Virus record (IMG/VR): IMGVR_UViG_3300046455_000155
Span: 1-40,051 of that record
Strand: one strand, 5' to 3'
Source of the DNA: a virus
DNA length: 40,051 bases
The notes under the pieces are model-generated. The model searched no databases and was not told the origin of the DNA. It saw only the letters and a program-made list of their open reading frames with translations. Within the stretch, counting starts at the first letter, position 1, and each line of letters begins with the position of its first letter. Positions 1 through 40,051 of the stretch are shown piece after piece. The position numbers and the translations under genes are program-made.

Positions 1-44
1 GCTGGCCGGGCGAAAATAATCTGAACATTTGCACGCCCCTACCC

Positions 45-347
45 CTACGCGAGCCAGTCGCGGCTTAGTGTGCCGAGACCGGTGACGTGCAGTTTGTTGC
101 CGCGGGTTCGGTTGCATCCGCGGTGTGAGTGTCTGAGGTTGCCGGGGTCTTCGGCGAGGTGTGGGTGGGTTGACCGTGGGTAGAGGTGGTCGGGCTCCCA
201 TACCTCGTCGTCGTTCTGGTCGGTGATGGTGTAGTCGATGGGCTGGTCGCATAGCCAGCATGGGGCTTGGGCCTTAGCACCTTGCGCTCGGAAGGTGGGG
301 CGGAGCTTCGTCTTCCATCGCCTGGACGTACTGCCATCGCCTGCCAT
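45..347 (-). CDS. HNH endonuclease, packaging-associated
   Basis: A 100-aa protein with a compact HNH nuclease: CWLC near residue 31, then EPDHLYPRS and a C-terminal HRGCNRTRGNK, i.e. the two Cys pairs and D-H metal site of small phage HNH proteins. The start is fixed by AGGAGG four bases before ATG. It is the last minus-strand gene at the left edge, and terS is the first at the right edge. In cos phages of the HK97/phi-SLT type an HNH protein encoded next to terS works with the terminase in genome cutting, so I infer that role here. Homing activity cannot be excluded. Confidence 0.9.
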   Translation of the reverse strand: MAGDGSTSRRWKTKLRPTFRAQGAKAQAPCWLCDQPIDYTITDQNDDEVWEPDHLYPRSTHPHLAEDPGNLRHSHRGCNRTRGNKLHVTGLGTLSRDWLA

Positions 348-359
348 GCGCCCTCCTGC

Positions 360-506
360 TTACGTGTGGACGGCTCCCGCATCTGCCCGCTCTTGCTCAG
401 TGCTTGGCCGGGGTGGGGAGCTGTCAGTGGAGGCGGCCCGACTTGCACGGGCGGCATTGCTGGGTGGCGTCTCCTGCCGGGTGAATAGTCCGGCGGTCTT
501 ACTCAT
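360..506 (-). CDS. Possible small ORF upstream of the HNH gene
   Basis: A 48-codon ORF beginning MSKTAGLFTRQE, rich in Ser, Pro and Ala, with no recognised domain. It ends 12 bases before the HNH start, which fits an operon, but there is no convincing ribosome binding site. It lies between the tRNA and the HNH gene, where a cos site could also be. The frame stays open upstream through the tRNA, which argues against reading it longer. Weak call. Confidence 0.3.
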   Translation of the reverse strand: MSKTAGLFTRQETPPSNAARASRAASTDSSPPRPSTEQERADAGAVHT

Positions 507-526
507 GGGAGCGGCATGGGCCGCCG

Positions 527-599
527 TGGCAGCAGTTGGAATCGAACCAACCGTGGACCGGTTTACAGCCAGCCCTGGCACCTTGCCTCTTCTACTGCC
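527..599 (-). tRNA. tRNA-Tyr (GUA anticodon), phage-encoded
   Basis: On the minus strand the acceptor arms GGCAGTA and TGCTGCC pair over 7 bp (one G-U). The T-arm is GTTGG-TTCGATT-CCAAC. The anticodon loop CTGTAAA gives GUA, with stem GCTGG/CCGGT containing two G-U pairs. The variable loop is 5 nt and the discriminator base is A. The D-arm is short (GGC-AAGGT-GCC). CCA is not encoded. It lies after the early-operon terminator and before the HNH/terminase module, so it is probably read by late or readthrough transcription. Confidence 0.88.
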
Positions 600-603
600 G
601 TGC

Positions 604-692
604 GTGAGTGCCGCGGCGATGGGCTGCTGACCGAGCCATTCATCCGGGGTGCGTAAGACGTCGCCCGGCACCACTGATGGCGCGGCACTCAC
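604..692. repeat. 12-bp inverted repeat next to the tRNA 5' end
   Basis: GTGAGTGCCGCG at 604-615 is exactly repeated in inverted orientation at 681-692, about 65 bases apart. The inner arm ends five bases before the tRNA 5' end. No good ORF is visible between the arms. It could be an RNA processing or terminator structure, or part of a packaging (cos) region. Confidence 0.6.
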
Positions 693-699
693 ATTGTTC

Positions 700-732
700 G
701 GCGCCGGCCTCATGGGGGGATCGGCCGGCGCC
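700..732. repeat. 10-bp GC-only inverted repeat
   Basis: GGCGCCGGCC (700-709) and GGCCGGCGCC (723-732) form a perfect stem around a 13-base loop carrying a GGGGGG run. There is no T-run on either side, so it is not a standard intrinsic terminator. The place between early and packaging genes makes a cos-associated element possible. Confidence 0.6.
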
Positions 733-745
733 AGTCTGAGGGCAC

Positions 746-774
746 AAGAAAGGCCGACCCGCTAGGATCGGCCC
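746..774 (-). terminator. Intrinsic terminator of the early operon
   Basis: Read on the minus strand: stem GGCCGA (773-768), ten-base loop, TCGGCC (757-752), followed by TTTCTT. It lies about 50 bases after the last early gene and before the tRNA, so it should end the long early transcript. Confidence 0.65.
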
Positions 775-819
775 GAAAGTTTAGCCACGTCTCCGCAGCC
801 ACGACTAACACTACCCGAA

Positions 820-1428
820 TTAACCCACATGCACCACATCATCTTTCGGCGTGTCCAGCGCCCTGAGCAGCCATGACACTTGATCGCCTGCCCATTCGGC
901 GCCGCAGGATCCGCATTCGATGTCCCATGCACCGATCTTGGCGAGGTTGCCGTCGTCGTCCCAGCATCCGAGCGACAGGCAGACGGCGCGTTCGTCGCCG
1001 TGGAGCGCGAGACCGCACGCAGGGCATGTCTTCCCGGTGAGCTTCCGGCGTGGCTTGACGGGCCAGAGGTAGGCCGTGATCTGGTCTACCCATCCGAGCG
1101 TGACGCGGGCGAGGTACGCCTCCCATTCGGCGCTGATGGACGCGGCGGGGTAGGCCTGCAGCAGCGCCTCTAGTGTGCCGTGCCAGACGTTGCCGATCGC
1201 TTCGGCGTAGTCCCTCCTGGCTTCGGACTCGATGGCCCTGATGAGGTCGAGGGCGGCGGGGTCGATCGGTATGGGCGGACCGGACGCGCCGCCACCGTAT
1301 CCGTTTTGCCCGGGCGTGACGGCGAGCCGCAACTCGGCGAGCAGTGCGGGCATTTCCCTCAGCGAGCCGTCCCGGGTTTGCGTCAGGTGCGGGCGGGTGA
1401 GCCGGTGGACGCTGTCGTTCAGGGTCAT
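820..1428 (-). CDS. Zinc-ribbon phage protein of unknown function
   Basis: A 202-aa protein. The N-terminal two thirds look helical (LLAELRLAVTPG, then ALDLIRAIESEARRDYAEAI). The C-terminal part carries CPAC (about residue 136) and CGSCG (about 174) with further Cys between, a zinc-ribbon arrangement. Proteins of this layout are common in actinophage early regions without a known function. The start overlaps the upstream exonuclease stop as ATGA, so it should be translationally coupled. It is the last gene before the early terminator. Confidence 0.85.
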   Translation of the reverse strand: MTLNDSVHRLTRPHLTQTRDGSLREMPALLAELRLAVTPGQNGYGGGASGPPIPIDPAALDLIRAIESEARRDYAEAIGNVWHGTLEALLQAYPAASISAEWEAYLARVTLGWVDQITAYLWPVKPRRKLTGKTCPACGLALHGDERAVCLSLGCWDDDGNLAKIGAWDIECGSCGAEWAGDQVSWLLRALDTPKDDVVHVG

Positions 1429-1916
1429 GGCCGCCCCTGGGCTTTGGTGGCGTGATCGTGCATGCGCTTGAGGTGGCGGGCGTCCTGCAGTGCGTCATGC
1501 ACGCCTTCTGCTTGGTTGGGCAGTGAGCGGACCCGCGCCCAGTCGACGTAGGACCGGAGGTCGTGGGTGTACATCGGGATGCCGGTGGGGAGGTCCATCA
1601 TGGTCCCGAACAGTTGGGCGAGCACGACGTGATCGTATGATGCGAACCATGCCCAGAGTTCAGGCGGGCCATCCTGCAGGAGGAACGCGGCCACCTCATC
1701 TCGGATCTTGGCTTTGCTCTTCCATTCCGGCCGGGACAGGTCCGGCAGTTGGGAGACGACGTTCTCCATGAGCCACGGGTGCGCCTTGACGCGGTCCCAG
1801 TCGGCGTCAAGGTTGACGGCGTAGTATTCCTTGCCGTCTTCCCGGACTATGCCGATGCTGATGAAGTCGATGGTCTTGCCGTCTTCGTGGAACTCGGTGT
1901 CATAGAAGTACTTCAT
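1425..1916 (-). CDS. Rv2179c-like 3'-5' exonuclease (DEDDh family)
   Basis: A 163-aa nuclease starting MKYFYDTEFHEDG. The D6-x-E8 pair, the ASYDH segment in the middle and C-terminal HDALQDARH supply the acidic and His residues of a DEDDh exonuclease. The arrangement and the ELWAWFASYDH segment match the family of mycobacterial exoribonuclease Rv2179c (recognition from memory). The start shares ATGA with the rusA stop. In a replication operon it could process DNA or RNA 3' ends; the substrate is not known. Confidence 0.85.
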   Translation of the reverse strand: MKYFYDTEFHEDGKTIDFISIGIVREDGKEYYAVNLDADWDRVKAHPWLMENVVSQLPDLSRPEWKSKAKIRDEVAAFLLQDGPPELWAWFASYDHVVLAQLFGTMMDLPTGIPMYTHDLRSYVDWARVRSLPNQAEGVHDALQDARHLKRMHDHATKAQGRP

Positions 1917-2311
1917 GTGTTCTCTCCTGCGTGGGTGATGGTGATGTAGACGCCGGGCGTGTGGTGGTAGGTCTTGTCGGCGTCGATGTGGATGATGCGG
2001 GCGTCGTCGGTGATGACGCCGCGCTGCTTCTTCGTGGTGGACAGCGAGTCGTTGACGGCGCGGATGAGTTTGTCGAGGTCGGGCTTGACTGCCGGCGCCC
2101 ACCATCGGGGCTTTTTCGGTGGCGCGAGTTGGAAGACCAGCGAGACATTCAGCGGCCCGTCCATGGGTTCGCCGTTGTGGCGGGCCATGGTCGATGCCCG
2201 GATCCTGTCCCGCCATTCCCGGAGCGCGGGTTTCACGGCGACGATGTGGCCGCGGTAGACGTCAACAGATCCTTGCGGGACTGGCGTGCCGGGGATGAAT
2301 GCGTGGATCAT
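1913..2311 (-). CDS. RusA-like Holliday junction resolvase
   Basis: A 132-aa protein starting MIHAFIPGTPVPQGS. The segment KPDLDKLIRAVNDSL followed by GVITDDARI carries the conserved acidic residues and Lys of RusA endonucleases, which cut four-way junctions symmetrically. Length is normal for the family. It overlaps both neighbours by ATGA, placing it in the replication/recombination part of the early operon, where it would resolve branched replication or recombination intermediates before packaging. Confidence 0.9.
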   Translation of the reverse strand: MIHAFIPGTPVPQGSVDVYRGHIVAVKPALREWRDRIRASTMARHNGEPMDGPLNVSLVFQLAPPKKPRWWAPAVKPDLDKLIRAVNDSLSTTKKQRGVITDDARIIHIDADKTYHHTPGVYITITHAGENT

Positions 2312-2541
2312 TTGCGGCCCCTCAATTCTTTGTCGGCCCAGGCGATCGCTTCGGCCCATGTTTTGAAGTAGCGGTCGTAGAAGGCGGTTTCGGTGGCGAG
2401 GTAAACGACGGCCTTGGGTGCGGTTGCGTGGCTCCAGTTGATGCAGGCAATTCGCCAGCGTCGGCCCTTGCGCGCCCCTCTGGCATCCTCGATTGACCCT
2501 CCCTGCACTTCCACCACTCCAGCCACTTCCGACGCGCTCAT
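2308..2541 (-). CDS. Small protein of unknown function
   Basis: A 77-aa protein with no family I recognise. It contains a basic stretch (RGARKGRRWR) and then an aromatic segment (AFYDRYFKTWAEAIAWADKEL) likely to be helical. Start and stop overlap the neighbours as ATGA. It lies directly upstream of rusA. Confidence 0.75.
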   Translation of the reverse strand: MSASEVAGVVEVQGGSIEDARGARKGRRWRIACINWSHATAPKAVVYLATETAFYDRYFKTWAEAIAWADKELRGRK

Positions 2542-2738
2542 GCCGCATCCTCCGCCCGGTGTTCGGCGAGGATGAGTTCGTTGGGCCCGAACCAGAGCGG
2601 CGGGTCGGCCAGTCCCGCGACCTGGTACGGCAGCAGCGGGTGGTGTCGGTCGACGTCGGTCACGGTGCCGACCGAATCGAAATAGCGGCTAGGGGTGGCG
2701 ATGATGCGGACGGGATCGCCTAGCTTGAACTTGGTCAT
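2538..2738 (-). CDS. Small SH3/KOW-like protein
   Basis: A 66-aa protein. FKLGDPVRIIATPSRYFDSVGTVT-type sequence followed by YQVAGL and WFGPNELILAE looks like the small beta-barrel of KOW/SH3-like or hypervariable-site phage proteins that bind nucleic acid or proteins; this is shape recognition only. GGAG precedes the ATG by seven bases. It overlaps the 25-codon gene upstream and the next gene downstream, both by ATGA. Confidence 0.75.
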   Translation of the reverse strand: MTKFKLGDPVRIIATPSRYFDSVGTVTDVDRHHPLLPYQVAGLADPPLWFGPNELILAEHRAEDAA

Positions 2739-2812
2739 GATGCTCCTTGAACGTCGGAAGCCCCAGCGGTTGCCGGGGCTTCGTGGTCTTCGTGTGTGGT
2801 TGTGGTGGTCAT
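2735..2812 (-). CDS. 25-codon micro-ORF with overlaps at both ends
   Basis: The reading frame starts at an ATG sharing ATGA with the dnaB stop (2809-2812) and ends in a TGA sharing ATGA with the next gene start (2735-2738). The product begins MTTTTTHEDHEAP. Exact 4-base overlaps on both sides strongly suggest ribosomes travel through it. It may be a coupling leader rather than a functional peptide. The hairpin at 2757-2782 lies inside it. Confidence 0.55.
   Translation of the reverse strand: MTTTTTHEDHEAPATAGASDVQGAS
2757..2782 (-). repeat. Hairpin inside the micro-ORF after dnaB
   Basis: GAAGCCCC (757-764 of the 2-kb block) pairs with GGGGCTTC (775-782) around a ten-base loop that can add two more GC pairs. 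No T-run follows on the minus strand, so it may slow ribosomes or polymerase, or protect mRNA ends, rather than terminate. Confidence 0.5.
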
Positions 2813-4119
2813 GCGGCTCTTGCCCTCGCTTCTGCTTGCGGGGTGATGCCGCAGTCGAGAGCCTTCGAATACATGCCCCAAAATTGGAGCTCGGCCAGTC
2901 CTGTTGCGCCATGCCGATTCTTGGCAACCAACATCGACAGGTCGTTGCGCGTGTCGCCCATGATTTCGCGGTGTAGGAGGATGACGACGTCGGCGTCTTG
3001 TTCGACGGCTCCGGACTCGCGGAGGTCGGACAGTTGAGGCATCTTGTCGTTCCTGGACTCGCTGGCCCGGTTGAGCTGCGATAGTGCGATGACCGGGATT
3101 TGCATGTCCATGGCCATGATTTTGAGTTGCCGGGACATGTCGGCGACGAACTCGTGTCTGGGCCGCTTGTCGCCGTGTGGTTGGGCCATGAGCTGCAGGT
3201 AGTCGACGACGACGCCGGCTAGTGGTTTGCGCCGGTTAACGGATCGGGCGAAGCGTTTGATGTCGGTGATGGTGACGCCGGAGCGGTCGTCGACGAATAG
3301 CGGGACGTCCTGCCATGCGGCGCGGCGTTCCCGGATCTTGCCCCAGTCGCCCGGGGTGAGGTTCCTTTCGATGAGCCGGGAGACGTCGAGGTTCAGGTCG
3401 GACGATACGGCGCGGATCTGGACGTCGTTGTTCGACATTTCGAGCGATGAGAATGCGACGGAACCGTGAGCGGCGAGGCCTTGCGCGAGGTTGAGCGCGA
3501 CGACGGACTTTCCGACCGATGGCCGGGCGCCGACGACGTAGAGCGCGCCAGGCCTGAGCCCGCCGATCACATTGTTTAGGGCCTGCCATGGTGTCGGCCG
3601 GTGGTTGATCTCGTCGTCGAGGCTGCCGAGCATGACGTCGATCGTTTCGCCGAATGAGAGGACGGCCGAGCCTGTCGCCCGCGATGTCTGGTCGACTTCG
3701 CGGCGTGCCGCCTCTACCAGCTCGTCGACGTCGCCGCCGCCGCTGGCGAGATCCTGGATTGTCCGGCCTGCCATGAGCAGGCGCCGCCGGGTGGCCATGT
3801 TCGCGACTATCTCGGCGTAGTAGGCCCCAGCACTTGCGGACGGGACCGACTGCGCCAGGTGGTGCGTGTACGCCGCCCCACCGGTCCTTGTGAGCTCCCC
3901 GGCCCGTGTCAGGGTGTCATTGATCGTGATGGCGTCTACCGGGGCCCCTGCGCCGTGCACGTCGAGGATGGTCCGGTAGATGGTTTCGTGCGCGGGCTGG
4001 TAGAAGTCGCCGCCGTCGAGGATGTCCGCGACGTCGGCGATCGCGTCCCGGCTGATGAGCATGGCGCCGAGGACCGACTGCTCGGCAACGGCGTCGTGAT
4101 TCGGGTTTTCTTCGGTCAT
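2809..4119 (-). CDS. dnaB: Replicative DNA helicase, DnaB family
   Basis: A 436-aa protein of normal DnaB length. The N-terminal domain (about 8-110) starts AVAEQSVLGAMLISRDAI. The RecA-like domain has Walker A GARPSVGKS at 197-205, Walker B VVVDYLQLM at 303-311, SQLNR at 347 and the LRESGAVEQDAD loop at 366-377. The hexamer would unwind phage DNA at the fork and recruit host primase. ATG is chosen because it overlaps the methyltransferase stop by ATGA. The replication initiator at 5110-5880 is the likely loader or partner. Confidence 0.96.
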   Translation of the reverse strand: MTEENPNHDAVAEQSVLGAMLISRDAIADVADILDGGDFYQPAHETIYRTILDVHGAGAPVDAITINDTLTRAGELTRTGGAAYTHHLAQSVPSASAGAYYAEIVANMATRRRLLMAGRTIQDLASGGGDVDELVEAARREVDQTSRATGSAVLSFGETIDVMLGSLDDEINHRPTPWQALNNVIGGLRPGALYVVGARPSVGKSVVALNLAQGLAAHGSVAFSSLEMSNNDVQIRAVSSDLNLDVSRLIERNLTPGDWGKIRERRAAWQDVPLFVDDRSGVTITDIKRFARSVNRRKPLAGVVVDYLQLMAQPHGDKRPRHEFVADMSRQLKIMAMDMQIPVIALSQLNRASESRNDKMPQLSDLRESGAVEQDADVVILLHREIMGDTRNDLSMLVAKNRHGATGLAELQFWGMYSKALDCGITPQAEARARAA

Positions 4120-4907
4120 GCTGCTTCTCCTGCTAGCCGCTTCTCGCTCATTTCGATATATTCTGCGACCGCGTCTATGCCGACGTAGTCCCAGCCATTG
4201 CGAATCGCCGCAACGCCAGTAGATCCGGAGCCGCTGAATGGGTCTAGGATCGTTCCGCCTGGCGGGCAGGCAAGTTTGCCCAGCCACTCAGCTAGTTGCC
4301 ACGGGAAGGGCGCGGGGTGGGATGCCTGCTTAGCATCAATCGCCACTGTCGCGACGTCGGTTACTCTCGCAATCCCGGCTTCCTGCCGCAGCCCGTTTAG
4401 CGCGGAAATATGCGGCAGGGACTGACCGCCCGACATCCTTAGCGGGAACTTGATCGGCGCCCCTGCGGCCTTCGGTGCGGCATATGGCCGCCCATGCTTG
4501 GCGAACCAATGAACCGACTCATAAGACCTCCGGGGGCGCTGAGGGCTGCCGAGTGGCGGCGCGGATGGCTTGTGCCAGATAAGTTCCTCGCATTCGTTCC
4601 AGCCGAACTCTCGAAGCGCTAGGCGAGTGCGCAGCGTGTAGTCGCTGATCTGCCCGTTCTTGATGTGCGGGCGAATGTTAATGAGTGCCGAGCCGTGGGG
4701 CTTGAGTACCCGCCACGCCTCGGCCATCCAATCAACAGTCCACGCGGGATACTTAGCTTCCGGGATGCCGCCATATGTCGACTTGCGCTGCTCCGCGTAG
4801 GGCGGGCTGGTCACGATGGCGTCGACGGACGCGGCAGGCATGGACTGCATGACTTCGATGCAATCGCCATGGTAAAGCTGATAAGTGGCCTTTAGCGGTC
4901 CAGCCAT
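4116..4907 (-). CDS. Site-specific DNA methyltransferase (N4-C or N6-A)
   Basis: A 263-aa enzyme. Catalytic motif IV TSPPY is at residues 33-37 and the AdoMet-binding motif I DPFSGSGSTG at about 220-229. This order is that of the beta group of amino-methyltransferases, which modify exocyclic amino groups of C or A. No restriction endonuclease is next to it, so it is an orphan, probably protecting phage DNA from host restriction or marking it. ATG with an upstream AGAGGA is used; it overlaps the preceding gene by 16 bases. Confidence 0.93.
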   Translation of the reverse strand: MAGPLKATYQLYHGDCIEVMQSMPAASVDAIVTSPPYAEQRKSTYGGIPEAKYPAWTVDWMAEAWRVLKPHGSALINIRPHIKNGQISDYTLRTRLALREFGWNECEELIWHKPSAPPLGSPQRPRRSYESVHWFAKHGRPYAAPKAAGAPIKFPLRMSGGQSLPHISALNGLRQEAGIARVTDVATVAIDAKQASHPAPFPWQLAEWLGKLACPPGGTILDPFSGSGSTGVAAIRNGWDYVGIDAVAEYIEMSEKRLAGEAA

Positions 4908-5113
4908 GTCGGTTCCTCTCGTTCGGCCCATGATCGGGCCATGCGTTCGTCTGCTTTGCGCACTGTCGGCGCTGCGATGGTTTCGGGCTTGTAATAGGAG
5001 TCGAATGCCCAGCACTCTTCGTGTCCGCAGTAGCAGCGGAGACGAGCGCACGAGCCGCGCTCTCCCGACTGCGCGCATATTGTGCACTGGATGATCGGCG
5101 ATGCCTGCCTCAC
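4892..5113 (-). CDS. Small Cys-rich (zinc-binding) protein
   Basis: A 73-aa product from a GTG that overlaps the replication initiator stop as GTGA, with GAAGGAG upstream. An ATG seven codons earlier is possible but inside the upstream gene. CTIC (about residue 10), a Cys in the middle, and CYCGHEEC form a likely zinc-binding cluster. The C-terminal half is charged and helical. Function unknown. Confidence 0.75.
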   Translation of the reverse strand: MRQASPIIQCTICAQSGERGSCARLRCYCGHEECWAFDSYYKPETIAAPTVRKADERMARSWAEREEPTWLDR

Positions 5114-5880
5114 TGGTGAAACTCCTTCGACCATGGGGAAGCGGCGGTTACGCCGGTCTTTGCGGGCTCGTCATCCCAGCGGCCTTGATTTAGCCAGGTG
5201 GCCGGGTGGGGGATGAACTTGGGGTCTTGGCCGCGCACTTCTTTGTGGAGGGTGTCGAGTGCTGCGGTGATGGTTTCGGCGGTGGCCAGCTTGGTTGCTC
5301 TAGAGAATGCTTTTTGCGCTGCGAGCTTGCCGACCTTGCGCGGGTACTGAGCCCAGAACGTGTCGAACTCCATCGGCGGCGTAGCCGGTGATGATGAAGT
5401 CTTTTTAAGTTCTTTCTCTCTCTCTCTCTCTGCATTGCAAACGGGATCGTTTTGCAATGCAGGTTGCAATGCAGGTTGCAATGCACTTTGCATAGCGTCT
5501 TTTTCCTTGTCCCATCGGGCGATTGCGGCCTTGCTGCGCTTCTCGGAAACACGCTTAGCTTCGGCCGCATCCCTGTTGTGCTCTAGGAAGTCGTGGACGT
5601 AGACCTTGCCGGCGGGTGGTTGCGGGCAGGACTCGCAAGAGTGGCCGGCGGCGTGCCATAGGCCGTTTTCGATGAGGATTTGAACTTCATCGTCAGTTCC
5701 GCCGGTCTTCCGCTGCATTGCTTTTGATGCAACGAATCCGTCGGTCAAATGCTGGGCGCAGTACAAAACGGATGCAAAGTGCATAAGGATTGCATTGCTT
5801 GATGCATCCAAAACGTCGAGCATTTTCGGGTTGTCCAAGTAGCCGACGTCGAACTTGGCGAAGGCGCGTTTATCGGCCAC
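5110..5880 (-). CDS. Replication initiator / helicase loader-like protein
   Basis: A 256-aa protein. The N-terminal 110 residues (RAFAKFDVGYLDNPKMLDV, then HDFLEHNR) resemble the winged-helix region of phage replication proteins. The C-terminal domain (FDTFWAQYPRKVGK, then FIPHPATWLNQGRW) is the recurring end of lambda O/DnaD-type initiators. The linker contains a repeated ALQP peptide encoded by iteron-like DNA (5431-5485). It should bind the origin and recruit DnaB, encoded two genes downstream. ATG overlaps the next upstream gene end by 11 bases. Confidence 0.85.
   Translation of the reverse strand: MADKRAFAKFDVGYLDNPKMLDVLDASSNAILMHFASVLYCAQHLTDGFVASKAMQRKTGGTDDEVQILIENGLWHAAGHSCESCPQPPAGKVYVHDFLEHNRDAAEAKRVSEKRSKAAIARWDKEKDAMQSALQPALQPALQNDPVCNAEREREKELKKTSSSPATPPMEFDTFWAQYPRKVGKLAAQKAFSRATKLATAETITAALDTLHKEVRGQDPKFIPHPATWLNQGRWDDEPAKTGVTAASPWSKEFHQ
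5411..5485. repeat. Iteron-like repeats, candidate replication origin
   Basis: TTGCAATGCA occurs at 5452-5461, 5464-5473 and 5476-5485, an exact 12-bp period, with an inverted copy TGCATTGCAA at 5431-5440 and a CT-repeat tract at 5411-5430. TGCATTGC also occurs at 5714-5721 and 5791-5798. All lie inside the initiator gene, as in lambda, where four iterons within O form the origin. Origin function is inferred. Confidence 0.6.
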
Positions 5881-6103
5881 GGCCCGCCGCCTTGTCCCTG
5901 CGCTCCTTCATGTACCTGGCTTGTGCGCCTTTGCATCGGTCGCATGTCTTGGTTCCCCGGTTTTGGTGCTGGCGGTATCCTGCGCGGGTGCCGCATTTAT
6001 CGGCGCCGGATGCGACCTGTGCGATTGGGGTTGTGTTGCTTGCCGGGCTCTGGACGGTTGGCCGGCCCCGGTCGGTCAGGGTGCCGCGGTAGATGTAGGT
6101 CAT
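5870..6103 (-). CDS. Small basic Cys-containing phage protein
   Basis: A 77-aa protein starting MTYIYRGTLTDRGRP with a strong GAAAGGAG site upstream. The C-terminal half, CGTRAGYRQHQ then TCDRCKGAQARYMKERRDKA, has three Cys and many Arg/Lys; similar short proteins are scattered in actinophages, possibly nucleic-acid binding. The start shares ATGA with the gene upstream and the end overlaps the initiator by 11 bases. Confidence 0.78.
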   Translation of the reverse strand: MTYIYRGTLTDRGRPTVQSPASNTTPIAQVASGADKCGTRAGYRQHQNRGTKTCDRCKGAQARYMKERRDKAAGRGR

Positions 6104-6294
6104 CGTTGCTCCTTTCGGCGGGCTCTCATGACGTTGTTGACGGCCTGGTCGCCGACGGGGTCGCGGATGGTGCGGGATGCGCGGTGGTTGGCGTCGTCTT
6201 GCTTCTGGGCGTCCTTGTGGTGGTCGCATGTGTGCCGGGATAGGCAGATGCCATGCGGGCCCTTGCACAAGACGCAGCAGACGTCGAGGTTCAT
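6100..6294 (-). CDS. Small Cys/His-rich protein
   Basis: A 64-aa protein. CCVLCKGPHGICLSRHTCDHH near the N-terminus has five Cys and several His, consistent with one or two zinc sites. The rest is basic and helical (VMRARRKEQR). It is linked by ATGA overlaps to the HNH-AP2 gene upstream and the next gene downstream. No known function. Confidence 0.75.
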   Translation of the reverse strand: MNLDVCCVLCKGPHGICLSRHTCDHHKDAQKQDDANHRASRTIRDPVGDQAVNNVMRARRKEQR

Positions 6295-6884
6295 GAGGCG
6301 GCCCGATCTAGGAGGTTGTTTGTGAAGAGTTCGTTTCGCTTAGCGACCACGGCCGCCTCGGCTTCTTCGAGCGTGTCGAAGTATCCGACTCGGTATCGAG
6401 TGCCCCAGTGCTTCACGTATCCCTCGAAGCGCCGGCTCCGCTTGTCCCATGAGACGCCGCGGACTCCGCTGGTGCTGTTTGCCTGCGGGCCTGGCCGATT
6501 CTCGTGGTTTTGCTTATTCGTCACGGGGTGGAGGTGTGCAGGGTTTACGCAAGAGCGGGTGTGGCATTTGTGGTCAATGAGCATCCCCTCGGGGATTGGC
6601 CCGACGTGGATCTCGTATGCTGCTCGGTGCGCGTAGGTCTGTTGGCCGCCGTAAGAGAAGTGCGAGTAGCCATCCGGGCTGACGGTTCCGGACCAGCCCC
6701 AGCACCCATCCTTTTCCACTGCGTACATGGCGAACGCGGCGGCGACGGTAGTCATTGCCGCGGAAAGGTACTGCTGGCGGGGTTTTAGGGGCTTCCCCTG
6801 CTTCTGTTGCCGATAGTGGGCATTGCAGAGGCCTCGGGCATGCACCTTCCCGCCGCACTCTGGGTATGAGCATGCGGCGCTCAT
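6291..6884 (-). CDS. HNH endonuclease with C-terminal AP2 domain
   Basis: A 197-aa protein starting MSAACSYPECGGK, chosen because ATG overlaps the upstream stop by ATGA. In order: a small Cys/His finger (about 5-25), an HNH_3-type nuclease with MLIDHKCHTRSCVNPAHL (about 104-121), and an AP2 DNA-binding domain (SGVRGVSWDKRSRRFEGYV to the C-terminus). This layout is typical of free-standing homing endonucleases. It sits in the early operon without an obvious split gene nearby. Confidence 0.92.
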   Translation of the reverse strand: MSAACSYPECGGKVHARGLCNAHYRQQKQGKPLKPRQQYLSAAMTTVAAAFAMYAVEKDGCWGWSGTVSPDGYSHFSYGGQQTYAHRAAYEIHVGPIPEGMLIDHKCHTRSCVNPAHLHPVTNKQNHENRPGPQANSTSGVRGVSWDKRSRRFEGYVKHWGTRYRVGYFDTLEEAEAAVVAKRNELFTNNLLDRAAS

Positions 6885-7117
6885 CCGTGGCACGCCTTCC
6901 GGTATGCGCGCATCCCGTGGCGGGTGGCTTGCCGGTAGTCGTGGAGGTCTTCGGCGGTGCGTTCGACCCAGTCCCAGGCGTCCATCATTTGCATGTGGAC
7001 CGCTTTGGCTTCGTTGCCGCCTGTGACGCGGTGACGGTCGGCCCATGCGTGGTAGATGTCGAGGGCTTCTTGGTGGCGGGCTTTGAGGGTGGTCTCAGTG
7101 TGGATGCCGAGTGGCAT
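6881..7117 (-). CDS. Small helical protein of unknown function
   Basis: A 78-aa protein, MPLGIHTETTLKARHQEALDIYHA onward in two segments, with His/Trp-rich amphipathic helices and no known domain. AAGGAA precedes the ATG by five bases. It is the first gene after the tandem hairpins that follow ssb, so its expression may depend on readthrough. Confidence 0.72.
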   Translation of the reverse strand: MPLGIHTETTLKARHQEALDIYHAWADRHRVTGGNEAKAVHMQMMDAWDWVERTAEDLHDYRQATRHGMRAYRKACHG

Positions 7118-7138
7118 GGTGTTCCTTCCGGGGAAACG

Positions 7139-7169
7139 TGCGGCGCCCGACGTGATGCCGGGCGCCGCA
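7139..7169 (-). repeat. 11-bp GC-rich hairpin downstream of ssb
   Basis: TGCGGCGCCCG (7139-7149) pairs perfectly with CGGGCGCCGCA (7159-7169) around a nine-base loop. It follows a second hairpin on the minus-strand transcript, so the pair may act as a tandem terminator or as an mRNA end-stabiliser. Confidence 0.6.
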
Positions 7170-7175
7170 ATGGGA

Positions 7176-7197
7176 AAGGCCGCTCGGTGGCGGCCTT
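7176..7197 (-). terminator. Probable terminator after ssb
   Basis: AAGGCCGC (7176-7183) pairs with GCGGCCTT (7190-7197) around a six-base loop, and on the minus strand the stem ends in CCTTTCCC. It lies 30 bases after the ssb stop and probably gives partial termination inside the early operon. Confidence 0.5.
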
Positions 7198-7226
7198 GGG
7201 GGTTGTGGTGCGGGTGTGCTAACTGT

Positions 7227-7751
7227 TCAAAAAGCGGGTTCTGAGTCGGGGCCCGATCCCCATCCGCCGCCGGAGTTGGAGACGCCCGGGGTCGCCCACG
7301 GGTCTTCCTGCGCGGCGGGCTGGTTGCCGCCCCAGTTGTCCGTCGACGTCGGCGTATTGCTGAATCCCTGGCCGTTGCCGCCGGAGCGCTGTGTCCGGCT
7401 CACTTTGGCGTTCGCATACCGGAGGCTGGGGCCGATCTCGTCGACCTCAAGCTCGATGACGGTTCGCTTCTCGCCTTCCTTCGTCTCATAGCTCCGGCTT
7501 TTGAGCCTGCCGGAGACGATGACGCGCATACCCTTTGTCAGCGACTCGGCCACGTTCTCGGCAGCCTCCCGCCAGACTGAGGCGCGCAGGAACAGGGTCT
7601 CTCCGTCCTTCCATTCATTCGACTGCCGGTCGAACGTGCGCGGGGTGGACGCGATCGTGAAATTCGCGACGGCGGATCCGCTCGGGCTAAATCTGAGCTC
7701 GGGATCTCCGACCAAATTGCCGATGACTGTGATGGTTGTTTCGCCTGCCAT
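7227..7751 (-). CDS. ssb: Single-stranded DNA-binding protein
   Basis: A 174-aa SSB. The OB fold spans about 1-110 ([45 protein letters not shown]). A Gly/Asn/Pro-rich tail follows and ends in acidic DSEPAF, the variant of the DDxxPF tip that recruits other replication proteins. It would coat single strands for replication and RecE-type recombination. It lies between recombination genes upstream and replication genes downstream, and is followed by two hairpins. Confidence 0.96.
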
Positions 7752-7753
7752 GG

Positions 7754-8008
7754 TTAGTTGCCCTCTTCTTTCAGGTATTCGGTCAGTTTGTCGTTGAGCC
7801 AGCGGACGTCGTCGATTGCCCCGCTTCTGTCGCGGAGGTCGGCGGCGATGTAGCTAATTTGGTAGATGCCATGCCCGCCGTTTGCTCGAAATTCCTGCGC
7901 GAGGCCGATGAGAAAGTCCGCCTGCTGTTCGGCGTTCCATTCCCAGACTTCGGCGCCTAGCTTGCTGTGATTGATGGTCACTTCGTTGGCTACAGTGATG
8001 GCTCTCAT
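7754..8008 (-). CDS. Small protein upstream of ssb
   Basis: An 84-aa protein, [18 protein letters not shown] onward. It contains [18 protein letters not shown] and [18 protein letters not shown], likely helical and acidic. No recognised family. ATG overlaps the upstream stop as ATGA and the gene ends two bases before ssb. Confidence 0.75.
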
Positions 8009-8202
8009 GTGCCCGCCTTTGCGATGGGTTCGAGGACGGTCAGCCATTGGGCCGCGACGTCGGGTCGGATGTGGAGCATGAAGTCGACGCCGGTGCCCAT
8101 GACGATCTGCTGCCCGATGACGGGGTGCATGGGCTGGTCGGTGGCGGCGATGTGGCCGGCGGTGATGGACACGCCGACCGTGCCCTCGGTTGTTGTGGTC
8201 AT
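8005..8202 (-). CDS. Small protein of unknown function
   Basis: A 65-aa protein starting MTTTTEGTVGVSITAGHIAA. Predicted strands and a C-terminal helix (DVAAQWLTVLEPIAKAG), no Cys, no recognised domain. It overlaps both neighbours by ATGA, between the RecE-associated protein and the gene before ssb. Confidence 0.75.
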   Translation of the reverse strand: MTTTTEGTVGVSITAGHIAATDQPMHPVIGQQIVMGTGVDFMLHIRPDVAAQWLTVLEPIAKAGT

Positions 8203-8795
8203 TCGCTGGCCTCCTGGTGGTTGTCTTCGCGTACTGCGGCGAGGATTTTCTGTGCGTCCTCGGCGCTGATCTTGTTCGGGTGGGCCCATGTGGCGCCGAT
8301 GACTTGCCCGGCCGTTGCGAGCAACTGCTTAGAGTCCCCGTCGTAGCCGGCGTCGGTGAGTGCGTTGGTGATGGCTTGCCATTGCGCCCGCCACGGCTCG
8401 GTTATCGGTTCGGCCAGGACGGCGACGGCGTGTTGCTTGACCTTCTTTTGGCTGATGCGGACGGGGATGGTGAACGGGGCCTCAAGGTGCGACATTGCGA
8501 TGACTTCGACGCCGCCGACCTTTTCGCCCGCGTAGATCACTTCGGGGTTGTTGGCGAGTTTGACCAACCGGCCGATCCACTTGTCGGATTCGGTGCCCCA
8601 TGCGTGCGCGACGACTCGGAGCATTCCCTTAGATGGCTTCCAAGGGCGGCCGTCCATGCCGACGAGGTCGACAATGACCGGCTTGGCTGCGTCACCTTTC
8701 CGGACATCCTTGATCGTTGCGACGATCGGCGATCCGGTCAGGTCTGAGGCGTTAATTTGGTCGCTCTTGGCTACTAGCGCCGCTGATATGTCCAT
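8199..8795 (-). CDS. Conserved actinophage recombination-locus protein
   Basis: A 198-aa protein starting MDISAALVAKSDQINASDL. The layout (GSPIVATIKDV, KPSKGMLRVVAHAWG, WIGRLVKLANNPEVIYAG, then VRISQKKVK) is one I recall from actinophage recombination regions with no experimental role. No RecT, ERF or RAD52 protein is visible, so it could be the annealing partner of the RecE-like nuclease; that is inference. ATG follows the upstream TGA by one base. Confidence 0.8.
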   Translation of the reverse strand: MDISAALVAKSDQINASDLTGSPIVATIKDVRKGDAAKPVIVDLVGMDGRPWKPSKGMLRVVAHAWGTESDKWIGRLVKLANNPEVIYAGEKVGGVEVIAMSHLEAPFTIPVRISQKKVKQHAVAVLAEPITEPWRAQWQAITNALTDAGYDGDSKQLLATAGQVIGATWAHPNKISAEDAQKILAAVREDNHQEASE

Positions 8796-8796
8796 G

Positions 8797-9252
8797 TCAT
8801 TTCGCTTTCTCGGTAGTTGTGTAGCCGCGGCCGTGGCAGGTTGCGCAGAAGTCGGCGCCGCGGTAGCAGTGCTCGGCGCGGCATCGTCCGCCGGAGCGGC
8901 GCCCTGTGCCCTTGCATTTCGCGCATTCGGTTCCACGCCCGGTGGAGTCGCAAGCCGTGCAAGCGACGCCGTCAGCTAGTACGCGCTTCATCTCGGCGTA
9001 GGTGCGCGGGGCGTTCCCATCGGTGCGCGTGTCCATCTCATGGCGCAGGAGTTCGACTAGGTTGTCCCACTCGGGCATTAGGCGCGCCCACTCCGTCGAG
9101 CGGCCAGTCATGCGGGTGCGTAGGGCGTCCGTGCTTATGCCGCGGCCCTCGCAGTAGTTGATGCACCGGAGCAGGTCACTCGGATCCCATGGGTGATTGT
9201 TCCCACCGCCCGCAATGGCCTGCGCGGAGAGGCCCATCTGATGCGCCCACAT
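8797..9252 (-). CDS. DnaJ-type zinc-finger protein without J domain
   Basis: A 151-aa protein. The N-terminal 100 residues are helical (HPWDPSDLLRCINYCEGRG). The C-terminus carries CxxCxGxG-like repeats: CTACDSTG, CAKCKGTG and CATCHGRG plus extra Cys, as in the zinc domain of DnaJ chaperones. No J domain is present, so it is not a co-chaperone by itself and may bind unfolded protein or nucleic acid. The start overlaps the exonuclease stop as TGATG. Confidence 0.8.
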   Translation of the reverse strand: MWAHQMGLSAQAIAGGGNNHPWDPSDLLRCINYCEGRGISTDALRTRMTGRSTEWARLMPEWDNLVELLRHEMDTRTDGNAPRTYAEMKRVLADGVACTACDSTGRGTECAKCKGTGRRSGGRCRAEHCYRGADFCATCHGRGYTTTEKAK

Positions 9253-10079
9253 CAGAACTTGATCTCCATTTCTGTGTTGAGTCCGAGCAGGTCGTCGAGT
9301 TGGTACATGCCAAACATCGGCAGGCCGACGGGCTCCGTGGCGGGGTAGCCTGGCCAGTTGCCGGACACGACGCATTCGCGGTATACCCGTTTGGCCCGGT
9401 CGTTCATCTGCCGGCCGTAGTCGAGTGCGACCTCGTCGAGCTCCACGACTGAGACGAGGTAGGGCGCGGCTTTCTCCACGAGGACGAATATGAACGGCAG
9501 CGTCTCGCCGGCCACAGTTCGGACGCCGTCCTGGTAGTGCGCGGCGGACTGGTGATAGCCGAAGTTGTAGGCCGTTTTCCCGAAATCGCGGGGGTCGGCG
9601 CTGACCGTCGTTTTCAGGTCAACGAGCAGATCGTCCCGCCATGCGTCAGGACGGCATTTGAGTTTGAGCCCGTCCTCTTCCCAGAAGACGGAATGCTCGG
9701 GACGGTGGCCGGTGAATAATGGCCCGGCGACGTCGTGGGCCATGACTGAGTCGCGCATCGCCGTGACCTGCGCCCATTCCTTGGCCGTGAGGGCGATCTT
9801 CCCGGCGGCTTCGGCGGCTTCGGCAGGCTCGGTCCAGACCTTGCCGCGCTTGGCTTCGACGTCGATCACAACGACGCCGGACTCGTCTTGCTCAAGGATG
9901 AGGCTGTGCGCGACGGTGCCGAGGTCGAACGCGGCGGACTGCTTCGGGTGCGCCTGGTCGTGCAGGTAGTGGGCGGGTGTGCGGGTGGCGAGCGTCTTCA
10001 ACGACGTTGAGCCGAGCGCGGGGTCTTTGTGGTAGTCGGTGTTGCTGATGTCGGCGTAGACGCCGCGTCCGTGGTACAT
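9252..10079 (-). CDS. RecE-like PD-(D/E)XK exonuclease
   Basis: A 275-aa nuclease. FDLGTVAHSLIL (His58), EHSVFWEEDGL, CRPDAW (Asp145) and VDLKTT (Asp154-x-Lys156), then YHQSAAHY, are the ordered motifs of RecE-C-terminal/DUF3799 nucleases that degrade one strand of duplex ends. ATG at 10079 is preferred: GGGAG lies six bases before it, whereas ATG 10106 falls in a terminator stem. With ssb and the 198-aa neighbour it forms a recombination module. Confidence 0.9.
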   Translation of the reverse strand: MYHGRGVYADISNTDYHKDPALGSTSLKTLATRTPAHYLHDQAHPKQSAAFDLGTVAHSLILEQDESGVVVIDVEAKRGKVWTEPAEAAEAAGKIALTAKEWAQVTAMRDSVMAHDVAGPLFTGHRPEHSVFWEEDGLKLKCRPDAWRDDLLVDLKTTVSADPRDFGKTAYNFGYHQSAAHYQDGVRTVAGETLPFIFVLVEKAAPYLVSVVELDEVALDYGRQMNDRAKRVYRECVVSGNWPGYPATEPVGLPMFGMYQLDDLLGLNTEMEIKF

Positions 10080-10091
10080 GCTGCTCCCATG

Positions 10092-10117
10092 AAAAACGGC
10101 GCCCATTCAGGCGCCGT
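10092..10117 (-). terminator. Intrinsic terminator upstream of recE-like gene
   Basis: On the minus strand ACGGCGCC, loop TGAATG, GGCGCCGT, followed by TTTT (stem 10117-10110 and 10103-10096). It sits between the 61-aa gene and the exonuclease, inside the early operon, so it should split small upstream genes from the DNA-metabolism genes or be overridden by antitermination. Confidence 0.72.
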
Positions 10118-10126
10118 GGTGGTTGA

Positions 10127-10312
10127 TTATCGGGTTTCCCCTGAATAGTGGCCGGGTTGTTTAGGGTTCGTGTCGGAACCCTGATTAGTGCAGTCGCAGG
10201 GTGGGCCGTCGAGGATGCGTTCGATGCTGTTGAGGTTCCATTCGCCGTTACCCTTTTGGATGCTGATGGCGTAGAGGGCCATCCGGGTGCGGCGTTCGGC
10301 TTCGCAGCTCAT
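10127..10312 (-). CDS. Small protein of unknown function
   Basis: A 61-aa protein starting MSCEAERRTRMALYAISIQK, with PPCDCTNQG later; three Cys in all. An internal ATG at residue 11 is an alternative start. ATG overlaps the stop of the 38-aa gene as ATGA. It is the last gene before the internal terminator. Confidence 0.68.
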   Translation of the reverse strand: MSCEAERRTRMALYAISIQKGNGEWNLNSIERILDGPPCDCTNQGSDTNPKQPGHYSGETR

Positions 10313-10425
10313 TCGAGGCCGCATCGTTGGCAGTTCTCCGTGTGGCATCCTTCGGCGATGCACTTGAGCCGGCGGCGGGTCAGGATGGCCGCGGCGAGGG
10401 CTTCGGCGTCCGGGTCCTCAGCCAT
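10309..10425 (-). CDS. 38-aa Cys-rich microprotein
   Basis: The product begins MAEDPDAEALAAAILTRRR and continues with CIAEGCHTENCQRCG, four Cys and a His that could hold one zinc ion. Its stop overlaps the next start as ATGA and its start lies inside the end of the gene upstream (8-base overlap). Codon use is like its neighbours. Too short for family recognition. Confidence 0.65.
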   Translation of the reverse strand: MAEDPDAEALAAAILTRRRLKCIAEGCHTENCQRCGLE

Positions 10426-10639
10426 GGTGGGCCCGTCCTGGGCGGGCCTTGAGAGCCTGCGCCAGCCGATCGGCCTCCCGGTCGAAGGCTTTCCGTACCC
10501 CGGCGTCCCAGATTCGCCATCCGGTCGTCTCGCATCCTTCGAGGTAGTCGACCTGATCCGGGGTTATCTGGTCCCGTGCGAGTAGGTGCCGGGCGGCGAG
10601 GATACCGAACCGGATCCGCTGGGCCTGGTAGGCGTTCAT
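10418..10639 (-). CDS. Small protein of unknown function
   Basis: A 73-aa protein starting MNAYQAQRIRFGILAARHLL, helical and basic, with ITPDQVDYLEGCETTG in the middle and a C-terminal READRLAQALKARPG helix. ATG overlaps the upstream stop as ATGA. No recognised family. Confidence 0.75.
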   Translation of the reverse strand: MNAYQAQRIRFGILAARHLLARDQITPDQVDYLEGCETTGWRIWDAGVRKAFDREADRLAQALKARPGRAHHG

Positions 10640-10827
10640 GGCTTCCTTCCGTTATGGATCAGTGCTGGCCGGCGGTTTGCTCGTGCGTAGTCCCTTTCGA
10701 TTCGGCGGCGCGCCTTCTTGGTTTGGGCCTGCAGTAGATGCATCTTGTGGGCCAGCCTGCGGAATGATGCCTGCACTCGGCTCATTGATTCGTTGAACCG
10801 GGCAAAGGCAGCCTCGAAGTCGTTCAC
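10636..10827 (-). CDS. Small basic coiled-coil-like protein
   Basis: A 63-aa product from GTG at 10827, with GGGAGGA eight bases upstream; GTG overlaps the stop of the 41-aa gene as GTGA. NDFEAAFARFNESMSRVQASF then LLQAQTKKARRRIERDY looks like one long helix followed by a basic end, suggesting nucleic-acid or protein contact. Function unknown. Confidence 0.7.
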   Translation of the reverse strand: MNDFEAAFARFNESMSRVQASFRRLAHKMHLLQAQTKKARRRIERDYARANRRPALIHNGRKP

Positions 10828-10949
10828 TGGTGGTCCTCCCTTTCGTAGGTGTCTGCGCGTTCCTGGTCTGGCCCGATCCGGTCGGCTTCCTGCGCCTGGG
10901 CCTGAGCTTCCCGCATGGACTCGTAATCCGGGCGGACACTGCGGCTCAC
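10824..10949 (-). CDS. 41-aa acidic microprotein
   Basis: GTG at 10949 overlaps the upstream stop as GTGA, and the TGA overlaps the next GTG the same way. The product begins MSRSVRPDYESMREAQAQAQ and is strongly charged and helical. Exact coupling on both sides and an otherwise empty gap support a real gene. Confidence 0.65.
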   Translation of the reverse strand: MSRSVRPDYESMREAQAQAQEADRIGPDQERADTYEREDHQ

Positions 10950-11095
10950 TTGTGGGGTCCTGCGTGCTCGGCGTTGAGGATGCACTGCTCGTCCCACATG
11001 CCCTTTTCAAGACAGTGGCGGGGCGCCGGGATGCCGATGCAGTCCGGGCAGCCCTTGCAGGGGTCGTCCCTGGTTCCCGTGTCGCAAGGATTCAT
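10946..11095 (-). CDS. 49-aa Cys-rich microprotein
   Basis: Begins MNPCDTGTRDDPCKGCPDCIG and later has C..QC and two His, seven Cys/His in all that could bind zinc. The ATG overlaps the upstream stop as ATGA. Small proteins with CxxCxxC-type N-termini are frequent in actinophage early operons; function unknown. Confidence 0.72.
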   Translation of the reverse strand: MNPCDTGTRDDPCKGCPDCIGIPAPRHCLEKGMWDEQCILNAEHAGPHK

Positions 11096-11292
11096 CGGAC
11101 GTACCTCGGTGCTTTCGTGTAGGTGGCGCGGCGGTCGGAACGTTGCTGGTCGTTGAGTGCAAGCCATTCGGCCTCGGTGAAACCCCATGCGGAGGCGACA
11201 AGGGCGTCCGGTGCGTCAAGGCGAGACGGGGCCGGCGCGGGGTCGTCGGCGATCAGGTGACGGGCGACAAAGGCGCGGATCCAAGCTTTCAT
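11092..11292 (-). CDS. Small protein of unknown function
   Basis: A 66-aa protein starting MKAWIRAFVARHLIADDPA, with a short amphipathic N-terminal helix, then a Pro/Ala linker and WGFTEAEWLALNDQQRSDRR. The last segment resembles a small helix-turn-helix-like or coil. Linked by ATGA on both sides. Confidence 0.75.
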   Translation of the reverse strand: MKAWIRAFVARHLIADDPAPAPSRLDAPDALVASAWGFTEAEWLALNDQQRSDRRATYTKAPRYVR

Positions 11293-11471
11293 GAGGTCCT
11301 TCTTTCATAGTCGGCGGCGATCTGCTCGGCAGTGTCCGCGAGGGTTCGCAGGTCAGCCGCGATGGGGCTGGCAGGGTCGGCGTCGATCCGTGCGGTCAGC
11401 ACTTCACGGCACCGTTTAGCGGCGGTCACGACAGCGGCGGCCGAAGCAGGGTCGATCGTCGGCGCGCTCAC
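11289..11471 (-). CDS. Small helical protein
   Basis: A 60-aa protein from GTG (GTGA overlap with the upstream gene's stop): MSAPTIDPASAAAVVTAAKR, then ADLRTLADTAEQIAADYERR. Ala-rich, probably two helices. No family recognised. Confidence 0.72.
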   Translation of the reverse strand: MSAPTIDPASAAAVVTAAKRCREVLTARIDADPASPIAADLRTLADTAEQIAADYERRTS

Positions 11472-11857
11472 GGTTTGGCCTTCGGTTCGGGGTCGGCGGG
11501 GACTGGGCGTAGGTGGCCGCTCGTGTCACGCCAGCGGCCTCGGTAGTGGCGGGCCATGCGGTAGAGGCCTAGCCGTTGCTCCCATGTCGTGCCGGGCAGG
11601 TCGGTCGGATCGGTGTATCCGTTTTCGACCCATACCGAGACGCCGCCGAAGTAGCATTCGTAGTAGTAGTCGTCGGCTTCGCTGATGTGCTTCCGGAATG
11701 CGCAGCAGTGCCCGCAGGCCTTGATGGTGAAGAAGTCGCCTTCCCAGCTGCCGGCGGTGCGGTGGTACGTCTCGCCGGGGTGGATCGTGCGCCAGCATTC
11801 TTCGCATTGGTGGGTTGCGCGTGCTTTGGTCGCTTTGGTCGCCGCAAAGTCGCTCAT
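11468..11857 (-). CDS. Zinc-finger phage protein, 129 aa
   Basis: Starts MSDFAATKATKARATHQCEE with a CEECWRTIHPGETYHR segment and then CGHCCAFRKHI, a two-part Cys cluster typical of treble-clef or ribbon zinc sites. This is followed by an aromatic, acidic region and a C-terminal segment WEQRLGLYRMARHYRGRW. Proteins of this design occur in actinophages with unknown role. The upstream frame extends far but ATGA overlap at 11854-11857 sets the start. Confidence 0.8.
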   Translation of the reverse strand: MSDFAATKATKARATHQCEECWRTIHPGETYHRTAGSWEGDFFTIKACGHCCAFRKHISEADDYYYECYFGGVSVWVENGYTDPTDLPGTTWEQRLGLYRMARHYRGRWRDTSGHLRPVPADPEPKAKP

Positions 11858-12048
11858 GCTCCCCACCGGCTTTCGATCCGGGCGTCTTCGCGTTGGGCTT
11901 CGGCGTAGTCGTCGGCTTCGTCCTGCGCTTCGGCGGCCAGGCATTCGGCGCAGTGCCCGCAGTAGCCGCCCTCGCATTGCTCGACGCCCGTGGGCGGCTC
12001 CATGTTCTCGTAGGCGCGCTGGGCAGACTCGAAACCCGGGATGTTCAT
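11854..12048 (-). CDS. Small acidic Cys-cluster protein
   Basis: A 64-aa protein: MNIPGFESAQRAYENMEPP, then CEGGYCGHCAEC and an acidic helix (AEAQDEADDYAEAQREDARI). Four Cys in 12 residues suggest one zinc site. ATGA overlaps on both sides fix start and end. Confidence 0.75.
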   Translation of the reverse strand: MNIPGFESAQRAYENMEPPTGVEQCEGGYCGHCAECLAAEAQDEADDYAEAQREDARIESRWGA

Positions 12049-12197
12049 GACTGGCTCCGTTCCCACGCCTCAGCCAGCGACTCGTCGTCAAGGTGTTCGA
12101 GCTCGGCCATGACCATGTCGTAACGCCGCGCCCACGGGATCAGGACGAACGCCCCGAATATCGTCCCGGCAAACACAAGGGCAAAGATTCCGTTCAT
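12045..12197 (-). CDS. 50-aa single-pass membrane protein
   Basis: MNGIFALVFAGTIFGAFVLI forms one membrane span at the extreme N-terminus, followed by RRYDMVMAELEHLDDESLAE, an acidic cytoplasmic helix. The ATG overlaps the upstream stop as ATGA. Small early membrane proteins can alter host membrane functions or block other phages, but nothing here shows that. Confidence 0.75.
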   Translation of the reverse strand: MNGIFALVFAGTIFGAFVLIPWARRYDMVMAELEHLDDESLAEAWERSQS

Positions 12198-12466
12198 GCT
12201 GCAACTCCTTCGTGCTTGCGGCGCCATGTGCGGAGTACGCCGTGCCTGCGGGTGGTGGTGTTCGATGTGGTGTAACCGGCGCCCTCGATGAAGCCGAGGT
12301 TGCGGGCGGCGGCGAATGCTGCGCCGACCTGGTTGGGATGCGGTGCGGGTCGCATCTCGCGGCGAAGGTCATCGGCCGTGAACGTGTGGCCGGCGTGGGC
12401 GAGACCGATGATCGTGGCCAGCGCGTCGGCTGGCCAGTCGTTGTCCTCAAAGACCGCGGCCTTCAC
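12194..12466 (-). CDS. Winged-helix-like phage protein
   Basis: A 90-aa protein from GTG (GTGA overlap with the 34-codon gene). ALATIIGLAHAGHTFTADDLRREM, then NQVGAAFAAARNLGFIEGAGY and RRHGVLRTWRR, follow the pattern of a small winged helix: helix, recognition helix and a basic wing. The pattern is seen in actinophage proteins of unknown role, perhaps DNA-binding or gene-control. Confidence 0.72.
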   Translation of the reverse strand: MKAAVFEDNDWPADALATIIGLAHAGHTFTADDLRREMRPAPHPNQVGAAFAAARNLGFIEGAGYTTSNTTTRRHGVLRTWRRKHEGVAA

Positions 12467-12567
12467 GCGGACATCACCGCAAACTGGGTCCGCAGCGTGT
12501 GGGCGTCGGATGTGTTGGCGTTCTCTGCTTCGCGCATCATCTGGTCATAGATCGGCGTGTCGCTCAT
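12463..12567 (-). CDS. 34-aa microprotein
   Basis: ATG at 12567 overlaps the upstream stop as ATGA; the TGA at 12463 overlaps the next GTG as GTGA. The product begins MSDTPIYDQMMREAENANTS. It fills an otherwise unexplained 100-base gap exactly. No function can be proposed. Confidence 0.62.
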   Translation of the reverse strand: MSDTPIYDQMMREAENANTSDAHTLRTQFAVMSA

Positions 12568-12767
12568 GTGGTCCTCTTCCTTGCTGCGTAGGCGGTCAGT
12601 GCGTCTTTTAGGCGGATCTTGCGGGCCATCTCCATGGCGGTGGTGATCTCGTCCGGGGTTAGCGCGATGTTGCCGCGGAGCTTCTTCGGGCGCGGCTTAT
12701 TTCCGGGGATCGGCTGCGTCGCCAGGTTCCGGCGGGTAGCGCGGTGGGTGCCAGTTAGCTCGCTCAT
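12564..12767 (-). CDS. Small basic protein
   Basis: A 67-aa protein starting MSELTGTHRATRRNLATQPI, Arg/Lys-rich, with LTPDEITTAMEMARKIRLKDAL in its C-terminal half. Possibly nucleic-acid binding by charge. ATGA overlaps at both ends. Confidence 0.74.
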   Translation of the reverse strand: MSELTGTHRATRRNLATQPIPGNKPRPKKLRGNIALTPDEITTAMEMARKIRLKDALTAYAARKRTT

Positions 12768-13000
12768 GCGGCCACCGCCAGGCGTTCGGCGTCGACGTTG
12801 CGGGTAGCGGCCTCGCCGGTCGGGTCGCTGTACTGGATGAAGCGTGCGAGCATCGGGTCGAACTCGCCGCGCTTGAACTTGTCGGCCAGTTTGTCGGCGC
12901 GGGCCCTCGACAGGTCCTCGCCGTTGTCGGCGGCGATGTGCAGTAGTGCGTCGCGGATGTCGTTCTTACGTGCTGTGCGGTCTACGTCTTTGAAAAACAC
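12764..13000 (-). CDS. Small protein of unknown function
   Basis: A 78-aa protein from GTG with AGGGAG seven bases upstream: MFFKDVDRTARKNDIRDALL, then RARADKLADKFKRGEFDPML. Helical, charged, no family recognised. The 117 bases upstream (13001-13117) hold only this ribosome site and G-rich DNA; no clear promoter was seen, and the gene is probably on the transcript starting at 14.05 kb. Confidence 0.74.
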   Translation of the reverse strand: MFFKDVDRTARKNDIRDALLHIAADNGEDLSRARADKLADKFKRGEFDPMLARFIQYSDPTGEAATRNVDAERLAVAA

Positions 13001-13117
13001 AGAGCTCTCCCTAGGTAACTCAAACCGCGAACGGTAAGAGGGGCGATTCGGTGGGGGTGGTTGCCCTGATTCGGGCTGGGGTGGTGCGGCCGGCGCTTGG
13101 CGCTGCGGCGGGTGGTG

Positions 13118-13627
13118 CTAGGCGGAGAGCGCTTCGACCCATTCGGAGTCGAGGCGTTGCTTGGATTCAAGGTGGTTGCGGTAGGCGGCGGCTAGATCCG
13201 TGGCCCGCTCTGGCCATTGACCGGCGGTGACTTTGTCCTCATAGTGCTTGTTGTGGATTCCGACTTCCATGAGGCATTGCTGCATCTGGGCTTCGGCTAC
13301 GTGCTCGATCAGTTCCTCATTGAGAACAAACCATTCGCCCTGGTCGCGCTGGCCAGCGAACTCGCGGTGAAGGCCGCGTTCCTTTGCTACATTGCCCGGC
13401 ACGTAAGCGATGAGGCGTGGATCCTCGACCCAAAGTGAGGGTCGGATAGCCTTGCCGCCGCGCCGCAACTGGTCGCACCGAGACTCAGGATTGATGCTCG
13501 TTCCGATCTTGATGAACGATCCGCACTGGATGTAGTAGATGAACGGGCCGAGCTCGGGATAGGTGGAGAGCGGGCGTGGTCCATTGGTCCAGTGCCCCGC
13601 GGCGATCATCTCAGTGAGCTCGTCCAT
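13118..13627 (-). CDS. T5orf172/MUG113-type GIY-YIG-related protein
   Basis: A 169-aa protein starting MDELTEMIAAGHWTNG two bases after the Xis-like stop. FIYYIQCGSFIKIGTS (about 37-52) is the GIY-YIG-like strand pair of the T5orf172 domain; LIAYVPGNVAKERGLHREF and EGEWF-type GEWFVLNEEL complete it. These domains are found in phage proteins and are thought to be nuclease-like. Its place among the first genes after the switch suggests an early takeover role. The C-terminal helical part has no match. Confidence 0.82.
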   Translation of the reverse strand: MDELTEMIAAGHWTNGPRPLSTYPELGPFIYYIQCGSFIKIGTSINPESRCDQLRRGGKAIRPSLWVEDPRLIAYVPGNVAKERGLHREFAGQRDQGEWFVLNEELIEHVAEAQMQQCLMEVGIHNKHYEDKVTAGQWPERATDLAAAYRNHLESKQRLDSEWVEALSA

Positions 13628-13629
13628 GG

Positions 13630-13818
13630 CTACTTCGCCGGCGCTTCTGCCGGGAGGCGGTCGAGCCATTCGGCGAGGTCTTCGTGGCGGATTACGCCCT
13701 TGGTGTTGGCGTAGCGTGCGGCGAGGTTTCCGTCTGCTACCTGCTGCTTGAGGGTGCGGACTGAGTAGCCGGACATTTCGGCGGCCTGCTCGAACGTGTA
13801 GGCGAGGCGGGCGCTCAT
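13630..13818 (-). CDS. Excisionase / MerR-like HTH protein
   Basis: A 62-aa protein. YTFEQAAEMSGYSVRTLKQQ then DGNLAARYANTKGVIRHEDL and AEWLDRLP matches the small winged HTH of AlpA/Xis/MerR-type DNA binders. As second gene of the lytic operon and 1.5 kb from attP it is the best excisionase candidate: it would bend attP DNA to favour excision. It overlaps the Cro-like gene by ATGA. Confidence 0.82.
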   Translation of the reverse strand: MSARLAYTFEQAAEMSGYSVRTLKQQVADGNLAARYANTKGVIRHEDLAEWLDRLPAEAPAK

Positions 13819-14048
13819 GCTGCCACCAGCTCTGCCGCGGTTGTGTTCAGTGCGGCGGCAAGGCGGCCGACTTCCTGTATCGTGAACGGCCCAACGCCTT
13901 TGAGCCGGCGGTTGAGGGTCTTCTGGGAGATTGCCGCTGCTTCGGCCAGCGCGTTCTCGCTGGTGCCAGCTTTGTCGATGAGGGCTTTGATTCGTTCTGC
14001 GATTTGTGTGTCGGCGGCGATGGTGCCGCTGTTGTTTGTGTTAGCCAT
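13815..14048 (-). CDS. Cro-like XRE-family regulator
   Basis: A 77-aa HTH protein starting MANTNNSGTIAADTQIAERI. The XRE helix-turn-helix spans about 15-70 (SENALAEAAAISQKTLNRRL). It is first in the early operon. ATG at 14048 is chosen over an ATG 27 codons upstream because a promoter (14078-14083 / 14055-14060) puts transcription start on this A, and no ribosome site is present: a leaderless mRNA. The ATG lies inside an 18-bp palindrome, so the protein or its rival can shut this promoter. Confidence 0.85.
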   Translation of the reverse strand: MANTNNSGTIAADTQIAERIKALIDKAGTSENALAEAAAISQKTLNRRLKGVGPFTIQEVGRLAAALNTTAAELVAA

Positions 14049-14060
14049 GTGACTAACGTA
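14040..14060 (-). promoter_or_regulatory. Operator palindrome with the early promoter -10
   Basis: GTTAG-8 bases-CTAAC (14040-14057) is a perfect inverted repeat. The -10-like TACGTT on the minus strand is at 14060-14055 and -35-like TTGCGC at 14083-14078, 17 bases apart; predicted start of transcription is 14048, the A of the ATG. Binding at the palindrome would block the start region. Confidence 0.6.
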
Positions 14061-14161
14061 CATAGCGTTTCGACTAAGCGCAAGTACCTGCGCGATCGAA
14101 TTCAAGTAGATTACATCGGTGTAATCCAAGTACCGATCGACATACCCGATTAGCCGATGTG

Positions 14162-14194
14162 TTGCAAGTTAGTCCGTACTGACCGTAAAGTTAG
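14162..14194 (+). promoter_or_regulatory. Promoter of the plus-strand HTH gene with GTTAG sites
   Basis: -35-like TTGCAA (14162-14167), 18-base spacer, -10-like TAAAGT (14186-14191); predicted start is within one base of the ATG at 14199. GTTAG occurs in the spacer (14168-14172) and over the -10 (14190-14194). The sequence GTTAGCCACATGAC here differs from GTTAGTCACATGGC on the opposite gene at only two of 14 bases. Confidence 0.6.
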
Positions 14195-14198
14195 CCAC

Positions 14199-14447
14199 AT
14201 GACAAGTTATGGCGAGAGCCTTGAATCAGCGCTCTCTACTCAGATCAAAGTCGAGCTCGTGGAACGCGGCCTAGGTCAAAAGGACCTGGCGGAGATGGTT
14301 GACGTCCACCCTGTAACGATGAGCCACTACCTAAAAGGCAAGCGGTCGATGCCAATGCCGACCTTCTTCCGCGTTGCTGAGGCGTTCGGGATTAGTCCGA
14401 AGACTCTAATGGAGCGCACTGAGGCTCGGGTCCGGCCAGAAGCGTAG
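14199..14447 (+). CDS. XRE-family HTH regulator, candidate immunity repressor
   Basis: An 82-aa protein starting MTSYGESLESALSTQIKVEL. The HTH is LGQKDLAEMVDVHPVTMSHYLKG, then FFRVAEAFGISPKTLMERTE. It is divergent from the Cro-like gene and runs toward the integrase, the usual place of a phage repressor. An ATG 14 codons upstream is possible but lacks a ribosome site; the predicted leaderless start at 14199 is preferred. It has no separate dimerisation or cleavage domain, so induction would not be by LexA-like self-cleavage. Confidence 0.82.
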   Translation: MTSYGESLESALSTQIKVELVERGLGQKDLAEMVDVHPVTMSHYLKGKRSMPMPTFFRVAEAFGISPKTLMERTEARVRPEA

Positions 14448-14574
14448 ACGGCAGGACGCCCGCGCCGGCCGCAGCATCGCCGAGTTCGCGGACTGTCATG
14501 GCCTCAATGGTGATGCGCTGCAAGTTTCCCCCCAAGGGATTATTCGAAAGTGTGTTCGATAGTTCAAAGACCAT
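14392..14574 (-). CDS. Possible small antisense-side ORF
   Basis: A 60-codon ORF beginning MVFELSNTLSNNPLGG, with GGAGGAA eight bases before the ATG. It overlaps the end of the plus-strand HTH gene by 56 bases. The ribosome site lies inside the 14573-14610 hairpin. An ATG six codons earlier is the alternative. No family recognised; it may be a chance frame. Confidence 0.3.
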   Translation of the reverse strand: MVFELSNTLSNNPLGGNLQRITIEAMTVRELGDAAAGAGVLPSTLLAGPEPQCAPLESSD

Positions 14575-14610
14575 ACGCCATTCCTCCGACATTACGGAGG
14601 GGTGGCGTAT
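14573..14610. repeat. Two-part palindrome in the immunity region
   Basis: ATACGCCA (14573-14580) pairs with TGGCGTAT (14603-14610), and CCTCCG (14583-14588) with CGGAGG (14595-14600), separated by a 2-base internal loop; terminal loop ACATTA. No T-run on either strand, so an operator or an mRNA structure hiding a ribosome site is more likely than a terminator. Confidence 0.65.
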
Positions 14611-14793
14611 TTGGTGTCTGCTGTACGGGATTAGGGTACCCGCATGGGGTCTGAAAGTTTAAATTGGAGTTGTGCCGCGCATAGCCACGGCGTAGCCTTG
14701 CACATGAATCCGTACCGCCCATATGGACATTGCGGTTCGTCCGGGGCCATGTAGGTTCCGGTGGGAGTTTTCTAGTCGCGAACGGATAGTCTT
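14611..14793. other. Non-coding stretch between two HTH genes
   Basis: No well-supported gene. A 36-codon plus-strand frame (14644-14754) begins six bases after TAGGGT but has no ribosome site and odd composition; I do not call it. A promoter for the next HTH gene is expected here: TAGTCT at 14787-14792 is a possible -10 but I see no clear -35. Confidence 0.4.
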
Positions 14794-15069
14794 ATGCCCA
14801 TGCCATCAGGGAAAATGCAGGAGTCGGGGCCTTTTGCGCGGGCCATCTCGGCAGAGATCCGCGCAACAATCGCCCGCAAGCGACTTACCGTGAAAGAGGT
14901 CGCGCACCAGTCTGGGCTTTCGGAGAGCTACCTGGGCAAGAGGCTGCGGGACGTCGCGCCCCTGACGCTCAACGACATCGAGGCCGTATGCAATGCGCTG
15001 GGTGAAAACCTGCTGGCATTCGCGGAGGCTGCGCTCGAAGCCGCCAGAGAGGCTGACGGCGAGCAGTAG
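14794..15069 (+). CDS. Second plus-strand XRE-family HTH regulator
   Basis: A 91-aa protein, MPMPSGKMQESGPFARAISA, with HTH sequence LTVKEVAHQSGLSESYLGKRL and LTLNDIEAVCNALG, then an Ala/Glu-rich helix. ATG at 14800 is an equally good start (leaderless from a -10 at 14787-14792). A strong terminator follows within eight bases. It may be the true repressor or a partner of the gene at 14199. Confidence 0.82.
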   Translation: MPMPSGKMQESGPFARAISAEIRATIARKRLTVKEVAHQSGLSESYLGKRLRDVAPLTLNDIEAVCNALGENLLAFAEAALEAAREADGEQ

Positions 15070-15076
15070 ACAGCAC

Positions 15077-15111
15077 AAAAAAGGCCCCGCCGTATTGGCG
15101 GGGCCTTTTTT
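15077..15111. terminator. Strong bidirectional terminator after the HTH gene
   Basis: AAAAAAGGCCCCGCC, loop GTATT, GGCGGGGCCTTTTTT. Fifteen paired bases with U-runs in both directions. It starts eight bases after the HTH stop and separates regulators from attP/int. Confidence 0.92.
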
Positions 15112-15176
15112 GTTTTGCGGGGCGCAGGTGAGGCTGTGCGCGCTCAGTCCAAGCGGTGCGCGATTATGTGGTTGGA

Positions 15177-15195
15177 GTACACCATGGGGTACACC
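15177..15195 (+). repeat. Integrase arm-type site pair, left of attP core
   Basis: GTACACC at 15177-15183 and again at 15189-15195, a 12-bp period. The same motif with the same spacing and orientation lies on the other side of the core (15434-15452), as expected for arm sites bound by the integrase N-terminal domain. Confidence 0.6.
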
Positions 15196-15229
15196 TGGGC
15201 CACTTTCCCGAAGATTCTCAGCCCAAAGC

Positions 15230-15272
15230 AAAAGGCCCCGTTCCCTTTGTTTGCAAGGGAACGGGGCCTTTT
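15230..15272. terminator. Second bidirectional terminator next to attP
   Basis: An 18-bp perfect stem (15230-15247 with 15255-15272) around loop TGTTTGC, with AAAA before and TTTT after. It stands eight bases from the tRNA-like attP core and could insulate the prophage or the host tRNA after integration. Confidence 0.92.
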
Positions 15273-15280
15273 GTGTATCG

Positions 15281-15333
15281 AGCTTCCTGCCAGAATCGAA
15301 CTGGCGACCTTCTCATTACGAGTGAGACGCTCT
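15281..15333 (-). other. attP core: 3' part of tRNA-Thr (CGU)
   Basis: On the minus strand AGAGCG, anticodon arm TCTCA-CTCGTAA-TGAGA (anticodon CGU), AGGTC, T-arm GCCAG-TTCGATT-CTGGC, and acceptor strand AGGAAGC. The 5' half of a tRNA (acceptor GCTTCCT, full D-arm) is missing, so this is not a tRNA gene but the segment that would restore the host tRNA on integration. It is 140 bases before int. Exact crossover ends cannot be seen. Confidence 0.88.
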
Positions 15334-15383
15334 GGTAGTCTGGTAGTTATGTCAGCCGCCAAAACCCGCGGAATCTAGCGGAT

Positions 15384-15397
15384 TTCGTAGCTACGAA
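15384..15397. promoter_or_regulatory. 14-bp perfect palindrome upstream of int
   Basis: TTCGTAGCTACGAA is its own reverse complement. It lies between the attP core and the right arm sites, 74 bases before the int start. Likely a binding site (repressor, Xis or host factor); which one is unknown. Confidence 0.45.
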
Positions 15398-15433
15398 GTA
15401 TGCACATGCTTGACCAATCGTGCAGAGTAATGA

Positions 15434-15452
15434 GTACACTCATGAGTACACC
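15434..15452 (+). repeat. Integrase arm-type site pair, right of attP core
   Basis: ATGAGTACACT then ATGAGTACACC: GTACAC[T/C] at 15434-15440 and 15446-15452, 12-bp period, same orientation as the left pair. It is 19 bases before the int ATG, so integrase binding could also repress its own gene. Confidence 0.6.
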
Positions 15453-15470
15453 TAGGGAAATGAGACGAAG

Positions 15471-16676
15471 ATGGCGCGAGGCAAGGGCGAAGGGGCCCTC
15501 TTCAAGGATGGCCGCGGCTACTGGACGATCCGCATTGAACTGCCTCGCGGCGTGGACGGTAAGCGCCGGCAGAAGGTGATTCGTCGCAAGGACAAGAAGG
15601 CGGCGATGGCCGAGATGGCAACGGTCAAAGCCGACCTCAAGAAGCACGGCAACCTGCCAACCTCATCCCTGACCGTCGAGAGGTGGCTGCAACACTGGAT
15701 CGACGAGATTGCGCCGAAGGAAATCCGCCCTAAGTCTTACGGGTCCTATAAGTCCATGGTGGAAGTGTGGCTTATCCCGCTGCTCGGCCGGCACAAGATC
15801 GACGCGCTCACCGCCGACCACGTCCGTCGCATGTTCGCAACCATCACCAGCACGCCGAGGAGCCAGAAGCTTCGCGGAGAATCGGACACCCCTGACGGTA
15901 CGCCGATGGTCGGCGCTGATACTGCCATCAAGGCGCATGCGGTCCTGTCCTCAGCGCTCAAGACTGCGATGCGCGAAGGCAAAGCCACGCGGAACGTCTG
16001 CGAAATGGTGGACCCGCCGCGGAAGGCCAAGGTGGCGCAGGCCGCGCTCACAACCGATCAGGCGCTCCGACTGCTGGCGCACATCGCAACGCGGGCGGAC
16101 GGCGCACTGTGGGCGACATACCTGCTGACGGGAGCTCGGCGCGGGGAAATCCTTGGACTTGAGGTGGACCGCGTTAGCGACACGCTGGATCTTTCCTGGC
16201 AGTTGCTCCGGCTGACCGACATCAGCACGGCACCCGCCGATTACGAGTACCGGCACCTGCAGGGCACGCTCTACCTCACCCGCCCCAAGACCAAATCAGG
16301 GTGGCGCATCGTCCCGCTCGTGGAACCACTGCGGTCCATCCTCGCGCTCCACATGCAGGGAATGGAGCGGGGGCTGGTCTTCACCCGCAACGGCCGCCCT
16401 TGGGATCCTGACGGCGCCACGAAGGAATGGGCGAAGGTGCTAGCCGAGGCTGGACTGCCGGACAATGTCGTCCTACACGGGGCCCGGCACACCGCCGTGG
16501 ACCTGCTCGATGCCGCCGGCATTGACTGGGACACCATCAAAGACATCGTTGGGCACAGCACCCGGCAGATGTCTCAGGCATATCGATCAGCGCCGGACAT
16601 GAAGCGACTGTCTGGGGCCCTGGAAAAGGTGGCGCTAATGCTCGAAGCCAAGGCCTCGGGCGCCATCGAAGCCTAG
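15471..16676 (+). CDS. int: Tyrosine-family site-specific integrase
   Basis: A 401-aa recombinase. An AP2-like arm-binding domain (about 1-60, GRGYWTIRIELPRGVDGKRR), a SAM-like core-binding domain (66-170), and the catalytic domain: Arg223 (TGARRGE), Lys in KTKSG (273-277), His336-x-x-Arg339 (HGARH), His362 (GHS) and nucleophile Tyr371 (QAYRSA). It would join attP to the host tRNA-Thr gene. ATG is used with GGGAAATGAGA upstream. The gene is plus-strand, so it can be expressed in the lysogen, and it is followed by its own terminator. Confidence 0.96.
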   Translation: MARGKGEGALFKDGRGYWTIRIELPRGVDGKRRQKVIRRKDKKAAMAEMATVKADLKKHGNLPTSSLTVERWLQHWIDEIAPKEIRPKSYGSYKSMVEVWLIPLLGRHKIDALTADHVRRMFATITSTPRSQKLRGESDTPDGTPMVGADTAIKAHAVLSSALKTAMREGKATRNVCEMVDPPRKAKVAQAALTTDQALRLLAHIATRADGALWATYLLTGARRGEILGLEVDRVSDTLDLSWQLLRLTDISTAPADYEYRHLQGTLYLTRPKTKSGWRIVPLVEPLRSILALHMQGMERGLVFTRNGRPWDPDGATKEWAKVLAEAGLPDNVVLHGARHTAVDLLDAAGIDWDTIKDIVGHSTRQMSQAYRSAPDMKRLSGALEKVALMLEAKASGAIEA

Positions 16677-16697
16677 TGCACATGCTGGACGCACAAA

Positions 16698-16731
16698 ACG
16701 CCCCCACCATCCGAAGATGGCGGGGGCATTA
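16698..16731. terminator. Terminator after int
   Basis: GCCCCC-A-CCATC, loop CGAA, GATGG-C-GGGGGC, followed by ATTAG on the plus strand and AAAA/TTTT on the other side. The stem has one A-C mismatch. It separates int from the SGNH gene, which therefore probably has its own promoter. Confidence 0.75.
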
Positions 16732-16769
16732 GACTGAGCAAGTTGACTTAGAACTAGGCGGGGGACGAA

Positions 16770-17588
16770 TTGGCTAAGAAGCGTTTCAGGATGCGCGGTA
16801 ACGTGTGGCAGCTTGCTGGTCTGGCTTTGCTGGCCTTGGTAACTTTGGGGGTTGTCGCGTACTCCCTGTCCCCGAGCACCCCGCCGGCGGCGACTGTAAG
16901 CTACACGCCCGAGCCACTACCTACCCCCACGGCGGTCGCGCTCCCGAAGATCAGCAGCTTTGATGCTGCGGCCCAGAAGCTGCGGACCACGGAAGACCCA
17001 TTCACCCTGACCATCGTCGGCGACTCGACAGGCTTCGCCGAACAGGGCTGGGTTGTTGCGTCACTAAAGGACATCAATCGGGCCACTGGCCGGACTATTG
17101 AGTTCAGCACATGGAACATGGCGTCGGGAAAGTACGATCCGGCGAGGACCATAGGAACAGGTGCCCCGACGCTCACGGTGTGGAACGGATCAGCGCCAGG
17201 CAAGGACGCAACCTACTCGCGCACAAACCTGGCAGCGCTGATGCCCGCGAAGACTGACCTGCTCATCATCAACCACGGGCATAACGTCGGGCTTCCGGAC
17301 ACCATGCGGACGATGCTCGTGGACGCTGCCGCGAAGGCCGGGCCCGGTTCCGCTGTTGCCATCATGAAGCAGAACCCCGAAGTTGGCGCCGGCCAGTCCG
17401 CGCAGGAGAACCGCATGAAAGCCGTGGCCTCTATCGCGGCAGACTTCCCGGGCGTGGAACTGATCGACGCCTTCGCGGCTTTCGACGTGAGGAACCCTGC
17501 GCTGCTGATGCCTGACGGGGTGCACCCGACCGCCGAAGGCTACCGGTTGTGGGCCGATGTGTTCCTTCGGCGGCTGGGCTTCGCCTAG
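16770..17588 (+). CDS. Membrane-anchored SGNH hydrolase, lysogeny-module gene
   Basis: A 272-aa protein. A basic start (MAKKRFRMRGN) and one membrane span (about 13-32) are followed by a Pro/Thr linker, so the enzyme part faces outside. SGNH motifs: GDS at 84-86 (nucleophile Ser86), NHGHN at 168-172, and DGVH with Asp249 and His252. Family members remove acetyl or acyl groups from polysaccharides or lipids. TTG with GGGGGAC upstream is the start. It lies between int and the tail genes and overlaps the tail SGNH gene end by four bases. A lysogenic-conversion role is inferred. Confidence 0.88.
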   Translation: MAKKRFRMRGNVWQLAGLALLALVTLGVVAYSLSPSTPPAATVSYTPEPLPTPTAVALPKISSFDAAAQKLRTTEDPFTLTIVGDSTGFAEQGWVVASLKDINRATGRTIEFSTWNMASGKYDPARTIGTGAPTLTVWNGSAPGKDATYSRTNLAALMPAKTDLLIINHGHNVGLPDTMRTMLVDAAAKAGPGSAVAIMKQNPEVGAGQSAQENRMKAVASIAADFPGVELIDAFAAFDVRNPALLMPDGVHPTAEGYRLWADVFLRRLGFA

Positions 17589-18880
17589 GGTCGGGTCCTG
17601 CGCAGTACAGGCCGGCCTAGCCGGATCGTGCCGACGGCTGAAATATCGAACGAGAATGTTAGTCCGGTGGCGTTCGCTGGCGTTGTCAGGGTCGGTGTGC
17701 GCAGGATGCCCGTGGCAGGCAGGTTGTTGTCGAGCGGGATGGTGTTGATGTCTGCGCCGTTCAGGTCGAGGTCGATCACGGTGCCGCGGTTGGCGAAGCC
17801 ATTGTTGGCGTCGAACGTGGAGAGCTGCACCCTGAACAGGTCCAGGTCTGTGATGCTCTCCAGTTCGTACTCGATGGCGCCCCACACGATGTCACCTGCG
17901 GCGAGGTTCGTCCCCAAGTTTAGGGTCTGCTGGAAGCGGAGCTTCTGAGAGACGTTCGTCAGCGCGAACTGCTGCCATGTTCCGGCCTTGCCGTCCGTGC
18001 GGGCAACCTTGGATGCGGTGACGCCGGTCAGGTCAGACGCCGTGTAGGTGGAGACAACCCATGAGTCGGCTACCTGCCCAGTCGCCTGGGTGCCGACGGT
18101 GCCGGCTGTGCCAGTGAACATCGGGTTAGTCAGCAGATTCGGCTTCGCAAAGGACGCGGCGTTGCCGCCAGCGTCCACGTTGGATGTCGGCAGGATGTTC
18201 ACTGCGGGCACTTGCGTGGTCAGGGCTTCGGCCAACACCTTGCCCATCCGCATTGCGCCGCCCGTGGAAGCGTGCGTACCGTCCCCGGTGTATGCGGTGG
18301 TCCCTACGACGCGGTAGTTCCCGTCTGCTCCGGCCAGCACTGAGTGGTAGTCAGCGATGATCATTCCCGGTCGCGTGAGCGCCTCGTCGCGGATGAAGTT
18401 GTTGATCCGCTCGATGGTGACGAGCTGGGTCGTGGTCGCCCCCGAGTAGGGTGCGATGGTGCCCGCGATAAGTCGGATACCAGCGTTCTGGATGGCGTCG
18501 TAGATCGCCGTCAGGTTCGCTTGGATGGTTGCGAAGGCCACGCCGGTAATCATGTCGTTGGTCCCGGCCAGGACGTGAGCGTAGCCGGGCTTCACGTCGA
18601 TAACGTCCTGCTGGACGCGGGCAAGGATCTGCGTCGTGGTCTGCCCGGTAATCCCACCGTTCACCGTTCCCGGCGCTGCGACGATCTGGAGGCGCTGCCC
18701 CAGCCGTTGCAGGGCCCAAGTGATGAAGCCGCGTCCGGCGCGGTAGGAGTTCAGTCCGGTGGTGTCCTCCGACATGTCGGTGAAGGAGTCGCCAAGAAAT
18801 GCGATGGTGTTGGCCGGCTTCCGCTGGAATGCCTTGTCAGCGGCTACGCGGGAGTAGCCGGGTGCGTCGAGGATACCCAT
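17585..18880 (-). CDS. Tail-associated SGNH esterase
   Basis: A 431-aa protein, last gene of the late region. Hydrolase domain about 1-240: GDS at 30-32 (Ser32), NGGITG at 74-79, GTND at 106-109, and DGTH with Asp200 and His203. The C-terminal 180 residues (LLTNPMFTGTAGTVG, later DSWVVS and VQLSTFDA) look like a beta-sandwich sugar-binding domain. It probably de-esterifies host surface polysaccharide during adsorption. No signal peptide. It is one of two SGNH enzymes here and converges on the other. Confidence 0.88.
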   Translation of the reverse strand: MGILDAPGYSRVAADKAFQRKPANTIAFLGDSFTDMSEDTTGLNSYRAGRGFITWALQRLGQRLQIVAAPGTVNGGITGQTTTQILARVQQDVIDVKPGYAHVLAGTNDMITGVAFATIQANLTAIYDAIQNAGIRLIAGTIAPYSGATTTQLVTIERINNFIRDEALTRPGMIIADYHSVLAGADGNYRVVGTTAYTGDGTHASTGGAMRMGKVLAEALTTQVPAVNILPTSNVDAGGNAASFAKPNLLTNPMFTGTAGTVGTQATGQVADSWVVSTYTASDLTGVTASKVARTDGKAGTWQQFALTNVSQKLRFQQTLNLGTNLAAGDIVWGAIEYELESITDLDLFRVQLSTFDANNGFANRGTVIDLDLNGADINTIPLDNNLPATGILRTPTLTTPANATGLTFSFDISAVGTIRLGRPVLRRTRP

Positions 18881-18882
18881 AG

Positions 18883-19512
18883 TTAGCTCACCACAATCTG
18901 CGGGACGTTGGTTGCTGCGCCGTTCGAGTTCCGCGTGATCGTCGGCTGCGTGAAGGTCTTCGTTACGGGCGAGCCGTAGGTGATGTTGTAGGCGTTGACT
19001 GCCCCGGTGGAGTGCCTGGCGGTGATCGTCAGCGTTCCCGGCGTGCCGTCCGGCCACTGCACAACGGCGCTCGTGACCTGGTCTGAACCGTCAAGCGTGA
19101 CCGCCCCGGCGATCAGCAGATCAGGGTTTTTCGCCGCTTGAATCAGTCCGACATAAGTGGCATTGAGCGCTGGGATCGTCCCCACTTCTACCCATGGGCC
19201 GAAGGGGTTGCTGGCAAACTTGCTGCGGATCGCTATTCGTGAGCTCGTGTAGCTCTGGTAGCTCTGGTAGACGGCCGATCCGACCGCGTCGGCGCGGACC
19301 TTGCCGGCGGTGTTCGCGAATGGGTAGTTCAGAGCGAGCGTGGCGGCTGCGTTGTCAGCTTGGTTCCACGTTCCCTCGGTGATCGTGTTGAGGTCGACGC
19401 CGGCGGCGATCTGGCGGATAGCCTTCGCCGCGGCGGGCAGGTTGGCGTCGGCGACTTTGAACGCTGCCGGCGGGGTGAACGTGTCGTCCACCGATACGAG
19501 ACGTTGGGTCAT
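18883..19512 (-). CDS. Minor tail protein with shared N-terminal module
   Basis: A 209-aa protein. The N-terminus MTQRLVSVDDTFTPPAAFKV then ADANLP closely parallels the tailspike N-terminus (ISVGDDLTLPPSIKVKDVNLP). The rest is Ala/Thr-rich beta sequence with a YQSYQS tandem (a 9-base DNA repeat near 19250). It is likely a receptor-binding or adaptor protein. The start overlaps the upstream stop as TAATG. Confidence 0.8.
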   Translation of the reverse strand: MTQRLVSVDDTFTPPAAFKVADANLPAAAKAIRQIAAGVDLNTITEGTWNQADNAAATLALNYPFANTAGKVRADAVGSAVYQSYQSYTSSRIAIRSKFASNPFGPWVEVGTIPALNATYVGLIQAAKNPDLLIAGAVTLDGSDQVTSAVVQWPDGTPGTLTITARHSTGAVNAYNITYGSPVTKTFTQPTITRNSNGAATNVPQIVVS

Positions 19513-19913
19513 TAGCTGTTTCCAATCAGGTAGAAGCCGGGGGTGGACGGGTCGGGGGTGACGGCGAACGCAGCCCATGCCGGGCCGGGTGTCGCCTCCG
19601 GGGCGAGGGTGGCCGGGTCGACTTGGACGAGGTCGGCGTAATTGACTGGGCCGGTCGCGGGGACCTGGACATAGATCGTCCGGCCGGGGATGCCCGCAAT
19701 GTATTCGTCGATCCGCCACGCCCAGCCGGGCCCGGTCGGCGCGAGGTCGACGTCCACGACGCCGGCCACGAGCGTCGCCTGGAACGGGGACGGGAGGACT
19801 GTCACGTCGCCGACCGTGCGCCGGTCGGTCGGCGTGAACTGGAGCATCCCCCGGGATGGGGCGAGCGCCCCATCCGCGGAGGGCCCGGACAGGGCCACAT
19901 GAACGAGAGTCAT
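19512..19913 (-). CDS. Minor tail protein
   Basis: A 133-aa beta-rich protein starting MTLVHVALSGPSADGALAPS; RGMLQFTPTDRRTVGDVTVL and WAWRIDEYIAGIPGRTIYVQ follow a pattern I know from actinophage tail-tip regions. It ends in DPSTPGFYLIGNS, like the end of the protein at 21680-22162. It lies between the tailspike and the 209-aa protein, so a role in fibre attachment is likely. Confidence 0.75.
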   Translation of the reverse strand: MTLVHVALSGPSADGALAPSRGMLQFTPTDRRTVGDVTVLPSPFQATLVAGVVDVDLAPTGPGWAWRIDEYIAGIPGRTIYVQVPATGPVNYADLVQVDPATLAPEATPGPAWAAFAVTPDPSTPGFYLIGNS

Positions 19914-19922
19914 CGGGGTCTC

Positions 19923-21677
19923 CTAGTAGGTGTTGTCGGAGACGGTCGCGGCGGAACCTGCGGCGATGCTCACGAGGGCGGCATCGGATACCCAGCCGGT
20001 AGCGAAGATGTCCTTGACCTTGCCCTTCGTGCTGGTGGTGTAGATGTCGACGGCGGCCGTGTATCCGTTGGTGTCCTTGGGGATCCGCAGGTTGCGGATG
20101 CTGAACTCTGTCCCGCCGGAGATGGAGAAGTGCTTTTGCCGGATCGCGTCGGCGCGCCCGTTGAGGATGGACCCGCCACTGACATCGATCCCTACGCAGG
20201 CGTTGTAGAAGTAGTAGCCGCCGCCGTGGCCATCGACGTCCACGTCCCGGATCTTGATGTCCGTGCATGTGCTGAAACGGGCAATGTAGGCGCCGAGGTT
20301 GATGAGCTGCCCGCCGCGGATGTTGAGCTTGTTCACCCGGAAGGCGTACAGCAGGCACCTGGCGACATTCAGGTAGTTGTCGACCATGGACAGCCCGACC
20401 GCGTCCTGGATGTACGCGAGGTCGGCGCCCTTATCCCCGGACGTGCCGGGCGTGCTGAACGAGTCCTTGAGAGTGTTCGTGTTGATCCGGATGTTGCGGG
20501 CGTTCTGCGTCTGGGTGCCGCGCAGGTTGATGACCTGCTCGTCCGCGTCGGCAGTGAAGCCCTCGAAAATGTTGTCTTCGATGAGGATGTTCATGATGGG
20601 CATGGGCGTCATGGAGACCGACGCGGCGCCGGCCACCGCGACGTTGGCCATCGATGTGCCGGTGCTGATCGGGTAGGCGCCGATGACGCGGGCGGCCCGG
20701 TTCGACGTGTTCTTGAACTTGTTCCCGCGGATCTCGATGTTGCGGGCGCAGAAGAAGTGAATCCATCCACGGGTCAGGACCGCGAAACCGTCCGTGATGG
20801 TCGACGTATCCGCGCCGCCCTCGACATAGTTGTTCAGGAACTTGATGTTGTCGAACCATGAACCGTCGACGCGGGAGTGTGAGCCGATCGGGTTCGGCGC
20901 CGGGTACGGGGTGACGCCGACCGTCTGGGGCAGGAACTTGGAGTTTTGCACCGTGACGTTGATCGTGGGAAGCCCGTCGAAGCTGGCCGGCGCGTCGTAG
21001 CCGCCGCCGTCAGCCATGGAGTAGTCGATCTGGATCGCTTCGACGTATTCGCGGTTAGTGGCCGGGTTGAAGCCGGAGAAGCTGCAGTCGTCCACGAGGA
21101 TGCCGTTGCAGCCCATCAAGTCGATCGCGTGGCCGCTGATGGCAGTCTCAGTCCAGTTGCATTTGCGGAACGTGATGTCCTGGGCGTGGTGGAGTGTCAC
21201 ACTGATCCCGTTGCCGGATCCGGGCCCGACGAACCGGCCGCGGAACGACAGGCCCTCGAAGGTGACGTTGCGCGCCGAGGAGCCGTAACCCTTCGGTCCG
21301 CCGGAGATCGCATGGAACGTGATGTAGGTTGAGCCGCTGAGCCCGTATTTCCGGATCGTCGCACCGTAGCCGATGATGTGGACGTTCGAGCGGAGGATCA
21401 CGTACCCGAACAGGTGGTACGCGCCCGGCGGGATAAGCAGTGTCCCGCCCTTGCCACCGTTCCAGGCCGCGTCCATCGCAGCCTGGAAAGCGGCGGTGTT
21501 GTCCGTGCCGCCCGCGTCAGTCGCGTCCGCAACAGCAAGGTAGTCAAGGACGTTGACCATGAGGTCGCCCTTGCCGACCTTCCCGGCCGAGCTGGAGCCC
21601 GGTGGAAGGTTGACGTCCTTGACCTTGATCGACGGCGGCAGTGTGAGGTCATCGCCCACTGAGATAATGCGGTCCAT
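19923..21677 (-). CDS. Tailspike, pectate-lyase-like beta-helix
   Basis: A 584-aa protein. The N-terminal anchor (about 1-40, ISVGDDLTLPPSIKV) is followed by VNVLDYLAVADATDAGGTD, then TLLIPPGAYHLFG, the start of a Pectate_lyase_3 right-handed beta-helix. Regular repeats such as NVTFEGLSF, NIEIRGNKF and NILIEDNIFEG follow. These spikes bind and usually cleave host surface polysaccharide. The catalytic residues cannot be picked by eye. It is encoded after the lysis genes with the other host-contact genes. Confidence 0.9.
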   Translation of the reverse strand: MDRIISVGDDLTLPPSIKVKDVNLPPGSSSAGKVGKGDLMVNVLDYLAVADATDAGGTDNTAAFQAAMDAAWNGGKGGTLLIPPGAYHLFGYVILRSNVHIIGYGATIRKYGLSGSTYITFHAISGGPKGYGSSARNVTFEGLSFRGRFVGPGSGNGISVTLHHAQDITFRKCNWTETAISGHAIDLMGCNGILVDDCSFSGFNPATNREYVEAIQIDYSMADGGGYDAPASFDGLPTINVTVQNSKFLPQTVGVTPYPAPNPIGSHSRVDGSWFDNIKFLNNYVEGGADTSTITDGFAVLTRGWIHFFCARNIEIRGNKFKNTSNRAARVIGAYPISTGTSMANVAVAGAASVSMTPMPIMNILIEDNIFEGFTADADEQVINLRGTQTQNARNIRINTNTLKDSFSTPGTSGDKGADLAYIQDAVGLSMVDNYLNVARCLLYAFRVNKLNIRGGQLINLGAYIARFSTCTDIKIRDVDVDGHGGGYYFYNACVGIDVSGGSILNGRADAIRQKHFSISGGTEFSIRNLRIPKDTNGYTAAVDIYTTSTKGKVKDIFATGWVSDAALVSIAAGSAATVSDNTY

Positions 21678-21679
21678 GC

Positions 21680-22162
21680 TCAGACTCCTGTCAGGTAAAA
21701 GCCGGGGTTTGCGGGATCCTCGACTAGCTGCCCGCCGGAGGTGATGAAGTACAGGCCGGGGTTGGACTGGTCAGGCAGGATCGAAATGCCCGACGATGCC
21801 GCGGCGTCCGTGGCGGCCTTGGTGGCTGCAGCGGCGGCCGTTGCCGCGTCCTGCGCCGATGAGGTAGCGGACACCTGCGCCGCCAGGGCGACGGACTTCA
21901 TGCCCTCGTAGGACGTGAAGAATCCCGTGAACCCGCCGCCGGACCATGCGACCCGGTCGAGCGTCGGGTGGGCGAATGCGGAGGCGAACCCGTTCGCGTT
22001 GACGGGGATCGGGTTGGGCAGCGGCGAACCGTCCGGGGCGGTGATCGCGATCGGCGTCATGGTCGTGTCGCCCGGGGCGAAGATCGTCACCGACGCGCCG
22101 CCGGCAACGTTCTCCGGGTTCGACGGATCCGCGGCGAAGATCTGCTCAAATGTGAAGGCCAT
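21680..22162 (-). CDS. Ala-rich tail fibre-like protein
   Basis: A 160-aa protein. The N-terminal domain (FTFEQIFAADPSNPENVAG to VAWSGGGFTGFF) resembles the small beta-domain at the start of phage fibres. An Ala-rich coiled-coil-like region follows (AATAAAAATKAATDAAAS). The end carries two related motifs: DQSNPGLYFI and DPANPGFYLTGV. It lies next to the tailspike gene and may join spike to tail. Confidence 0.8.
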   Translation of the reverse strand: MAFTFEQIFAADPSNPENVAGGASVTIFAPGDTTMTPIAITAPDGSPLPNPIPVNANGFASAFAHPTLDRVAWSGGGFTGFFTSYEGMKSVALAAQVSATSSAQDAATAAAAATKAATDAAASSGISILPDQSNPGLYFITSGGQLVEDPANPGFYLTGV

Positions 22163-22187
22163 AGTGGGGGCTCCTTTAAATGCGGAA

Positions 22188-22219
22188 GGCCCCCACTAGG
22201 AGGGCCACTGATGGGGGTC
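22188..22219 (-). terminator. Hairpin after the holin gene
   Basis: GGCCCCCA (22188-22195) pairs with TGGGGGTC (22212-22219), including one G-T pair. On the minus strand it is followed by TTCC only, so termination would be weak. It separates lysis genes from the host-contact genes. Confidence 0.4.
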
Positions 22220-22221
22220 TG

Positions 22222-22521
22222 CTACTTGCTGTCTGGAGCCAGCCAGGGCAGATAGGTCCGGGTCCACTCAATGACACCCGGGATGGCCATGACCCGCGTC
22301 AGCGTGGCCGACAGTGCCGTGATGGTGAGAGCGAGGCCTGCCAGCCAGATCCGCAGCCCCTCGGGGAACTGCTCGCCGATGTTGTCCAAGACGGACTGAA
22401 TCACCAGTGGGAGGATGACGAGCAGGCCGACGAATGCGCCGATGCCTGTCTGTACGGCGGTGCGGAGTGTGGCGCGGCCCGGGTTGGCGGCCTGCGTGGT
22501 GGTTGCCAGGTGGTCTGCCAT
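22222..22521 (-). CDS. Holin
   Basis: A 99-aa protein with two membrane segments: about 25-47 (TGIGAFVGLLVILPLVIQ) and about 57-80 (IWLAGLALTITALSATLT), polar ends, next to the endolysin. That is the layout of class II holins, which open the membrane at the set time. It overlaps the endolysin stop by one base. Assignment is by topology and position. Confidence 0.8.
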   Translation of the reverse strand: MADHLATTTQAANPGRATLRTAVQTGIGAFVGLLVILPLVIQSVLDNIGEQFPEGLRIWLAGLALTITALSATLTRVMAIPGVIEWTRTYLPWLAPDSK

Positions 22522-23321
22522 TACTTGGCCTCCCCCTTGATCGCGTCGAGGTTCGAGTCGCTGTAGGCGAAGACGTTCTCCGGCGTGGTAACTCCGGTAC
22601 GGGTGCCGCCCTTGCGCTCGATCGGCGCCTTCAGGAAGCCCTTGACCGTCTTGCCGGGGACGGCTGAAACGGGCGCGTCGAGGTATTTGGCGCGGGCGTT
22701 GATGAGGCGGGCGGCGGCGAGAATTTCGGCGCGCTCTTTGTCGGTGTAGGCCATGAAGATTTCATCCTCTTCTGTCGTTGTTCCTTGCGGGGCGATTGCT
22801 GCGGATCCGAAGTACGGTTCGGGGCTGGTGCGCCCGTAGATGAGCCCGCCGCCGGTCTTGAAACTGAGGTCCACTAGGGCCTCGACGTGAAGGTGCGGGG
22901 CCACGCCACCAGTGCCGCCGGAGAGCCCGATCTGCTGGCCCTCGCGGACCTTGTCGCCGACGTTCATGCGGGCCTCGGAAAGGTGCGCGTAAACCCCGAT
23001 CCACCCGTCATGCTGGATCACGGTGACGATGCCGGGGAAACCCTTGTAGAGGTACCAGCGCTGCCGGTATCCCCAGTTCGATTCGTCGCCTGGGAGCTTC
23101 GTGCCCCAGTCAGCCCACAGGACCGTGCCCGCGGCCATCGCATAGACCGGCGTACCCTCGGGACATTTGATGTCGCAGCCGGCGTGGCCGAACGGCTGGT
23201 AGTTGCCGTACAGCCGGACGTACCAGCCGACCGTGTCAGGGGTCCAGCTCGGAGCCACGCCAGCGGTCTTCATCGAGCCGAACGGCTGATTGATCGGGAA
23301 CTCTGCGGATACTGGTCTCAC
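22521..23321 (-). CDS. M23-type endolysin
   Basis: A 266-aa protein from GTG with AGGAGAT upstream. The M23/LytM zinc peptidase spans about 15-165: HAGCDI (His46, Asp50), VIQHDGWIGVYAHL and HLHVE (His and Glu of the active site). It cuts peptide cross-links of the cell wall. The C-terminal 75 residues (DKERAEILAAARLINARAKY) are helical and may bind the wall. No signal peptide, so it needs the holin. Confidence 0.93.
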   Translation of the reverse strand: MRPVSAEFPINQPFGSMKTAGVAPSWTPDTVGWYVRLYGNYQPFGHAGCDIKCPEGTPVYAMAAGTVLWADWGTKLPGDESNWGYRQRWYLYKGFPGIVTVIQHDGWIGVYAHLSEARMNVGDKVREGQQIGLSGGTGGVAPHLHVEALVDLSFKTGGGLIYGRTSPEPYFGSAAIAPQGTTTEEDEIFMAYTDKERAEILAAARLINARAKYLDAPVSAVPGKTVKGFLKAPIERKGGTRTGVTTPENVFAYSDSNLDAIKGEAK

Positions 23322-23330
23322 TGGGATCTC

Positions 23331-23624
23331 CTAGTCGTAAAGGCCATCGGGCCACACGGGCGGCGGAGGCGGGTTGCCGTCCTCGATGTGCCGGCGGAGC
23401 TTGTTGATGTAGTCGTCCCTGATCCGCTCGCGGCGCTTCGCTTTGGTCTGCTCAGATTCGAGACTGCCGATGCGGCTCGCGTGTCGGGTGAGCTCTTCCT
23501 GCAACTGGTCAATGAGGACGTTCTCCGGCCTGCCCTTGTTCTGAATCTTCGACGTCAGCCAGGCGCCGCCGAAGCCAATCACCGCGACGACGTAGGGGCC
23601 GACCGCCGCCCAATCGACCGTCAC
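23331..23624 (-). CDS. Single-span membrane protein of lysis cassette
   Basis: A 97-aa protein from GTG (GTGA overlap). One membrane span at 8-25 (GPYVVAVIGFGGAWLTS), a heptad-like helix (LQEELTRHASRIGSLESEQ), and a Pro-rich end PPPPPVWPDG. It could be a second holin, an antiholin or a spanin-like protein; actinophages often pair a two-span and a one-span protein beside the lysin. Confidence 0.75.
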   Translation of the reverse strand: MTVDWAAVGPYVVAVIGFGGAWLTSKIQNKGRPENVLIDQLQEELTRHASRIGSLESEQTKAKRRERIRDDYINKLRRHIEDGNPPPPPVWPDGLYD

Positions 23625-24058
23625 TGCAGGGCCTCCCGATCACGGAGCATGTCCTGCAGTGCAGTGACTTTCAGGAGGAAGCCGAAGATGAACGCCGCGG
23701 GCGCGATCCAGCCGATAGCAGACGACACGAGCGCGTAGTCGGTAAACCCGGAGCAGGCCCAGATGATGAGGTAGCCGGCGCCCCACGCGAACGCGATACC
23801 CACGAGGACGGATAGACCGTGCCGGGTGTGCCGGTTCACCATGTCAGCCACACAGAGGACCGTCACGAGGCCCCAGAGCGCCGACCAGATACCGAGGGCG
23901 GCGCCGTCCGCCGTGATGATTTCCTGCGCCCCAGACAGCGACCCAGGCCGCAGCGTGGCATAGTAGATCGACCTTGACAGGGAGTAGAGGGCGCCCATTG
24001 TCAGGATGATGTTTCGACCGACCATGACACGGCTCTCCGGTTTCGTTTTTCTCATCAC
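23621..24058 (-). CDS. Four-span membrane protein
   Basis: A 145-aa protein with about four hydrophobic segments: NIILTMGALYSLSRSIYY, GIWSALWGLVTVLCV, LVGIAFAWGAGYLIIWA and AIGWIAPAAFIFGFLLKV. The C-terminus is charged (MLRDREALQ). Starts at the first or the second ATG (residues 1, 2); residue 12 also possible. Position beside the lysis genes suggests a lysis-timing or membrane role, otherwise unknown. Confidence 0.75.
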   Translation of the reverse strand: MMRKTKPESRVMVGRNIILTMGALYSLSRSIYYATLRPGSLSGAQEIITADGAALGIWSALWGLVTVLCVADMVNRHTRHGLSVLVGIAFAWGAGYLIIWACSGFTDYALVSSAIGWIAPAAFIFGFLLKVTALQDMLRDREALQ

Positions 24059-24066
24059 CGGGCCGC

Positions 24067-25008
24067 CTAGATGTAGTAGGACAGGTTGAGGCTGAACAGC
24101 GCGCCCGTCGGCCAGGTGAACGTGTTCTGCCCGCGGATCTGCAGCACGCCCGTCTCCGTGTTAAGGAACGCCGTGCCAGGGCAGTACACGTTGCCGCTGC
24201 CGCCGAGGACCGTGACGGGGAGGTATTTCGGTTTCGCAGTGCCCCGGGCCGCCGAAGGGATGACGGCCCCGAAGCTCGCGTAATCATCCTTTGGGATGGC
24301 GCCGGCCGCCCCCGTGCGGGTTACGTTGAGGTCGACAGTTACGCGCCGCTTCGCCCCGGCCGGTTCGATGTCGATCGAGCCCGTCAGCGAGTACCCGGTC
24401 ACGGGCAGCGGGGCATATGACGACGTAACGTCGGCGGCCCATTCCGGAACATCGTTCGCGCCGAGGATCCGGACCCAGTCGACGCCGCCAATGTTGACCT
24501 GCGTGCCGACGCCGGTCAGGTACGAGCGCACGAGGTCATCCTTGGCGTACAGGCCGCCGTTGGACGTCCAGACGCGCAGATCGATGATCTGCTCGGGCGC
24601 GGAAAGCCCGGCCTTCCACTTCACGAGCGCGAGCGGCTGGTCATCCTCGACGCCGGGCCCGATCTTGCGGGAGGTTGGGATCTCCGCTACCGCGCCGCCC
24701 GGGACGGCCTCAAGTGTCGACGGGCCACCTAGCGCCGGCTGCCAGTTGCGGCGCACGACGATGAGGTCCCAGCGCGTGCCGGAGCTGATCGTCGTGCACT
24801 GCACAACCTGATCCGCGGTGGCCGTGTCCGTGACGCCGAAACCGTGCGCCTTGCCGGCCTTCACCAGCACCGCGTTAGCGATCGACGGGTGAGCGGTTAC
24901 CTTGAAGTCCTCAATGCCGTACACGCCGTAGTCGGGGACGCCGCCGCGGTTCTTGGCCCGGTCCGTTTCGGTTACCGTGCCGTCGTAAAAGACGCTCGTC
25001 AAAGCCAT
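24067..25008 (-). CDS. Minor tail / baseplate-like protein
   Basis: A 313-aa protein starting MALTSVFYDGTVTETDRAKN. WDLIVVRRNWQPALGG and EQIIDLRVWTSNGGLYA are characteristic of actinophage tail-tip proteins. The C-terminal half, beta-rich with a late VYCPGTAFLNTETG, may be a receptor-contact domain. It shares one base with the upstream tail gene. I infer a place below the tail hub. Confidence 0.82.
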   Translation of the reverse strand: MALTSVFYDGTVTETDRAKNRGGVPDYGVYGIEDFKVTAHPSIANAVLVKAGKAHGFGVTDTATADQVVQCTTISSGTRWDLIVVRRNWQPALGGPSTLEAVPGGAVAEIPTSRKIGPGVEDDQPLALVKWKAGLSAPEQIIDLRVWTSNGGLYAKDDLVRSYLTGVGTQVNIGGVDWVRILGANDVPEWAADVTSSYAPLPVTGYSLTGSIDIEPAGAKRRVTVDLNVTRTGAAGAIPKDDYASFGAVIPSAARGTAKPKYLPVTVLGGSGNVYCPGTAFLNTETGVLQIRGQNTFTWPTGALFSLNLSYYI

Positions 25009-26114
25009 CAGTAGGCCTTCCTGTCGTTATCGGAGCGCTGTAATGCGCGGAGTCTCTTGGCCAGCCGAAGATCCGGGTCGTCGGAGCGTTCGCCCACAAC
25101 GGGGGTAGCCGTGTCGCCGTCCTTATCCCAAGACAGGCGGGCCTCGCGGAGGACGTCCGTGAAGGCTTGCCCGTTGATGACGGCCGTGACGCGGTCGCCC
25201 ACGCGGAGGCCCTTGCCGCCGTAACGGAAGTGCTCCGTCTCGGACAGCTCCAACGACAGGCCGGTCAGCGGTGCGCCCTCGGCCAGTACCTCGTTGGCGC
25301 GGTCGGCGTACACGTCGCCGGACGATGAGTCGCGGGCGTCCTGCAGCGTCTCGATGATGTCGTTCCATGTGCCCTCGAGGGCGGTGTCCTTGAAGCCTTT
25401 GAAGGTGCGCGCCACGCCCTCACCCTGGCCGCCGACGACAACGCGGGTTGTCTTCGGTGCTGCCAGTGAGTACGTGCCGCCCGTTAGCGTCCCCTTCTCC
25501 GGGGATAGCGTGTGCGGGTACGTGCGCGGCGTGTAACAGTCCAGCAGCAGCCCTGCGCCGTCTTGCCGGACGGTGACGCCGATGCCAGCCTGATCGACCG
25601 CGGGGAACAGCCGGTCATAGGCGGGGTGGAATCGGAAGGTGTACTTGCCCACGGCGCCGCGGCCGAGGTCCGGCTCCACCGTGAGAGGGAAACCTAGGCG
25701 GGCCGCGTTCTCAGCCATGACCGTCTTCACGACCGTCTCAGCCGGGCCCGTGATCGCCCGATACTCAACACTCTGGGCGGTCAGCGCGCCGCCCGGGACC
25801 GGCCACGCCAGCCAGTTATTCAGGATCCGAAAGTCATCCTCGACAGTGAAGGTCAGCGTCGAAGCCGCGGTGATCTCGCCAGTCGCCAGGCGCACCGGGC
25901 CCGACATCTCGAACTCGCCGTGACGGTAGATCATCACCCGGGCGCCCGGTGCCATAAGCTCGGACGCCCGGCGGTGGTCGGACTCGATCGTGAACGTCGC
26001 CGTCGACATGACGTTGTGCCTGATGACCGGCTTCAAGTCCAGCGGCCTACCGACCCAGCCCTTGAACTGCCAGCCCGAGTAAACCAAAATCTCGTACGGA
26101 ATTTCGCTAGTCAT
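25008..26114 (-). CDS. Tail hub protein (Gp37-like, siphovirus)
   Basis: A 368-aa protein starting MTSEIPYEILVYSGWQFKGW. It has the layout of the siphovirus Gp37-like/Tal hub family: an N-terminal beta domain (ATFTIESDHRRASELMAPG, MIYRHGEFEMSGPV), a middle FHPAYDRLFPAVDQAGI and a C-terminal RVGDRVTAVINGQAF. It would form the ring beneath the distal tail protein. Its normal neighbour, the distal tail gene, is separated from it by the HNH/DUF6221 cassette. Confidence 0.85.
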   Translation of the reverse strand: MTSEIPYEILVYSGWQFKGWVGRPLDLKPVIRHNVMSTATFTIESDHRRASELMAPGARVMIYRHGEFEMSGPVRLATGEITAASTLTFTVEDDFRILNNWLAWPVPGGALTAQSVEYRAITGPAETVVKTVMAENAARLGFPLTVEPDLGRGAVGKYTFRFHPAYDRLFPAVDQAGIGVTVRQDGAGLLLDCYTPRTYPHTLSPEKGTLTGGTYSLAAPKTTRVVVGGQGEGVARTFKGFKDTALEGTWNDIIETLQDARDSSSGDVYADRANEVLAEGAPLTGLSLELSETEHFRYGGKGLRVGDRVTAVINGQAFTDVLREARLSWDKDGDTATPVVGERSDDPDLRLAKRLRALQRSDNDRKAY

Positions 26115-26136
26115 CTATGGCCTACTTTCTGACATG

Positions 26137-26175
26137 CAAAAGGGAGAGCCCGCCTAATAGGCGAACCCTCCCTTT
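26137..26175 (-). terminator. Terminator after the DUF6221-like gene
   Basis: On the minus strand AAAGGGAG, inner stem CGCC-TATTA-GGCG, CTCCCTTT, ending in TTTT. It lies 15 bases after the gene and before the hub gene, inside the tail operon, so it would cut late transcription unless read through. Confidence 0.75.
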
Positions 26176-26189
26176 CTGTGTTCGAAATT

Positions 26190-26576
26190 CTACTGAGTTA
26201 CAACTGGCCACTCTTGCTGGTAGTCAGGGTGGTCGGCGTAGACGGCAGCGATGGAACGGAGTGTCCAGCAGCCCTGCTCCGGGCCGATGTCGGTCGGTAC
26301 GTCATTGTTCAACCACTTGTGCCACGTACCGCCGCATTCGGCGCACTTCCGTTGCGACCAGTACCAATTTTCCAGATGCCTGTCCGGGTGATGTCGTGCG
26401 ATGATCGCCCGTTTCGCGGCGCACTCAGCCAAGACGCGGGACGGATTCATGAGCTGCGCGAGGTCATAGCGGCTCCCGTTGCCCTCGATCCTGCCGACGA
26501 AGGACGTCTCATAGGTCAACCTGGCCGCATACTCGTCCTCGGCGATGCGGGCTTCAAGGAACTCGGTGATGGTCAT
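26190..26576 (-). CDS. DUF6221-like protein in tail region
   Basis: A 128-aa protein starting MTITEFLEARIAEDEYAARL. The run MNPSRVLAECAAKRAIIARH and the end SIAAVYADHPDYQQEWPVV match the DUF6221 proteins of actinobacteria and their phages (recalled). CAECGG in the middle may bind metal. It overlaps the HNH stop by ATGA, so the two move as one cassette. It is not a tail part by any visible feature. Confidence 0.8.
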   Translation of the reverse strand: MTITEFLEARIAEDEYAARLTYETSFVGRIEGNGSRYDLAQLMNPSRVLAECAAKRAIIARHHPDRHLENWYWSQRKCAECGGTWHKWLNNDVPTDIGPEQGCWTLRSIAAVYADHPDYQQEWPVVTQ

Positions 26577-27124
26577 CGCGCCGCCTTTCTCGCCTTGAAC
26601 TCTCGCGAATATCTTCTTTCGCATGTGCGGCAACGATGATGCTTACCCTTGACGACACGCGTGTTTTCGGCCGTCATTTCGTGTCCGTGCCTGCAGTGCG
26701 ACTTATATTGGCTATGCCTCTGAAAGTTGCACAAATTGCATGCCGGAACAAGGTTCTCCAGGCTATTGTTTTCCGGGTTACGGTCCAGGTGATCGACTAT
26801 TATGCCGTCCCAGCGGAAGCCTTCCCATGAGATCTCGGCTCCACACCATGCGCAAGCATGCGTGCCCGGGCCGATCTTGTCATACAAGACCACGCGGTGT
26901 TCGCCGATATACCCATGGTGATTGATGAGGGGATGGTCCGGCTGATAAACAAGCCAGTACCCGGATTCGAACACGCGGTACCTTCGCTGGCGCGGGTCGC
27001 CCGTTGACCCGTGCAGCCGAAGTCGCTCTCGGTGCATAGAGCACACCGGCTCACGGTATCCCGGTCGGGCGTTCTTGGAGCAATCTTGAACGGCGCATTG
27101 CCTGATAGCATTTATAACAGCCAC
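26573..27124 (-). CDS. HNH homing-type endonuclease in tail region
   Basis: A 183-aa protein. An N-terminal Cys/His finger (CAVQDCSKNARPGY, CSMHRERLRLHG), then HNH: GEHRVVLYDKIGPGTHA, CAWCGAE, IIVDHLDRNPENNSLENL, CNLCN, and a C-terminal finger CRHGHEM with CRTCERRY. It is the layout of intergenic homing endonucleases. The start is GTG at 27124 with AAGGA too close for a normal ribosome site, so it is uncertain. Inserted between the distal tail gene and the hub gene. Confidence 0.9.
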   Translation of the reverse strand: MAVINAIRQCAVQDCSKNARPGYREPVCSMHRERLRLHGSTGDPRQRRYRVFESGYWLVYQPDHPLINHHGYIGEHRVVLYDKIGPGTHACAWCGAEISWEGFRWDGIIVDHLDRNPENNSLENLVPACNLCNFQRHSQYKSHCRHGHEMTAENTRVVKGKHHRCRTCERRYSREFKARKAAR

Positions 27125-27150
27125 TTCCTTACTAACCTAAGTGATGGTGG

Positions 27151-27184
27151 TCAGAGGCCGGGAAGTGGTGGTACACTTTTCGGC
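27151..27184 (-). repeat. Hairpin between distal tail gene and HNH gene
   Basis: GAGGCCG and CGGCCTC close a stem with an inner AAGTG/CACTT pair (minus strand, 27184 to 27151). No T-run. It marks the left edge of the inserted cassette and might reduce transcription into it. Confidence 0.45.
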
Positions 27185-27205
27185 CTCGTCTTTATCCTAC
27201 CAGAA

Positions 27206-28186
27206 TTACCACGCGCGATTGTACTTGTTCCGAACCTCGGCGATGACAGTGCCGCCGCCCGTCATCTGGATCGTCAGGGGCCGGTCCTCGCCGCGGGGGA
27301 TCGCGACGAACGCGGACGCCGGGTCAAGCTCGGCCGTCCGGTCCACGGGGGACAGAATGGCCTTGTTCGTCGCGTCCCATTGCCCGTACCAGAGCACTTG
27401 CCCATTGACGGGGTCCGTGTCCAGTTGCACCGCGTAGCCCGCCGGGATCGTGAAGGGGACGATGATGTCATTCCCGCCCACGCCGAACGAGACCGCCGTC
27501 GTCGCGCCGATGACCGTCCAAACCGGGTAAGTCGGGACGTCGCCGTCGTTCGTGAACCTGGCCGAGCCCAGTTCGCCGCCCGACGACAGGTAATAGATCG
27601 CGTCGGCAGGGTAGCCGTAGGCGATACGGTCCGCGGGCGTGATGTAGAAGTTCCGCATGTCGCCCTGCGCCCAAGACTTCGTGACCGTCTCGCCGAGCCA
27701 GTACGGTTGATCGGCCAGGAGCGTGATGCCGTAGTTCGCCCAGCCGGCTTGCACGGCGTCGTCCGCCGGTTCGCCGTCCGTGCCGGCCAGCCGCAGCCCC
27801 AGCGTCCGGCGCGTCCCGTCCGGCAGGTCCGCCGACCAGGTGCCCTCAAGGTCCGGGTCGAGGGAATGCCAGAAAGCGCGGTCCCTCGCCATGAACTCCA
27901 TCGAGCCCGCGTCTGAGTACAGGTGGATCGGCCAGAAGGCCTCGCGGTCCTTCGTGGTCGTGCCGCGGTGGCGTGAGCCAGGCACGCCCGGCGCAGAGCT
28001 GGACAGCCGCTCGAAGTTGGGCATCTGCAGGCCCCGGACGCCGGGCTTCAAAAAGAGGCCCGACGCCGGGTTCGTCAGCTCCCACTCCGACCCATCCCAG
28101 CCTGTCCACGACAGGCCAACGCCACGCCATGAAGCGACCTGGGCGGGCGGCGGGGTGTACGGCAATGCAAGAGCGAAGTTCGCCAC
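27206..28186 (-). CDS. Distal tail protein (Dit-like)
   Basis: A 326-aa protein, GTG start with GGAG upstream, directly after the tape measure. The N-terminal part (SWRGVGLSWTGWDGSEWEL, MPNFERLSSSAPGVPGSRHR) and the C-terminal beta-sandwich (FTIPAGYAVQLDTDPVNGQ, ending in NKYNRAW) are typical of actinophage distal tail proteins. It forms the ring at the end of the tail tube. Normal length. Confidence 0.87.
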   Translation of the reverse strand: MANFALALPYTPPPAQVASWRGVGLSWTGWDGSEWELTNPASGLFLKPGVRGLQMPNFERLSSSAPGVPGSRHRGTTTKDREAFWPIHLYSDAGSMEFMARDRAFWHSLDPDLEGTWSADLPDGTRRTLGLRLAGTDGEPADDAVQAGWANYGITLLADQPYWLGETVTKSWAQGDMRNFYITPADRIAYGYPADAIYYLSSGGELGSARFTNDGDVPTYPVWTVIGATTAVSFGVGGNDIIVPFTIPAGYAVQLDTDPVNGQVLWYGQWDATNKAILSPVDRTAELDPASAFVAIPRGEDRPLTIQMTGGGTVIAEVRNKYNRAW

Positions 28187-28195
28187 AGTGATCTC

Positions 28196-30799
28196 CTAAA
28201 TGCCGAACGCGGCGAATGTGTCCCTGCGCTTGGTGTCGATACGGTCTGCGACCTCGTGCGGATCCCAGCCGACATTGCCCTTGATGATGACGTCACCCCG
28301 GCCGCCGTGCGCGGCGAGACCATCGCTGCGAGGCGCCGAAGTGACGCCGACGCTCCCCGACAGGCTCGCGGACGTCATAAGGCCCGCCGCGGCAGCCGCA
28401 ACCACGCCATTCTGAGAAGTGATACCGCCAGCGAAGTCTCTGGCGAGCGCCTGCCCGGAGAACGACGTGTAGCCGCTGCCGGAGAACGGGCCGCGCTTGG
28501 CTGGCGAGTGGGGGAAGAACTGTTTAGCGACATCGAGGACGCCGCCGACAGCGTCACCAATTGCCCCGACCATGCCCTTGATGCCGTCGATGAAGCCTTG
28601 GATGAGGGCTTGGCCGGCGCCGATCAGCAGCGAGCCGAGGTTCCCGAGTGTGCCGAGGATCCTGGCGGGCAGTCCGGAGAAGAACCCGATAAGCCCGCCG
28701 ATGAACCCGCCGACGCCGCTAGTCACGTTGTTCCATGTGCTCGCGAAGAACCGCCCGACACCGCTTAGTGCTGAGCTCACGAGCGAGAACACCAGACTCA
28801 TGCCAGCGCCGATTACCGAGCCGACGATCCGGATCGCACCGCCGACAACAGCGACGATGGTGTTCCAGATCCCGCCGAAAATGTTCCCGATACCCTGCCA
28901 AACCTGCGACCAGTTCCCCGAGATGATGCCAGTAACAACCTGGATGATGCCCATGACGATCTGCATGGCCGTACCGATGACCTGCGCGATCACACTAAAG
29001 ACGGTCACCACTACCGGCATGAGCGCCTGAATGATCGGAATCAGCAGCGTGGCGAGCATGGTCACGAGCGGGACGATCGCCGAAACGACGGCGCCGAAGA
29101 TCGTCACGACCATCGGCATAACAGTGGTGATGAGATTCAGGAATACCGGCGCCAACTGCGCGATAAGCTGCGTCACAAGCTGCCCTACGACGCCGACGAC
29201 CTGGGCGATTACCGGCGCGAGCTGCGCGAACAGTCCGGCGAGCATCCCAACCATTGTCAGGACTGCCGGCATTACCGCGACGAATACCCCCGCGAGCGTG
29301 ACAGACAGCATGTTCGACAGTTCGAGGAACGTCGGCATCAGCGCTGTCAGCGCCCCAGTCAGAGCCCCGCCGAGCGACGTGGCGAGGGTGCCTATCAGGT
29401 CGACGATCTGCGGCAGGACAGGCAGTAGCGCCCCGAAGATCATTTGGAGCGGTGAGAACGCGGACCATACCTGCAGGAGTTGCGGGACCAGACCGGCGAG
29501 CACCGGGCCGAGCTGCCCGAAGACCTGCCCGACGAGCGGGGCGATGGCCATGAAACCCTCGCGGATATTGAACAGGACGTCGACAACGCCACTGTCCGCG
29601 AGGCTGTTAAAGAGGTCGCCTGATCCGGCGAACTTTCCGCCGAAGAGAACCCCGGCGAGGATGCCCGCGGCTTGACCTGCCACCGAGAATTTCTCGGTCA
29701 CGGAATCCATATTGTCAGCGAGGAAACCCATGCCCTTGCCGGCGAGGTTGAACACCGCCGTGCCGACCGGCTCCAGCGCGAGCAGCGCTTTGTTCTTGAT
29801 GAGCTGCCAAGACTCGGCGGCGTCGGCTGTCTCCTTGCCGAGCCCGAGGATGGTGTCAGAGGACAACCCGGCCGAGGCGGTCAGGTCGTCCAGCTTGATC
29901 TTCCCGGACTGCAGCGCGCCGACGAACTGTGAGGCCCCCTTGGTGCCGAAGACCTTCGACGCCAGGTTCAACGCGCCGGCCGTGTCGCCCTTCTTGACGA
30001 ACTCGCCGAGCTCCCCGGTGACGCGCTTGAACGCGGCCCGCGGCTCCTCGCCATTCTTCGCGAGCGTGACAAGGCTCTTACCCATCGAGGCCATGACAGC
30101 GCCCGTGTTGAGCCCAGCCTTTGAGAGCGTGCCAGCCAGTGCCGCGGTGTCATTGAATCCGAAGCCAAGGTTTTTGAGCGGGGCCGCGCTGGTCTGGACC
30201 TGCGCGGCGAGTTCATTCATGCCGACGCCGGTAGCCTGGGAGACCCTGAATAGGGAGTCCATGGCGCCCTCGACCTTGCTGCCCTCGATGCCGAAGGCAG
30301 AGAACGCGGCCGTCGTCGTGTTGATGTCGACGTCCTGGCCGAGGATGTTCCCGGCCTGGATGTACTGCTGCGCGACGGTGGAGAGGGTGTCGCCGGAGAG
30401 CCCGAGTCGCTGATTCAGCGCCGTTACCGTTGAGCCGGCTTTCTCGAAGCTCGTCGGGACTTCGGTGCCTACCTGCTGGGCAATGCCGACTAGCCCGTCA
30501 AGAGCTGCGCCGGTCGCCCCGGTGCCGACGCGGATCGTGTCCGTGACGTCATCAAAGACGGCGCCGACCTTGTAGAGGCCAACCGCGGCGCCGCCGACAG
30601 CAGCGGCGCCAGCGGCAACGCCGACAGCCGCCGCGGACAACGCCCCAGCGAACCCGCCAGCGAACAGCCCGCCGGACTTCTTGCCCGCATTGTCAGCCTC
30701 GCCGCCGGCCGGGGCAAACGCCTCGGCGATCTTCCCCTGTACACCCTGCATGGTCGGCACGAGGGAGACGTAGGCGGTTGCCAGTTCGACGTTAGACAC
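28196..30799 (-). CDS. Tail tape measure protein
   Basis: An 867-aa protein. N-terminal VSLVPTMQGVQGKIAEAF and Gly/Ala-rich hydrophobic part, then a TP901-type core (TEVPTSFEKAGSTVTALNQR to about 330), a long hydrophobic helical region (about 400-650, many LIPIIQALMPVVVT-like repeats), and a Gly-rich end with FPHSPAKRGPFSGSG. It sets tail length; by the usual rule of about 1.5 angstrom per residue this gives roughly 130 nm, a siphovirus tail (inference). GTG start with AGAGG upstream. Confidence 0.96.
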   Translation of the reverse strand: MSNVELATAYVSLVPTMQGVQGKIAEAFAPAGGEADNAGKKSGGLFAGGFAGALSAAAVGVAAGAAAVGGAAVGLYKVGAVFDDVTDTIRVGTGATGAALDGLVGIAQQVGTEVPTSFEKAGSTVTALNQRLGLSGDTLSTVAQQYIQAGNILGQDVDINTTTAAFSAFGIEGSKVEGAMDSLFRVSQATGVGMNELAAQVQTSAAPLKNLGFGFNDTAALAGTLSKAGLNTGAVMASMGKSLVTLAKNGEEPRAAFKRVTGELGEFVKKGDTAGALNLASKVFGTKGASQFVGALQSGKIKLDDLTASAGLSSDTILGLGKETADAAESWQLIKNKALLALEPVGTAVFNLAGKGMGFLADNMDSVTEKFSVAGQAAGILAGVLFGGKFAGSGDLFNSLADSGVVDVLFNIREGFMAIAPLVGQVFGQLGPVLAGLVPQLLQVWSAFSPLQMIFGALLPVLPQIVDLIGTLATSLGGALTGALTALMPTFLELSNMLSVTLAGVFVAVMPAVLTMVGMLAGLFAQLAPVIAQVVGVVGQLVTQLIAQLAPVFLNLITTVMPMVVTIFGAVVSAIVPLVTMLATLLIPIIQALMPVVVTVFSVIAQVIGTAMQIVMGIIQVVTGIISGNWSQVWQGIGNIFGGIWNTIVAVVGGAIRIVGSVIGAGMSLVFSLVSSALSGVGRFFASTWNNVTSGVGGFIGGLIGFFSGLPARILGTLGNLGSLLIGAGQALIQGFIDGIKGMVGAIGDAVGGVLDVAKQFFPHSPAKRGPFSGSGYTSFSGQALARDFAGGITSQNGVVAAAAAGLMTSASLSGSVGVTSAPRSDGLAAHGGRGDVIIKGNVGWDPHEVADRIDTKRRDTFAAFGI

Positions 30800-30807
30800 G
30801 CGGACCT

Positions 30808-31203
30808 CTATTCAGTTGCTTGTTGGCGTGCTTTCTGGCGGGCGAGGAACGCTTGGGCCCGGGCGTCCAGCCGTGCGGTGTCGGCGTCCCGTTCCCTGCG
30901 GCCCTTGGGCGGCTCAACCGGCTGGGGAGGGTTGGATCCCTTTTGCCCGTCCTTGGTGCGCTGCCAGTTGGCGACGTTCGCGGCGTGAAGCTGGAGTGCG
31001 GCGAAGTGCTCGGCCTGCGTCCAAGCCAGCGGGCCTCCATGCTCACGCCACACGGCGGCGCCAGGCGGCAGATTTACCGCTAGGTCCGCCGCGTCGAACA
31101 AGTTGCCGCCCAGCGCCTCGCGGAGGTCCAGCCCGTAGTAGTGCCTAAAGTCGGAGCGGAGCGCCCCGCGATATTCCCGGAGGAAGTACGCGAGGCTTAG
31201 GAG
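30808..31203 (-). CDS. Tail assembly chaperone, frameshift extension (T part)
   Basis: Reading frame joined to the upstream chaperone by a -1 shift at 31203-31209. After the shift it reads LLSLAYFLREYRGALRSDF then HYYGLDLREALGG and DAADLAVNLPPGAAVW, the conserved form of the second actinophage chaperone, ending in a basic tail (RLDARAQAFLARQKARQQ). No good independent start exists before the conserved part. The fusion would be 225 aa. It binds the tape measure during tail assembly and is absent from the virion in known cases. Confidence 0.88.
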   Translation of the reverse strand, partial: LLSLAYFLREYRGALRSDFRHYYGLDLREALGGNLFDAADLAVNLPPGAAVWREHGGPLAWTQAEHFAALQLHAANVANWQRTKDGQKGSNPPQPVEPPKGRRERDADTARLDARAQAFLARQKARQQATE

Positions 31204-31484
31204 TTTCCCGCGGCCTTAGACGCTTCGCCCCACGCGTCGAGGATGTCCTTGTATTTCCGCACGGGAAGGGTTTTGATCTGGTCCCAGCCGGTGGGGCCGA
31301 GCAGTGCCTTGAGGAACGTGTGCAGATGGCCGGCGCTGAGGGCCTCCATCGTCTCGCCCGTGACGGCGTCACCATCCGCGACGAGATGCAGGCCGTCGTA
31401 ATCGAACTCGACAATCTGCGCGTCGAGGTCGGCTTCGGCCTTGGGGGCGAGGCGGTCCTGGGGTTTCTTAGGTGCTGATGCCAT
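31197..31484 (-). CDS. Tail assembly chaperone (G part)
   Basis: A 95-aa protein starting MASAPKKPQDRLAPKAEADL, with AQIVEFDYDGLHLVADGDAV and FLKALLGPTGWDQIKTLPV, the pattern of the first chaperone of siphoviruses. It lies just upstream of the tape measure gene, where lambda G/GT genes lie. It ends GEASKAAGNS three codons after the slippery site GGGAAAC. Most ribosomes would make this short form, a few the fusion. Confidence 0.88.
   Translation of the reverse strand: MASAPKKPQDRLAPKAEADLDAQIVEFDYDGLHLVADGDAVTGETMEALSAGHLHTFLKALLGPTGWDQIKTLPVRKYKDILDAWGEASKAAGNS
31203..31209 (-). promoter_or_regulatory. -1 ribosomal frameshift site GGGAAAC
   Basis: In the chaperone frame the codons are GCG GGA AAC, so the heptamer G-GGA-AAC has the canonical X-XXY-YYZ phase. 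The 0-frame stop TAA follows one codon later; the -1 frame stays open for 131 codons with conserved chaperone sequence. Confidence 0.85.
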
Positions 31485-31494
31485 GGTGGTTTCC

Positions 31495-31698
31495 TTACTT
31501 CGCGGTGGTTTCGTCGGCGGGAATAACCTCTAGGGTTTCCGCCCACATCTTGAATGTCAGGCCGGGGATCTCGTTGTCGGCGGCGAGGCCGGATACGTCG
31601 ACGCCATCTGCGCTGATGTACCAGGGGAACTCTTCGCCGTCGATAAAGAGCTTGTTGCAGCGCAGATCGAGCAGCGCCTTTTTCGGCAGGGAAGGCAT
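31495..31698 (-). CDS. Small tail-region protein
   Basis: A 67-aa protein: MPSLPKKALLDLRCNKLFID, then EEFPWYISADGVDVSGLAAD and LTFKMWAETLEVIPA. Beta-rich, acidic, between the major tail protein and the chaperones. CAGGAGA lies six bases before the ATG. Such small genes recur here in actinophages; role unknown. Confidence 0.78.
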   Translation of the reverse strand: MPSLPKKALLDLRCNKLFIDGEEFPWYISADGVDVSGLAADNEIPGLTFKMWAETLEVIPADETTAK

Positions 31699-31740
31699 GG
31701 TGGTTTCTCCTGGAGTCTTCGTGGCGGTTTCATTTGGTAA

Positions 31741-31781
31741 GGCGGGCGGGGGAAACCACCACGGAAAACACCCCGCCCGCC
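31741..31781. terminator. 11-bp hairpin after the major tail gene
   Basis: GGCGGGCGGGG (31741-31751) pairs perfectly with CCCCGCCCGCC (31771-31781) around a 19-base loop. It follows the major tail gene by seven bases. Without a T-run, partial termination or mRNA 3'-end protection is likely, which would raise tail protein over downstream products. Confidence 0.55.
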
Positions 31782-31787
31782 AGTCTG

Positions 31788-32333
31788 TTAGGCCGAGGCG
31801 AGAGCCGGGTTGTTCGAGATGATTTCGAAGTTGCCGTAGATCGTGAACGTGAACTCGTACATGGTCATGTCGGTGTTCTTGTGGCTGATCGTGCCCGTGC
31901 CGGTAACTTCGGCGCGGGCGATGGCGTAGCGCTTCGTCACGTCATCGTCGATGAAGTCGACGACCATGGCCTTCTCGTTCGAGTTGGCGCCGCCAGGGAC
32001 ACTGATCTTCGTGAGGCCGGCCGTGGTGGTGGACGTGCTGCCCGGGTAAAGGAGCCCCAGCGCGATCGCCGTCTCCTCAAGGCAGACGACCTTGATGGTG
32101 TCCTTCACGCCGGAGACCTTGGAGCGGACAATCGTGCCGCCCTGCCACGCCGTGAAGTCAGTCGAGGACGACTCGCGGGTGATGTCGACGCCGTCCTCAC
32201 TGAGCCAGCCGAGATCCTGGAACGCGGCGGCGGGTGCGGCCAGATCGACGGGCAGCGTGGTCCCCTTCGGCGCCAGGTAGACGACGCTGTCCTGGTCACC
32301 GTAAATCCGGATGTTGGCGAGGTTCTTGGTCAT
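31788..32333 (-). CDS. Major tail protein
   Basis: A 181-aa protein starting MTKNLANIRIYGDQDSVVYL, with FQDLGWLSEDGVDITRESSS, KVSGVKDTIKVVCLEE and MTMYEFTFTIYGNFEIISNN. This is the tube protein pattern of siphoviruses (beta-sandwich, DGV/DITRE loop). It is placed between head-tail completion genes and the chaperones. A hairpin follows immediately. Confidence 0.9.
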   Translation of the reverse strand: MTKNLANIRIYGDQDSVVYLAPKGTTLPVDLAAPAAAFQDLGWLSEDGVDITRESSSTDFTAWQGGTIVRSKVSGVKDTIKVVCLEETAIALGLLYPGSTSTTTAGLTKISVPGGANSNEKAMVVDFIDDDVTKRYAIARAEVTGTGTISHKNTDMTMYEFTFTIYGNFEIISNNPALASA

Positions 32334-32482
32334 TTGGCGTTCTCCTTCTCAGTGTCCGCGGCACGAGCGGCGCCGAGGAGGATCAGTTCACGTCCGGTAA
32401 GTTCCGGAACGGTCAGGGTGGTGTCCGGTTTGTGGGACTTGCCGGCGGCGTCAGTCCATTCCCGGGCGAGAGTGATCTTCAC
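32330..32482 (-). CDS. 50-aa small tail-region protein
   Basis: From GTG at 32482 with AGGAG seven bases upstream; the TGA overlaps the major tail start as ATGA. The product begins MKITLAREWTDAAGKSHKPD and continues LTVPELTGRELILLGAARA. It resembles the short phage proteins (K-x-x-L, His-x-x-G, then P-x-L end) found between connector and tail genes, a recollection only. Confidence 0.72.
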   Translation of the reverse strand: MKITLAREWTDAAGKSHKPDTTLTVPELTGRELILLGAARAADTEKENAK

Positions 32483-32490
32483 TAGTGCTC

Positions 32491-32877
32491 CTAGATGGGT
32501 TGTTTCCCGCGGATTTGGACCACGGCGGTAAGGGTGTAGCGGGCAAGCTCGGATGAAGGGTCTGGAAGGTTCGCCGGGCCACCGAACTCGGTGACCGACT
32601 TGACTGCCCAGCCGTCCAGTTCAGTTCCGGGCAGGTCTGCCAGTGCGCGGCGGGCCCTGCCCAATAGGGCAAGCGCGGCGGTCTCGCGGGCGCTGTACGC
32701 CTCGACGGTCACCTGCGGGCTGTCAGTGACCCGCGTCGGCGCCGGGCCGCCAGTGCGCAACACGCGGACGAATGCGGACGACGTAGCCGCACGGGTGCCC
32801 ACCGGGACGCCGAGTACCGCCGTCAGGTGAGTGCAGAGCAGATCCTCGATGTCAGGGAATGCCAAGGTCTGGGCCAT
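32491..32877 (-). CDS. Tail terminator-like protein
   Basis: A 128-aa protein, MAQTLAFPDIEDLLCTHLTA, with VRVLRTGGPAPTRVTDSPQV, EAYSARETAALALLGRARRA and a final VVQIRGK. This is the form of siphovirus tail completion proteins (lambda gpU-like), which cap the tail before joining. It lies just upstream of the major tail gene, as expected. Assigned by order and pattern. Confidence 0.75.
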   Translation of the reverse strand: MAQTLAFPDIEDLLCTHLTAVLGVPVGTRAATSSAFVRVLRTGGPAPTRVTDSPQVTVEAYSARETAALALLGRARRALADLPGTELDGWAVKSVTEFGGPANLPDPSSELARYTLTAVVQIRGKQPI

Positions 32878-32880
32878 GCG

Positions 32881-33132
32881 CTACCCCCTGCCTGCGTCGA
32901 TAGCCTTCGTCAGTGCCCGGTCGACGGCCTCGGCCTTGCGGGCGTGGCTCGTGGCGGTGATGACCGAGGCGCGTGCGCGGGTCTTACCGACCCGGACAGA
33001 CGCCTCCATGCCTTCACCAGCCGCCGCCGCGATCCGCTCAGCCTTCGCCAGCAAAAGCGCTTGTACCCCGCCGGACTGCAGAAGCGCCAGAATGCCGGCG
33101 GAGTTGATGTCGATGCGTACCTTGCTAGCCAC
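32881..33132 (-). CDS. Neck/connector region protein
   Basis: An 83-aa protein, MASKVRIDINSAGILALLQS, with AERIAAAAGEGMEASVRVGK and ending AVDRALTKAIDAGRG. The short helical pattern fits the HK97 gp10-like neck proteins encoded at this place. It overlaps the stopper gene end by eight bases. Confidence 0.75.
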   Translation of the reverse strand: MASKVRIDINSAGILALLQSGGVQALLLAKAERIAAAAGEGMEASVRVGKTRARASVITATSHARKAEAVDRALTKAIDAGRG

Positions 33133-33469
33133 GGTCGGACCACCGCTGGAGCAGCAACTTCGTGGATGAGACCCGGCCGGTCGGTGATTTCCAGCGCTCC
33201 GGTTCCCCGATCACGCTGTAATCCCCGGACGGCAAACGGATCTTGTCCGTCGCGCTCACGTCCGCGTCGTAGGGCCCATAAGCCGTCCAAGCGACCTGCA
33301 CTGCCTGACGGTTCTGCAAGTCCTCGGCGGACGCGCCAGGCTGCAAAGACCAGCCAGCCAGCGGGACCTCGGGCGCGTTGTCCCAGTCCGCAACATCCGA
33401 ACCGTGATCCTTGACCAGCGGCGCCCGGAGGCGGATGAGGGTTTCGGTAGCGAAGCTCACGATCGGCAC
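33125..33469 (-). CDS. Head-closure (stopper)-like protein
   Basis: A 114-aa protein, GTG start overlapping the upstream TAG: VSFATETLIRLRAPLVKDHG, then APEVPLAGWSLQPGASAEDL, WTAYGPYDADVSATDKIRLP and YSVIGEPERW. This is a small beta-barrel pattern of head-tail stoppers. Order (adaptor, stopper, neck, terminator, tube) supports the call. Confidence 0.78.
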   Translation of the reverse strand: MPIVSFATETLIRLRAPLVKDHGSDVADWDNAPEVPLAGWSLQPGASAEDLQNRQAVQVAWTAYGPYDADVSATDKIRLPSGDYSVIGEPERWKSPTGRVSSTKLLLQRWSDRG

Positions 33470-33984
33470 TAGAGCGCCCCCCCGATTCGGTAGTTGTCCA
33501 GCATTCGGCGCTCATGGTCCATGAGGACCACGCCGCCGGAGACGCCGGGCGCCGTCAGAGACATCGACAAAGAAACAGCGCCGGCCTGCTCCCGAACAAC
33601 GCCAGTCGGCGAAGCGGAAGCGCGGGCCGCGATGGCGCGGACAATGGCGACGACGTCGGGCGCCTCATCGAAGCCATGGCGGACGGTGAGCTTCACGGCG
33701 CGGAGCTTGTCAGGCCAGCGGCAGGACGCCCGGACGAACCCAGCCTCGGACCATTCCAGCGTGGCCGGATCCAACGTCACGCCGTCGCACTCCGCGGCCG
33801 TGATGTCCACAACGCGGAGCGACTTGATGAACAGTGACGCGGTCCCGGAACCGTCGAGGACTAGGTCCTGCGTGATGACCGGCGCGATATGCCAGCCGCA
33901 ATACTTCCGTACCGCAGCCTCAGCCGCCGCGAGATCCTGCGCCGGGTCAGCGTTTGCGGTCGACAGCAGGCTTGGGATCTCCAT
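33469..33984 (-). CDS. Head-tail connector (gp6-like adaptor)
   Basis: A 171-aa protein, MEIPSLLSTANADPAQDLAA, with AAVRKYCGWHIAPVITQDLV, CDGVTLDPATLEWSEAGFVR and KLTVRHGFDEAPDVVAIVRA, and MDHERRMLDNYR at the end. This matches the HK97 gp6-type adaptor ring that binds below the portal. The start lies 38 bases inside the end of the 57-aa gene. Confidence 0.83.
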   Translation of the reverse strand: MEIPSLLSTANADPAQDLAAAEAAVRKYCGWHIAPVITQDLVLDGSGTASLFIKSLRVVDITAAECDGVTLDPATLEWSEAGFVRASCRWPDKLRAVKLTVRHGFDEAPDVVAIVRAIAARASASPTGVVREQAGAVSLSMSLTAPGVSGGVVLMDHERRMLDNYRIGGAL

Positions 33985-34120
33985 CGTCTACCGCCTTGTT
34001 CTTGGGTGTCACTGACTTATTGGCGGGCTTCTCACCCTTGACCTCGACAGCGCCGTCCGGCACGTCGGAGTCGTCGAACTGGTAGGTAGCGCCGTTGTAT
34101 TCGTAATTCTTCAAAGCCAT
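33947..34120 (-). CDS. 57-aa protein after major capsid
   Basis: Starts MALKNYEYNGATYQFDDSDV with GGAAGG upstream; the second half is Lys/Asp-rich (KGEKPANKSVTPKNKAVDD). It lies between capsid and adaptor genes, a place where small head proteins are common. No function known. Confidence 0.72.
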   Translation of the reverse strand: MALKNYEYNGATYQFDDSDVPDGAVEVKGEKPANKSVTPKNKAVDDGDPKPAVDRKR

Positions 34121-34140
34121 GGGGATGCCTTCCGGGGAAG

Positions 34141-34172
34141 GTGCGGGCGCCGGGGTTAGCCGGCGCCCGCAC
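34141..34172. terminator. 13-bp hairpin after major capsid gene
   Basis: GTGCGGGCGCCGG (34141-34153) pairs perfectly with CCGGCGCCCGCAC (34160-34172), loop GGTTAG, 15 bases after the capsid stop. No T-run on the minus strand; either a GC-type terminator or an mRNA stabiliser that favours capsid output. Confidence 0.65.
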
Positions 34173-34187
34173 AATCAGATCGAACCG

Positions 34188-35390
34188 TTACGCGACAGGC
34201 GTGATCGTGGTCTTCACGAAGCCAGCCGGACGACGGACAGCCAGCGCCAGGCGGCGCTCGGCACGAACCGTGATGCGGTTGTTCGTGAAGTCGTTGCCTT
34301 CGGTGTTCGTGGCCTCGACGCGGACGCCGCCCTTGGAAACGACCGAACCGGCCTGACCGAACGCGCCCACGAGCACAGTGCCCGCGGCGATCGCCGGGGT
34401 AACGACGGTCTGGAGACCCCACAGCGGGGGCTTCTCCTGGATGTTGCCGTTGCCGTACTGGCCGGCGAAGAATCCGCCGCCGAAATACTGGCCATTGGCA
34501 TCCTTGGACAGCCGCAGCGTCTGGTAATCAGCCGGGCTGATCACGATGCCGTCAGCGGTCAGACCGGATCCGGTTTCGACCTTCGTGATGGCGCGGAAGA
34601 TGGTGTCCTGGGCGTTGTCGCCCGCGGCGGTGGAGCCGCGAACTTCGGTCTGGATACCGACACGGTTCAGGAGGCCGCGGAGGTTGCCGGCGGAACCGGA
34701 GCCGTTGAGGAGCTGATCCTCGATGAAGAGGTTGAGCTGGTACAGCAGGCGGCCGTCGATGGCCGTCTTGAGGAACGGCAGGTCTTCGACCAGTTCGTCG
34801 GATTCCTTGATGAACCCGGCAACCTTGGACAGCGCCTCGGTGACGGCGGTCGGATCGCCGAAGTGGAGCTGCGGCTTCTGGCCGTTCTCCGCAACGAGGC
34901 CGAAGGCGCCTTCAACGAGGGCGGACTCCACAAAGTAAGTCAGCGCGGTACCGGAAATCGCTTCCGAGCCGAGCAGATCCTCGATGGTCAGGCGCCGGCG
35001 AACACCGGTCAGGATGTTCGTGTCGACGCTGGTCAGCGCGTTACCGAAGACGGTCCCGGTGACCTGCACGTCGGAAGAGGCCTTGAACTCCGGGGTGGAG
35101 ACGGTCAGCCGCGATCCGCGCTTGCCCGCCAGGTCGGCGCCAGTGGACTTGACGAAATACTCGCCGAGCGACTTGGCGGCGACAGCCTCGGGAGCCTTGG
35201 GGGCGCCGGCGTCCTTGAACTGCGCGAGCAGCGCATCGCCGTCAGCGATGGACTTCTCACGGATCTGGGCGGACTCGATGTCGGCCTTGATGGTGTCCAG
35301 ACGTGCGGCCTGGTCGGTGGTCAGGGTGTTGTCTTTGGCGGCCTTGATGAGGTCAGCAAGTTCCGCCTTGAGCTCTGCGAGAGTTTTCAC
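34188..35390 (-). CDS. HK97-fold major capsid protein
   Basis: A 400-aa protein, GTG start (GTGA overlap with the protease). The first 60-80 residues (LAELKAELADLIKAAKDNTL) form a coiled-coil delta domain acting as internal scaffold and probably removed by the protease. The shell domain begins near 95 (RGSRLTVSTPEFKASSDVQV), with IEDLLGSEAISGTALTYFVE and the late FTNNRITVRAERRLALAVRR. Typical length and order for HK97-like heads. Confidence 0.95.
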   Translation of the reverse strand: MKTLAELKAELADLIKAAKDNTLTTDQAARLDTIKADIESAQIREKSIADGDALLAQFKDAGAPKAPEAVAAKSLGEYFVKSTGADLAGKRGSRLTVSTPEFKASSDVQVTGTVFGNALTSVDTNILTGVRRRLTIEDLLGSEAISGTALTYFVESALVEGAFGLVAENGQKPQLHFGDPTAVTEALSKVAGFIKESDELVEDLPFLKTAIDGRLLYQLNLFIEDQLLNGSGSAGNLRGLLNRVGIQTEVRGSTAAGDNAQDTIFRAITKVETGSGLTADGIVISPADYQTLRLSKDANGQYFGGGFFAGQYGNGNIQEKPPLWGLQTVVTPAIAAGTVLVGAFGQAGSVVSKGGVRVEATNTEGNDFTNNRITVRAERRLALAVRRPAGFVKTTITPVA

Positions 35391-36142
35391 AGAAGTCCTT
35401 CCATAGAGAGGGCTTTTTGGTAGGTTTCCAATGAGCCGATGTCTACGGCGGGCACCTGGGCGGGCGGTTCCTCAGACTTGGCCGCGGGCGGCTCCTCATC
35501 CTTGACCTGCTGGCCGGGGCTGGCCTTTCCATCGTCATTCGTTGCTGCGTCGAGCAGCGCCTTGAGCGCGGACTTTGCCGCGTCAAGGGCGGAAATCGCC
35601 GTGGTGACGACCTCCGTGTTTTTGGCCGAGAGGACCCGGCCGGCCTTAGCGTCAATGTCGTCAGACTTGGCGCTCAGGAGTTCAGTGGATTGGTTCATTC
35701 CGACGAGCGTCGGGCCGACCTCGTAGAGCTTGAGGGACCGGAGCTCGGTGGCCTTGATCCCGTCGACCTCAACCGGGCCAGAGTCCATCACCGAATAGGC
35801 GAACGAGAACTGAGTAACCCGGCGGCCCTTGAGCAGCTTGAAGACCTGTGCGGCCTTCGGGTTTTCCAGATCAAGCAGGCCCTTCACCAGCAGGCCAGTG
35901 TCGGTCTCGGACGCCTCAAGGACGGATCCGATATGGGAGAACGGGTCGTTGGAGTCGTGGGACCAGACGACGGGGATGGGATCGCCGGCCGCCTTCCACT
36001 CGGTGAGCGTGTCAGCGAAGGCGCCCTTAGCGATGACGTCGCCGCCGGAGTCGACGTTGCCGAACACCGCGACAATGGCCTCGAACTCGCCAGCGTCACC
36101 GCCCGTAGCTTTCACTTGGGCGGAGAGATTCTTAGTCTTCAT
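35387..36142 (-). CDS. HK97-type prohead protease
   Basis: A 251-aa serine protease, ATG with AGGAGG upstream. Catalytic domain about 1-150: GEFEAIVAVFGNVDSGGDVI, His in VVWSHD (about 63), Ser in FSFAYSV (about 116), and ELRSLKLYEVGPTLVGMNQ. The C-terminal 100 residues are Ala/Lys/Pro-rich linker. It cuts the capsid delta domain at maturation. An intrinsic terminator stands between it and the portal gene. Confidence 0.93.
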   Translation of the reverse strand: MKTKNLSAQVKATGGDAGEFEAIVAVFGNVDSGGDVIAKGAFADTLTEWKAAGDPIPVVWSHDSNDPFSHIGSVLEASETDTGLLVKGLLDLENPKAAQVFKLLKGRRVTQFSFAYSVMDSGPVEVDGIKATELRSLKLYEVGPTLVGMNQSTELLSAKSDDIDAKAGRVLSAKNTEVVTTAISALDAAKSALKALLDAATNDDGKASPGQQVKDEEPPAAKSEEPPAQVPAVDIGSLETYQKALSMEGLL

Positions 36143-36157
36143 GTGCCCTCCTGGGCA

Positions 36158-36178
36158 ATAAAAAGACCCCGGAGGGTC
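36158..36178 (-). terminator. Intrinsic terminator between portal and protease
   Basis: On the minus strand GACCC-TCCG-GGGTC followed by TTTTTAT. A short but textbook hairpin in the middle of the head operon, 18 bases after the portal stop and 16 bases before the protease start. It should lower or regulate protease and capsid expression unless antiterminated. Confidence 0.72.
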
Positions 36179-36195
36179 GTCGGGATCAGGTGGGG

Positions 36196-38148
36196 TTAGG
36201 TGAGGGAGACTTCGACGCTGCACTCGCAGTTGGCCACGCCGTCAGCGCCGAGAACGGGGTCGCCGGGCCAGTCAGCGCCATTCGAGAACTTCTCGCCGAC
36301 AGGGACCGTCTCGCCGTCCATCGCCGCATGTTCAGAGCGCGGATTGGACGAATTGACGACCCATGTCTTCGTGGCGCTGGCGCTGTTCTGCTTCGCGGTC
36401 TCCATCGTGGCGAACCCGGCGAACGTCGTCAGCAGCGTCGTAGCGATACCGTCGCCGCGTCCGCCCTCGGCATCATCGAAGACCTTCTCCGGTGAGCGCG
36501 TAGGGTTGCCGTCGCCGTCGTCGCCCGGGTCATCGAGCGCCGCCTGGATCTGGTCGAACGTCGTGGAGTTGATCTTCCCGGCCCGGGAGTCAGCCACGGC
36601 GCGGAGGAACTTCTCCGTCCGCGCCACGTCATAGGCGTCAGGTGCGAGACCACTCGACGCCAGCACATCAGCGGCTACCTGCCCAGTCACTGACATCGCC
36701 AGGCGGTAAAGGTCGTCAGAGAGTTCCTTGTCCCAGCGCTCCTGATCCCACCACGGCGCGTCAGCCTTCGCATTGAGCCGTGCGAGGACCGCCTCGCGCT
36801 GCCGCTTGAAGAACTTCGACAGGACGGCCGCCGTGGTCCGTTCGGACCCCGAGTCGGCCTCGCCCTTGATGGATACCGGGCCCGCCTTCGAGTGGACCGT
36901 GATCGCCTTCGGAGCGCTATCCCGCGGGGACGACTGCCCGCCCACGAGGACGTTCAGCGGAGTCACCAGCGAATCGGCGTCACCATCAAGCGCCGGCAGA
37001 TTCTCTAGGCCGCGGATCTCGTTCGCCGTCATGTACGGGCGCCCGACAGCCGAAGAGTAAGCCGCGGCCTGCTCGTCGAACGACGCCGCCAGCTTGGCCT
37101 TCACGTTGAACTCGACGTAAACGCCGGGCCGCGGATCCAGCAGCGGGACAAGCTTCGAGTTGATGCGGTCCTGAATCATTTTCAGCCAGGGCCCCAGCGT
37201 TTCGCCATACAGCATCTTGCGGAACTCGCGGACATTCGCGTAGGACACGCCGCCAGTCGCGCCGAGCATCGCCGGGTTGATATGCCAGGCGCGGGCCACG
37301 GTCTCCAGCGACAGGTTCGCCGCCTCGATCCACTGCTCCTCGCGGGCATTGAACCGGACCTGATTGATGGTCATGCCATCCTCAAGGACCGGCATCCCGC
37401 CGACGTTCGCGCCCTTCGCCTTGTAGGCTTTCATGTCCTCTTTGAAGCGCTTGCTGCCCTCATCGGACCACGCGGGCGCGTCCTTCGGGCGGGCAATGTA
37501 GGAGCCGATCTGGCCGCCGTTCTTCCAAATCCCGGTGCGGAACTGCTGCGCCGCGATCTGCTCTGCCAGCGTCTCCTTTAGCGTGGCCACCACGGGCGAA
37601 CCATAATCCGTGTAGTACGGATTCCAGTTCTTGAAGTGGAGGAGATTCTTGCCTTCAATGCGGATCGGCGGCTTCGTCACATCCGGCATATAATTGATGA
37701 CCAGATCGCCATCTATCTCGGACCCCGAAACGATCGTCACGAGATCCACAGCCAGCGGACGCAACTGCCAACCAGTCGACGTCTGCGCAATCAGCCACCA
37801 CGCCTCATCGTTCAAAGCGAGATCCGAAACCAGAGCGACCTTCAAGTCATAGCCCGTCATCGCCGGGTTAGGGTTCGCCAGCAGCTTCGCAACCGGGGAA
37901 TCCGTGAGCCGCTGCCGGTCAGTGTCCGAAACGCGCTGATACGTCGGAAGCCCAAGCTGGCCGATATTGCGGGCCAGGAAGTCAACCACAGTGCGGACGT
38001 TATGCTGCGTCTCCCACAACTGAGCCGGCGCCATGCCAGTCACCTTGCGGAGCGCCTCGATAACCTCAGCGGCAGACGGGCTCGTCGAACTAACATCGAC
38101 AGCCTGGTAGATGATGGATGAACGGCGGAAGAGGTCAAGGACGCCCAT
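36196..38148 (-). CDS. Portal protein with C-terminal MuF-like domain
   Basis: A 650-aa protein, ATG directly after the large terminase stop. Residues 1 to about 400 are an HK97-type portal (VRTVVDFLARNIGQLGLPTY, LLANPNPAMTGYDLKVALVS, MLGATGGVSYANVREFRKML). About 430-650 is a MuF/SPP1-gp7-like minor head domain ending SNPRSEHAAMDGETVPVGEK and CECSVEVSL. Usually these are separate genes; here one chain would form the DNA portal and carry an ejected or internal head domain. Confidence 0.9.
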   Translation of the reverse strand: MGVLDLFRRSSIIYQAVDVSSTSPSAAEVIEALRKVTGMAPAQLWETQHNVRTVVDFLARNIGQLGLPTYQRVSDTDRQRLTDSPVAKLLANPNPAMTGYDLKVALVSDLALNDEAWWLIAQTSTGWQLRPLAVDLVTIVSGSEIDGDLVINYMPDVTKPPIRIEGKNLLHFKNWNPYYTDYGSPVVATLKETLAEQIAAQQFRTGIWKNGGQIGSYIARPKDAPAWSDEGSKRFKEDMKAYKAKGANVGGMPVLEDGMTINQVRFNAREEQWIEAANLSLETVARAWHINPAMLGATGGVSYANVREFRKMLYGETLGPWLKMIQDRINSKLVPLLDPRPGVYVEFNVKAKLAASFDEQAAAYSSAVGRPYMTANEIRGLENLPALDGDADSLVTPLNVLVGGQSSPRDSAPKAITVHSKAGPVSIKGEADSGSERTTAAVLSKFFKRQREAVLARLNAKADAPWWDQERWDKELSDDLYRLAMSVTGQVAADVLASSGLAPDAYDVARTEKFLRAVADSRAGKINSTTFDQIQAALDDPGDDGDGNPTRSPEKVFDDAEGGRGDGIATTLLTTFAGFATMETAKQNSASATKTWVVNSSNPRSEHAAMDGETVPVGEKFSNGADWPGDPVLGADGVANCECSVEVSLT

Positions 38149-39765
38149 TTAGACAACCACCATGCCTCTCGTTTCGTAAGAACTTGTTTTTGGCTTGCCC
38201 GCCCGGGAGGCAAGGACGGTCAGACCCCAGTAGGCCTGCTCGGCGGCGATCAAAGGCGCGACGTCAGCCGGGGACTTGGAGCGGTTCAGCACGAACACAT
38301 CCCCCAACTGTTTGGTCACGGCCACCGCTGCGGCGACATCGAGGACGGGCTGGGCCAGGTGGAAGACATTGCCGTTGCGGACAGCGTCATAAAACGCGCC
38401 CATGGCCGCGCCGAGGTCAGAGCCGCCGCACTCCATCACCGGCAGGCCGGCGGTAAGCATATGCTCAATCAGCGCGGACACCGGAGCGCCCTTACCCTGG
38501 ACAACGATGGTCTCCGCCCCGATCGTCGGGAACTTAGCCACCAGCGTCGGGACCACCCATTCAGTGCCGGCGCGCTGCGTGATGACCTCGACATGCGCGG
38601 AACCGTCAGCACGCCAGCCAGCGACCGCGAAATAAGACATCTCACGATTGGCGGACACGTCAACGGACAGGACCATCGGCGAACCCTTGGCGATCTCCGA
38701 CTCGGCGTCGTGCCGGGAGTCCCAAACGCCGGCGCCGAACGGCGACTCGGCATCGATCGTGACCCACTGGCACAGATTCTCGGTACGGAAGACATGCTCC
38801 GGGACGCCCTCAGCGCCGCCGACGCCCACCAGAGCCGCCTTAGACGCCAGCATTTCCTCGGTCACATACGCGATGCCATGCTCATCCTCGTAGCCCATGG
38901 ACGGGTTAGCCTGAGCCCACCCATCGCGGTCCCAGATCCCGCAGTCATCCGGCGCGGACCACTCAAACAGGCCCATCGTCGTGTCGTGCGAGTTCGCAAA
39001 CTCTTCGATGGACTGAATGCCGCCATCGACGTACTGCTCCCAGTCCGCCATGCGGGCGAGGCCCTGCTTGCGGAGACCGCGGAGGACATCAGACTTAGCG
39101 GTGCCGGCATTGGACACGGCGAGCACCTGGGAGGAGAAGCGGGCATTAGTCGTGTTCGTCAGCGCCGACCACGACTCCCAGTCGCGCTGCTGCCGGAGCT
39201 CATCGAAAGCGAGATCCGTTACCGACAAGCCACGGCCGCCGTCATCCGACGCGGCCTCGCACTTGTACCGGGAACCGTTCGCCAGTTCGAGGTACTTGTT
39301 GCCGTTGACGTTCGACTTGTGCGCGATGTACTTGCGGGCCGGCGAACGCTGCAGCGCCTTCGTCGACAGGTCAAGGATTTCCTCGGCCGCGTTCAGCTTG
39401 TGCGCGGCGCCCAGGATCAGCGGCGGCTCAGCCTCCGGCCCATCCCACATCATCATCCGCCACAGCAGACGAGTCGACATGATGAAGCTCTTCCCGTTCT
39501 GCCGGCTCACCAGCAACAGGACAGTCTTGAACCGCAACACCGGAAACGCATCGCTCGAAACTGAGCCCAACGCGAGCTCCAGCGAATGGATCAAGAACCA
39601 TTCCTGCCACGGATGAAGACTGCGGCCTGCGATCTTCGCCGCGTCGATAGCCTCAAATCCCAACGACGTCTCCGGCGTCAAAGGCCGGAGCGGTCGTGTC
39701 CACAAACGCGGCTCAGTCTTACCCAGCCTGCGCTCGCCCCGCCCGCTTCCGCTTGAGTTCGTCAA
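38149..39765 (-). CDS. terL: Terminase large subunit
   Basis: A 538-aa packaging motor. Walker A-like VSRQNGKS at 86-93, Walker B TDLAFDE at 183-189, coupling motif SNAGT near 218, and a nuclease domain starting LSVDVSANREMSYFAVAGW near 366. It pumps DNA into the head and cuts it. The start is uncertain: TTG at 39765 overlaps terS by 47 bases; no ATG occurs before the conserved HPWQEW region, so this TTG or a later TTG at codon 21 is used. Confidence 0.94.
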   Translation of the reverse strand: MTNSSGSGRGERRLGKTEPRLWTRPLRPLTPETSLGFEAIDAAKIAGRSLHPWQEWFLIHSLELALGSVSSDAFPVLRFKTVLLLVSRQNGKSFIMSTRLLWRMMMWDGPEAEPPLILGAAHKLNAAEEILDLSTKALQRSPARKYIAHKSNVNGNKYLELANGSRYKCEAASDDGGRGLSVTDLAFDELRQQRDWESWSALTNTTNARFSSQVLAVSNAGTAKSDVLRGLRKQGLARMADWEQYVDGGIQSIEEFANSHDTTMGLFEWSAPDDCGIWDRDGWAQANPSMGYEDEHGIAYVTEEMLASKAALVGVGGAEGVPEHVFRTENLCQWVTIDAESPFGAGVWDSRHDAESEIAKGSPMVLSVDVSANREMSYFAVAGWRADGSAHVEVITQRAGTEWVVPTLVAKFPTIGAETIVVQGKGAPVSALIEHMLTAGLPVMECGGSDLGAAMGAFYDAVRNGNVFHLAQPVLDVAAAVAVTKQLGDVFVLNRSKSPADVAPLIAAEQAYWGLTVLASRAGKPKTSSYETRGMVVV

Positions 39766-40051
39766 TGGGGTCTACCTCCGCAGCGGCCTTAGCCGGCATC
39801 TTGGAAGGCGTGAGTTGCAGCGCCTCGCAGTACCTCAGATACGTCGGGATCGACGTATTGTCGTGCAAGGGGATCGGGAGCTTCGCGCCATCCTCGCGGC
39901 CTTCCATCGCTGCCTCGACCACGTCATCCCAACCGTCAATCTTTCGGGCCAGGGCAAGGACGGCGGCAACAGGGCCAGCGCTCAGATTGGCGTCTAAAGC
40001 GCCGGAAGCGATGGCATGGGACACAGAGAGCTCAGTGGCTTCGTAGACGCT
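39719..40051 (-). CDS. terS: Terminase small subunit (5' end outside window)
   Basis: At least 110 codons, open to the right edge; a GTG at 40024 is inside conserved-looking sequence (SVYEATELSVSHAIASGAL), so the true start is probably beyond the window. ARKIDGWDDVVEAAMEGRED, NTSIPTYLRYCEALQLTPS and a basic C-terminus fit actinophage small terminases, which bind the packaging site and pass it to the large subunit. Called by fit to position upstream of terL. Confidence 0.8.
   Translation of the reverse strand, partial: SVYEATELSVSHAIASGALDANLSAGPVAAVLALARKIDGWDDVVEAAMEGREDGAKLPIPLHDNTSIPTYLRYCEALQLTPSKMPAKAAAEVDPIDELKRKRAGRAQAG

Follow-up and report, generated by a model that had tools for sequence, protein, structure and literature searches.

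Why would a temperate phage carry two genes for SGNH hydrolases that face each other, one closing its tail genes and one lying among its lysogeny genes? The question is raised by a virus record of 40,051 bp, which was analyzed over its whole length and is referred to here as the window. Its genome plan is that of a temperate siphophage. Structural genes occupy the minus strand, from TerL (38149-39765), portal (36196-38148) and capsid (34188-35390) onward to position 17585, and the plus strand carries repressor-type genes and a tyrosine integrase gene (int). The second SGNH gene follows int and occupies what we call the slot, the position convergent with the last tail gene (Table 1). The answer that we favor, by a narrow balance of probability, is that the two genes form a matched unit: a tail enzyme that acts on the receptor, and a membrane-anchored editor of that receptor that would exclude sister phages.

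Table 1. Features of the window discussed in the text
Feature	Position	Strand	Evidence and remarks
Two repressor-like HTH genes	14157-14447, 14794-15069 (span 14157-15069)	+	PHROG transcriptional repressor/regulator families; strand shared with int and slot gene
Tyrosine integrase	15471-16676	+	Phage_integrase 5e-12; same strand as, and 5' of, slot gene
Strong GC hairpin in the gap between int and slot gene	16700-16727	+	Fold -22.8 kcal/mol, z -4.6; no T-run
Slot gene, predicted membrane-anchored SGNH acyl hydrolase (272 aa)	16770-17588	+	Motifs, Pfam, PHROG, AlphaFold2, alignment, clade
Block common to window and Arthrobacter phage Hum25	16965-19170	.	2.2 kb, 78% DNA identity
Last late gene, predicted tail SGNH esterase (431 aa)	17585-18880	-	Lipase_GDSL_2 2e-17; phrog_6102; 87.5% identity to Hum25 gene 26
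Beta-helix tailspike	19923-21677	-	Pect-lyase_RHGA_epim 7e-7; phrog_22811 tail spike 3e-93; upstream of tail esterase
Conserved appendage N-terminal gene	21680-22162	-	Precedes tail-tip enzyme across phage group

Are both genes what they appear to be? SGNH/GDSL enzymes are recognized by a Ser in block I, a Gly in block II, an Asn in block III, an Asp-x-x-His in block V, and the SGNH fold. The slot gene starts with TTG at 16770, and its product has all the required blocks: GDS at residue 84 (S86), G144 in N139-x-S-x-x-G, NHGHN at 168-172 (N172) and DGVH at 249-252 (D249/H252). Ser86 and His252 are invariant in the slot-family alignment, and Asn172 is nearly so. A basic N-terminus is followed by a transmembrane (TM) helix (~12-32), a proline-rich stalk (~33-65) and the SGNH domain (~70-272). 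The AlphaFold2 model has a mean pLDDT of 87, mostly >90 in the SGNH core, with a single hydrophobic helix at 12-32, and its fold matches SGNH structures. Pfam matches fall on either side of the cut-off (Lipase_GDSL_2 at 3e-7, slightly below; Lipase_GDSL at 6e-5, slightly above), and the PHROG match is to a "tail fiber" family (2e-30). The tail gene starts with ATG at 18880 and closes the minus-strand late operon, after the tailspike and appendage genes. Its product has GDS at 30 (S32), GTND at 106-109 (N108) and DGTH at 200-203 (D200/H203), it matches a PHROG phage "lipase" family at 2e-49, and its Hum25 homolog is annotated as an esterase. The two stop codons share CTAG at 17585-17588. Thus, most of the original prediction for this locus is borne out: a tail gene with GDS, GTND and DxxH motifs, converging with a 4-base overlap on a gene with one membrane span and GDS, NHGHN and DxxH motifs that lies beside int. 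The part that went unconfirmed is a "sugar-binding-like end" of the tail protein, for which there is no Pfam match and an AlphaFold2 model (pLDDT 57) too poor for use; weak CBM_4_9 matches occur in two related tail genes. A functional meaning for the overlap was also considered and dropped, because a 4-base overlap with the tail gene is common to many kinds of slot gene among relatives.

The slot gene is not part of the late operon and has the tail-enzyme gene and the lysogeny genes as neighbors, as expected of prophage surface conversion. The hairpin that separates it from int is a possible terminator of int transcription, which suggests that the slot gene need not share the int transcript. 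This hairpin is absent from the output of a terminator scan that requires a T-run, and a sigma-70 promoter scan of the window gave no signal above chance. Between the repressor-like genes and int, positions 15285-15330 resemble, by eye, the 3' part of a tRNA-Thr (CGT) gene and are a candidate attP core. Were attachment to occur there, the slot gene would keep int as its neighbor in the prophage. A complete tRNA-Tyr gene lies close to the left end of the record (526-602, minus strand).

What might the two enzymes do? The arrangement suggests that the anchored enzyme may change the docking sugar once the virus lives in the cell. First, the tail SGNH esterase would de-acylate the host surface polysaccharide during adsorption. 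Second, the convergent gene would act as a lysogenic-conversion gene, expressed in the lysogen. Third, its product would be inserted N-in, holding the SGNH domain outside the membrane. Fourth, the anchored domain would edit that polysaccharide or one that overlaps with it, with acyl removal as the most likely means. Fifth, sister phages with the same tail would presumably no longer adsorb productively. An anchored enzyme could instead act late in infection. Neuraminidases destroy receptors and thereby keep newly made virions from adhering to debris, and the slot enzyme might likewise free progeny. While the slot and tail enzymes are indeed of one class, the slot gene is on the strand opposite the late operon, in the company of the repressor and int genes, and its product is anchored in the membrane, which makes a role in progeny release very unlikely.

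The original prediction had proposed looking for the slot gene alongside tail esterases in related prophages. It was found there. A membrane-anchored SGNH gene is convergent with the last tail gene in 14 further phages or prophages, or 15 cases with the window, the anchor call (TM or lipobox) leaving out L009. These are Arthrobacter phages RootBeer, Shoya, AbbyDaisy and Bauer, Rhodococcus phage Mbo4, and loci L006, L007, L008, L009, L011, L014, L020, L059 and L077. Wherever the lysogeny genes are covered, the slot SGNH gene lies between them and the last tail gene; in Bauer, a 66-aa membrane gene sits between the slot and tail genes. The tail partner has an SGNH domain in 14 of the 15 cases (14 of 16 if the ambiguous L047 is counted), the exception being Mbo4, with a pectate-lyase-like tail gene. 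The L007 tail domain has a weak profile score (5.8e-4), and the AbbyDaisy call combines the deposited annotation with motifs (GDS, GRND, DRTH) and a marginal score in Pfam. A search of viral contigs with the tail esterase alone gave no matches. Relative to the Hum25 copies, both genes of the window are under purifying selection (dN/dS 0.24 for the slot gene and 0.10 for the tail gene). Together with the wide recurrence of the arrangement, this argues that the pair is not a product of chance.

The anchored proteins vary in both their anchors and their active sites. The anchor is one TM helix, or a lipobox in L014, L020 and L047. The stalk motif PVSxxV is common to anchored proteins of different SGNH families, such as those of L014, L020 and Bauer, and it follows the membrane anchor in several of L003, L004, L006, L014, L020, L047 and L107. 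Its distribution looks as if catalytic domains had been swapped onto a common anchor. The slot enzymes of Mbo4, RootBeer and L014 have another residue in place of the block V Asp at -3, and Mbo4 gp25 has lost both the block III Asn (SHT) and the block V Asp (TKIH), possibly with altered or reduced activity. Hence, activity may vary among slot enzymes. The degenerate motifs of Mbo4 gp25 coincide with the only tail of the set that lacks an SGNH domain.

What else fills the slot in related phages? AT3 acyltransferases occupy it in L045, L052 and L064, AT3-SGNH fusions in Hum25, L047 and L076, a hexapeptide acetyltransferase in Pitbull, and Wzy_C proteins, which are Wzy-like polymerases, in Maja, L061 and Zucker. 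An AT3 gene also adjoins a sialate-esterase-type tail gene in MrSmee, but on the tail strand. The slot gene of L046 (16878-17396), an actinobacterial phage record, adjoins int, converges with the late operon and encodes a Lipoprotein_Ltp protein (3e-45). The Ltp of phage TP-J34 is the prototype of superinfection-exclusion lipoproteins (PMC3952083). Judged by what its genes encode, the slot is a surface-conversion slot across related phages, and one with an exclusion side.

Do slot and tail classes match more often than chance would have it? An esterase tail accompanies 14 of 15 slot-SGNH loci and, of the relatives sampled that lack a stand-alone slot SGNH gene, 8 of 20 (Fisher p 0.0013; p 0.007 with L047 as an exception, p 0.016 for anchor-sampled loci only), values that are optimistic and indicative only because the sampled loci are related. 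The comparison loci, whose slot is empty or filled by some other gene, were sampled via a Gp37-like tail protein and the appendage N-terminus (21680-22162 in the window), both unrelated to SGNH and thus neutral anchors. They include L050 and L073, which have no settled slot class, and L079, with a weak tail match, was left out. The L046 tail is counted as an esterase because it exceeded the cut-off in a six-frame search, although whole-protein hmmscan missed its GDSL domain. L047 combines an AT3-SGNH protein and an SGNH lipoprotein with a tail of no recognized domain class, and BrayBeast and L070 have esterase tails without a stand-alone slot SGNH gene. Matching extends to the sequences themselves. 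Distances among slot SGNH proteins track those of their tail partners (Mantel r 0.56, p 5e-5) and do not correlate with Gp37 distances; the partial correlation is weaker when Hum25 is dropped (r 0.33, p 0.03).

There is also evidence that the two genes are exchanged together. The block that the window has in common with Hum25 contains the tail esterase together with the SGNH domain of the slot gene and takes in the 3' end of the gene ahead of the esterase, and outside it the two genomes have only short pieces in common. L086, which has several tail-region segments ~80% identical to the window, has neither SGNH domain. Two pairs of close relatives show such a swap. In Zucker and Bauer, the 6.5 kb leading to the tail tip is 99.7% identical, and identity resumes, at 88%, at int. 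Between these points they diverge in both genes: Zucker has an annotated glycoside hydrolase tail and a Wzy_C-like membrane protein (slightly below the Pfam cut-off), in Bauer, an SGNH tail is paired with an anchored SGNH protein. Similarly, 4.7 kb of tail genes is 97% identical between Pitbull and Hum25, after which both the tail enzyme and the slot gene differ. Pitbull has a tail of beta-helix type (by inspection) and its hexapeptide acetyltransferase, and Hum25 has an SGNH tail and its AT3-SGNH protein. Thus, the tail-tip enzyme and the slot gene have been replaced together in two closely related phage pairs. All four phages were isolated on one soil species, Arthrobacter globiformis.

Where does the anchored enzyme come from? 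In a tree of GDSTG-type domains, the tail enzymes are separated from a clade (100/99) that unites most anchored enzymes and also includes (82/85) four genes from the chromosomes of Mycetocola, Labedella and Okibacterium. The slot is also occupied by other SGNH families, outside this main clade. A separate clade with chromosomal members indicates that the family is long-standing and did not arise by each phage recently copying its tail gene. Abutting stops between convergent genes for related domains could also bring to mind an invertible tail-fiber switch, as in Mu, or a displaced, functionless duplicate of the tail gene. Either is hardly credible. No long inverted repeats flank the pair, which speaks against an invertible segment; the separate anchored clade with its chromosomal homologs speaks against a recent duplication, and a functionless copy would be expected neither to have its own anchor nor to be under purifying selection.

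The chromosomal homologs bear on another alternative, in which the slot enzyme serves the fitness of the host by modifying peptidoglycan or a wall polymer, with effects on autolysis, lysozyme or surface properties that are unlinked to adsorption. Indeed, the homologs lie in a conserved neighborhood of Microbacteriaceae chromosomes, so such enzymes can serve the cell. A host-fitness role leaves the tail-class matching, the joint exchange and the Ltp gene in the L046 slot unexplained, however, and we consider it decidedly unlikely. In the Mycetocola, Labedella and Okibacterium loci (L021-L025), no phage genes were recognized in the neighborhood, and apparently pgsA-like and type III polyketide synthase-like genes are nearby, as judged by eye. 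These homologs may be either domesticated prophage genes or the cellular source of the phage family.

Does the anchored enzyme remove acyl groups or add them? The closest homolog of the slot SGNH domain, at 65% identity, is in Hum25 gene 27 (L002:20152-22092), where an AT3 domain is followed, in one fused protein, by a slot-type SGNH domain that has a membrane helix of its own. Gene 27 looks like a natural step from a stand-alone enzyme toward an OatA/OafA-like acyltransferase. The anchored SGNH protein might therefore be the transferase half of an O-acetyltransferase, adding acetyl groups supplied by an AT3 or MBOAT partner that is fused to it in Hum25 and provided by the host in the phage of the window, whose slot gene adjoins no such partner. 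Such an enzyme would still block superinfection. AT3 and AT3-SGNH genes occupy the slot in relatives, and cooperation is also possible between AT3 and SGNH on separate proteins, as with WecH and PatB (PMC9558356). PatB and OatA also match the slot protein in a fold search, alongside esterases, so that esterase and transferase are not separable by fold. On the other side, the slot gene of the window has a single TM and no Acyl_transf_3 (AT3) domain by Pfam, and an AT3 domain is absent from all six searched phage records with a stand-alone slot SGNH gene. PF19040, the profile for SGNH domains fused to AT3, is matched by the slot proteins of L047 and L076, and it gives no match in the slot gene of the window or in the Hum25 SGNH domain. 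The nearest solved relatives in a slot-profile search are carbohydrate and sialate O-acetylesterases, including acetyl-xylan esterases, and the search reaches neither OatA nor PatB at E 0.01. The nearest viral folds are tail-fiber SGNH domains, and stand-alone slot SGNH proteins accompany esterase tails. Among tail SGNH proteins, G7C gp63.1 is a proven deacetylase and those of Klebsiella prophages are active esterases (PMC13123978). Acetyl addition is thus on the unlikely side, and removal appears clearly the likelier activity of the slot enzyme. The original prediction had gone further: the lysogen enzyme was to remove the same group as the tail enzyme, giving immunity by receptor editing. 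Comparative genomics upholds the editing slot, the matching of tail class and the exchange as a unit, but removal of the same group is the likeliest option rather than a certain one, because Hum25 fuses the same SGNH domain to AT3.

What would the matched unit imply? There is perhaps an even chance that temperate actinophages carry interchangeable cassettes, each with a tail-tip enzyme and an anchored editor of matching chemistry, such that esterase tails come with an anchored esterase that erases the receptor of the lysogen. First, a general "key plus lock-changer" module would then exist, and an exclusion gene could be foreseen from the accompanying tail enzyme. Second, the receptor chemistry of actinophages and their superinfection immunity would be inherited as one module. 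Third, receptor modification could be read from two neighboring genes. Zucker and Bauer, and Pitbull and Hum25, all phages of one host species, are natural pairs for direct testing.

How does the pair compare with known systems? Prophage seroconversion is known mainly from Gram-negative O antigens, and the module would extend it to actinobacterial surface glycans and to hydrolytic erasure. For example, phage D3, which also has a Gram-negative host, carries an O-acetylase and a polymerase as seroconversion genes. These resemble the acetylase and Wzy-type contents of the slot in relatives; D3 is not known to have an SGNH pair. The expected parallel with prophage modification of surface sugars appears to hold, and the pair most resembles conversion by P22 gtr and Sf6 oac. 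In P22-type phages, as proposed for the window, prophage-expressed membrane enzymes encoded beside the tailspike gene (gtrABC) alter the polysaccharide receptor of the tail enzyme; in epsilon34, the tailspike is gene 19 and gtrCBA are genes 20-22, and the direction of gtr toward the tailspike can be surmised from this gene order (PMC2629481). P22-type gtr is a three-gene system that glucosylates a Gram-negative O antigen, whereas here, in actinophages, one anchored SGNH protein shares the class of the tail enzyme. In Sf6, O-acetylation of the O antigen by Oac blocks superinfection through the tail enzyme (PMC9558356). Oac is an AT3 protein that adds acetyl, whereas the slot gene has no AT3 domain and its product most likely removes acyl groups. 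AT3-SGNH proteins and PatB/OatA similarly hold an extracytoplasmic SGNH domain behind a membrane anchor, and they differ from the slot protein in the features of AT3 and PF19040 described above. The tail SGNH deacetylases of G7C and Klebsiella prophages are alike in fold and, for the tail gene of the window, in likely job (PMC13123978), whereas the slot protein is membrane anchored and encoded outside the late operon. Ltp of TP-J34 is, like the slot protein, a membrane-anchored prophage protein from the lysogeny region, but it blocks DNA injection and does not act enzymatically on the receptor (PMC3952083). A prophage-encoded anchored SGNH enzyme paired with a tail SGNH enzyme was not found in the literature (open-license PMC papers). 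By its probable mechanism, the pair would be prophage surface conversion in a new form, in which actinophages match an anchored hydrolase to the enzyme of their tail.
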